From the IMG/VR virus record IMGVR_UViG_3300010966_000088, positions 1 through 34,061 of that record: a stretch of DNA of 34,061 nt; one strand, written 5' to 3'. A program made the translations under genes and the position numbers. This stretch comes from a virus. This document shows, piece after piece, positions 1 through 34,061 of the stretch (positions are counted from its first letter, which is position 1; every line of letters begins with the position of its first letter). The notes under the pieces were generated by a model, which worked only from the letters and a program-made list of their open reading frames with translations, made no database searches and was not told where the DNA came from.

Positions 1-232
1 GCTGCAGCGGCTCGGGAAACTGCAGTCCATTGACGGCGCGCATCTGCTGCAGATCGCCGGCCGCATGGAAACCGCTACCGGCGCGGCCTACGCTGCCTTG
101 TCGCGCCAGTTCAGTCTCAAGCTTGAGGAAGTGGCACCCGCACAGGTCGGCGCTAGTGGTGGGGCACCGGTGACGCCAATGGACAACCTCGAGGCACGGC
201 GCGCAGCGAAGCGGGCGGCTGCAGGTGGCTGA
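1..232 (+). CDS. Terminase small subunit, C-terminal part (partial)
   Basis: Open frame entering from the left edge (codons begin at base 2) and ending in TGA at 230-232. The 76 visible residues are helical and Ala/Gln-rich, and end in a basic Ala/Arg/Lys tail preceded by MDNLEARRAAKRAA. No catalytic motif is visible. The call rests on position: it lies directly upstream of, and overlaps by 8 bases, the large terminase, where actinophages keep the small subunit that recognises packaging DNA. It could instead be another small protein of the packaging region. The N-terminal DNA-binding part lies outside the window, so the family cannot be confirmed here. Confidence 0.55.
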   Translation, partial: LQRLGKLQSIDGAHLLQIAGRMETATGAAYAALSRQFSLKLEEVAPAQVGASGGAPVTPMDNLEARRAAKRAAAGG

Positions 233-1832
233 ATCGCCATGGTTGATTGATCGGCTTCCGGCTGATGTGCGCCGGCCGACGTATCTTTCGATCCCTCCAC
301 GGATCGGCACGTACGGTGATGAAGCCGCTGACCTGTCTGCGATGTACGGCCGGCCGCTCGATCCTGAACAGATGATCGCCGTGGATGCGTTTCTGTCGTA
401 CGGTCCGGGCGGTCAGTCCGCGGCGCTTGAGGGTTGCGACATCAAAGTTCGGCAGAACGGTAAGACTGGTGGGGACATGACATCGGTTGCCATGTACCGG
501 GTGTTTCTTGGGCCACCTGATCGGCTGATCTGGACTGCTCATTTGTTCAAGACGTGCCGTGAGGCTTTCGACGATCATCTGTCGTTGATCACGAATTGTG
601 ATGAACTGAGGAAACGGGTCAAGAAGGTTCGGCAGGCTAACGGTGAAGAAGGCATTGAGCTCACCAACGGCGCCCGGCTTGATTACATGGCAAGATCAAA
701 AGGCGGTGGCCGTGGTCTCGGCGCAGGCACGCTGATCGTTGATGAAGCACTGTTTGTTTCTGGTGAAACGATGGCAGCAGTGTTTCCCACGATGTCAGCA
801 AGGCCTGATCCGCTGATCCTTTACGGCTCAAGCCCTGGGGTTCCTGAGTCGAAGTTTTTGCGTGGCCTCCGTGACCGTGGCCGCGCCGGAGGTGATCTGT
901 CGCTGGCGTATGTGGAGCATTGTGCGCCCGGATCGTTCCTCGATCCATCGTGTGAGCTGGGGGTGAGGTGCTCGCATTTACCTGGTGATCCTGAGTCGGC
1001 CGGATGTGCTCTCGACAACCCCGAATTTCAGATGCTCGCTAACCCGGCAATGCCACGCAGGATCAGCGCACGCTACGTTGCCGGCGAGCGCCGAACCTTG
1101 GATTGGCGGATCTACGCGCGCGAGCGGATGGGGTGGTGGGATGACCCCATTGACGCTGAAACAGACAGGATGCTTGACCTGCAGGCGTGGACTGCTCGCG
1201 CTGACCTCCGCTCGCTGCCCGGTGAGGGTGAACCGATTGCGGTGGCGTTCGACACGTCACCGAAAATGGAATCGGGGTCGGTTGCGCTCGCTGCGTTCCG
1301 TGATGATGGAGGTATCCACCTCGAGCTGATCCGGGTCGCACCCGGTACGGGGTGGATCGGCGCCTACCTGTTCGGCACGGGAAGTGCAGGGGGGCTGATC
1401 GACAGGATCGGGGTTGATGGTGTGCTGATGATGCCTACTGAATCGAACCTGGCGACGCTCGCGACAATGGATGATGACCAGCAATCAATGGTGGCAGTCA
1501 TGCCACGCTCGGAGGTGCCGGCCGCTTCGGCGCTATTTGAGCGGCTGATGTCGGCGGTCACAGTGACGGGTCGGGTGTTGTCGGTTAGGTCATCACTCGA
1601 TCCTGGGGTGGTCGACGATCAGCCGGACACGTTGCTGTTGTCTCACCTCGATGACCCGGTGCTGTTTGCAGGCCTGAAAGCTCTGCGGAAACGGCCGATC
1701 GGTGACGGTGGTTGGGTGCCAAGCCGATCCAATTCGTTCGCTGACATCTCGGGACCGTGCGCAGCAATAGCCGCGGTCAGTCACCTGATGTCCGCAGAAC
1801 AACCTATGGACCCTAAGGCGGTAAGACTGTGA
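225..1832 (+). CDS. terL: Terminase large subunit (packaging ATPase/nuclease)
   Basis: 535-aa protein with GTG start inside the end of the preceding gene. Seen: a terminase-type Walker A variant RQNGKT (residues 76-81), a hydrophobic Walker B strand ending VDEA (172-175), and a motif III-like LILYGSSPG (about 197-205). In the C-terminal half a strand carries an acidic residue, VAFDTSP with D343, as expected for the first metal ligand of the RNase H-like nuclease. The family pumps DNA into the prohead at the portal vertex and cuts the concatemer. Length is normal for actinophage TerL. The next gene starts with a 4-base overlap, so this is the head of a tightly coupled packaging/head operon. 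Confidence 0.93.
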   Translation: MAESPWLIDRLPADVRRPTYLSIPPRIGTYGDEAADLSAMYGRPLDPEQMIAVDAFLSYGPGGQSAALEGCDIKVRQNGKTGGDMTSVAMYRVFLGPPDRLIWTAHLFKTCREAFDDHLSLITNCDELRKRVKKVRQANGEEGIELTNGARLDYMARSKGGGRGLGAGTLIVDEALFVSGETMAAVFPTMSARPDPLILYGSSPGVPESKFLRGLRDRGRAGGDLSLAYVEHCAPGSFLDPSCELGVRCSHLPGDPESAGCALDNPEFQMLANPAMPRRISARYVAGERRTLDWRIYARERMGWWDDPIDAETDRMLDLQAWTARADLRSLPGEGEPIAVAFDTSPKMESGSVALAAFRDDGGIHLELIRVAPGTGWIGAYLFGTGSAGGLIDRIGVDGVLMMPTESNLATLATMDDDQQSMVAVMPRSEVPAASALFERLMSAVTVTGRVLSVRSSLDPGVVDDQPDTLLLSHLDDPVLFAGLKALRKRPIGDGGWVPSRSNSFADISGPCAAIAAVSHLMSAEQPMDPKAVRL

Positions 1833-2029
1833 AAGATCTGTTGACGAGTGTCCTCGAGGTGTTGGGGATGCTGGCAGTGGTGTCTGGGCTTGCGTGGTTC
1901 TGGGCCCGGTTGCTGCCCGAGGGGTGGTCTCTGCCTGTGGGGTTGATCCTGTGGGGTGTTGGGTTGATTGGTGTGGCGTGGATGATTGGGGTCATGGATG
2001 AGACGTCGAAGGGTGGTGGTGACCGGTGA
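1829..2029 (+). CDS. Small two-helix membrane protein
   Basis: 66-aa protein, GTG start overlapping the terL stop (GTGA). Two hydrophobic stretches (about residues 8-27 and 34-55) separated by a short Pro/Glu-containing turn suggest a membrane hairpin; the C-terminus is polar. Membrane proteins of this size between large terminase and portal occur in some actinophages and have no agreed function. It overlaps the portal start by 4 bases, so it is made with the head genes. A holin role is conceivable from the hairpin topology, but a multi-pass holin-like gene is present in the lysis block, so I do not assign one here. Confidence 0.75.
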   Translation: MKDLLTSVLEVLGMLAVVSGLAWFWARLLPEGWSLPVGLILWGVGLIGVAWMIGVMDETSKGGGDR

Positions 2030-3381
2030 CGATCCTTTTTCGACGGCGCCCGGTAGGCCGATCTGAGTCACGGTCAGTTGGTGGTGATTGGGCGCAGCAG
2101 ATCCTTGCCTTGCAGCTGCAGCAATCCGTGGGGGGGGCTGGCCTGCAGACGACGTGGGGTAATCAGACGGCCGAACCGATTGCGTCGAATTTCGGTGGGC
2201 ATGTCCTCGGAGGTCTGTTTTCGTCCGGGGTGGTGTTCGCGTGTGAGTCGCGTCGTGTGTCGATTTTCTCCGGTGCCCGTCCACGGTGGCAGAGGATTGC
2301 CGGCACCGGTGGGTCAGCGGAGCTGTTCGGGACCCCGGATCTTGAGGTGCTCGAGCGTCCTTGGGCGGGGGGTGTGACGGCTGATTTCATGGCGCGAGCG
2401 CTGTTGCACGCTGACAACTCTGGGAACGCTTACACGGTGCGCCGTGACAATGAGCTGATCCAACTCCGCCCTGATTGGGTCGACATCGTGTTGACTCCCC
2501 GGATGCTCCCGGTAGGGGAGGGCGGCGCACTACGGCAGGTCGGGTATCAGAAGGTTGGCTATTTCTATTTCGAGAACGGCAACCGGGGTTCCGATCCGGC
2601 GGTGTTCCTCCCCGATGAAGTGTCGCATTTTGCGCCGATGCCTGATCCGTTGGCCACGTATCGGGGGATGTCGCTTATGACCCCGATCATTCGTGAGGTG
2701 ATGGCGGACAAGCTGAGTACGGATCACGGGATAGCGTTTCTTGAACACGGCGCGACCCCAAACATGGTGATAACCCTGCCGAGGGAAACCACACAACGAC
2801 AGTTCGACATGTTCAAGCGCGCTTACCAGGAATCGAACGAGGGTGCCGAGAACGCTTACGGCACACTACTTTTGACCTCCGGCGCGGACGCTACCCCTGT
2901 TGGGGTGAACATGAAAGATCTCGACATGGCGAAACTCCGGGGGATCTCAGAAACCCGGATTGCTATGGCGTTCGGGATTCACCCGGTGGTTCTGTTCTCG
3001 TCCGAGGGTATGGCGGGTTCAAGTCTCAACGCTGGCAACTATCAAGCGTCCAAAGAGGCAACAGCCGATGTGACGTTCCGGCCGCTATGGTCCAACTTTT
3101 TCGGGTCTCTGGAAAATATTATTCCTCCGCCCCGAGGTGCCCGACTCTGGTACGACGAAAGATCGGTGCCGTTCCTCCGAGAGGACATCCAGAAAGCGGC
3201 GACCACGGCCGGCGCCGAAGCAGTAACGATCAATGGTCTGGTTGCTCAAGGGTTCACCCCCGAATCAGCGGTCGCCGCGGTGGTCTCGTCCAACTGGTCA
3301 CTACTCATCCACACCGGGCTGTTCTCTGTCCAACTCCAACCGGCCGGCGCCGGAACAACCCCTGACACCGGAGGTAACTAA
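2026..3381 (+). CDS. Portal protein
   Basis: 451-aa protein, GTG start overlapping the preceding TGA. It shows the HK97-type portal layout: an alpha/beta N-terminal half, a Pro/Asp-containing stretch (PDEVSHFAPMPDP, about residues 204-216), then the clip/stem helices and a segment on interaction with downstream partners (ISETRIAMAFGIHPVVLF, about 310-327), which is typical of the Phage_portal family. The protein forms the dodecameric ring at one capsid vertex through which DNA enters and leaves and to which connector proteins bind. Its position between terminase and protease supports this. The stop codon shares its last base with the next ATG (TAATG). Confidence 0.92.
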   Translation: MTILFRRRPVGRSESRSVGGDWAQQILALQLQQSVGGAGLQTTWGNQTAEPIASNFGGHVLGGLFSSGVVFACESRRVSIFSGARPRWQRIAGTGGSAELFGTPDLEVLERPWAGGVTADFMARALLHADNSGNAYTVRRDNELIQLRPDWVDIVLTPRMLPVGEGGALRQVGYQKVGYFYFENGNRGSDPAVFLPDEVSHFAPMPDPLATYRGMSLMTPIIREVMADKLSTDHGIAFLEHGATPNMVITLPRETTQRQFDMFKRAYQESNEGAENAYGTLLLTSGADATPVGVNMKDLDMAKLRGISETRIAMAFGIHPVVLFSSEGMAGSSLNAGNYQASKEATADVTFRPLWSNFFGSLENIIPPPRGARLWYDERSVPFLREDIQKAATTAGAEAVTINGLVAQGFTPESAVAAVVSSNWSLLIHTGLFSVQLQPAGAGTTPDTGGN

Positions 3382-4181
3382 TGGATACGTTGAAAGAGCT
3401 GCAGGTTGTTCGGGCGCTCAAGCGGTCACCGGAGGTCCGGGTCGCGGCTGATGATGCGCCGTCGGATGTCCTGGGTCAGCTCACCGGGCATTTCACTGTT
3501 TTTGATTCGTGGTACCGCATCAATTCGTTCTGGGAGGGGACATTCCTCGAGCGGACCGTCACCGGTGCGTTCACCAAAACGATGGCCGAACGTCGGGCGC
3601 AGATTGTGACGGCCTTCAATCATGGGTCTGATCCGCAGATCGGTGATAAGTCGCTGGGCCCGTTGGATGACCTCCGAGAAGACGCTACCGGTGGTTACTA
3701 CGACATCAGCCTGTTGGACACGTCATATAACCGGGATCTGTTGCCGGCGCTCAAGCGTGGACTGTACGGCGCAAGCTTCCGGTTTCAGACGATCCGAGAT
3801 GAGTGGAATGACGAACCGGAACGCTCGGATCACAACCCGGACGGCATCCCGGAACGGACGATCCTCGAGGCGAGACTCTACGAACTCGGCCCGGTGACCT
3901 ACCCGGCATCCCCGGCCGCAACCGCAGGAATGCGTGGTCAATCTTCTGTCAGCCTCACCGATGAGTATTATCGTTCACTAGAGGACCGGACACCCGAAGC
4001 AGTGGAAACGCTACGGGCAAAGGTTCTCGACCTCCGCACTCTCCGAGGACTGTCTGCCGCCGATGGCACGGACACAACCGGTAGGGCCGCACGTAACACC
4101 GGGGCAGGGCCGGCCGAGACCACCCGCATCGGATTGTCGCCGCGCGAACGGCGCGCGTCGTTGAGCCCGTTGAAAATGTGA
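3381..4181 (+). CDS. Prohead maturation protease (U35/S78 type)
   Basis: 266-aa protein starting in TAATG immediately after the portal. The core contains the expected catalytic His in FNHGSDPQIGD (about residues 75-85) and the catalytic Ser in a GASFRFQ segment (about 131-137), followed by an acidic LYELGPVTYPA segment, the classic order of HK97-family prohead proteases. It is expected to remove the N-terminal delta domain of the capsid protein during maturation. The C-terminal third is basic, Thr/Arg-rich and probably disordered, as is common for the self-removed tail of these enzymes. Confidence 0.92.
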   Translation: MDTLKELQVVRALKRSPEVRVAADDAPSDVLGQLTGHFTVFDSWYRINSFWEGTFLERTVTGAFTKTMAERRAQIVTAFNHGSDPQIGDKSLGPLDDLREDATGGYYDISLLDTSYNRDLLPALKRGLYGASFRFQTIRDEWNDEPERSDHNPDGIPERTILEARLYELGPVTYPASPAATAGMRGQSSVSLTDEYYRSLEDRTPEAVETLRAKVLDLRTLRGLSAADGTDTTGRAARNTGAGPAETTRIGLSPRERRASLSPLKM

Positions 4182-4191
4182 GGGACACCCA

Positions 4192-5622
4192 ATGATTAAG
4201 ACGCTGCAGGAACTCCGAGATGACCTCGAGGGTTTCCGTACCCAGTTGCGCGGGATCGATGCGGAAGCGGGGGAGAACGTTCTGACCGAGGATCAGCAGA
4301 CCCGGTGGGACGGCATCACCCGATCCGTGGAGGAGACCGAAACCAAGATCCGGTCCGAGGAAGCTCGGACCGAACGGCGGTCCTCGCTGGCTGCGGCCGG
4401 CCGTACCACCGAGGTGGTCTCTGAGCGTGGTGGTGGTCCTGAGGTCATCATCAAGCGGACCGAATCGGTTCAGGACGTGATCGAGGATCGGTCTCTGTCC
4501 GGTGCGAAGCGGGTGAGTCAGGTTCGGTCGGCTCTGCTCAAGGCCAACGAGGACCGCATCGAGGGCCGGGAAGAGCAGGCCTATTTCGAGAAGCTGCTCA
4601 AGCGGCACGGCGGCAATGAGTCGTGGGCGGTCAACCTGCTGGCACGCTCGAGCGATGCGTACCTGTCCGGGTTCAGCAAGGCGCTGACCGGCCGTGAAAT
4701 GTTGCTCGACAACGAGGAACGCGCTGCGATGGCGGTTGGGACCAACACCGCCGGCGGGTTCCTCGTTCCGACCCACCTCGACCCCACGTTGCTGCTGACC
4801 AATGCGGGGTCAAGCAACGCTCTGCGGAACAACCCCAACACCCGGAAGGTCACCCTGACCGAGGGTTCTGTGTGGAACGGTGCGACCACGGCCGGTGTCA
4901 CCGGTTCCTGGGATGGTGAGCTTGTGGAGGTGTCGGACGATTCTCCGTCCGTTGCCCGTGAGTCGATCACCGTTCACACCGGTAAGGCTTTCGTTCAGGC
5001 CTCGATTCAGGCGTTCGCTGACATCCCCGGCCTGCAGTCCGATGTGCTGATGTTGTTCGCGGACGCTCGGGACACGATGGAGGGCGCCGCTCACGCGGTG
5101 GGCACCGGTTCCGGTCAGCCGCTGGGGTTGTTCACGGCGATCAACGCAAGCGCGTCGCTTCGGGTCACCTCGACCACCGCGGCGACGATCGGTGAGGTCG
5201 ACATCAGCGCCCTGTACCGTGCCGTTCCTCAGCGGTTCCGGGGCCGGGGAACGTTCGTCGCCAACAGCCTGTACACCCTGGCTGTCAAGCGGCTCGGTAC
5301 CGCGGTCTCGTCCGCTTACAGCGGTGACCTGACGATGCCCGTATCAGATCGCTGGCTGGGTCGGCCGGTGCTCGAGACCGACGACGCGCCGGCAACTCAG
5401 ACCACCACCACGTTGGATCAGGAGATTGTTTTCGCTGATCTTTCGCAGTTCGTGATCGTCGACAAGCCGGGCGGTACCTCTGTGGAATTCATTCCGCAGA
5501 TGTTCAACACGGCGAACAACCTCCCGGACGGCAGGAGAGGCTGGGTCATGTACTTCCGCGGTGGATCGGGGATGCCCGTTCTCAACGCTGGGCGTGTGCT
5601 GGTGGACAAGACCAGCGCGTAA
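4192..5622 (+). CDS. Major capsid protein, HK97 fold with N-terminal delta domain
   Basis: 476-aa protein, ATG start preceded by GAGGGA 8 bases upstream. Residues 1 to about 130 are charged and predicted coiled coil (Glu/Arg-rich), matching a delta/scaffold domain cut off by the upstream protease; no separate scaffold gene is seen. The rest resembles the HK97 shell fold: AVGTNTAGGFLVPT (about 181-194) opens the N-arm/E-loop region, and a C-terminal segment VMYFRGGSGMPVLNAG ends the A/P domain. The cleavage site cannot be fixed by eye. Transcription probably drops after this gene because two hairpins follow at once, which would fit high expression of capsid relative to downstream genes. Confidence 0.93.
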   Translation: MIKTLQELRDDLEGFRTQLRGIDAEAGENVLTEDQQTRWDGITRSVEETETKIRSEEARTERRSSLAAAGRTTEVVSERGGGPEVIIKRTESVQDVIEDRSLSGAKRVSQVRSALLKANEDRIEGREEQAYFEKLLKRHGGNESWAVNLLARSSDAYLSGFSKALTGREMLLDNEERAAMAVGTNTAGGFLVPTHLDPTLLLTNAGSSNALRNNPNTRKVTLTEGSVWNGATTAGVTGSWDGELVEVSDDSPSVARESITVHTGKAFVQASIQAFADIPGLQSDVLMLFADARDTMEGAAHAVGTGSGQPLGLFTAINASASLRVTSTTAATIGEVDISALYRAVPQRFRGRGTFVANSLYTLAVKRLGTAVSSAYSGDLTMPVSDRWLGRPVLETDDAPATQTTTTLDQEIVFADLSQFVIVDKPGGTSVEFIPQMFNTANNLPDGRRGWVMYFRGGSGMPVLNAGRVLVDKTSA

Positions 5623-5636
5623 CCAGCTCGCGCATG

Positions 5637-5663
5637 ACACACCCCGGGTGATCGAGGGTGTGT
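5637..5663 (+). terminator. First hairpin after the capsid gene
   Basis: Eight perfect base pairs, ACACACCC (5637-5644) with GGGTGTGT (5656-5663), around an 11-base loop, 15 bases after the capsid stop. No U-run follows; it abuts a much stronger hairpin at 5664. It may be part of a composite terminator or an mRNA-stabilising 3' structure. Confidence 0.5.
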
Positions 5664-5703
5664 GATGGGGGTGCCAACGGTTCTCACCGTTGGTGCCCCC
5701 ATC
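5664..5703 (+). terminator. Strong hairpin downstream of the capsid gene
   Basis: A 17-bp stem, left arm 5664-5680 and right arm 5687-5703, with two G-U wobbles and a 6-base TTCTCA loop. It is followed by CTACTGTTTGG, a poor U-tract. It lies in the 123-base gap between capsid and the next virion block. Partial rho-independent termination or 3' stabilisation of the capsid mRNA is the likely role; the weak U-run suggests read-through into the downstream genes. Confidence 0.75.
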
Positions 5704-5745
5704 TACTGTTTGGGGTAACAGTCGTCATCAACTCTGGGAGCTATC

Positions 5746-5973
5746 GTGGCAATCAAGTCCGTAACGCACGCGTCACCGGTGAGCATTTCTCACCCGGATT
5801 CTGGCCAGTTCATCACCGTTTCTCGAGGTGACCAGTTCGATTCCTCCGATCCGATCGTCAAGCATTTTCCGTGGTTGTTCGCACCGGTGCCCGACATCGA
5901 GACGGATGCAGGCGGCCGGCCGATCGAGGACGCAACATCGTTTCCGGGCAAGTCGCGCCGGCCGTTGCGGTGA
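5746..5973 (+). CDS. Small protein downstream of capsid, unknown
   Basis: 75-aa protein, GTG start with a TGGGAG ribosome-binding site. It begins MAIKSVTHASPVSISHPDSG and is Ser/Asp/Pro-rich with a short beta-type centre and a basic C-terminus. Small proteins of this kind often follow capsid genes and may be head decoration or connector parts, but I recognise no family. Its stop overlaps the glycosyltransferase start (GTGA at 5970-5973), so the two are translationally coupled. Confidence 0.7.
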   Translation: MAIKSVTHASPVSISHPDSGQFITVSRGDQFDSSDPIVKHFPWLFAPVPDIETDAGGRPIEDATSFPGKSRRPLR

Positions 5974-6731
5974 CGGCTGATCGGGTGATCGTCGGCTTTG
6001 TCGATGATCACCATTGGTCAGCGTCGTTCGGAATGTCTCTGAGGGACATGTACCTACGGGACATCAGCGCCGAGTGTCGGATCATCCGGGCTGGTGGGGT
6101 TGAGCTCCGTAAGGTCGCCGGCACGATGGGTGTTGCTGACGGTCGCAACGAGCTGGTTGCGGAGTTCCTCGATCGGACCGACGGTGATTGGTTGTTCATG
6201 GTCGATACCGATATGGGGTTCGATCCGGACACGGTTGACCGGCTGATTGCGTCGGCTGATCCTGTAGAGCGGCCGGTGGTCGGCGGGTTGTGTTTCGCGT
6301 TGCGGCATTCCGGTTCGGGCCCGCAACGGTCGGAAACGTTCGGGATCGTTCCGACCGTGTACGCATGGGAGGACTTGCCGGACGAGTCGGGGTTTATGCC
6401 TCTGCCGGATTACCCGCGCGACACCATTTTCCAAGCTGGTGGCACCGGTGCGGCGTGTTTGCTGATCCATCGGCGTGCGCTCGCAACGATCCGGAAAGCA
6501 CAGGGTGATGTGTGGTTCGATCCGATCAAGCATCCGACTGCGGCCGGTGGCAAGCCTCGAGGGTTCTCCGAGGATCTGTCGTTCTGTGTCCGGTTGGCCG
6601 CGGCCGGTATCCCGTTGCACGTTGATTCGCGGGTGAAAACCTCGCATCACAAGGGACCCCTGTTCCTGACTGAACGGATGTTCCTCGACCAGCAAGCCCG
6701 CGCAGTAAATAGGGAATTGGTGCCCGAATGA
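5970..6731 (+). CDS. Glycosyltransferase, GT-A fold (probable virion-modifying)
   Basis: 253-aa protein. I place the start at GTG 5970, overlapping the previous stop, because the frame upstream lies inside the 75-aa gene. Seen: an N-terminal beta strand VIVGFVDDHH, a DxD-type metal/nucleotide-sugar motif (DTDM, residues 79-82) after a hydrophobic strand WLFMV, a Gly-rich acceptor-side segment FQAGGTGAACLLIHRR (154-169), an acidic base-like SEDLSFC (200-206) and a late basic-His stretch TSHHKG (224-229). This order is that of phage GT-A transferases. Their lying inside the structural operon suggests glycosylation of capsid or tail proteins rather than of DNA; that is inference. It overlaps the next gene by ATGA. 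Confidence 0.82.
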   Translation: MTADRVIVGFVDDHHWSASFGMSLRDMYLRDISAECRIIRAGGVELRKVAGTMGVADGRNELVAEFLDRTDGDWLFMVDTDMGFDPDTVDRLIASADPVERPVVGGLCFALRHSGSGPQRSETFGIVPTVYAWEDLPDESGFMPLPDYPRDTIFQAGGTGAACLLIHRRALATIRKAQGDVWFDPIKHPTAAGGKPRGFSEDLSFCVRLAAAGIPLHVDSRVKTSHHKGPLFLTERMFLDQQARAVNRELVPE

Positions 6732-7045
6732 GTCTGACGTTTACCCGGCAAGAGAGTCCGTCTGTTTCTCTGACGATCGGTGGTGTCGATCAGTCAGTGC
6801 CGAACGTCTCGGCGTTCGGCACCACGGCCGAATGGTTGGCCTCCGGGCATGTCCTTGGGGTCGCCGAGATCGGTTGGGATACCACCACCAACACCGTGGT
6901 GGTCGGCAACGGGGTCAGTCTGTTCGCAGCGTTGCCGGCAATCGGGACCGGTGTCACCGGTGGTGTGCAGGTGATCCTGATTGACACGGTGGAGGACCTA
7001 CCCGAGGGCACACCGGTGGGCACTGTCGTGGTGACCCGCGCATGA
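6728..7045 (+). CDS. Small virion protein with an Mtd-N-like motif
   Basis: 105-aa protein, ATG start overlapping the glycosyltransferase stop. Residues about 34-70 contain the pattern G-x-A-E-I-G-W-D-T-T-T-N-T-V-V-V-G-N-G, close to the EIGvDt..n.ikvGDG signature found in small beta-prism domains of phage fibres and tropism determinants. The rest is Val/Thr/Gly-rich beta structure. It is probably a capsid- or fibre-associated piece paired with the next gene, which it overlaps by ATGA. Family membership is judged by eye; no catalytic residues are seen. Confidence 0.6.
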   Translation: MSLTFTRQESPSVSLTIGGVDQSVPNVSAFGTTAEWLASGHVLGVAEIGWDTTTNTVVVGNGVSLFAALPAIGTGVTGGVQVILIDTVEDLPEGTPVGTVVVTRA

Positions 7046-8526
7046 CCACGCTCACCGGTGCGCCGGTCACCTCGACCCAACCGACGCTGATGGTTACGGT
7101 CCCCAACGGTGTCACCACCAACATGGGGGCCCTGTTCACGGTGGCCACTGCGGACGGCAACGATTGGGACCCGGTGCCCGCCTCCGCCGGTGCCTCGTTC
7201 ACCCTGCTTGATGACCGGGCAGCCACGAATATGCGGGTGACCTTGTGGGCTGGCACTGGTCTGGCCGCGGGGGCACCGGTGGATTTTGTGGGGTCGGTGG
7301 CGACTCAGGCGACGGTCAACCACGTGTATTCGGACGAGTGGGCGCCTCGAGCTGCAGGGATTGCACCGGCGATCAGGTCGGGTTCATCAGCGGTATGTGT
7401 GTCGGGGTCGGTCGCTGCAGAGTCGGGGGGGGTGGTGTTGCTGGTCAGTCTTGAGCGGACCACGGCAACCGGCACCACCGTGGTCTCTGCCGTGAGCTCT
7501 GGCGGTGAACCGGTCACTACGGTGTCGTTCGCCGAAGCAACCGGCACCGTGACATCGACACTTGTTGCCCGGTTCACTGCCAGCGCGAGCGCAGCACGGA
7601 CAGGGACCGTGACCTACTCGAGCGGTTCGGGGAATGGGTATGCGGCGCTGATCCTGACCGATGTGCCGGCCGCACCGGTGGGACCGGAGGTCGGCTACGT
7701 GGCCACAGGTGGTGGTCTGGAGACTGGTCACGCGTATGTGGTGGGCACCGGTGGTGAGCTTGAGGTGCCGGTGGAGGTGAGGGGGTTCTCGCCCGGGTAT
7801 GCGTCTGTGACGGCAATGCTCGCGTCGCCGGTGTTCCGGATTGCTCACCGGGGAGGGTCTGCCGATTGGCCCGAGATGACTGCGCACGCTTACACACAAG
7901 CTGTGTGGTGGGGTGCCGGTGCCCTTGAGATCTCGGTCGGTATTACCTCCGATGGTGTCCTGTTCGGGCTGCATGATGAAACGTTGGACAGGACATCCGG
8001 CACAACGGGTTGGGACCCACGGACCCACACGTGGGCGGAGGTGCAAGCGTTCACGGTGGCGCCACCCGATGGGTCATCGACGGTCGCCGGCAAGCCGTAC
8101 GCGCGGCTCACGGATCTGCTTGACCTGTACACGGATCGGGTCGTGTTCGTTGACCCGAAGTATCTCAACCTGTCCCAACGCGCGGCACTGCTGCAGGTCA
8201 TGGCGTCCAAGCCGAACGCGGTTGACCGGTTCGTGTGGAAGTACTTCGGCACAGCCGAGAACATCGCTGCACAAGGGAAGTCTGCAGGGTTCACGACATG
8301 GGGTTACTTCTACGAAGCAGACGATTACGTTGCCAGCGCTGCGAGCTGGGACATCCTCGGTATGGACTACTCGGCATCGGCCGGCACGTGGACTGCGATC
8401 ACTGCCCTAGGTAAACCGGTGATCGGGCACGTGGTCACCACGGCCAATCAGGCGAATCAGGCTGTCGCCCGTGGCGCGGTGGGTCTGATGTGCGCTGGTG
8501 TCAAAGCGATCATTCCGCGCGCATGA
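7042..8526 (+). CDS. Virion protein: shared beta domain plus GDPD-like domain
   Basis: 494 aa. Residues 1 to about 210 are a Thr/Val/Ser-rich beta domain closely similar (near half identical by eye) to the N-terminus of the tail-tip protein at 13787. Residues about 265-494 resemble glycerophosphodiester phosphodiesterases: AHRGG (268-272), an acidic PEMT (277-280), ITSDG (301-305), HDETLDRT (311-318) and VDPKY (370-374). The TIM-barrel family hydrolyses glycerophosphodiesters using metal ligands E-x-D and a later E-x-K. Here these read E-I-S (296-298) and D-P-K (371-373), so activity is uncertain. Possible roles are envelope digestion or a binding barrel. Its place between capsid and connector suggests a head-associated protein. 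Confidence 0.78.
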   Translation: MTTLTGAPVTSTQPTLMVTVPNGVTTNMGALFTVATADGNDWDPVPASAGASFTLLDDRAATNMRVTLWAGTGLAAGAPVDFVGSVATQATVNHVYSDEWAPRAAGIAPAIRSGSSAVCVSGSVAAESGGVVLLVSLERTTATGTTVVSAVSSGGEPVTTVSFAEATGTVTSTLVARFTASASAARTGTVTYSSGSGNGYAALILTDVPAAPVGPEVGYVATGGGLETGHAYVVGTGGELEVPVEVRGFSPGYASVTAMLASPVFRIAHRGGSADWPEMTAHAYTQAVWWGAGALEISVGITSDGVLFGLHDETLDRTSGTTGWDPRTHTWAEVQAFTVAPPDGSSTVAGKPYARLTDLLDLYTDRVVFVDPKYLNLSQRAALLQVMASKPNAVDRFVWKYFGTAENIAAQGKSAGFTTWGYFYEADDYVASAASWDILGMDYSASAGTWTAITALGKPVIGHVVTTANQANQAVARGAVGLMCAGVKAIIPRA

Positions 8527-8551
8527 TGAGTGAACCTAGGGAAGGACGATC

Positions 8552-9160
8552 ATGGCTTACGCAACACTTGCCGAGTTGAGATCTCAACTCGGGATTGTGT
8601 CGTCAGACACGACACGGGATGCGCTATTGACGCAAGCTCTCGACTCAGTGTCAGAGGCAATCAACCACGCGTGCGGACGATCATTCGAGGCAGCAACCGG
8701 CACGGCAACCACCCGGATCTACCCTTCACACCGTGTCCAGCGTGTCGACGGTGGCCTACTGATTCCCACCTCTGACATCGGGTCATCGACTGGCCTGCAG
8801 GTCGAAAGCCGATCAGGCGGAGGTGAGTTCTCTACGTTCACCGGTGATGTGGAGCTCTGGCCGCTCGAGGACGTGGCCCGGGGTTGGGCCGCTACCGGTG
8901 TCCTGATGTCCGGCGCATCGGTCGCAACCGGTGCCGGCGCGAGGATCAGGGTTACCGCTGATTGGGGTTGGCCCGGTGCCGTGAACGCGGTGGTGAAGCA
9001 GGCAACTTTGCTGCAGGCCTCCCGGATTTTCAAGCGGAAGGACTCACCCGAGGGTGTCCTCGGTTCCGCTGAGTGGGGTGCGGTCAGGGTGTCCCGGGTC
9101 GATCCTGACGTCGATGCCATGATTCAACCGCTTCGACTTGATGTTGCGTTGGTGGGCTGA
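8552..9160 (+). CDS. Head-tail connector (HK97 gp6-like adaptor)
   Basis: 202-aa protein, ATG preceded by GGAAGGA. The N-terminal helices (YATLAELRSQLGI, then ALDSVSEAINHACGRSF at about 31-47) and the following beta region with VTADWGWPG (about 131-139) are characteristic of the gp6-like adaptor family, in which an N-terminal helical bundle is followed by a WG-containing loop. The protein would form the ring below the portal. It begins the head-tail joining block. Its stop shares a base with the next ATG (TGATG). Confidence 0.82.
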   Translation: MAYATLAELRSQLGIVSSDTTRDALLTQALDSVSEAINHACGRSFEAATGTATTRIYPSHRVQRVDGGLLIPTSDIGSSTGLQVESRSGGGEFSTFTGDVELWPLEDVARGWAATGVLMSGASVATGAGARIRVTADWGWPGAVNAVVKQATLLQASRIFKRKDSPEGVLGSAEWGAVRVSRVDPDVDAMIQPLRLDVALVG

Positions 9161-9603
9161 TGGATGTTCAAGCATTGTCTGTGGCGCTCGCTGCAGCGGC
9201 CGGTACGGCAACGGTGCCGGCGACCGTTGGGAAACTCACCTCTTTTCCGTTCACTCCTGATTCGGTTCCGGTGCCGTGTGTTTTCGTCGCCGAATTCGAT
9301 GTCGATTTTGATCTGACCATGGGTCGGATGGACACACTCGACTTCACGTTGCGTGTGTTGGTCGGTCGCGCTGATGACCTATCAACGGCGTCCGTGCTGA
9401 ACGGCCTGTTTTCCGGTGCCGGCCCGGGGTCGTTGAAAACAGCGATCGAGTCGGAGCGGCAGAGTGAGGCTGATGGAAAATCTCTCGGAGGTGCCTGCGA
9501 CGATTACCGGGTGACCAGGATGCAGGGTATGAGGTGGTATCAGCACAACGGGATCAGCTATCTCGGCGGAGAGCTCAAAGTCAAAGTAATCGGAGGTGAG
9601 TAA
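9160..9603 (+). CDS. Tail terminator / head-tail joining protein
   Basis: 147-aa protein, ATG in TGATG. Layout is alpha then beta: an N-terminal Ala-rich helix, then VPCVFVAEFDVDFDL, a strand FTLRVLVGRADD (about 62-73), and C-terminal strands around RWYQHNGISYLGGELKVKV. This matches small tail-terminator/completion proteins (gpU-like fold) encoded between connectors and the tail tube. Sequence identity with a named family was not verifiable by eye, so head-closure protein remains an alternative. The tail-tube genes follow after two bases. Confidence 0.65.
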   Translation: MDVQALSVALAAAAGTATVPATVGKLTSFPFTPDSVPVPCVFVAEFDVDFDLTMGRMDTLDFTLRVLVGRADDLSTASVLNGLFSGAGPGSLKTAIESERQSEADGKSLGGACDDYRVTRMQGMRWYQHNGISYLGGELKVKVIGGE

Positions 9604-9605
9604 GC

Positions 9606-10352
9606 GTGTCCAAGTTCGTTCTGACCGATTGCCGGTTGTTCGTTGCCGGAAGTGACCTTACGGGCGCATCCAACAAGGTTGAGATCTCGACTGAGGCGGA
9701 GGTGAAAGAGACCACCAACTACGGGTCCGGGGGGTGGCATGAAAAAATCGGTGGCCTGAAATCGTCCGAGTGGAAGTCTGCTGGTTACTGGGAAGCCGGT
9801 AACGCGGGAATGGTCGACGAAACAGCGTGGTTCAATCTCGGGTTCGTGGTGCCGATCAGCGCCGTTCCTCGAGGTGGTGGCGTGGTTGGTGATGTCGCCT
9901 ACATGACGCAAGCTCTGCGCCCGACTTACATGCTCGGTGGCAGCGTTGGTGATGTCGCACCATGGCAGAGCGATGCACAGGGATCGTGGCCAACGGTCAG
10001 GGGTCAGGTCATGCACCCCCCCGGTACCGCGCGCACCTCAACCGGCACCGGAACAGCGGCCCAACTCGGCGCCGTGCCGGCCGGACAGGCGCTCTACGCG
10101 GCATTGCATGTCCTGTCTGTTGCGGGCACCTCGACCCCCACGATTACTGCTCGGGTCGAGTCTGACGACAACGCGTTGTTCACCTCCGCAACAACCCGGC
10201 TCACGTTCACCGCGGCGACTGCCCGATCAGGTCAGATCCTCCGGACGGCCGGCACGGCGATCACCGATGACTACTGGCGTCTAGCGTGGACGATCAGCGG
10301 TTCTACCCCTTCATTCCTGATGTCGGCCTCGTTCGGCATTGGTCCGATCTGA
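9606..10352 (+). CDS. Tail tube protein paralogue 1, with extra C-terminal domain
   Basis: 248-aa protein, GTG start 2 bases after the previous stop. Residues 1 to about 90 match the next gene: both begin with K-x-VLT, carry SxDL and a Lys-Glu-x-Thr-Asn-Tyr-Gly-Ser-Gly-Gly-Trp block (about 36-46 here) followed by GGLKS. The remaining part, after a Ser/Thr/Gly linker near residue 145, is a Thr-rich beta domain (about 150-248) that could decorate the tail surface. The family stacks as hexameric rings around the tail lumen. Which of the two paralogues is the main tube subunit is not decided by sequence. Confidence 0.75.
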   Translation: MSKFVLTDCRLFVAGSDLTGASNKVEISTEAEVKETTNYGSGGWHEKIGGLKSSEWKSAGYWEAGNAGMVDETAWFNLGFVVPISAVPRGGGVVGDVAYMTQALRPTYMLGGSVGDVAPWQSDAQGSWPTVRGQVMHPPGTARTSTGTGTAAQLGAVPAGQALYAALHVLSVAGTSTPTITARVESDDNALFTSATTRLTFTAATARSGQILRTAGTAITDDYWRLAWTISGSTPSFLMSASFGIGPI

Positions 10353-10371
10353 TCAAAAGGAGTTATCAGTC

Positions 10372-10782
10372 ATGGCAAAGCGCGTTCTCACGGCCCAATT
10401 CACCTCGTTGTCAGGCACCGATCTTTCAGCGTTCCTCACCTCGAGTGAGCTTTCGCTCGAGTCGGAAACGAAAGAGATCACGAACTACGGTTCCGGAGGC
10501 TGGAAGGAGTTCCTTGGAGGGCTCAAGTCCGGTGAGCTGAAACTCAAGTTTCTGCAGGATGTTTCAGCGTCACAGATCGACTCGATCATGTGGCCTCTGC
10601 TGGGGACCGTGGTGACGTTCGCCGTTCGGATCGACAACGCCGTTGTGGGTACCAGCAACCCGCAGTATGCGGGTTCGGTTCTGATCAGCGCGTGGAACCC
10701 GATTGAGGGTTCCATCGGTGATGAAGCGTCGGTGTCCGTCAGCTATCAGACCAGCGGCGCTGTCACCAGAGCAACAGCCTGA
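10372..10782 (+). CDS. Tail tube protein paralogue 2 (probable major tail protein)
   Basis: 136-aa protein. I choose ATG 10372 because AAAAGGAG lies 9 bases upstream, the best ribosome-binding site in this block; an upstream in-frame GTG at 10339 would lie inside the previous gene. The protein has the tube fold signature EITNYGSGGW then KEFLGGLKSGELKLKF and ends AVTRATA. The strong binding site and compact size argue that this is the abundant tube subunit. It shares its N-terminal half with the 248-aa neighbour, showing tandem duplication. The stop overlaps the following ATG by one base. Confidence 0.8.
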   Translation: MAKRVLTAQFTSLSGTDLSAFLTSSELSLESETKEITNYGSGGWKEFLGGLKSGELKLKFLQDVSASQIDSIMWPLLGTVVTFAVRIDNAVVGTSNPQYAGSVLISAWNPIEGSIGDEASVSVSYQTSGAVTRATA

Positions 10783-11297
10783 TGTCCACGGACGGAGTGC
10801 CCCCCATTGAGCTCACGGTCAACGCTGATGAGCTGCGTGATTTCGCGCGTACCCTCGAGCGGCTCGGTGATCCTAAGCCGCTACGCCGTGAGCTCGCGAA
10901 AGAGTTGAGGGGGGCACTCAGTCCTGCTGTTGCACAAGCTAAATCAGCGATCAGCGGTGGCCTAACGCACACCTCACAGGCGAACCCGTCACCTGCTCTG
11001 GGGCCGTCGATTGCCCGGAACATCCGGGCTGAGGTAAGGCTGTCGGGCAGGGTGACCGGTGCCAGGGTGAAGGTCAAGAAAACACGCAACGTCCGCGGCT
11101 TCTTGAACGCACCGAAACTCACCAACCGAGACAAGTGGCGCCGACCACGATGGGGCCGCGCCGGTGATTGGGTTGAACAGATCGGCCGGCCCGGTTGGTT
11201 CGATGACGCTATGGACCAAGATCAAGCACAATACCAGCGGGCAATGATGACCGTCCTAGAAAACTGGGCACGGCGGATTGCCCGCGCAACCAGGTAG
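10782..11297 (+). CDS. HK97 gp10-like tail completion protein
   Basis: 171-aa basic protein. The N-terminal helix ELRDFARTLERLGD, then PLRRELAKELRGALSP and a later ARAGDWVEQIGRPGWFDDA-like stretch (about 127-145), resemble the HK97-gp10/tail-completion family. The C-terminus is a helix rich in Arg (VLENWARRIARATR). In HK97 this gene lies before the tail tube gene; here it lies after both tube genes, an unusual order. The ATG overlaps the previous TGA by one base. Confidence 0.68.
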   Translation: MSTDGVPPIELTVNADELRDFARTLERLGDPKPLRRELAKELRGALSPAVAQAKSAISGGLTHTSQANPSPALGPSIARNIRAEVRLSGRVTGARVKVKKTRNVRGFLNAPKLTNRDKWRRPRWGRAGDWVEQIGRPGWFDDAMDQDQAQYQRAMMTVLENWARRIARATR

Positions 11298-11311
11298 GGA
11301 GCACACACACC

Positions 11312-11719
11312 ATGTTTCTCATTTACACACCGGCTGATGGTGAACCGCAGAAGATGAAATATCTTCCGAACCGGATGCTTTCACCCGAGACGGAAGCTAT
11401 GGAACGGGTGACCGGCAAAAACTTCACACAGATCACCCAAGAGATTCTTGCCGGCAACGCTACGTGCCGGCGCGCACTGTTGTGGGTTCTGCTCAAGCGT
11501 CAGCATCCGACATTGAAGTTCTCTGATGTGTCGTTTGCTTGGGAGGAGATCAGCTTGCAGTACTCGCGTCAGGAGTACGCGCGGATGATCTCACAGGCGA
11601 AAGACAACCTCACCGGTGACGATCTGGCAAACGCTGTTTCGGCGCTTGAGGCTGATATGGCAGACGCTTACGACGATTCCGAGGAGTCGGGAAAAGTGCA
11701 CTCGCCGATCGCCGAATGA
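11312..11719 (+). CDS. Tail assembly chaperone (frame 0, gpG-like)
   Basis: 135-aa acidic, helical protein immediately before the tape measure gene. Features are a short beta start MFLIYTPADGE, a helix with RRALLWVLLKRQHPT (about 53-67), and an acidic C-terminus with DAYDDSEESGK. These are typical of the shorter form of the tail assembly chaperone that coats the tape measure during tail assembly. Near its end lies a slippery heptamer GGGAAAA (11689-11695) positioned in the correct register for a -1 shift into the downstream frame. Confidence 0.85.
   Translation: MFLIYTPADGEPQKMKYLPNRMLSPETEAMERVTGKNFTQITQEILAGNATCRRALLWVLLKRQHPTLKFSDVSFAWEEISLQYSRQEYARMISQAKDNLTGDDLANAVSALEADMADAYDDSEESGKVHSPIAE
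11689..11695 (+). other. -1 programmed ribosomal frameshift site GGGAAAA
   Basis: X-XXY-YYZ heptamer with codon boundaries G GGA AAA in frame 0 (TCG GGA AAA GTG). Both tRNAs can re-pair in the -1 frame as GGG AAA. It lies 8 codons before the frame-0 stop and opens directly into the chaperone extension. Confidence 0.85.
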
Positions 11720-11853
11720 GGCAGCTAGGTAATGCTGCCCATCTTTTGGGGATCGGCGCCCGTGATTGGGACACCATGACCGGGGAGGAAGCACGGCTTT
11801 ACCTCGATTGGCTCGATCAGTGGGCCGAAGCGAACAACAGCGAAAGAGACTGA
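11689..11853 (+). CDS. -1 frame extension of the tail assembly chaperone (gpGT-like)
   Basis: Open -1 frame reached by slippage at GGGAAAA. Translation would continue after Lys128 as SALADRRMRQLGNAAHLLG and then through an acidic helix to DQWAEANNSERD, stop TGA 11851-11853. The fusion would be about 180 aa. The same frame also has an ATG at 11716 (45 aa) overlapping the frame-0 stop as ATGA, so independent initiation is possible, but the slippery site and the conserved position before the tape measure make the frameshift the better explanation. The extension usually links the chaperone to tail tube subunits. Confidence 0.82.
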   Translation, partial: GKSALADRRMRQLGNAAHLLGIGARDWDTMTGEEARLYLDWLDQWAEANNSERD

Positions 11854-11854
11854 C

Positions 11855-13780
11855 ATGGCATCCGATACGTCGATGGTTTTCAACCTCATTGCTCGGGACC
11901 GGGCAACCGCGGTGGTCCGGTCAACGGCGCGGCGTGTCGGTCAAGCCGCTGCGGTGGCGGGCGCTGCAGGTGGTGCGGCGCTCGCCGCTGGAATGGTCGG
12001 CAACCTCGAGGGTGAAGCTGCAGGCGACCGTGTAGCAGCATCGTTGGGGTTGACCCCAGATCAGCAAAAGAACTCTGGCGCTGCAGCATCCAAAATTTTT
12101 GCCGGTGCTTACGCGGGCAACATGACAGAAGCGTCAGATGCGGTTGGTACGGTGATGTCCTCCATTAAAGGGCTGAAAGGCGCCTCAACAGAAACAATCG
12201 CGTCGGCAACGACAGACGCGCTCAACTTCTCAAAAACGTTTCAGACAGACGTTGCATCATCAGTTCAGACGGTCGGTGTGCTGATGAAAACTGGTCTCGC
12301 GAAAGACAGTTCAGAGGCTTTCGACCTGATGACCGCGGCATCACAGAAAGTGCCTGAGGCGTTGCGTGGTGACCTTTTAGCTGCGGTTGACGAGTATGGG
12401 AAGCATTTCGCTGACCTGGGTTTCAGTGGTGAGCAGTCTATGGGGATGTTGGTGAAAGCGTCGAAAGGTGGTGCTGTTGTTCTCGACAAGGTTGGTGACT
12501 CGCTGAAAGAGTTCACGCTACTCGGTACCGACATGTCTGAGAGTTCACAGGACGCTTACAAAAAGATCGGCCTATCAGCGAAAGACATGGCGGCTGATCT
12601 TCTGGCTGGGGGTGACCGTGCCGCTAAAGCGACGCAACAGACTGCAGCCGGATTGCTGGCAATCAAAGATCCGGTTGAGCGCGCGAATCAGTCCATTGCG
12701 TTGTTCGGGACACCGCTCGAGGATCTTTCAGTGCAGCAAATCCCTGACTTCCTCGCGGCGCTCGCGGAAGCACCTGCAGGACTTGCCGGGGTTGAGGGTG
12801 CGACTAAGCGCATGGGGGACACTCTCAACGACAACGGGCAAGCCCGCATTGATGCGTTCAAGAATTCGATGCAGGTCATGATGATGACTGCCGCATCGGT
12901 TGACGGACCGTTGGGCACTGCTGCTGCAGGCGTGTCAGCGTTCGGAGGTGACGCGCTCGCCGGCGGATCTCAGATCGGTGTGCTGGTCATGGCAATGAGG
13001 GGGTCTACGGCTGCAGCGTCGATCATGTCTGCTGCGTCAACGGTTGCCTCGTTCGCGTTGCGGGGGGTCGGGTTCGCCGTCCGGTTTGCGCTCGGACCGA
13101 TCGGGCTGATCATCATCGGGGTTTCGCTCGCTGCGGCCGGTCTCATCTATGCGTATAAGCACTCGGCCACGTTCCGGGCTGTTGTGCAGGGAGCGATGTC
13201 GAAAGTTGCCGGCGCGATCAAGTGGTTCGGGTCTGCAGCTAAGTCTGTGTTCAATTGGTTTCGTGGTGCGTGGCCTGGCTTGAAAGGCACGATTCTTAAC
13301 CCGATCAGTTCCGCGGTTTCAGGGGTGCGGAACAAATTTAACTCGATGGTGGGGTTCGTTAGGGGGATGAAGGGGAAGATCAGCAGTTCAGCGCGTGGCA
13401 TGTGGGACGGCATTACCGCGGCATTCCGTGGCGCCATCAACGCCATTATTGGTGGGTGGAACCGTCTTTCGTTCGGTATCCCCGGTTTCAGTGCCGGCCC
13501 GATCAGCTACGGCGGGTTCAAGATGTCACCTCCGCAGATCCCCTATCTTGCGAATGGTGGGATCGTGACGAGACCAACTCTCGCGATGGTTGGTGAGGGT
13601 AAGCAGGATGAAGCTGTGATCCCACTTGACCGGCTAGACAGGATGATGGGTGGTGGTGCGACACGGCTCGAGGTGGTGGGCGGTGGATCGGCTATGGAAC
13701 AGATGCTGGTACAGATGATCCGTAAGTTCGTGCGGGTCAATGGTCGTGGCAGTGTTCAGACTGCTTTCGGGAGAGGGTGA
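11855..13780 (+). CDS. Tape measure protein
   Basis: 641-aa protein, ATG one base after the chaperone-extension stop. It is Ala/Gly/Ser-rich and mainly helical. The N-terminal 330 residues look like the phage tape-measure/minor-tail core (segments such as FNLIARDRATAVVRSTARR and GDSLKEFTLLGTDMSES). A hydrophobic segment follows near residues 400-440 (ALGPIGLIIIGVSLAAAGLI), the part thought to enter the membrane on DNA ejection. The C-terminus has the recurring LANGGIVTRPTLAMVGE and EAVIPLDRL signature. By the usual 0.15 nm per residue the tail would be roughly 95-100 nm long, short for an actinophage siphovirus. No lytic transglycosylase domain is visible. Confidence 0.93.
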   Translation: MASDTSMVFNLIARDRATAVVRSTARRVGQAAAVAGAAGGAALAAGMVGNLEGEAAGDRVAASLGLTPDQQKNSGAAASKIFAGAYAGNMTEASDAVGTVMSSIKGLKGASTETIASATTDALNFSKTFQTDVASSVQTVGVLMKTGLAKDSSEAFDLMTAASQKVPEALRGDLLAAVDEYGKHFADLGFSGEQSMGMLVKASKGGAVVLDKVGDSLKEFTLLGTDMSESSQDAYKKIGLSAKDMAADLLAGGDRAAKATQQTAAGLLAIKDPVERANQSIALFGTPLEDLSVQQIPDFLAALAEAPAGLAGVEGATKRMGDTLNDNGQARIDAFKNSMQVMMMTAASVDGPLGTAAAGVSAFGGDALAGGSQIGVLVMAMRGSTAAASIMSAASTVASFALRGVGFAVRFALGPIGLIIIGVSLAAAGLIYAYKHSATFRAVVQGAMSKVAGAIKWFGSAAKSVFNWFRGAWPGLKGTILNPISSAVSGVRNKFNSMVGFVRGMKGKISSSARGMWDGITAAFRGAINAIIGGWNRLSFGIPGFSAGPISYGGFKMSPPQIPYLANGGIVTRPTLAMVGEGKQDEAVIPLDRLDRMMGGGATRLEVVGGGSAMEQMLVQMIRKFVRVNGRGSVQTAFGRG

Positions 13781-13786
13781 CCACCG

Positions 13787-16700
13787 ATGACGTTCATTCA
13801 GGGCACCCCTGGGGTTGGGACAACACCAACCCTTGATTTCACTGTTCCGCCCGGGGTGACCTCCGGAATGGTTGGTGTCATTGTGTTTTCGTTGGCATCG
13901 GGCACTGATTGGGACCCGGTGCCGTTCAAGTCCGGTGCCACGTTCACCCTCGTTGATGATCGGGCAGCGACCAACCTTCGGGTGACCGTGTGGTCAGGTA
14001 CCGGTCTCGTTGCCGGTGATGTGGTTACCGTGTCAGCGACGATCGACAATCAGGCGAACGTGTGGCACCTCTACACGGACGAATTCACCGTTGATGTTCC
14101 GACGCTCGCGGCCGGTGTCAGGGGAGGGAGTACCGCGGTAACTGTGTCGGGTTCGGTGACACCTGATCTGGGTCAGACTGTTCTGGTCATTGCGTCGGAA
14201 CGGACTACGGCAACGGGTTCCGTGGTGTCGTCTGTGGTGTCGAGTGGCGGAGAAACGATCACTGACCAGTTGTTCTCGGAGCAACCGGAGACCGTAACCT
14301 CAACGTATATGGGTACTTTCGTTGCGAGCGCTGCAGCGTCTAGAACGGTGACGATCACCCATAACAGTGCGTCGACCAACGGATATTGCGCCGTGGTGGA
14401 GGTCGTTTCGGCTGCAGTACCGACCCCGGTACCTCCGTCTGACTTCCCTAACGAGCCGCTTGCCGTTGTGGTGCAAGCAAAGTTCGATGGTACGAACTGG
14501 ACTGACATCACTGATGATGCTCTCGTTCGTTCACCGATCACGGTCAAGCGTGGCAAGAGTGATGAACAGTCGAAAGCTGAACCGTCGAAAGTTGGTCTGA
14601 CACTGCGGAACCCGGACGGTCGATACTCTCCCCGTAACCCGTCAGGTCCGTACTACGGGAAGATATCTCGCAATACTGAACTGCGAGTAGGGGTCAGCGA
14701 ATCGTCAACATGGTTGGACTGTCCTGGCCCAACCGGTGCGGTTACGGTGGCGCGGTCAGTGTCGACCCCGGACCATGCCTCGCTGGACATCACCGGTGAT
14801 CTCGATATCCGGTTCGATGCTGATCTCGATTCCTGGCACGAAGATCTAGACCTCGTTTCCAAAGGTGTTGAATCCACTAACCAAAGGTCGTATTGGTTTC
14901 GGATCAACGCGGACGGTCTGTTGTACCTGTACCGGTCTGTGACCGGCACGAGTTGGTCCTCTGCGGTTTCTACACGGTCGGTACCCGTGGTGAGGGGACG
15001 TCTAGCGGTCAGGGCAACTCTCGACGTCGACAACGGTTCGGGCGGGCGAACCACAACGTTTTACACGGCGCCAACGATGGCAGGGCCCTGGGAGCAACTC
15101 GGGTTGACCGGTGTTGGTACCGGGGTCATCAGCATTTTTGCTAGTACAGCGCCTCTGGTGGTTCTCGATAACCCAACTATCGAAGCAGGTTTCAGCCGTG
15201 CCGTGAGGGGCAGGGTTTACGGTGTTGAGGTCCGTGACGGGATCGGTGGGACGGTAGTCGCCGGCCCGGATTTCACTACCCTGACATCAGGTGATGCCTC
15301 GTTCACAGACGCACCGGGTAGGTTGTGGACGCTCAACGGGCCGGTGAAGATCACCAATCTTGACGTGCGGGGGCACGGTGAGGTCCCTGCGTGGCCTCAA
15401 AAGTGGGATCTGTCAGGGAAAGACGTGTGGACACCGATCGAGGCTGCAGGGATCACACGGCGCCTAGGGCAGGGTGCGGCGCCGTTGTCGTCGCCTCTGA
15501 AACGAGGCATGACCTCCGGTGCCCTGTCCGGGGTTGTCGCTTATTGGCCAGTGGAGGATCTTGCCGGAGCGTCGGTGATCTCGACGGCTCTTGCCAACGG
15601 GCGAACAATGAGCTTGGCAGGTGATGACAACACTACGTTTTCTTCCTCGGAGGTCATTCCGGGTTCGGACTCGATCGCCGTGTTGGGTGATAAGTCATCG
15701 TGGGTTGGTTCGGTGCGGCCGGTGACGGCTACGGGCAAGCTGCAGATGTGGTGGGTGATGCAGTGTCCTGCAGGTGGTCTCACCAATAATGAGGTGCTGA
15801 TCAGTCTGGCGACAACGGGCACCGTTGGTACAGCCAATGTCACTTACTCAACAGGTGGGAATCTGCGAGTGGTGTTCGTTGATCCGAATACTGGGTCGAC
15901 GATCGGGACGGTAGGGCCGTATGCGTATGCTGCGGACGGGTTGGCGGTCAAGATGTCGCTAGACCTGACTCAGAACGGTTCTGATGTCGATGTTGAGCTG
16001 AAAATGCTTGTCCCTGGTGCAAGTGGTGGGGTTACGGGACCCGGAACCATCAGTAGTAGGACGGTGGGCAGGGCGGTATCGGTAGAGGTCTCTCCGGGCG
16101 CTGGCACCCCTGATCTACACATGGGGCACATCAGTGTCCACACAACGATCTACAGCCTGTACGCACAAGGCAGAGAGCTCGCTGGTTGGGTTGGTGAGGT
16201 GATGGGCCGGCGCATCGAACGGTTGTGCTCTGAGGAAGACATCCCGTTCCGGCTGATCGGGAATCTTGACGCTACCGTGCCCGGTGGGATCCAAAAGTCT
16301 CTGCCGGTGTTGGAGTTGCTGCAGGAAGCTGCAGACGCTGACGGTGGGATTCTGGCCGAGAGCAGAGACGATCTGTCGCTGATGTTCGTCCCGAGGAAGG
16401 CGCTGCAGCAGGATCTTTCACCGATGGTGTCCGTGCCGTATGGGTCGATGGTTGAGCTTGACCCGATAGAGGATGATGAGTCGACACGGAACGACATCAC
16501 GGTGATTCGAGATGGTGGGTCATCGTTCCGTGTTGAGCAGACAACGGGGGGCATGTCGACGTCAGCGCCTCCTACTGGGATCGGCCGGTATCAGGTCTCT
16601 GAGACCTACTCTCTGGCATCGGATGCGCAGTTGCCGGATTACGCGCATTGGCGTCTGAGCCTTGGCACCGTGGATGAGTTGCGTTACCCGAGTGTGGGTT

Positions 16701-17218
16701 TCGCGCTTGAGCATCCTGACATAGCGTCTGACGCCGTGGTTGTTTCGTCTCTGCGTAGAGCTGATCTCGGGCAAAGGTTGGAACTTACGGGCCCGTTCCC
16801 TGCCTGGCTACCACCCGATCCGGTTGACACCATCATCATCGGATCTGAGGAAACGCTAGGGGTTTACGATCACTCGATCGTTTACAACTGCGTACCCGGT
16901 GAGCCTTACCGTATCGGCATGTGGACGGGGGGTGCCGAACATCGTTGGGGTGGTGAGGGTTCTACGATCACAAGCTCGATAACGACTACTGCGACAAGTG
17001 TTTCGGTTTCGTTCGGTACCGGTGTTCGGTGGGTCACCGATCCTGCAGAGTTTCCCTTCGATGCCCGGATCGGGGCGGAGGTGGTGACCGTAACAGCGAT
17101 CACCGGCACAACTTCACCGCAGACTGCGACGGTAACCCGTTCGGTGAACGGGGTTGTGTTGGCGCATCCTGCCGGTACATCGTTCGATCTTGCCTATCCT
17201 GTTTACTACTCGGTTTAA
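13787..17218 (+). CDS. Large tail-tip protein (Dit/Tal-like minor tail protein)
   Basis: 1143 aa, ATG after a GAGAGGG site. Residues 1-210 are the beta domain shared with the GDPD-like protein at 7042. From about 225 there is a minor-tail module (KFDGTNWTDITDD, then SKVGLTLRNPDGRYSP), followed by LamG/concanavalin-like stretches (about 320-480 and 590-750) that commonly bind carbohydrate, a central segment RRLGQGAAPLSSPLKRG (about 558-574), and a late segment resembling the tail-hub fold up to VYDHSIVYNC. A terminal beta piece ends with VLAHPAGTSFDLAYP. One protein seems to combine baseplate hub and receptor-binding functions; only one further tail gene follows. No protease or hydrolase motif is seen. 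Confidence 0.85.
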   Translation: MTFIQGTPGVGTTPTLDFTVPPGVTSGMVGVIVFSLASGTDWDPVPFKSGATFTLVDDRAATNLRVTVWSGTGLVAGDVVTVSATIDNQANVWHLYTDEFTVDVPTLAAGVRGGSTAVTVSGSVTPDLGQTVLVIASERTTATGSVVSSVVSSGGETITDQLFSEQPETVTSTYMGTFVASAAASRTVTITHNSASTNGYCAVVEVVSAAVPTPVPPSDFPNEPLAVVVQAKFDGTNWTDITDDALVRSPITVKRGKSDEQSKAEPSKVGLTLRNPDGRYSPRNPSGPYYGKISRNTELRVGVSESSTWLDCPGPTGAVTVARSVSTPDHASLDITGDLDIRFDADLDSWHEDLDLVSKGVESTNQRSYWFRINADGLLYLYRSVTGTSWSSAVSTRSVPVVRGRLAVRATLDVDNGSGGRTTTFYTAPTMAGPWEQLGLTGVGTGVISIFASTAPLVVLDNPTIEAGFSRAVRGRVYGVEVRDGIGGTVVAGPDFTTLTSGDASFTDAPGRLWTLNGPVKITNLDVRGHGEVPAWPQKWDLSGKDVWTPIEAAGITRRLGQGAAPLSSPLKRGMTSGALSGVVAYWPVEDLAGASVISTALANGRTMSLAGDDNTTFSSSEVIPGSDSIAVLGDKSSWVGSVRPVTATGKLQMWWVMQCPAGGLTNNEVLISLATTGTVGTANVTYSTGGNLRVVFVDPNTGSTIGTVGPYAYAADGLAVKMSLDLTQNGSDVDVELKMLVPGASGGVTGPGTISSRTVGRAVSVEVSPGAGTPDLHMGHISVHTTIYSLYAQGRELAGWVGEVMGRRIERLCSEEDIPFRLIGNLDATVPGGIQKSLPVLELLQEAADADGGILAESRDDLSLMFVPRKALQQDLSPMVSVPYGSMVELDPIEDDESTRNDITVIRDGGSSFRVEQTTGGMSTSAPPTGIGRYQVSETYSLASDAQLPDYAHWRLSLGTVDELRYPSVGFALEHPDIASDAVVVSSLRRADLGQRLELTGPFPAWLPPDPVDTIIIGSEETLGVYDHSIVYNCVPGEPYRIGMWTGGAEHRWGGEGSTITSSITTTATSVSVSFGTGVRWVTDPAEFPFDARIGAEVVTVTAITGTTSPQTATVTRSVNGVVLAHPAGTSFDLAYPVYYSV

Positions 17219-17238
17219 CTGAAAGGGGCATCACCGTA

Positions 17239-17679
17239 ATGGCTTTCGCCGGTGAACAGATCAACTCATCAGACGTTTTCGGAATGGTCGACTTCACTCC
17301 CGTATGGTCCGACCTCACACTAGGTACCGGTGCCGTTAACGAAGGGTGGTACCAACGGATTGGAGATCTCGTCACGTGGGGGTTCCGTACTCAGATCGGT
17401 ACCAGTCCCTCGGGCACCGGATCGTCCTACCGTGTGGATCTACCCGTGGCCGCATGGGTTGGTGGTGGGTCATCGCTGCAGGCAGCAGTAGGCGCTGGCA
17501 TCTACCGGGCAACCGGCACAACGAACTGGGTACTAGTTCCGTCTGTGTTCTCGTCATCAGGCCTGTCAGTTGCGTTCACCGTTGGTGACAGTGGAGGTGG
17601 CCGCGCGTCATCGACCACCCCTGTTGCTGTTGCCTCTGGTCATGTCATCTCGGCGAGCGGTGTTTACCGGGCTGCATAG
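17239..17679 (+). CDS. Tail fibre-like beta protein (minor tail protein)
   Basis: 146 aa. I use ATG 17239, preceded by GAAAGGGG, instead of an earlier in-frame start inside the tail-tip gene. The sequence has the pattern FTPVWSDLTLGTGAVNEGWY then GDLVTWGFRTQ, common in short fibre or tail-tip proteins of actinophages, and Gly/Ser/Thr/Val-rich beta strands to the end (SGVYRAA). It probably forms a trimeric or C1q-like beta sandwich at the tail tip and may contact the host. It is the last gene of the tail operon; the next gene is on the other strand. Confidence 0.75.
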   Translation: MAFAGEQINSSDVFGMVDFTPVWSDLTLGTGAVNEGWYQRIGDLVTWGFRTQIGTSPSGTGSSYRVDLPVAAWVGGGSSLQAAVGAGIYRATGTTNWVLVPSVFSSSGLSVAFTVGDSGGGRASSTTPVAVASGHVISASGVYRAA

Positions 17680-17767
17680 GTCTACTGTGGGGACCACGGC
17701 CGGCCCGGTTGGTGCTCCCCATGCCCCGGCCGCACAGGGTGCCCCCCGAACCCCCGTTACCGGTGGG

Positions 17768-17789
17768 CACCCGCTACCACTCGCGGGTG
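17768..17789. terminator. Short inverted repeat at the convergent gene ends
   Basis: CACCCGC (17768-17774) pairs with GCGGGTG (17783-17789) around an 8-base loop, at the stop codon of the minus-strand HNH gene and 89 bases after the tail operon. No U-run on either side. It may be a weak bidirectional terminator. Confidence 0.3.
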
Positions 17790-18112
17790 GTCCGGATCAC
17801 CAACGGCTCTGCAGCTCGCGCGCGAGCTCGGAGCTGGTTGCCGAGAACCGCGCCGGCCGTTCGGTTGCAACTGCGGTGCTCGGGTTGGGTGTTGCTGATT
17901 TGGTTGGTTTCCTCGATCGTCCACCCCAGTTGTGCAGCGATGGCGGCTGAGGTGATGTGCCCAACGTCCAACGATGTGTCCTTGCCTCTGGCCCTGCTGA
18001 TCGGCCGGCCGCACCGAGCGCACGCTAAAACCCTGCCTCGACCCTGCAGTGCTTGCCAGTACTTGCGAGCTCGCGACCATGACGCGTGATGGTAAATGCT
18101 GCTGCCTGCCAT
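17774..18112 (-). CDS. HNH endonuclease on the minus strand
   Basis: 112 aa from ATG 18112; the frame is open to GTG 18181, giving 135 aa, but that start overlaps the lysin gene and has no better ribosome site. Seen: zinc pair CARCG (about 31-35), DVGHI with the general-base-like His (about 49-53), and NTQPEHRSCNRTAG (about 73-86), containing the N and the second zinc/active-site cluster of the HNH family. The enzymes make nicks or double breaks; in phages they act in packaging near cos ends or as homing nucleases. Lying alone and reversed between tail and lysis genes, away from terminase, it looks like an insertion. Confidence 0.8.
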   Translation of the reverse strand: MAGSSIYHHASWSRARKYWQALQGRGRVLACARCGRPISRARGKDTSLDVGHITSAAIAAQLGWTIEETNQISNTQPEHRSCNRTAGAVLGNQLRARARAAEPLVIRTTREW

Positions 18113-18170
18113 CCACCCATCATGACGCGCGCCTATTCTGGGGTTCGGACGAGAGGAAGGTGGACGACTG

Positions 18171-19085
18171 GTGATGCTCACAGGGCTCGCTGATTGCTTG
18201 CGAGCTGCAGGACTCAGAGTTATTGAACAACCAGGGTGGAAAACCCGTGGTCATGGTCAAATGTTGGCCGTGAGGGGTGTGACCGTGCACCACACGGCAT
18301 CGGGACGTGGCACCGGTGACACCCTGGGGTTGAGCACGGTTCAGAACGGCAGAGGTAGCGAACTTCCGGGGCCGCTCGCGCATCTGTACCTCAACCGGTC
18401 CGGCGTGTTCTACGTGGTTGCTGCAGGGTTGTCGTATCACGCTGGTGTGTCGCGTCGATCCGATCAGACCAATAGCTACAGGATCGGGATCGAGGCGCTC
18501 GCCGAAGGGTTGGGGTGGTCTCAGGACTGGCCTGCAGCCCAGTATGACGCGCTTGCGGTGGGGTGTCGGGCGCTCGCATCACGCTACGGGTTCCCGATCT
18601 CGGAGGTGCTCGGACACAAAGAAACATGTTCACCGGTGGGTCGGAAAATTGACCCCTCGTTCGACATGGTGGAGTTCCGGCGCCGTGTCGCAACCGCCAC
18701 AACGGATCAAGAAAATGAGGAAGAGGACATGAGTTTCAAGGACAAGCACAAGCTGACCGATGCTGACGTCCGTGCCTACGGGCAGGCAGGACTCAAGAAG
18801 GGTGACGAAAAGTCGTTCGGTGAAATCGTCCGGTTCCCTCCCGCGGTGGCCCGGTTGCGCCGTGAGCAGTCCGCTCAAGCAACCGCCACGATGAAAGCGG
18901 TCAAGACGCTGCAGGCCACCGTTGAATCGTTGGCCGTGGTGGTCCGGGCGATTGAGTCGGCGCCGGCCGGTGGCCCGGTGACCTCCGATCTTGTCGATCA
19001 GATCATGGCGCGGCTCACCACTGAGCTCGCTGATCTCGAGTTGTCTGTGTCGGTCGGCAACGACAACGACGATCCGGAGAGCTGA
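18171..19085 (+). CDS. Endolysin: N-acetylmuramoyl-L-alanine amidase (Amidase_2)
   Basis: 304 aa, GTG 18171 (or ATG 18174) after GAGAGGAAGG. Amidase_2/PGRP zinc residues are visible: VHHTASG with H40/H41, SYHAG (H90), and GHKETC (H149) followed by GRKIDPS with D161, matching His-His-Asp zinc binding. The family cuts the amide bond between MurNAc and L-Ala. After a Glu-rich linker (about 179-186) the C-terminal 118 aa are charged and helical with a coiled-coil stretch, probably binding or oligomerisation. An in-frame ATG 18729 preceded by GAGGAAGAGG may give this part alone. It starts on the opposite strand from the HNH gene, with only about 60 bases between the likely starts. It heads the lysis operon. 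Confidence 0.9.
   Translation: MMLTGLADCLRAAGLRVIEQPGWKTRGHGQMLAVRGVTVHHTASGRGTGDTLGLSTVQNGRGSELPGPLAHLYLNRSGVFYVVAAGLSYHAGVSRRSDQTNSYRIGIEALAEGLGWSQDWPAAQYDALAVGCRALASRYGFPISEVLGHKETCSPVGRKIDPSFDMVEFRRRVATATTDQENEEEDMSFKDKHKLTDADVRAYGQAGLKKGDEKSFGEIVRFPPAVARLRREQSAQATATMKAVKTLQATVESLAVVVRAIESAPAGGPVTSDLVDQIMARLTTELADLELSVSVGNDNDDPES
18715..18731 (+). promoter_or_regulatory. Internal ribosome-binding site and ATG within the endolysin gene
   Basis: GAGGAAGAGG at 18718-18727 lies directly before an in-frame ATG at 18729 (Met187). The purine-rich run also encodes the Glu-Glu-Glu-Asp linker, so it could be coincidental. A start here would yield a 118-aa C-terminal product beginning MSFKDKHKLTDADVR. 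Confidence 0.5.
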
Positions 19086-19092
19086 CCCACTC

Positions 19093-19383
19093 ATGTTCGG
19101 CTCTGTTGGGGTGCCGGTTGCCGGCGACATCGGGACGTGGTTTCTCCAGCAGGGCCCGGTGGGTGTCCTCGCTCTGGTGATCGGGATTTTCGGTCACCAA
19201 CAACTCAAAATTGAGAGGCTACGTGGTGACAGGGAGCGCGATAGGGCAGATCTCGAGCGGGCACGTGCCGATGAGACCGCGGCCAGAGTTGTCGCTCTCA
19301 TTGAGAGGATTCTCCCGTCACTGGCGGAATCGACCCGGGCGACGCAGGAGTTCCTCGACATCAACCGGAGTCGTGACCGGTGA
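19093..19383 (+). CDS. Small one-pass membrane protein with coiled coil
   Basis: 96 aa. I place the start at ATG 19093, just after the lysin stop; earlier in-frame starts lie inside the lysin gene. Residues about 14-29 (FLQQGPVGVLALVIGIFG) form one hydrophobic segment, followed by a long highly charged helix (RLRGDRERDRADLERARAD). The architecture, a short N-out segment, a membrane helix and a cytoplasmic coiled coil, is frequent beside actinophage lysins and suggests a holin accessory or lysis-timing role; no family is recognised. Confidence 0.72.
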   Translation: MFGSVGVPVAGDIGTWFLQQGPVGVLALVIGIFGHQQLKIERLRGDRERDRADLERARADETAARVVALIERILPSLAESTRATQEFLDINRSRDR

Positions 19384-19426
19384 CCGGGCCGGCGCGAGCG
19401 CCGGTCACCCCACTTTCGAGGAAGCT

Positions 19427-19570
19427 ATGGCATCGGTAGATGATTGGTTGCTCAAGCATCGGGCGCTTACCGATCAGATCAGACTCGAGGTGCAACGGTG
19501 CCGATCGGAGGTCCCTAGTGGCCAGTCCCATAGACCCAACGAGGAAGAGCACAGAGCAATTGGTGATTGA
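19427..19570 (+). CDS. Short helical protein in the lysis block, unknown
   Basis: 47 aa, ATG 19427 preceded by CGAGGAAG with 4-6 base spacing. Sequence is charged and helical at first (MASVDDWLLKHRALTDQIRL), then polar. It overlaps the next gene by 53 bases in another frame. The good ribosome-binding site and position support a real small gene, but the coding signal is short. Confidence 0.5.
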   Translation: MASVDDWLLKHRALTDQIRLEVQRCRSEVPSGQSHRPNEEEHRAIGD

Positions 19571-19856
19571 TCTTGTGCAACAGGGTAATTCGATCATTGA
19601 AGGGCAAGCGAGGTTGTCCGATGCTGTGGCCCGGCAGACTCGGGCACGGCGTACCGGCAACGTGATCTCGGTGGTGGTGGTGCTCGCGTTGTGTCTGGCG
19701 TTGCTGGGGTTGTGGGACCTGCAGGCCCGGATGTGTCCCATGGTGGCTCTGTTGCGGCCGGAGGTGTCAGACTCGGCGCCGGCAACAGATCGGGCACGGG
19801 ACATCGCGCGGACGGCTGACCGGTTGGCCGCGGACTGGCATTGTGACGAAAGGTGA
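19518..19856 (+). CDS. One-pass membrane protein in the lysis block
   Basis: 112 aa from GTG 19518 with CGGAGG 6 bases upstream; earlier in-frame codons lack such a site. Structure: a 40-residue polar helix (STEQLVIDLVQQGNSIIEGQ), a basic patch RARRTG, one membrane segment VISVVVVLALCLALLGLW (about 55-72), then a Cys-containing outer region with acidic helix to the end. The topology resembles one-helix holin partners, or an Rz-like spanin part, but no lipobox or family motif is seen. The stop overlaps the next start (GTGA). Confidence 0.7.
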   Translation: MASPIDPTRKSTEQLVIDLVQQGNSIIEGQARLSDAVARQTRARRTGNVISVVVVLALCLALLGLWDLQARMCPMVALLRPEVSDSAPATDRARDIARTADRLAADWHCDER

Positions 19857-20200
19857 GTGTGATGGTTGCTGTTTTCAAGGGTGAGGCTACGGCGGTCCTG
19901 CAGGCCCTCTCGGCCCTGTTGGCTCTGCTGGTGTCGTTCGGTCTGCCGGGGTTGACCGTGGATCAGGCTGGCCTGATTGTGGCGGTGGTCGCCGCGGTCA
20001 TCGGGGCGGTCAATGCGCTGTTGGTTCGGCCTGTGGCGCCGACTGTTTTCACCACGGTGATTGTGTCGGGGTCGGCTCTGTTGGGGTCGTATGGGTTGAG
20101 TCTCGATCAGGGTCAGGTCGGATCGTTGACTGCGGCTGTGATTGCGGTAATGGCGTTGCTGACCAGGGTTCAGTCTGGCCCGGTGCATCCGGGCGAGTAA
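19853..20200 (+). CDS. Holin-like multi-pass membrane protein
   Basis: 115 aa. Either GTG 19853 (overlapping the previous stop) or ATG 19862, which has AAGGTGAG in front. Four hydrophobic stretches can be drawn (about residues 14-33, 40-58, 64-80 and 92-105), with few charged residues in between and a polar C-terminus. The motif LTVDQAGLIVAVVAAVIGAV is typical of actinophage holin-like proteins, often in pairs with the amidase. It is expected to open the inner membrane at the set time and let out the endolysin. Last gene before the strong terminator. Confidence 0.78.
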   Translation: MSVMVAVFKGEATAVLQALSALLALLVSFGLPGLTVDQAGLIVAVVAAVIGAVNALLVRPVAPTVFTTVIVSGSALLGSYGLSLDQGQVGSLTAAVIAVMALLTRVQSGPVHPGE

Positions 20201-20229
20201 GGTTCTCAGTGTCTCGCCAGAGGACACAC

Positions 20230-20268
20230 GGAACGGGCCCTACCTCCGCCGGAGGTAGGGCCCGTTCC
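20230..20268. terminator. Perfect 18-bp hairpin after the lysis operon
   Basis: Left arm 20230-20247 and right arm 20251-20268 pair perfectly around a 3-base GCC loop. The GC-rich stem starts GGAACGGGCC. It lies 29 bases after the holin-like stop and 12 bases before the end of the converging minus-strand gene, so it can end both transcripts. U-runs are weak on both sides (CTGTTGGT on the plus side), so its strength relies on the stem. Confidence 0.88.
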
Positions 20269-20280
20269 TGTTGGTGGGGG

Positions 20281-20589
20281 TCAGTCTGTGTTGGTTGCGA
20301 TGTCTGTGTACCAGTCTGCGAGCGCGTCTAGCTTGTCAGCGTGCTCTGGGTAGTCAGGGCTGATTTCCTGATCGTCATCGAGGATCATCCAACGGATTTT
20401 CGCTGCGATGCGTCGGCAGGCTCGGGCGCTGGCTACGGCTCGGTACAGCTTGAGTTCAGCGTCCTGACGCGCGTAGTCGGTTTCGTCGTCGCTGTAGCTC
20501 TCGATCAGTGCGCTGATCGCTGCCTGATCTTTCTTGGAGAACGCGGGTACGGCGGCGGTGTTGGGGCGGGGGGTGTGTGGTGTGTTCAT
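20281..20589 (-). CDS. Acidic helical protein, divergently transcribed, unknown
   Basis: 102 aa, ATG 20589 on the minus strand. The first 15 residues are Pro/Thr-rich, the rest helical and acidic (YSDDETDYARQDAELKLYRA, then DDDQEISPDYPEHADKLDAL). No helix-turn-helix is evident. It is the only gene of its strand in this region and has its own promoter with a -10 box 7 bases upstream of the ATG, predicting a nearly leaderless mRNA. The operator-like repeats cover that promoter. Its isolation and control make it a candidate regulator or early/lysogenic protein, but the function is unknown. Confidence 0.75.
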   Translation of the reverse strand: MNTPHTPRPNTAAVPAFSKKDQAAISALIESYSDDETDYARQDAELKLYRAVASARACRRIAAKIRWMILDDDQEISPDYPEHADKLDALADWYTDIATNTD

Positions 20590-20596
20590 GCCGCAA

Positions 20597-20625
20597 ACAT
20601 TACAAGCGTCGCCTGTAATTTACAA
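20597..20625 (-). promoter_or_regulatory. Minus-strand promoter, nearly leaderless start
   Basis: Read on the minus strand: -35 TTGTAA (plus 20620-20625), a 17-base spacer, -10 TAATGT (plus 20597-20602) with TG just upstream. The predicted start point, 7 bases beyond the -10, is position 20590, one base from the ATG at 20589. Confidence 0.7.
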
Positions 20626-20638
20626 GCGTGGGTTGTAT
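20600..20638. promoter_or_regulatory. Tandem operator-like palindromes over divergent promoters
   Basis: TTACAAGCGTCGCCTGTAA (20600-20618) is a dyad with one mismatch. TTACAAGCGTGGGTTGTAT (20620-20638) repeats its left half exactly 20 bases further and ends in a weaker inverted half. The 20-base step is nearly two helical turns, so repressor dimers would sit on one DNA face. The repeats cover the minus-strand -10 to -35 and the plus-strand -35. The XRE-type protein at 21993 is a candidate binder; this is inference. Confidence 0.75.
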
Positions 20639-20669
20639 CCGCTGGTCAGGTGGTGCTAAGTTTCACTCA
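20633..20669 (+). promoter_or_regulatory. Plus-strand promoter predicting a leaderless mRNA
   Basis: -35-like TTGTAT (20633-20638), 18-base spacer, extended -10 TGC-TAAGTT (20654-20662). The predicted +1 is 20669, the A of the ATG. The gene has no ribosome-binding site, as expected for a leaderless start common in actinobacteria. The -35 overlaps the operator repeats. Confidence 0.65.
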
Positions 20670-20860
20670 TGACCACAACGAGAGCACTCGCCGCAGGAAC
20701 CACTGTCACCGTGACCAGCCGTAAGGGCATGACCGGAACCATCGTTGAGTTCGTCCCGAGTGCTGGCCCGGGTAGCAACTTCGGCATGGGGGATCTTTAC
20801 CTGATCGACTTCGGCAAGGGCCGTAAGGGGTACAACCGTCCCGATCAGGTTCAGGCCTGA
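20669..20860 (+). CDS. Small SH3/KOW-like protein
   Basis: 63 aa. ATG without ribosome-binding site; leaderless translation is likely. Compact beta sequence with GTTVTVTSRKGMTGTIVEF near the N-terminus and GDLYLIDFGKGRKGYNRPDQVQA at the end, a pattern of small SH3-like barrels (KOW-type GxxG turn). Barrels of this type bind nucleic acid or protein. First gene of the rightward early operon and directly controlled by the operator region. Confidence 0.75.
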   Translation: MTTTRALAAGTTVTVTSRKGMTGTIVEFVPSAGPGSNFGMGDLYLIDFGKGRKGYNRPDQVQA

Positions 20861-20861
20861 A

Positions 20862-20879
20862 CCACCACCACCACGGCAC
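20862..20879 (+). repeat. 18-base intergenic repeat, copy 1
   Basis: CCACCACCACCACGGCAC lies just after the 63-aa gene stop and before the next gene's AAGGGAG site. The identical 18 bases recur at 25076-25093, also just upstream of a GGGAG site and a start codon. Related CCACC runs occur at 21223-21238 and 33939-33952. It may reflect a duplicated leader or an RNA-binding element. Confidence 0.7.
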
Positions 20880-20895
20880 AAGGGAGACCCGAATC

Positions 20896-21216
20896 ATGGA
20901 ACCGATCACATCGAACTCGGCAGTACAGATGGGGCGGGTTGCCGCTGCAGCTCTGACCTCTGCAGGCATCGAATCGTCCTACCGGTATCCACACCTTGAC
21001 CGTCAGGTAGTCGTGGTGGCCGCTCTTGGAGGCCACTACGGCATCACACCGGTTCCGGTTGGTCGTGGGATGTTCGCTGGTTGGGCGGTGAACTTTTATG
21101 CCGCTGGTGAGCTGCACACGGCGCGGGGTTACCGGTATGACCGGATCGACGGCGCCGATCGGGCGGGTTCCGTTGCCGATCTGATGAACATGTTCAAGGG
21201 GCTGCTGAACGACTGA
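20896..21216 (+). CDS. Unknown protein, paralogous to C-terminus of next gene
   Basis: 106 aa, ATG with AAGGGAG 9 bases upstream. It starts with a helix (AVQMGRVAAAALTSAGIES), has a central beta section around RQVVVVAALGGHYGITPV and GMFAGWAVNFYAAGE, and ends in a helix (SVADLMNMFKGLLND). The C-terminal part of the next protein follows the same order: AEMSSRAASALATGGIPF, TLLVSLPGGGTAAIVPA, YVGWFVTHYGPG, and a final helix. This indicates a shared domain of unknown function. Confidence 0.75.
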   Translation: MEPITSNSAVQMGRVAAAALTSAGIESSYRYPHLDRQVVVVAALGGHYGITPVPVGRGMFAGWAVNFYAAGELHTARGYRYDRIDGADRAGSVADLMNMFKGLLND

Positions 21217-21261
21217 CTACCTCCACCACCACCACCACACACCAACGATTGGGATAGAGCG

Positions 21262-21996
21262 ATGAACAGAGCAACAGTGCAAGGACAGATCGACGTGTTT
21301 CGGTGCATGGCTGCATGGCTTGAGCGGCTGATGATCGTGTGGCAGCAGTTTCAGATCCACGGTCCGATCGACGTGAACCTGACCGGACCGAACGACGCTA
21401 AGCGCGTTGATCTGCATTTCATGCCCGGTGCTGAAAAATTGCATCTGGCCGAGACGATGGCGGAAACGTTGGGTCTGGTTTCGGAACCTGACACCGAAAG
21501 TGAGGGTTACCTGCATCACCATTGGTCAGGTAGGCACGATGGTTTCGAGGTTACGTTGTCTTACCTCGAGCGCATTCCCGAACCTGAACCGGTTGAAACT
21601 GTTATCAGGCCAACCGATTTCGATGCGTACGCATCTGATTCTGATTCACGGGCTGAAATGTCATCTCGCGCAGCTTCGGCGCTCGCTACCGGTGGTATCC
21701 CGTTTATCTACCGTCACGGGTGGACTGATCGAGAGACGTTGTTAGTGTCGCTTCCTGGCGGTGGAACTGCGGCAATCGTTCCGGCCGAGAGTCACTACGA
21801 TGGCAGCATAAAAAAGTACGTCGGTCAGGGAACTCTGATAAAAAAGTACGTTGGATGGTTCGTAACCCATTACGGTCCGGGCGCCATCCTCGATGACCGG
21901 CCGATCGGCGAGTCTCCCGCTAAATGGGTTGGTACCAGTACCGAACTCGTTCAGTCCGTCGAAGCAATGATCAAAGGTCGGAGCATCCCCGAATGA
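21262..21996 (+). CDS. Two-domain unknown protein with twin slippery motifs
   Basis: 244 aa, ATG with a weak GGGATAG site. Residues 1 to about 110 are an alpha/beta domain (helix MAAWLERLMIVWQQFQIHG, strand KRVDLHFMPGAE, HHHWSGRHDGFEVTLSYLE). A Pro/Glu linker follows, then about 130-244 match the 106-aa neighbour. Within the second domain IKKYVG occurs twice, 10 residues apart, each encoded with A-AAA-AAG, the most shift-prone heptamer in bacteria, in the correct register. A -1 shift would end about 24 codons later. The duplication may be a recent slippage event. The stop overlaps the regulator start (ATGA). Confidence 0.75.
   Translation: MNRATVQGQIDVFRCMAAWLERLMIVWQQFQIHGPIDVNLTGPNDAKRVDLHFMPGAEKLHLAETMAETLGLVSEPDTESEGYLHHHWSGRHDGFEVTLSYLERIPEPEPVETVIRPTDFDAYASDSDSRAEMSSRAASALATGGIPFIYRHGWTDRETLLVSLPGGGTAAIVPAESHYDGSIKKYVGQGTLIKKYVGWFVTHYGPGAILDDRPIGESPAKWVGTSTELVQSVEAMIKGRSIPE
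21808..21854 (+). repeat. Imperfect 30-base tandem repeat with A6G runs
   Basis: The 17-base unit ATAAAAAAGTACGTYGG begins at 21808 and again at 21838, exactly 30 bases apart and in frame. A-runs this long are rare in this 60 percent GC genome. Both copies place A-AAA-AAG in frame as a possible -1 slippery site. Confidence 0.75.
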
Positions 21997-22289
21997 GCGA
22001 AAACACTGACCCCACAACAGACATCATCAAAAACATTCGATCCGCCATGGCAACCAAAAACAGCAACCAGGGTGCCCTAGCTGCAGCCCTGAACCTCACC
22101 CAACAGTCAGTATCCGCCCGCATGACCGGTGGTGTGGTGTGGTCGGTCAGGGAACTCTGGTTGGTGTCGTTGCACCTCGAGGTTCCGCTGCAGGACCTTG
22201 TGCCCGACATCCTTGGGTACGCCGCGCGTCAGATCGGTGTGCCCGTTGAGTCCCTCACCGATGCTGTTCTCTCGGAGGTGGCCGAGTGA
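21993..22289 (+). CDS. XRE/Cro-like helix-turn-helix regulator
   Basis: 98 aa from ATG 21993, overlapping the previous stop; an upstream in-frame GTG lies inside the neighbouring gene. Residues about 11-50 fit a Cro/CI-type fold: a first helix IIKNIRSAMATKN, then GALAAALNLTQQSVSARM (about 27-44) as helix-turn-helix with an adjacent W-containing third helix. The C-terminal half is helical (SVRELWLVSLHLEVPLQDL). It is the only XRE-type candidate for the repeated operator sites 1.3 kb upstream. No dimerisation or protease domain of CI type is present, so it is closer to Cro or to a small actinophage repressor. Confidence 0.8.
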   Translation: MSENTDPTTDIIKNIRSAMATKNSNQGALAAALNLTQQSVSARMTGGVVWSVRELWLVSLHLEVPLQDLVPDILGYAARQIGVPVESLTDAVLSEVAE

Positions 22290-22573
22290 TTCCGGCGCGA
22301 CACGTTGGCGACCATGGCACGGTCCTCGCTATGTCAGCGAGACACCCTGGCAGGGTTCTGCTGCCCTATCCCGCCGATGCCCCCACTGTGGCGCTCCGGA
22401 TACCTACTGATGTGCGTAGGCGCCACCTACGGGCGCTGAGGAACCGTCAAGCGCGACGGGTCGCTACCCGCATAGTCCTAATCGTTCTCGGGGTCGGTGT
22501 GCTGCATGTGCTGGTGATGGTGACCGTGGTTGCCGTGCCGGCCGTGGTGGCGTTCGGGGTGTCTGCCCTGTGA
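22286..22573 (+). CDS. Small membrane protein, unknown
   Basis: 95 aa, GTG start overlapping the regulator stop (GTGA). The N-terminal 60 residues are basic and Arg-rich (VRRRHLRALRNRQARRVATR), the C-terminal 35 form one or two membrane segments (IVLIVLGVGVLHVLVMVTVV and on). The positive side would face the cytoplasm. No family is recognised; membrane-anchored accessory proteins of this kind are common in early regions of temperate actinophages. Overlaps the next start by 4 bases. Confidence 0.65.
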   Translation: MIPARHVGDHGTVLAMSARHPGRVLLPYPADAPTVALRIPTDVRRRHLRALRNRQARRVATRIVLIVLGVGVLHVLVMVTVVAVPAVVAFGVSAL

Positions 22574-22764
22574 GCACATTAAAGAACTACCGAATCAGAT
22601 GTGATCGGCCGCGCGCCGATCACCCAACCGATCAACACGGTGTGACGTTATGCATCGGATGGACGAATACCCCCCGCGCCACGCTGGCAGAGGCGCGGCA
22701 GGATGCGCGGATTGAAGGTTGGACGGTTGAGGGAGGAAAGGATCTATGTCCGATCACAAAGTGA
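22570..22764 (+). CDS. Small conserved-type phage protein, unknown
   Basis: 64 aa, GTG start overlapping the previous stop. It contains YRIRCDRPRADHP, GVTLCIGWTNTPRATLAEAR, and ends QDARIEGWTVEGGKDLCPITK. The A-x-x-x-A-R-x-x-GW ... D-x-CP ending is a familiar form of small actinophage proteins with two or three Cys that might bind a metal. It overlaps the methyltransferase start by 19 bases and supplies that gene's ribosome-binding region. Confidence 0.65.
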   Translation: MSTLKNYRIRCDRPRADHPTDQHGVTLCIGWTNTPRATLAEARQDARIEGWTVEGGKDLCPITK

Positions 22765-24371
22765 TCAAGTTGGGGTCGGTGTGCTCTGGGTATGGAGGCC
22801 TTGAGCTGGGTATCGGTCAGGTGATCGACACTGACCTGATGTGGGTAGCGGACTACTCGCCACCGACCCCTAAAGATCCGAGACCGCGGCAGGGTGCCTC
22901 AATGATCCTCGCGCACCGGTTCCCTGGTGTCCCGAATCTCGGAGACATCACCACCACCGATTGGCCGAATACCGCACCGGTAGACGTGATCTGTGGTGGA
23001 ACACCCTGCCAGGACGTATCCGCGGCCGGTGCTCTCAAGGGGATGCGCGCCGGTACACGGTCCGGCATCTGGTCAAGCATGGTCGAAGCAATCGCCCACC
23101 ATAGGCCGACACTTGTTGTCTGGGAGAACGTGAAAGGGGCACTTAGTGCTGGAGCCGATAGCGGTATGGAACCCTGCCCGATCTGTCTGGGAGACAACAC
23201 AGGACGCTCTTTGCGGGCACTCGGCCGTGTTCTCGGAGACCTTTCCGAGCTCGGGTATGACGCGTGCTGGCAAGTTGTTCCCGCTTCCGCCATTGGTGCA
23301 CCCCACCGAAGAGAACGCGTTTTCGTCGTCGCCTGGCCTACTGCCGACCCCAACTGTCGGAAACATACAGGGGGGCAACAAGAGTCGATCGGGGCCAAGG
23401 TCAGCGGAGTTGCTGCTGCCGGGGGTAGCGGCTCAGATCAGCGAATCGGTGGATCTATTGGGTACGCCGCGGGCGAGTTCACGGAACGGGCCGGGGAACT
23501 GGGAGGACAACACGCGTGGAACACGGGGAAGACTCGAGGGGCAAATAGATCAACTATTGAAGACTCCGACCGCTCAACTAGCAATCAACGGGGGCAGTCA
23601 GCATCCAGACAAGCGACGGGCGGGGGGGCCCGGCCCGACACTGGCCGATCAGATCGAGCAAGAGATAGCGTCCACAAAGATGCTCCCTACCCCAGTAGCG
23701 CGGGATTGGAAAGGAGACGGACCGGGTCAAGCCAACCGGAACAGCCCCAACATGTCAGCGATAGCTCAGCTACTTCCGTCGCCTCTGGCGACAAGGAACA
23801 GCAAAAGCTCTCGGACGCTGACCAGTTCGGCAGAGACGGGGGGGCAACGGCACGGGCTCGGGGGGCAGTCAGGGCCGTTGGGGTTGGAAGAGGTGGCGTT
23901 GCTGGCATCGGGAACGATTCCGGATCATCTGCCGGAATTGGATCTGTTGGGTTCCGGAACTCGCCGGATAGTGGAATCGCTGATGCCAACCCCGAAAGCA
24001 ACCGATGGGACGAAAGGGGGACCGAATCAGCGGGGTTCGTCGGGAGACTTGACCCTGCCATCAGCGATGGTGGGGTTATCGAGTGGGGAGACTACAGGCG
24101 AGCTGTTCAGCGGTGGGAACGACTGTTCGGGAGAGTTGCCCCTCGACCTACCGAGCTAAGTTCCCGTGGTGGGCAAGTCCTCTCGCCGGTTTTTGTTGAG
24201 TGGATGATGGGCCTTCCCGAGGGGCATGTGACCGGTGTCCCTGGGTTGACTCGCGCGGATCAGCTCAAGGCGCTCGGTAATGGTGTTGTGCCGGATCAAG
24301 CTGGGTACGCGGTGTGGAGTTTGCTGAGGCATGCGCCGGGTTGGGTTCGGGATCGGTTGGGGATCGGTTGA
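22746..24371 (+). CDS. DNA cytosine-5 methyltransferase
   Basis: 541 aa, ATG after GGAGGAAAGG. Conserved C5-MTase motifs are in order: motif I VCSGYGGLELGIG (12-24), motif IV GGTPCQDVSAAG with nucleophile C88, motif VI WENVKG (126-131), a possible zinc pair CPIC (144-147), motif VIII PHRRERVFVVA (about 184-194), and at the end FVEWMMGLPEGH and ALGNGVVPDQA (motif X-like). Residues about 200-450, where the target-recognition domain should be, are Gly/Ser/Arg-rich and low-complexity. The same DNA carries a 337-codon +1 frame with its own ribosome site. It probably protects phage DNA from host restriction; the target is not known. The gene contains no CTGCAG. Confidence 0.92.
   Translation: MSDHKVIKLGSVCSGYGGLELGIGQVIDTDLMWVADYSPPTPKDPRPRQGASMILAHRFPGVPNLGDITTTDWPNTAPVDVICGGTPCQDVSAAGALKGMRAGTRSGIWSSMVEAIAHHRPTLVVWENVKGALSAGADSGMEPCPICLGDNTGRSLRALGRVLGDLSELGYDACWQVVPASAIGAPHRRERVFVVAWPTADPNCRKHTGGQQESIGAKVSGVAAAGGSGSDQRIGGSIGYAAGEFTERAGELGGQHAWNTGKTRGANRSTIEDSDRSTSNQRGQSASRQATGGGARPDTGRSDRARDSVHKDAPYPSSAGLERRRTGSSQPEQPQHVSDSSATSVASGDKEQQKLSDADQFGRDGGATARARGAVRAVGVGRGGVAGIGNDSGSSAGIGSVGFRNSPDSGIADANPESNRWDERGTESAGFVGRLDPAISDGGVIEWGDYRRAVQRWERLFGRVAPRPTELSSRGGQVLSPVFVEWMMGLPEGHVTGVPGLTRADQLKALGNGVVPDQAGYAVWSLLRHAPGWVRDRLGIG
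23146..24159 (+). CDS. Nested +1-frame ORF inside the methyltransferase gene
   Basis: 337 codons from GTG 23146, with GAAAGGGG at 23132-23139, 6 bases ahead; the tail gene at 17239 uses the same GAAAGGGG. The product opens VLEPIAVWNPARSVWETTQ, has SSGMTRAGKLFPLPPLVHPT (about 34-53), and repeats LLPTPxxx units (LLPTPTVGN, LLGTPRASS, LLKTPTAQL, MLPTPVARDWKG, LLPSPLATR, LMPTPKATDGTKGG). Third-codon GC in the middle segment looks higher in this frame than in the methyltransferase frame, as expected for translated DNA. Proteins with such LPTP repeats occur with phage MTases in my recollection. Function unknown; it could be a separately made protein or evolutionary source of the MTase insert. Confidence 0.6.
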   Translation: MLEPIAVWNPARSVWETTQDALCGHSAVFSETFPSSGMTRAGKLFPLPPLVHPTEENAFSSSPGLLPTPTVGNIQGGNKSRSGPRSAELLLPGVAAQISESVDLLGTPRASSRNGPGNWEDNTRGTRGRLEGQIDQLLKTPTAQLAINGGSQHPDKRRAGGPGPTLADQIEQEIASTKMLPTPVARDWKGDGPGQANRNSPNMSAIAQLLPSPLATRNSKSSRTLTSSAETGGQRHGLGGQSGPLGLEEVALLASGTIPDHLPELDLLGSGTRRIVESLMPTPKATDGTKGGPNQRGSSGDLTLPSAMVGLSSGETTGELFSGGNDCSGELPLDLPS

Positions 24372-24440
24372 CACACCGATCGGTGGGTGCCATGTTTAGC
24401 GAACGGGAAAAATCCACACCTGTAGCATCGGAGTGCAACT

Positions 24441-25043
24441 GTGACCACCACGCACAGTGACCTAATCGCCGTTTACCTGATCTGCGGACACATCCTCAAC
24501 CTGATCCCCTCCGCCGTCACCAACTGGGCCGGCACCAACGTCCCATGCCCCGATCCGGACTGCCAAGAGTCCGCTTACTACCGTGCCCGGCTCGACTGCT
24601 ACCTGTTGGCCGGCAACAGTCACAACGACGCTGACCGGTTCGCCACCGACGACATCCGGAGGTGGCGCACCGCGGCAGAGGCAGCGACCTACCACAGGGC
24701 TCGCGCTAAGGCCCTGATGGTTCGGTCCGGAGGCGAGACCACCAACATCAGCCCGTTGGCGTTGTGGGCCGAAAAGGTGGTCGATCAGGGCAGGGTGCGG
24801 GTTGGTGTGGTGGTCGCACGGTCGGGACGGTTGATCGCCGAAACGTTCACGGTTCCCTCGGGACCGGGCACATGCGGAGGTGTGTACGTCACGAAACTGC
24901 TTGTCCCGTTTCGTGACTCGACCCCTTCACGGGTCATCGGATCAGAGGTCGGGATCACCATCGGGACGCTGGCAACGATCGCCGGTGAACCGGTGATCGT
25001 GGTCAAGGACTGGGAAGTCTGCAGGGGACCACGGAACCTCTGA
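24441..25043 (+). CDS. Unknown protein with CxH/CxxxxC metal-like N-terminus
   Basis: 200 aa, GTG 24441 with CGGAG 7 bases upstream; a -10-like TAGCAT lies 20 bases before. Residues about 12-40 contain CGH and CPDPDC, a possible zinc site. Then a helical part (RRWRTAAEAATYHRARAKAL) and a C-terminal beta half (VRVGVVVARSGRLIAETF; ITIGTLATIAGEPVIVV). No known family. It ends just before a strong hairpin, so it may be a single-gene unit downstream of the methyltransferase. Confidence 0.72.
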   Translation: MTTTHSDLIAVYLICGHILNLIPSAVTNWAGTNVPCPDPDCQESAYYRARLDCYLLAGNSHNDADRFATDDIRRWRTAAEAATYHRARAKALMVRSGGETTNISPLALWAEKVVDQGRVRVGVVVARSGRLIAETFTVPSGPGTCGGVYVTKLLVPFRDSTPSRVIGSEVGITIGTLATIAGEPVIVVKDWEVCRGPRNL

Positions 25044-25051
25044 CCACCATC

Positions 25052-25080
25052 GGTGGGGGGTGCGCACGGCACCCCCCACC
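25052..25080 (+). terminator. Perfect 12-bp hairpin
   Basis: GGTGGGGGGTGC (25052-25063) pairs perfectly with GCACCCCCCACC (25069-25080), loop GCACG. No U-run follows; the right arm overlaps the 18-base CCACC repeat. Terminator or mRNA processing/attenuation structure before the helical-protein cassette. Confidence 0.65.
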
Positions 25081-25093
25081 ACCACCACGGCAC
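25076..25093 (+). repeat. 18-base intergenic repeat, copy 2
   Basis: Identical to 20862-20879 (CCACCACCACCACGGCAC), placed as there between a gene end and a GGGAG(G) ribosome site. Here it also forms part of the right arm of the 12-bp hairpin. Confidence 0.7.
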
Positions 25094-25114
25094 GAACAAC
25101 GGGAGGAACCCACG

Positions 25115-25393
25115 ATGTCCACTGAGAGCGTTCTGGCCAGACTGCAGGCAGCAGAAGAGCAGATGACAGAAATGGCTGAAATCGCTATCGGAGCGTCCGG
25201 GCTGATCCAGTCTGCGCAGGAAAACGTGTTGGCCAGTCTGGCTACCACGATGGGTCAGAATCGGGATCTCCTGGCCGCAACACATCAGGTCGCCCGCGCA
25301 AAGCAGGCCCTGCAGGAATGCCACGCGGCGCTCAAGATGGCAGGTCTGAACATTCAGGACGCAAAAAACACGGTCCGCAAAGCCGACCTCTGA
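25115..25393 (+). CDS. Helical-cassette protein 1, unknown
   Basis: 92 aa, ATG with GGGAGGA 8 bases upstream in the leader AACGGGAGGAACC. Almost wholly helical: SVLARLQAAEEQMTEMAEIA, then a Gly/Ser break around LASLATTMGQ (about 45-54), then a second helix with AKQALQECHAALKMAG. It contains one Cys. First of five proteins of 85-92 aa with the same two-helix layout and similar leaders; identity among them is low, so paralogy is inference from size, layout and order. Confidence 0.72.
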   Translation: MSTESVLARLQAAEEQMTEMAEIAIGASGLIQSAQENVLASLATTMGQNRDLLAATHQVARAKQALQECHAALKMAGLNIQDAKNTVRKADL

Positions 25394-25433
25394 ACCACCG
25401 AAACCACTACTCACAGAATAGGTTCACAGATTT

Positions 25434-25901
25434 ATGTCCACTGAAATGAGCGTCGCACTGATCGTCGCGGCCTACGTCGTAGGGCTCTGGCTGGTGTTGC
25501 CGGCCGCAATGCGTGAGTGCGCACGGGTGATGGAACGGGATCGGAAGATCCGGCCCGTGGTCCGGCACCACCGTTCGCAGCAGGCAGTAGCGCCGGCCGC
25601 ATTCGCCTCTACGGTTGACCCTGCAGACGGGTTGGGCGGAGACCACCTGATCAGTCTCGCGTGCCGTGAGTGCGGCTCACGTGAGGTTCCGCCCGTTGAG
25701 TCGGTGCCGTCACCTCCGCTTCAGTACCGAGATCTCGGGATCGTAGAGGTGGGAAATGAGTTCGTGCTCACCTCAACATGCCGGGCCTGCTGCAGCCCGT
25801 TGACCAGTCGGGAGCTCTCGCGAGAGACCGTGCTGTTTCTCCGGTGCATGGGTGCACGTGACCTGTCCGCGTTAGTCGATGAGTTCCTCGAGACTCTCTA
25901 A
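25434..25901 (+). CDS. Membrane-anchored protein with two zinc-ribbon-like Cys pairs
   Basis: 155 aa, ATG with only a weak AGGTT upstream. One N-terminal membrane segment (about residues 7-25, VALIVAAYVVGLWLVLPAAM), a basic stretch (about 35-50), then CRECGS and, 38 residues on, CRACCSP, forming a likely zinc ribbon (C-x2-C ... C-x2-C), and a helical C-terminus ending SALVDEFLETL. It sits between the first and second helical-cassette proteins. Function unknown; a membrane-tethered zinc ribbon fits a scaffolding or nucleic-acid-tethering role. Confidence 0.7.
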   Translation: MSTEMSVALIVAAYVVGLWLVLPAAMRECARVMERDRKIRPVVRHHRSQQAVAPAAFASTVDPADGLGGDHLISLACRECGSREVPPVESVPSPPLQYRDLGIVEVGNEFVLTSTCRACCSPLTSRELSRETVLFLRCMGARDLSALVDEFLETL

Positions 25902-25923
25902 CCAGCGAACGGGGGAACACAGA

Positions 25924-26187
25924 ATGTCGCTTGTCGATGATCTGCGGTCGGAACTGCAGGAAACGCTGAAATCTCAACATCAGGTCACGTTGCATCTGAT
26001 GAAAGTTGAGGGCCTGCTCTCACAGCTTGCGCTCACGTGTGAAGCGCTCGGGTTGCTCAATGCTCAGATGGAAGTCGAGATGATGATGTCCTCTCGGGTG
26101 TCCGGTACGGCGTATAAGCACATCGAGTCTGTAGCGGAGGTTCTCGGGATCATGGTTAAACGGTTGAATAAGTTGACTGATCTGTGA
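25924..26187 (+). CDS. Helical-cassette protein 2, unknown
   Basis: 87 aa from ATG 25924, leader AACGGGGGAACA; an earlier in-frame start is inside the previous gene. Helix 1 spans MSLVDDLRSELQETLKSQHQ to about residue 48, with a Met-rich bend MEVEMMMSSRVSG (48-60), and helix 2 covers AYKHIESVAEVLGIMVKRLN to the end. Hydrophobic heptads suggest a coiled-coil or four-helix partner surface. Overlaps the next gene's GTG (GTGATGA). Confidence 0.7.
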   Translation: MSLVDDLRSELQETLKSQHQVTLHLMKVEGLLSQLALTCEALGLLNAQMEVEMMMSSRVSGTAYKHIESVAEVLGIMVKRLNKLTDL

Positions 26188-26453
26188 TGAACGCAACCAA
26201 CCGGATCGGTGCCTGCCTGGCACGTAAACGCGCTGTCATAACATCTTTCGAGTCTGCTGCCCGTGCGATCGAGCAACTAGCTGTTGCTCTCGGGGAGCTG
26301 CAGACGGACGCTCTAGAACTCAATGGGGCCGCCACATCAGGGCGGATCGAGAACATGATCGAGGAAACGGAGGACGCACAAGGTTGGTTGACACTGGCCT
26401 ATGAAGTGATCACCGGCATTGAGACCAGTCTCCATGTCCTGAAAGACAAATGA
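26184..26453 (+). CDS. Helical-cassette protein 3, unknown
   Basis: 89 aa, GTG 26184 (or ATG 26187), coupled to the preceding stop. Two helices: ITSFESAARAIEQLAVALGE (about 19-38) and GRIENMIEETEDAQGWLTLA (about 53-72), with a break ELNGAATSG that resembles the GSVARG and HGAR breaks of its neighbours. One Cys near the start. Likely acts with the neighbouring helical proteins; function unknown. Confidence 0.7.
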   Translation: MMNATNRIGACLARKRAVITSFESAARAIEQLAVALGELQTDALELNGAATSGRIENMIEETEDAQGWLTLAYEVITGIETSLHVLKDK

Positions 26454-26483
26454 CCGCAACACAACACAACGGGAGAAACCAGA

Positions 26484-26741
26484 ATGAGCAAGCTCGATGA
26501 AGCAACGGGTGCAGCGAACGCAATCAGCGAAGCAGCCGATCAGATCGCACAGCAAGTCATCGACCTGCAGCAGACGATCGAAGAAATCGTGTCGGTCGCC
26601 GAGGAAGCCGGTTTCGAGGGATCGGTGGCACGTGGGCAGGCTGTGATCGGTCAGCTCGAGGAATCCTCACAGATGATCGCTGGGTTCTCATCGCACATGC
26701 TCGATACCAGTACCTCGATTGCCGGCATGGCACCCGAGTGA
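26484..26741 (+). CDS. Helical-cassette protein 4, unknown
   Basis: 85 aa, ATG with leader AACGGGAGAAACC almost the same as that of protein 1. Acidic helix DEATGAANAISEAADQIAQQ, heptads of I/V/L to about residue 38, a break GFEGSVARGQ (about 43-52), then helix AVIGQLEESSQMIAGF. The composition recalls signalling-type coiled coils. Overlaps the next gene by GTGA. Confidence 0.7.
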   Translation: MSKLDEATGAANAISEAADQIAQQVIDLQQTIEEIVSVAEEAGFEGSVARGQAVIGQLEESSQMIAGFSSHMLDTSTSIAGMAPE

Positions 26742-27010
26742 CATCCATCGGTGACGACATTGTGCAGCTAGCGCATATGGATGAGTCGCTCGCTGCAATG
26801 CGCAAAGCCGTTGCTGCGATGCAGGAAAACCTCCGGACCCATGATGCGGTGAACGTGTCGTTGTTCGGCGACCATGGCGCACGTCAGAGTGAGCTGCTGG
26901 GCAGGACGGGCGGTTACCTGAACGAGGCTGATCAACTGATGTTCGCCGCTCAAGCGAAGATCACGATTGCCTGGGTCGACTTGCAACGGGTGATCGGTGA
27001 TCGTGCCTGA
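26738..27010 (+). CDS. Helical-cassette protein 5, unknown
   Basis: 90 aa, GTG start overlapping the previous stop. Helix 1 includes ESLAAMRKAVAAMQENLRTH (about 16-35), then a break VSLFGDHGARQ (40-50), then helix 2 with GGYLNEADQLMFAAQAKITI. It closes the cassette and overlaps the next small membrane gene by 14 bases. Confidence 0.7.
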   Translation: MTSIGDDIVQLAHMDESLAAMRKAVAAMQENLRTHDAVNVSLFGDHGARQSELLGRTGGYLNEADQLMFAAQAKITIAWVDLQRVIGDRA

Positions 27011-27260
27011 TCTCATGACGTGGGTTGCCGTGGTATCGACCGCCAGTAGCACCGGGGTTGCCGGGTTCGCGTTCGGTTCGATCCACGGCCGGCAAATGGA
27101 ATTCAACGATCGTCTAGCTAGGGACCGGGCCGACGCCGAAGCGAGGCAGAAGGGAGTGAAAAGAGCGTACGAATATGACCCGATACCGGCGCCGAAGGTG
27201 GTTCCGGGTCATGTGGAGCACGAGGGTTATTGCACTGAAAGCTGTTACGCGCGTAAGTAG
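26997..27260 (+). CDS. Small membrane-anchored protein, unknown
   Basis: 87 aa from GTG 26997; GTG 27003 and ATG 27015 are alternatives. One hydrophobic stretch (about 8-29, TWVAVVSTASSTGVAGFAFG), a charged helix (EFNDRLARDRADAEARQKG), and a C-terminus with CTESCYARK, two Cys that may bind metal or form a disulphide. The single-span plus charged-helix layout resembles the 19093 protein in the lysis block. Role unknown, but it directly follows the helical cassette and could anchor it at the membrane. Confidence 0.65.
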   Translation: MIVPDLMTWVAVVSTASSTGVAGFAFGSIHGRQMEFNDRLARDRADAEARQKGVKRAYEYDPIPAPKVVPGHVEHEGYCTESCYARK

Positions 27261-27270
27261 CTGACGGCTT

Positions 27271-27302
27271 GCCGTGGTGGGGTTCGATTCCTCACCACGG
27301 CG
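27271..27302 (+). ncRNA. tRNA acceptor/T-arm-like minihelix
   Basis: GCCGTGG (27271-27277) pairs perfectly with CCACGGC (27295-27301), and TGGGG (27278-27282) with CCTCA (27290-27294, one G-U), closing the 7-base loop TTCGATT (27283-27289), a consensus T-loop. That is exactly 7+5 base pairs, the length of a tRNA acceptor stem stacked on the T-arm, with D and anticodon arms missing and a single G (27302) in the discriminator place; no CCA follows. It lies in an 80-92-base gap. It could be an expressed minihelix, a deleted tRNA, or part of an attachment site made from a tRNA end; a plain hairpin is the null view. Confidence 0.5.
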
Positions 27303-27352
27303 CTCGCTCCCGACATACGGTCGGTGAGCTGCAGAAAAGGATGGTTCCGACT

Positions 27353-27766
27353 GTGAAGCGTTTCCTGTTGGTTGTGTTGGCGTTCCTGATCGGGATGTTG
27401 TTGTTCGGGGGGTGTGTGGCCGTGATGGCGGATCTTGCCTCGACCCCTACGGGTGTCAGTGATCAGCAGAACGACATCGACGAAACCGCCACCTCTGATG
27501 GGGGATCGGAGGTCAAGAAATCTGATCCTGGTGTGGGTGACGGCACGTGGGAAGTCGGTACCGACATCCGGCCCGGCAAGTACAAAACATCCGGCCCTGC
27601 TGATTCTGATGTGGGTTGGTGCTACTGGGAGCGCATGAAAGATCTTGACTCTGATTTCGGGTCGATCATTGCGAACGGCAACGCGGACGGTCCTACGGTG
27701 GTCCGGATCAAGAAGGGTGATGCTGCGTTCAAGACGTCGGGTTGCTCTGACTGGGTTCGTCAGTGA
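27353..27766 (+). CDS. Secreted/membrane-anchored actinobacterial-type protein
   Basis: 137 aa from GTG 27353, which has AAGGA 11 bases upstream; ATG 27341 in the same frame is the alternative, almost touching that AAGGA. An N-terminal hydrophobic segment FLLVVLAFLIGMLLFGG ends in Cys, a near-lipobox (Phe at -3 is unusual), followed by a polar Thr/Ser/Asp linker and a domain with DGTWEVGTDIRPGKYKT, GWCYWERM and AAFKTSGCSDW. This domain pattern is common in exported actinobacterial proteins. On a phage it would face the outside of the host envelope and may act in superinfection exclusion or host-surface change (inference). Confidence 0.72.
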   Translation: MKRFLLVVLAFLIGMLLFGGCVAVMADLASTPTGVSDQQNDIDETATSDGGSEVKKSDPGVGDGTWEVGTDIRPGKYKTSGPADSDVGWCYWERMKDLDSDFGSIIANGNADGPTVVRIKKGDAAFKTSGCSDWVRQ

Positions 27767-29175
27767 CCTGCAGCGAGTGTGGCGAGACTGGTCACAACAA
27801 GCGCCGGCACGTGGGTGAGGTCCGCAACGGGGTTGCGCCTGATCTGCTGGACAGTATCGAGCCGACCCCGGTACGGGTTGAGTCGGGCGCTGATCTTGTC
27901 CGTGCGGCTCTGAAAGAGGCTGCTATGCCCTACGCCGATCGGCCTGCCGCGCCGATCACGCTTACCGGTGCTGATCCGGTGTCAGGTGATCCTCTGACCA
28001 ACGTTGCGGACTACGTTGCACCCGATCCGTCAGGGTTGGATGAGTTTGTTGATCTGGGGAAGGCCACCGATGCAGGCGTATCGGCGCCGGTCACCCCAGT
28101 TGATCCGGGCGAGTGCGAGAACGGGAACTGCACAGTCTGTCAGTCTGGCATCGACCGTGACCGGTGCCCGTACTGCGACGCAACGGACAGGGTGCAGCGT
28201 CATCAGGTTGCCGGCAAGACTCCCATGACCGTGATCGGGTGCCCCGATCCGTGGCACCCCGTTGCGCCGCTGATCCCACCATGGCGGACATCGGCCGGCC
28301 CGGATCTTCCGTTGCGCATCACGGAACCCGGGGTTTACCAGTTGACCGCGGACGAGTATCACGATTCGGAGGTCACCGGGGAGTGGTTGTCGAATTCCGA
28401 TGCCAGGCAACTGATCTCACCCGGATGTCCGGCTAAGTTCCGGCACAACCGGGATCACGGGGTCAAGAAACGATCGAACGCGTTCGACCTAGGCCACGCA
28501 GCACACACCCTCGTTCTCGGCGCCGGTGAACGGATCGTGGTTAGGCCTGCACAGTTCGACTCATGGCGCACGAAGGATGCGCAGAGGTGGCGGGCGGAAC
28601 AGGAAGCGGCCGGCAATGTCGTGCTGCTGCCCGAGGAGTGGGAGACCGTCACCGGGATGGCTGCAGCGATCGACAACAACCGTTGGGCATCACGGTTGCT
28701 TCGGCAACCGGGTAGGCCTGAGGTGGCGTTGTTCTGGGTCTGTCCTGACACCGGGGTGAAGCGTCGGTGCATGATCGACTGGTTGCCGTCTGAACGGTCA
28801 GCTTCGGGTCTGTTGTTGCCGGTTGACTATAAGACGTGTGATAACGCTGACCCTGCTGATGATATGGAACGTCATATTTATAAGTACGGTTATCACCGGC
28901 AAGCAACGACAATCGCTGATGGAATCATTGCTCTCGGGTTGTCCGATGCGGTTGAGTTCTATCTCGTGTTTCAGGAGAAACAGAAACCGCATGTGAGTAC
29001 GGTGGTTCGGTTGGATTCTGATTCGCAGAGGATCGGGCGGATCGAGAATCGGCGCGCGCTTGAGGTGTATGCGCGGTGTTTAGAGTCGGGTGAGTGGCCT
29101 GAGTATTCTGCTGACCCGGTTGTGATGGGTGTCCCACCGTATATTGCTATGCGTTATGAAGGGGAAACTGTATGA
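27763..29175 (+). CDS. RecE/Exo VIII-like exonuclease with zinc knuckle
   Basis: 470 aa, GTG overlapping the previous stop. N-terminus has CSECGETGHNKRRH (3-16), a CX2CX4HX4H knuckle, and a second Cys cluster near residues 117-137 (CENGNCTVCQ, CPYCDA). Core of the PDDEXK/Exo8-like (DUF3799) type: YQLTADEYHDSE (about 192), AFDLGHAAHTLVLG, and the nuclease acid-Lys pattern MIDW (about 336) with VDYKTC (about 350), followed by a helix YKYGYHRQATTIADG. Such enzymes resect 5' ends to feed an annealing protein; the associated recombination genes follow. The N-terminal zinc parts are an addition. Confidence 0.85.
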   Translation: MTCSECGETGHNKRRHVGEVRNGVAPDLLDSIEPTPVRVESGADLVRAALKEAAMPYADRPAAPITLTGADPVSGDPLTNVADYVAPDPSGLDEFVDLGKATDAGVSAPVTPVDPGECENGNCTVCQSGIDRDRCPYCDATDRVQRHQVAGKTPMTVIGCPDPWHPVAPLIPPWRTSAGPDLPLRITEPGVYQLTADEYHDSEVTGEWLSNSDARQLISPGCPAKFRHNRDHGVKKRSNAFDLGHAAHTLVLGAGERIVVRPAQFDSWRTKDAQRWRAEQEAAGNVVLLPEEWETVTGMAAAIDNNRWASRLLRQPGRPEVALFWVCPDTGVKRRCMIDWLPSERSASGLLLPVDYKTCDNADPADDMERHIYKYGYHRQATTIADGIIALGLSDAVEFYLVFQEKQKPHVSTVVRLDSDSQRIGRIENRRALEVYARCLESGEWPEYSADPVVMGVPPYIAMRYEGETV

Positions 29176-29603
29176 GTGAGTCCGGTGTTTTCCTGAACGT
29201 GAGGCAGCAAGAAATTGTCTCGCGTGTGGCCAACGGTATGAGCAATCAGGAAATTGCCGATGAGCTCGGAATGAGTTTGGACACGGTGAAATCTAGCCTC
29301 CGCGATGTCTATAAGATCATGCGCAGCAATTCGCGTGTTGAGCTGGCACTATGGTGGACCAAGCATGGTCGGGTTGTCCCGATCGGCGCTACGGGTTCAC
29401 CGATGGTGTTCGCACCACCTCCACCCCCTGATCTGTTCATTCCGGCAAGAGATGTGATGTCTTTCATCATCCGTAAGCGGGATATGATCCGGGCCCAAAA
29501 TCCTGCGTTCGGTTCACCCGAGTATCACGAAAGAATGGGGAAGAGAAAACTACTCGATGAACTAATCGCGCACATGACGAAAGGGGTAACCGATAATGGC
29601 TGA
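29172..29603 (+). CDS. LuxR/GerE-type helix-turn-helix protein
   Basis: 143 aa, ATG overlapping the exonuclease stop. Residues 6-60 show a GerE-like domain: VRQQEIVSRVANGMSNQEIA, then ADELGMSLDTVKSSLRDVYK, the exact spacing of LuxR-type DNA-binding domains. There is no receiver domain. A Pro run (APPPPPD) separates it from a helical C-terminus with a basic tail. A standalone GerE domain inside a recombination operon is likely a phage transcription regulator. Ends 8 bases into the next gene. Confidence 0.82.
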   Translation: MSESGVFLNVRQQEIVSRVANGMSNQEIADELGMSLDTVKSSLRDVYKIMRSNSRVELALWWTKHGRVVPIGATGSPMVFAPPPPPDLFIPARDVMSFIIRKRDMIRAQNPAFGSPEYHERMGKRKLLDELIAHMTKGVTDNG

Positions 29604-30252
29604 CATGTCCAGCACCATTGTCATTAAAAGTGACCAGATGAATGCGGAGGACCTACCACCCCAACTGGGTTCACGAACATTCACGATTACTGGTGTCGAC
29701 GTTCGGGACACCGCAGAACAACCACTGTGGATCTATTTCGCAGAGTTCGATCAGAAGAAACCGTTTAAGCCGTCCCTGACGGTCCGTAAGATCCTGCTCA
29801 TTGCATGGGGGCCCGAAACAGACGATTGGATCGGACACCGGCTCACCCTGTTCACCGATCCTGAGGTGAGGTGGGCAGGCAAGGCAACCGGAGGTATCCG
29901 GATCTCGCACATGTCCGGGATCACGCACCGGATCGACGCAAATCTGTCGTCCACTCGGGGAGTGCGGAAGCCGCACATCATCGAACCTCTGCCGGCCGGT
30001 ACGGACTCCCCGGTAGTGCTCGAGGGTATCCGGGCGGCAATCACGTGGTGGGAAGGCAGAGAGGTCACGGTGACCCAGCTAGAGCAGTGGTTGGGGGCAC
30101 CGGTTGACCTCTGGGACGCGCGCTCGCTGGCTCGGTTGAGGTCGGCCGGTGACAAGGTTCACCGTGGTGTTTCATCGGTCGCTGATGTCCTGTCCGTGAG
30201 TTCATCGGTGCTGCAGGTCGACGACATCCCTACCGGACGGGTGCCGGAATGA
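29596..30252 (+). CDS. OB-fold-like recombination-associated protein
   Basis: 218 aa, ATG 29596 just before the previous stop, with GAAAGGGG 14-17 bases upstream. The N-terminal half is beta-rich (TIVIKSDQMN, RTFTITGVDV, LWIYFAEF) with DWIGHRLTLFTDPEV and GKATGGIRISHMS (about 75-106), a pattern I associate with phage proteins encoded beside Exo8 and RecT-type genes. The C-terminal part has a W-rich helix and a Ser-rich end. A single-stranded-DNA-binding or annealing partner role is inferred from context; no confirmed family. Confidence 0.6.
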   Translation: MADMSSTIVIKSDQMNAEDLPPQLGSRTFTITGVDVRDTAEQPLWIYFAEFDQKKPFKPSLTVRKILLIAWGPETDDWIGHRLTLFTDPEVRWAGKATGGIRISHMSGITHRIDANLSSTRGVRKPHIIEPLPAGTDSPVVLEGIRAAITWWEGREVTVTQLEQWLGAPVDLWDARSLARLRSAGDKVHRGVSSVADVLSVSSSVLQVDDIPTGRVPE

Positions 30253-30824
30253 CCGATCAGGTATCGAACGATGACAACCGGCCTCAAGTCGGCCAGTACC
30301 TAGACGGTGGTGTCGTCATCCGGCGCGGCCTACTCGATGAGCTGATCTGCGAACTCGGTTGGGCGCTTTACGCCGATGAACTGGTCAGTGAAGTGCCGGG
30401 CCTGCAGCGTTTCTACGATGACGTGCTGACCCTGTACCCAGAGATGCGGCCGGCACCCGTTAAGCCACCTCGACCCCGTGTCAGCCTGCAGAAACCACGG
30501 TCCGTACCGATAACACCGGGCATGGTCGCTGACGCTGCAGCGAGGCAGGATCAGCGGCGCCAAAAACTGTCGGAGGTCACCACTGGTGCACCGGGTGACA
30601 TCCAAACGTTCCGGGCCTTCATTACGTGGCCGAAGGGTCAACATCCTGGCGCCGATGTGATCCGTGAGATGTGGCTCGACCAACTCAAATTCATGGGGGG
30701 CCGATCGGTCGATGGTGTCTTTCTGACATCAGAACCCGCCTACACGTCCCTGATGAATCCGGGCACCGATGGGGCATTCATTGACGGTCTGGCTTACCGG
30801 GATCGGCCGGTGACTGACCAGTGA
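30249..30824 (+). CDS. Unknown protein in the recombination operon
   Basis: 191 aa, ATG overlapping the previous stop. A helical N-terminal part (VVIRRGLLDELICELGWALY, then a Leu/Tyr-rich helix), a Pro/Arg linker (about 76-100), a helix ADAAARQDQRRQKLSEV, and a C-terminal alpha/beta piece (DIQTFRAFITWPKGQHPGAD). No known motif. Tight coupling on both sides indicates a role with the neighbouring DNA-handling proteins. Confidence 0.6.
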   Translation: MTDQVSNDDNRPQVGQYLDGGVVIRRGLLDELICELGWALYADELVSEVPGLQRFYDDVLTLYPEMRPAPVKPPRPRVSLQKPRSVPITPGMVADAAARQDQRRQKLSEVTTGAPGDIQTFRAFITWPKGQHPGADVIREMWLDQLKFMGGRSVDGVFLTSEPAYTSLMNPGTDGAFIDGLAYRDRPVTDQ

Positions 30825-31426
30825 TCATTGCCGGGTTGGACCTCAGTCTCAGCTCAACCGGTGTCGCCATCATCGACACCGACAGACACTTGGGGTTCAA
30901 GGTGTTTCGGATCAGATCCGCCGGCACCGGAAAACGAGGCGCCGAAACCCTGCTCTCGCGCCAGATCAGGTTGCAAAATATCGAGGATCAAGCCGCCAAA
31001 ATATGGGCGACATACCTACCTGACGTGGTTTTCGTTGAGCAACCGGTACTCAGTAGTGCGAGCGCTTACGGGCACGACATCAGCGGTAATTGGTGGCGCA
31101 ACGTATCGCGTATCTATGGGTACGGCATCCCCGTAGTTGAGGTCGGCAACCAAAAAGTGAAGATCTACGCCACGGGGTCCGGTGCCACCTCCGGCCCGAA
31201 CAAGGTCGAGAAAAAACACATCATCGCAGCAGTGCAAGACAATTCCCGTTACGGATCGGCGCTCGCGCGTCAGGTCGACGGCGAAGGGTCCGATGTCTGC
31301 GACGCGTTCATACTCGCTGCCCTAGGTGCCCGGTTGATCGGGCAACCTGTGGAGCTCACCACACTCCCGTTCACACATGTGCGGGCAATGGAAAACCTGT
31401 CACTACCAGAAGGGTTCGCACTATGA
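30821..31426 (+). CDS. RuvC-like Holliday junction resolvase
   Basis: 201 aa, GTG overlapping the previous stop. RNase H-fold acids are visible: GLDLSLSSTG (D7), VVFVEQP (E73), and EGSDVCDAFILA (Asp pair near 162-165), the RuvC order. A basic loop with GSGATSGPNKVEKK lies before the last helix. The family cuts branched DNA; here it would resolve junctions from the RecE-type recombination genes upstream or before packaging. The stop overlaps the next ATG. Confidence 0.83.
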   Translation: MIIAGLDLSLSSTGVAIIDTDRHLGFKVFRIRSAGTGKRGAETLLSRQIRLQNIEDQAAKIWATYLPDVVFVEQPVLSSASAYGHDISGNWWRNVSRIYGYGIPVVEVGNQKVKIYATGSGATSGPNKVEKKHIIAAVQDNSRYGSALARQVDGEGSDVCDAFILAALGARLIGQPVELTTLPFTHVRAMENLSLPEGFAL

Positions 31427-32190
31427 CCGTCACCAGAGAAGCAGGCCTAGACCTGAAACTCATCGGGCTGAGGCAAGCGCTCACAGCAGTCCCACCACAC
31501 GCATCCAAGACGAAAACCGGTGATGAGGAAGCAATCAACCGGGTTCGCCTGATTTTTGCGGCCGGCTGGTTGTTCGTCGCCGCGACCAACGGTTCGACCT
31601 CCGCACTCGCCAGGGTCAGGATCACGGAAGACACCCGTGGTGCTCTGGGAGTCCTTGACCCGGACGACGCACCGATCCTTGTCGACCTGCAGCTACGCCG
31701 TATCAAGCTGCTGCTGCAGCAGTTCAAGCCCAATAAGTCGGAGGAAGCAGACCACCAACTCATTCACGTTGATCTGAACTTCACCGACCCCGAAGAGCCC
31801 GTAATCGACTTCACCGATGTCGGGGGCCTCTGGTCTGCAGGTGAGTCTCAGAGGTGGCCGCTCGAGCCAGCGCACGAAGGGTTCCCCGACATCCTGTCCA
31901 TTGCCGGCACGGCACTTGAGCGCGCCGGTGAATCGAGGGGGGCAAAGGACCTGATCGCAGACCCCAAGCTGCTGGCAATGTTCGCCGCGTCGGGGAAGGC
32001 CTACGCCGCGCCAGTGCAGATCAGGGCAACCGGCACCGATGAATCCCGAGGGTTCCTCGTTGCCTGCGGACCGGATTTCATCGGGACCATTGAGTCCCGA
32101 CACGATGACGATGGCGGTATCAAGCGCCGTGACAGTGCCCACCTCGACTGGCTGAACACCATCGGCCGGCCCAAGCTGAAAGCAGTCTGA
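31423..32190 (+). CDS. DNA polymerase sliding-clamp-like protein
   Basis: 255 aa, ATG overlapping the resolvase stop. It begins with a helix (KLIGLRQALTAVPPHASKT) followed by strands RVRLIFAAGWLFVAATNGST (about 40-59), a helix LVDLQLRRIKLLLQQFKP (about 86-103), then HVDLNFTDPEEPVIDFTDVG. Repeated helix-strand layout and a FPDI-ending acidic stretch resemble phage beta-clamp proteins, shorter than bacterial DnaN (about 370 aa). It would hold a polymerase or the resolvase on DNA. Confidence is moderate because the recognition is structural pattern only. Confidence 0.6.
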   Translation: MTVTREAGLDLKLIGLRQALTAVPPHASKTKTGDEEAINRVRLIFAAGWLFVAATNGSTSALARVRITEDTRGALGVLDPDDAPILVDLQLRRIKLLLQQFKPNKSEEADHQLIHVDLNFTDPEEPVIDFTDVGGLWSAGESQRWPLEPAHEGFPDILSIAGTALERAGESRGAKDLIADPKLLAMFAASGKAYAAPVQIRATGTDESRGFLVACGPDFIGTIESRHDDDGGIKRRDSAHLDWLNTIGRPKLKAV

Positions 32191-32191
32191 A

Positions 32192-32611
32192 ATGGATGAT
32201 TTCGCAGAGGTTCAGGCCCGGGCCGAGAACAGGGAACGGTGGGAAACCGCGTTGGGTCTCACTGCCTCGTTGTGGGCCGGTGCGGGTTGGGAATTCGCGC
32301 ATTTCAACGCTGACGCTGAGTTGCCGGTGACGGCGGTCAGGAACCGGCAGAAATTCGTGAACACCGCCGGATGGTTGTACGGGGTTCTGAACACGGTTCC
32401 CGAGGATCAGCCGACCCCGATGGAAGGCCCATCACCGAATAGTTTCCGCATCGTTGAAAGCGGAAATTTTGATTACCTGATGGCACTGGCCAGAGTCGCA
32501 GCCGAAAAATCAGTGGCAACTGTCATGCGTAACAAGCACCTCGACGCGATTGAACTGCAGTCGCCGAGAACGAATCTGATCAACCCGATCCCTTACCAGA
32601 ACAACGGGTAA
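32192..32611 (+). CDS. Unknown protein
   Basis: 139 aa, ATG 1 base after the previous stop. Mostly helical: ENRERWETALGLTASLWAG, then NRQKFVNTAGWLYGVLNT and a central PTPMEGPSPNSF loop. Contains many Trp and aromatic residues; no motif recognised. It directly precedes a Cys-rich protein. Confidence 0.6.
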   Translation: MDDFAEVQARAENRERWETALGLTASLWAGAGWEFAHFNADAELPVTAVRNRQKFVNTAGWLYGVLNTVPEDQPTPMEGPSPNSFRIVESGNFDYLMALARVAAEKSVATVMRNKHLDAIELQSPRTNLINPIPYQNNG

Positions 32612-32992
32612 GTGTTCACCTGCACTAAATGTGGGGTCGAGGTGAAACCGGTGATCACCGTGAAAGGGAAAATCCGGGATCTCGACCCCACACCAACCGA
32701 ACACGGCAACCACGTCATGATCACCACCCCTGCAGGTCACATCAGAGCCCTGATCATCACCGGGAGCTCTGAGGAACCCGACGGGCACCGATACCGGGCG
32801 CACCGGTGCCCACCACCACTCCCGGACGGGCCTCCCTGTGACACCTGCAGGCGCCCGATGAACCCACGTCAGTTCAGCCTCCGCACCAACCAGTTGCGTC
32901 ATGCCGGATGCGAACCGGAGTTCACCGATCAGATCGAGACAGAGAGGAGAACCCAAGCCGCTAGGGACGCACGTAAGCGGCCGGCACGCTGA
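32612..32992 (+). CDS. Zinc-finger-like small protein
   Basis: 126 aa, GTG start directly after the previous stop. Two metal-binding clusters: CTKCG near the start with HRCP (about 66), and CDTCRRPM (about 77-84) with HAGC (about 98-101). The C-terminus is basic (RRTQAARDARKRPAR). The layout fits a small treble-clef or zinc-ribbon DNA/RNA-binding protein. It ends the operon before the terminator. Confidence 0.65.
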   Translation: MFTCTKCGVEVKPVITVKGKIRDLDPTPTEHGNHVMITTPAGHIRALIITGSSEEPDGHRYRAHRCPPPLPDGPPCDTCRRPMNPRQFSLRTNQLRHAGCEPEFTDQIETERRTQAARDARKRPAR

Positions 32993-33000
32993 CCCGTAAT

Positions 33001-33081
33001 GTCAGAGGTCCACACACGAGATTGACGGGTGATGGGGCCGCACCGGACGAGTGCGGCCCCATCGTTGCCCGCACCTCTGAC
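33001..33081 (+). repeat. 9-base inverted repeat enclosing the terminator
   Basis: GTCAGAGGT (33001-33009) and ACCTCTGAC (33073-33081) are exact inverted copies, with the 13-bp terminator hairpin between them. It could be an operator pair or form a larger stem. Confidence 0.45.
33031..33063 (+). terminator. Perfect 13-bp hairpin terminator
   Basis: GATGGGGCCGCAC (33031-33043) pairs with GTGCGGCCCCATC (33051-33063), loop CGGACGA. Weak U-run GTTG follows. It lies 38 bases after the zinc-finger gene and separates it from the replication-type genes. Confidence 0.8.
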
Positions 33082-33102
33082 CACGGAAGAGGGGGCAAGC
33101 CC

Positions 33103-33135
33103 ATGATGACAGTCCGACGGGTTGAGCCCTGCTGA
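33103..33135 (+). CDS. 10-codon upstream ORF (leader peptide candidate)
   Basis: ATG-ATG-ACA... encoding MMTVRRVEPC, stop TGA 33133-33135. An AGAGGGGG purine run lies upstream at a reasonable distance. The stop shares its last base with the ATG of the next gene, so translation of that gene may be coupled to this ORF. Too short to test by sequence alone. Confidence 0.4.
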   Translation: MMTVRRVEPC

Positions 33136-33446
33136 TGGGCGCAGGCAACGTGGCGAAGGTGTGCATCCATTGGCCTCACCTGCCGCATCCAGCGTTCAGG
33201 GTGCTCACACAGATGGCCGTGGTGGCTCTCGATCGGGACAACCCGCCCGTGTACTACGGGGGCAGGGATGCGCTTGTGAGGGTTCTAGGAAGGGGTGATG
33301 AGCCGACCGACGCGGACTATCAGGCGCTCAAGCGAGCGATTCGGGGCCTGTTGATAAGTGGGGTGGTAGCTGTGGATAAACATGCCGGTCCTGGGCATAC
33401 GACCCGGTATTCGCTGCATCTCGACCCACCAACAGGTATCACCTAG
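33135..33446 (+). CDS. Winged-helix-like DNA-binding protein (replication type)
   Basis: 103 aa, ATG in TGATG after the short upstream ORF. Pattern VYYGGRDALVRVLGRGDEPT (about 35-54), then a helix YQALKRAIRGLLISGVVAVDK and KHAGPGHTTRYSLHL resemble the winged-helix N-terminal domain of actinophage replication-initiation proteins: wing GPGHTTRYSL and helices AIRGLL. The first copy of three palindromic repeats overlaps its 3' end, consistent with autoregulation or origin binding. Small size suggests a standalone binding domain. Confidence 0.68.
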   Translation: MGAGNVAKVCIHWPHLPHPAFRVLTQMAVVALDRDNPPVYYGGRDALVRVLGRGDEPTDADYQALKRAIRGLLISGVVAVDKHAGPGHTTRYSLHLDPPTGIT

Positions 33447-33507
33447 TGACACCTGTTCGTCGGCAACAGGTATCACCGGGTGACCGGAACAGGTATCACC
33501 CGGTGAC
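33431..33507. repeat. Three iteron-like palindromic repeats
   Basis: AACAGGTATCAC begins at 33431, 33465 and 33488; each is followed by 3 bases and GTGAC. The first is a fuller dyad reaching 33457 (right arm GTGACACCTGTT, one mismatch to the left arm). Steps are 34 and 23 bases. The array overlaps the 3' end of the winged-helix gene and sits before the next start. It looks like an origin iteron set or an operator. Confidence 0.8.
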
Positions 33508-33528
33508 CCCCTAAGGAGTAAGAGGAAT

Positions 33529-33822
33529 ATGAAAGAACAGAGGACAACAACAGATCAGGCGCAACTCGTCACCATCCCGCGCGAGGCGCTCGCTGTGGAT
33601 AACTTCCCGAGATCTTGGGGTTACTGGGTTGGGCGCACCGGGATCGTGCACAGATCGGTGTCATGGTCTGAGTGCACCGTGATGTGGTCCTCTCGGTACC
33701 CCAAGAGTTCGCAGCTTCCTGCCGGTCCTCGTTGCTCGAGCTGCTTCCCAACCTCTGAGGTCGCCCGCAGAGGTCGCACCATGACAGGTTGGCCACGCGA
33801 TGACCGGCCGGCGAACCCGTGA
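33529..33822 (+). CDS. Unknown protein downstream of the repeats
   Basis: 97 aa, ATG with AAGGAG and AGAGG upstream. Starts MKEQRTTTDQAQLVTIPREA with a Trp-rich centre (FPRSWGYWVGRTGIV) and a CSSCF pair near residue 69-73. The C-terminal third is basic and of low complexity. No family recognised; the ribosome site is good but the coding signal of the end is weak. Confidence 0.5.
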   Translation: MKEQRTTTDQAQLVTIPREALAVDNFPRSWGYWVGRTGIVHRSVSWSECTVMWSSRYPKSSQLPAGPRCSSCFPTSEVARRGRTMTGWPRDDRPANP

Positions 33823-34003
33823 CACCCGGATCACCCGATGCGCTTGTCATGGCATGTGGGTATGGGACACGGAATGCCCCATCAGGGACGCTGGGGGCCG
33901 CACAGAGCCCGATATGAGGGCACGGTGGGCACACGGGCCCACCACCACCACCGTTAGGCCCTTAGAGAGCCACACAGAGCCGCAACGAGAAACGGAACCA
34001 AAA
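33823..34003 (+). other. 181-base gap with hairpin and a doubtful 39-codon ORF
   Basis: Between two plus-strand genes. A 7-bp stem GGTGGGC/GCCCACC (33924-33930 and 33937-33943) is followed by CCACCACCACC, related to the 18-base intergenic repeat. An ORF from ATG 33838 to TAG 33955-33957 (39 codons) has no convincing ribosome site and reads through the CACC run as HHHH. No promoter could be set. Confidence 0.5.
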
Positions 34004-34061
34004 ATGAGCAACCCGTCACCCGAACAACAGCTAGTCGCCCAACTCCGCATCCTGCAGCGCG
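34004..34061 (+). CDS. Start of a protein cut by the window edge
   Basis: ATG 34004, 19 codons visible: MSNPSPEQQLVAQLRILQR. No ribosome-binding site is clear; the leader GAAACGGAACCAAAA is A-rich. The family cannot be judged. Confidence 0.55.
   Translation, partial: MSNPSPEQQLVAQLRILQR

Follow-up and report, generated by a model that had tools for sequence, protein, structure and literature searches.

The DNA (cytosine-5) methyltransferase gene (ORF A) of the viral record IMGVR_UViG_3300010966_000088 holds within it, in the +1 frame, a second open reading frame (ORF B) that is very probably a real gene, its translation being inferred and not shown. With a probability of about two in three, we read the two products as a single C5 methyltransferase (MTase), in which B would be a target-recognition domain (TRD) subunit built of exchangeable cassettes and acting in trans. 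An earlier inspection of the letters alone (the sequence-only reading) had reported a 337-codon +1 ORF with a GTG start inside the MTase gene and had proposed overprinting. The ORF lies where it was described (Table 1), and overprinting is supported by the substitution pattern, by shuffles in which one of the two proteins is fixed, by a conserved start, and by the architecture of the whole family. The criterion for an overprinted pair, that is, purifying selection in the B frame exceeding what A imposes, is met.

Throughout, "the window" denotes the whole stretch of DNA that was analysed, namely the 34,061 bases of this record, which include genes for a terminase, portal, tape-measure protein, endolysin, exonuclease VIII, and a RusA-like protein. 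It probably derives from a tailed phage, with an actinobacterial host inferred from its relatives. Three further genes in the structural region of the window can be recorded here. Two encode large proteins (7042-8526 and 13787-17218) with matches to phosphodiesterase families (phrog_17803, E 1.2e-68, and phrog_24476, E 1.6e-34, respectively), the second also matching phrog_5313, a family of unknown function (E 6.3e-210); the third, at 5871-6731, is glycosyltransferase-like (phrog_34859, E 2.4e-12).

Table 1. Features of ORF A and ORF B in the window (positions are those of the window)
Feature	Position	Strand	Remarks
ORF A, DNA (cytosine-5) methyltransferase	22746..24371	+	541 codons; a single frame encodes motifs I-VIII and IX-X
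Shine-Dalgarno-like site, GAAAGGGG, inside the ENV(K/R)G motif VI of A	23132..23139	+	from sequence; 6 bases before the GTG
ORF B, nested in the +1 frame of A	23146..24159	+	GTG start, 337 codons
B N-terminal "WET" mini-domain (name coined here), residues 1-50, over motif VII-VIII of A	23146..23295	+	dual-coding
Linker of A from motif VIII to motif IX, of low complexity (rich in G, S, A, R, and D)	23331..24074	+	from shuffles and composition
LPTP cassette 1 (TVGNIQGGNKSRSG type)	23338..23454	+	family in 24 loci, all three architectures
LLGTP stretch 2, degenerate, weaker anchor	23455..23553	+	sequence only
LLKTP cassette 3 (TAQLAxNGGSQHPDKR type)	23554..23679	+	family in 32 loci (overprint in 29)
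LPTP cassette 4 (VARDWKGxGP type)	23680..23769	+	family in 15 loci; window is the only overprint member
LLPSP stretch 5	23770..23979	+	close relative not found, best 0.33-0.44
LMPTP cassette 6 (ATDGTKGGPNQRGSSGDL type)	23980..24072	+	family in 41 loci, all three architectures
C-terminal part of A, motifs IX (FVEWMMGLP) and X (GNGVVP)	24075..24332	+	bounds of own-profile match

By profile and motifs A is a C5 MTase, cytosine methylation itself being inferred in the absence of an assay. It matches Pfam PF00145 (E 1.3e-25, residues 8-198) and PHROGs family phrog_363 (E 4.9e-55), motifs I, IV, VI, VIII, IX, and X can all be located by pattern, and the profile criterion for a C5 MTase is met; TIGR00675 gave E 4.3e-23, yet below the cut-off of that family. 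The sequence-only reading had called the MTase frame over the nested ORF a Gly/Ser/Arg stretch of low complexity, and G, S, R, D, and A do account for 60% of A residues 196-440. Among relatives arranged like the window (the overprint loci described below), amino-acid entropy was lower in the A reading in 45/45 inserts of at least 100 codons.

ORF B, its relatives and their architectures

Searching the +1 protein against phage proteins, a check put forward by the sequence-only reading, gave a match to phrog_1008 ("DNA methyltransferase", PHROGs v4) at E 9.3e-32, and tblastn with B found 210 phage records; absence from other phages, which would have spoken against the gene, is thereby ruled out. 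The best of four stretches of window B aligns with phrog_1008 positions 71-151 and the C-terminus of A with positions 225-321, and this sharing of one family was the first sign that B and the end of A form one chain in other phages. Judged by organism name, the records containing B are all actinobacteria phages but for one (Microcystis), with one given by virus genus only. Two matches in BFVD had E < 0.001, namely an uncultured-phage methyltransferase and a protein from Gordonia phage McKinley whose length, 135 residues, is that of the B-type ORF of this phage. No match was found in Pfam up to E 1 or in NCBIfam up to E 0.01, nor by sequence among solved structures (PDB), where the single match, at E 0.97, was taken as chance. 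When viral contigs were searched with window B alone, none of the nine pattern matches was confirmed as a relative, and alignments were therefore used instead.

Phage genomes carry an unannotated or misannotated gene, as judged from the records of six named phages. Those of Darolandstone, Inspectinfecti, and Hamulus give A but omit B; those of Gordonia phages McKinley, Hans, and Sedona (L218, L219, and L220) list the B-type ORF as "hypothetical protein", overlapping an MTase N-terminus for which no gene is given. As a separate observation, a +1-frame ORF directly before B is annotated as a (LAGLIDADG) endonuclease in Inspectinfecti (L003:1045-1500), Hans (L219:1045-1500), and Sedona (L220:724-1500). 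In L003 this ORF lies inside the MTase ORF, at a long low-complexity insertion of A, and L003 alone matches Pfam LAGLIDADG_1, at E 0.023, which is below cut-off. Such an ORF is possibly a homing endonuclease that is read through by the MTase frame.

For the family as a whole we compared 217 loci, consisting of the window, 7 named phages, 80 + 80 IMG/VR loci, and 49 genome loci. One set of 80 IMG/VR loci was retrieved via the MTase N-terminus, a query independent of the B frame; the other 80, together with the genome loci, were retrieved via the B N-terminus. Removal of 16 loci with identical N-termini left 201 unique ones, which fall largely into three architectures, classes that are in part defined by openness itself. 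In the overprint architecture, which is that of the window (91/201), A is whole, and the nested B is open up to the C-terminal part or stops at most 15 codons short of it; B ends a median 19 codons beyond the start of that part (65 loci of the first 168-locus set). In the split architecture (47/201), B continues into MTase motifs IX-X, and A stops a median 12 codons past motif VIII (at most 56 codons in 39/47, at least 100 in 8/47). In the hybrid architecture (42/201), units of LPTP type stand in the A chain between motif VIII and motifs IX-X, and B is short. Among named phages, Darolandstone is an overprint case, Ovechkin a split one, and Hamulus a hybrid. Outside these classes are 8 "other" loci, 11 in which the C-terminus was not found, and 2 in which B ends early inside a whole A.

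The 80 loci retrieved via A alone comprise 30 overprint, 28 split, 10 hybrid, and 4 other loci, with 8 lacking a found C-terminus and none having an early end of B. A profile of the B N-terminus is matched in the +1 frame by 76 of these 80, partly because of the conserved motifs of A itself. A +1 frame broken by stops while the MTase frame is kept had been named as grounds for rejecting the nested gene, and this is not the pattern seen: among the 135 unique loci whose A carries motifs IX-X, the +1 frame is open to within 15 codons of the part holding them in 91, ends earlier with the LPTP units moved into A in 42, and ends earlier without such a move in two (L150 and L167). A FastTree tree of 140 MTase N-termini (the part upstream of B, support not weighed) requires 20 or more architecture changes, so interconversion of the forms is frequent.

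Start site and selection on the B frame

The B start lies under the A motif ENV(R/K)GxxS, and the Shine-Dalgarno (SD)-like sequence reported six bases upstream of the GTG was found there (Table 1). For the arginine of ENVR the codon is AGA or AGG in 64% of 117 cases (elsewhere, 15% of 1771), and for the serine whose codon gives rise to the GTG it is AGT in 64% of 103 (elsewhere, 7% of 1016); the glycine codon of the motif is skewed as well, and together the three skews spell an SD-like site and a GTG. Scanning 150 loci, the window included, an SD-like site with ATG or GTG was present in the +1 frame of the B-start interval in 90, versus 0-3 in each of seven other combinations of frame and interval used as controls. 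The 60 loci without the SD-like pattern have some start codon in 57 cases and none in 3. Loci retrieved via A alone have an SD-like site and start in 16/36, and in the other frame in 0/36.

SD-like site and start co-occur over 109 loci (61, 14, 7, 27; P 3e-9), the association being weak and not significant in loci retrieved via A alone (16, 9, 3, 7; P 0.13). An asparagine codon AAT, which gives ATG in the +1 frame, was found in 38 of the 69 loci without SD and GTG and in 8 of the 75 with them, and some genome loci (e.g., L174, L190, and L194) have GGAAGGAGACGACGATG instead, with ATG in the +1 frame. One should keep in mind that the SD-plus-start pattern was formulated after the sites had been inspected, that kinship is uncorrected in the start-site counts, that the codon skews and the pairing of SD and start were computed on the first 168 loci (159 unique), and that loci with an N score of 200 or less were excluded from the 150-locus scan and from the checks of stop contexts. 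Conservation of the start site is supported by these alignments and is the only basis for expression, so that translation remains an inference.

In 67 of the 75 loci having both SD and GTG, a +1 stop lies just 5' of the B start and so bars in-frame entry into B from any point 5' of that stop. This counts against programmed ribosomal frameshifting, by which the ribosome would pass from A to B after motif VIII and, in the window, back again before motif IX. Such shifts would yield one chain in the order seen in hybrids, and the stop of A soon after motif VIII in most split relatives is compatible with them; however, the window would need two, and no shared slippery motif was seen by eye in the A stop contexts of 36 split relatives. 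We regard frameshifting as very unlikely and return to B as a gene with a start of its own.

The openness of B is weak evidence for that gene. In the window, 2000 shuffles of the whole overlap with the A protein and its codon supply fixed left B open in 48.5% of cases, and the figure for the insert only is 80.5%. Averaged over the overprint class (91 loci), B is expected to be open with a chance of 0.585 when A is given, and A with a chance of 0.282 when B is given; B is in fact open across the exact insert bounds in 90 of these loci. An open B frame is thus unsurprising given A, and the strong evidence is conservation. Over 35 pairs of window modules with modules of other overprint loci, B identity is 0.758, versus 0.248 expected with both A proteins fixed; A identity is 0.324 over those pairs, with 0.321 expected when both B proteins are fixed. 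Only pairs with a B identity of 0.55 or more entered this set of 35, a selection that inflates the observed B value, and all module pairs were drawn from the first 168 loci (159 unique). The similarity of A in the compared modules is what B alone gives, which supports the earlier suggestion that the low complexity of A is dictated by the other frame. The third-position GC, which had seemed higher in the +1 frame, is indeed 0.663 in B and 0.567 in A over the overlap (0.669 in A upstream of B).

Substitutions follow the same course. In overprint modules (46 independent pairs) the change rates at the first, second, and third B positions (B1, B2, and B3) are 0.135, 0.093, and 0.334, and changes fall mostly at B third positions whichever classes are paired. 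In A upstream of B the per-site changes are 0.129, 0.097, and 0.343 at A1, A2, and A3, and in the C-terminal part of A of overprint loci (23 pairs) they are 0.139, 0.110, and 0.367. Along the gene, selection accordingly shifts from A to both frames, then to B over the cassettes, and then back to A.

These results bear on two alternatives. B could be an untranslated by-product, an open frame left behind by the codons and repeats of A, and the shuffles that fix A are what one would then see. We find this scarcely credible given a B identity far above the expected value, changes concentrated at B third positions in every class pairing, a conserved start, and LPTP units that are in-frame sequence in split and hybrid relatives; what else speaks for it concerns the N-terminus of B and is taken up below. 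Chance openness as the sole explanation of B was set aside, since the conservation of B exceeds the level forced by A.

Conversely, the insert of A could itself be the TRD in the window, with B a relic of an earlier split or hybrid form. With the B protein fixed, A was open in 0/2000 shuffles over the whole overlap and in 0/1000 over the insert, and A is kept readable there though its amino acids look free; motifs IX-X are conserved in A of overprint loci, which would also suit a relic. We nevertheless judge it highly improbable, as B is conserved at the amino-acid level in the compared modules and A only to the extent that B accounts for, and a relic would lose the third-position pattern, which B keeps.

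LPTP cassettes and the WET mini-domain

The repeated LLPTP-type units noticed in B by the sequence-only reading are present at five starts, with a sixth, weaker one (Table 1). When cassette 3 is compared with its counterpart in L048, differences at B1, B2, and B3 number 5, 3, and 23 of 36 codons, and cassette 6 compared with L047 gives 5, 3, and 21 of 31 codons; the bias is milder between the first cassette and L159 (14, 7, and 20 of 35 codons). From the 180 loci of the three classes 429 units were cut out, the commonest families occurring in 41, 32, and 24 loci. The largest is divided among overprint, split, and hybrid loci as 26, 7, and 8, and the 24-locus family as 4, 4, and 16. Units 85-88% identical to those of the window are carried by MTases whose N-termini are 48-57% identical to that of the window, and from these alignments the cassettes seem to move between enzymes more or less independently, like TRDs.

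At least one LPTP-type unit, read in each case in the frame of the unit, is found in 81/91 overprint, 40/47 split, and 41/42 hybrid loci; a unit by pattern is missing in 10/91 overprint and 7/47 split loci. The LPTP patterns and class limits were fixed after inspection of the first eight loci. An association of LPTP-repeat proteins with phage MTases, which the sequence-only reading had suggested, proves right, the units standing in the MTase chain itself in hybrids and being joined to motifs IX-X in most split loci.

The N-terminal WET mini-domain of B is a different case, as here both frames are constrained, hybrids included. In the WET core, defined as the 20-66 codons ahead of the end of motif VIII, the A3 rate is 0.178 versus 0.343 upstream, and A1 is not lowered (0.153; 63 independent pairs). 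A3 is the second position of B and A1 its third, which fits the amino acids of B being held rather than the DNA as such, and B identity rises from 0.61 to 0.78. The drop in A3 into the core is found in every class: from 0.435 to 0.224 in split, from 0.316 to 0.161 in overprint, and from 0.305 to 0.157 in hybrid loci. It is weaker, from 0.435 to 0.326 (18 independent pairs), in remote relatives, that is, loci with an N score of 200 or less, which were kept apart from the main 63-pair set.

That weaker constraint is a point in favour of the untranslated by-product, as is the stretch over motif VIII, where B identity is 0.70 while A third positions change freely (0.286): part of the similarity of B N-termini follows from motif VII-VIII of A. 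Similarity in the +1 N-terminus is also seen in most of the remote relatives L043-L088, with weaker evidence of selection, and may there be partly a by-product of MTase motif VII-VIII.

The predicted structure of window B (83 rows) is poor overall (mean pLDDT 56, pTM 0.31) and worst over the cassettes. Its residues 1-50, modelled as short strands, reach pLDDT 91, 89, 81, 77, and 90 per block of ten, and WET is a confident mini-domain in the model. L022, a one-cassette hybrid, models well (81.7, pTM 0.82). Its best structural alignment is with M.HhaI (Z 24.4, rmsd 2.8, 250 aligned), the alignment made by Foldseek being looser (TM 0.58, rmsd 9.4); its cassette blocks score 51-79 and the linker preceding them 36-39. 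The L022 model supports the place of the cassette and not its contacts. Among 13 chains compared, no fold relative of B reached a Z of 2 or more, a weak test, as most of the B model is poor and the comparison tests little.

In hybrids WET persists as a short ORF of its own, with an SD-like site and a start in 26/37, which implies a role beyond carrying cassettes. The same survival, with the cassettes already in A, gives some weight to B being a separately translated accessory protein (e.g., an anti-restriction protein or a regulator) and not a TRD, the MTase gene being its carrier. The continued constraint on WET in hybrids and the lack of a Pfam, NCBIfam, or PDB relative of window B by sequence agree with this. 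It is hard to reconcile with B itself bearing motifs IX-X in 47/201 loci and with LPTP units inside the MTase chain in 42/201, and we consider an accessory protein unlikely, though still to be reckoned with.

The proposed enzyme and known systems

In C5 MTases, the TRD normally sits between motif VIII and motifs IX-X. The placing of the cassettes at this position in split and hybrid relatives is supported, and it is the ground for reading B as the specificity subunit. On the simplest account of the three forms, a complete enzyme would need motifs I-VIII and IX-X together with the cassettes, supplied by a single chain in hybrids and by two chains in the split and overprint forms. In the window, cassettes and motifs IX-X are joined in no single chain, so the trans arrangement has to be assumed. 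A would supply the catalytic part (motifs I-VIII) and motifs IX-X, with a drifting low-complexity linker at the usual TRD site, and B, made up of the WET domain followed by exchangeable LPTP cassettes in tandem, would be translated from its own ribosome-binding site and GTG within A and would dock on A in trans. Each cassette or cassette pair might add one recognised sequence, so that the phage genome would be protected from several host restriction enzymes and specificity could be changed by a cassette swap; that WET holds the complex together is a guess. Translation of B, its assembly with A, sequence recognition, multiple specificity, and the role of WET are inferred only, there being no data on expression, binding, or methylation.

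A broader proposal, which we hold at slightly better than even, is that the window exemplifies a widespread class of phage C5 MTases. In this class, specificity would be a separate, cassette-built gene nested in another frame of the gene for the enzyme, to which the recognition domain would have moved, the catalytic chain would keep only a drifting linker in its place, single indels would interconvert overprinted, split, and single-chain forms, and WET would be a third component, frame-locked over motif VII-VIII. Should B prove to be the specificity subunit, phages would possess a library of exchangeable C5 MTase recognition cassettes that could naturally be used in either cis or trans.

In bacteria and phages, long genes nested on the same strand are disputed, few of them showing evidence of selection. 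The case of ORF B has many relatives, frame-specific selection, a conserved start, and three architectures that act as mutual controls.

Among known enzymes, those of the Bacillus subtilis phages SPR, phi3T, and rho11 are multispecific C5 MTases in which several exchangeable TRDs follow one another between motif VIII and motif IX. The layout of the 42 hybrid loci is similar, the LPTP units and these TRDs not having been compared in sequence. The Bacillus phage enzymes are single chains, whereas the units of the window lie in a separate nested gene, and the same-chain criterion is not met. The phrog_1008 profile looks like a B of split type, and the window divides that single chain between two frames. 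In a second kind of precedent, the gene for the small subunit of M.EcoHK31I reportedly overlaps that for the large subunit in a different frame.

Among the open-licence literature matches listed, PMC3711429 and PMC8227390 included, none described a phage C5 MTase gene with another gene nested inside it. According to PMC3404938, M.AquI and M.EcoHK31I are natural two-polypeptide C5 MTases, and in the latter (YGGCCR) the larger polypeptide retains motifs I-VIII and X. The arrangement of M.AquI, with motifs IX-X on the second polypeptide, is met in 47/201 loci and not in the window, where A keeps motifs IX-X and B is without them; window B moreover lies wholly within A, in the other frame, and has the extra N-terminal WET. 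In M.EcoHK31I the predicted TRD is on the large subunit and motif IX on the small one, whereas in the window B has the cassettes and A has motif IX (FVEWMMGLP is in A and not in the B translation), so that the arrangement with motif IX alone on the small polypeptide is not met either. Split and overlapping C5 MTases are already known, and the window fits none of the nearest precedents fully.
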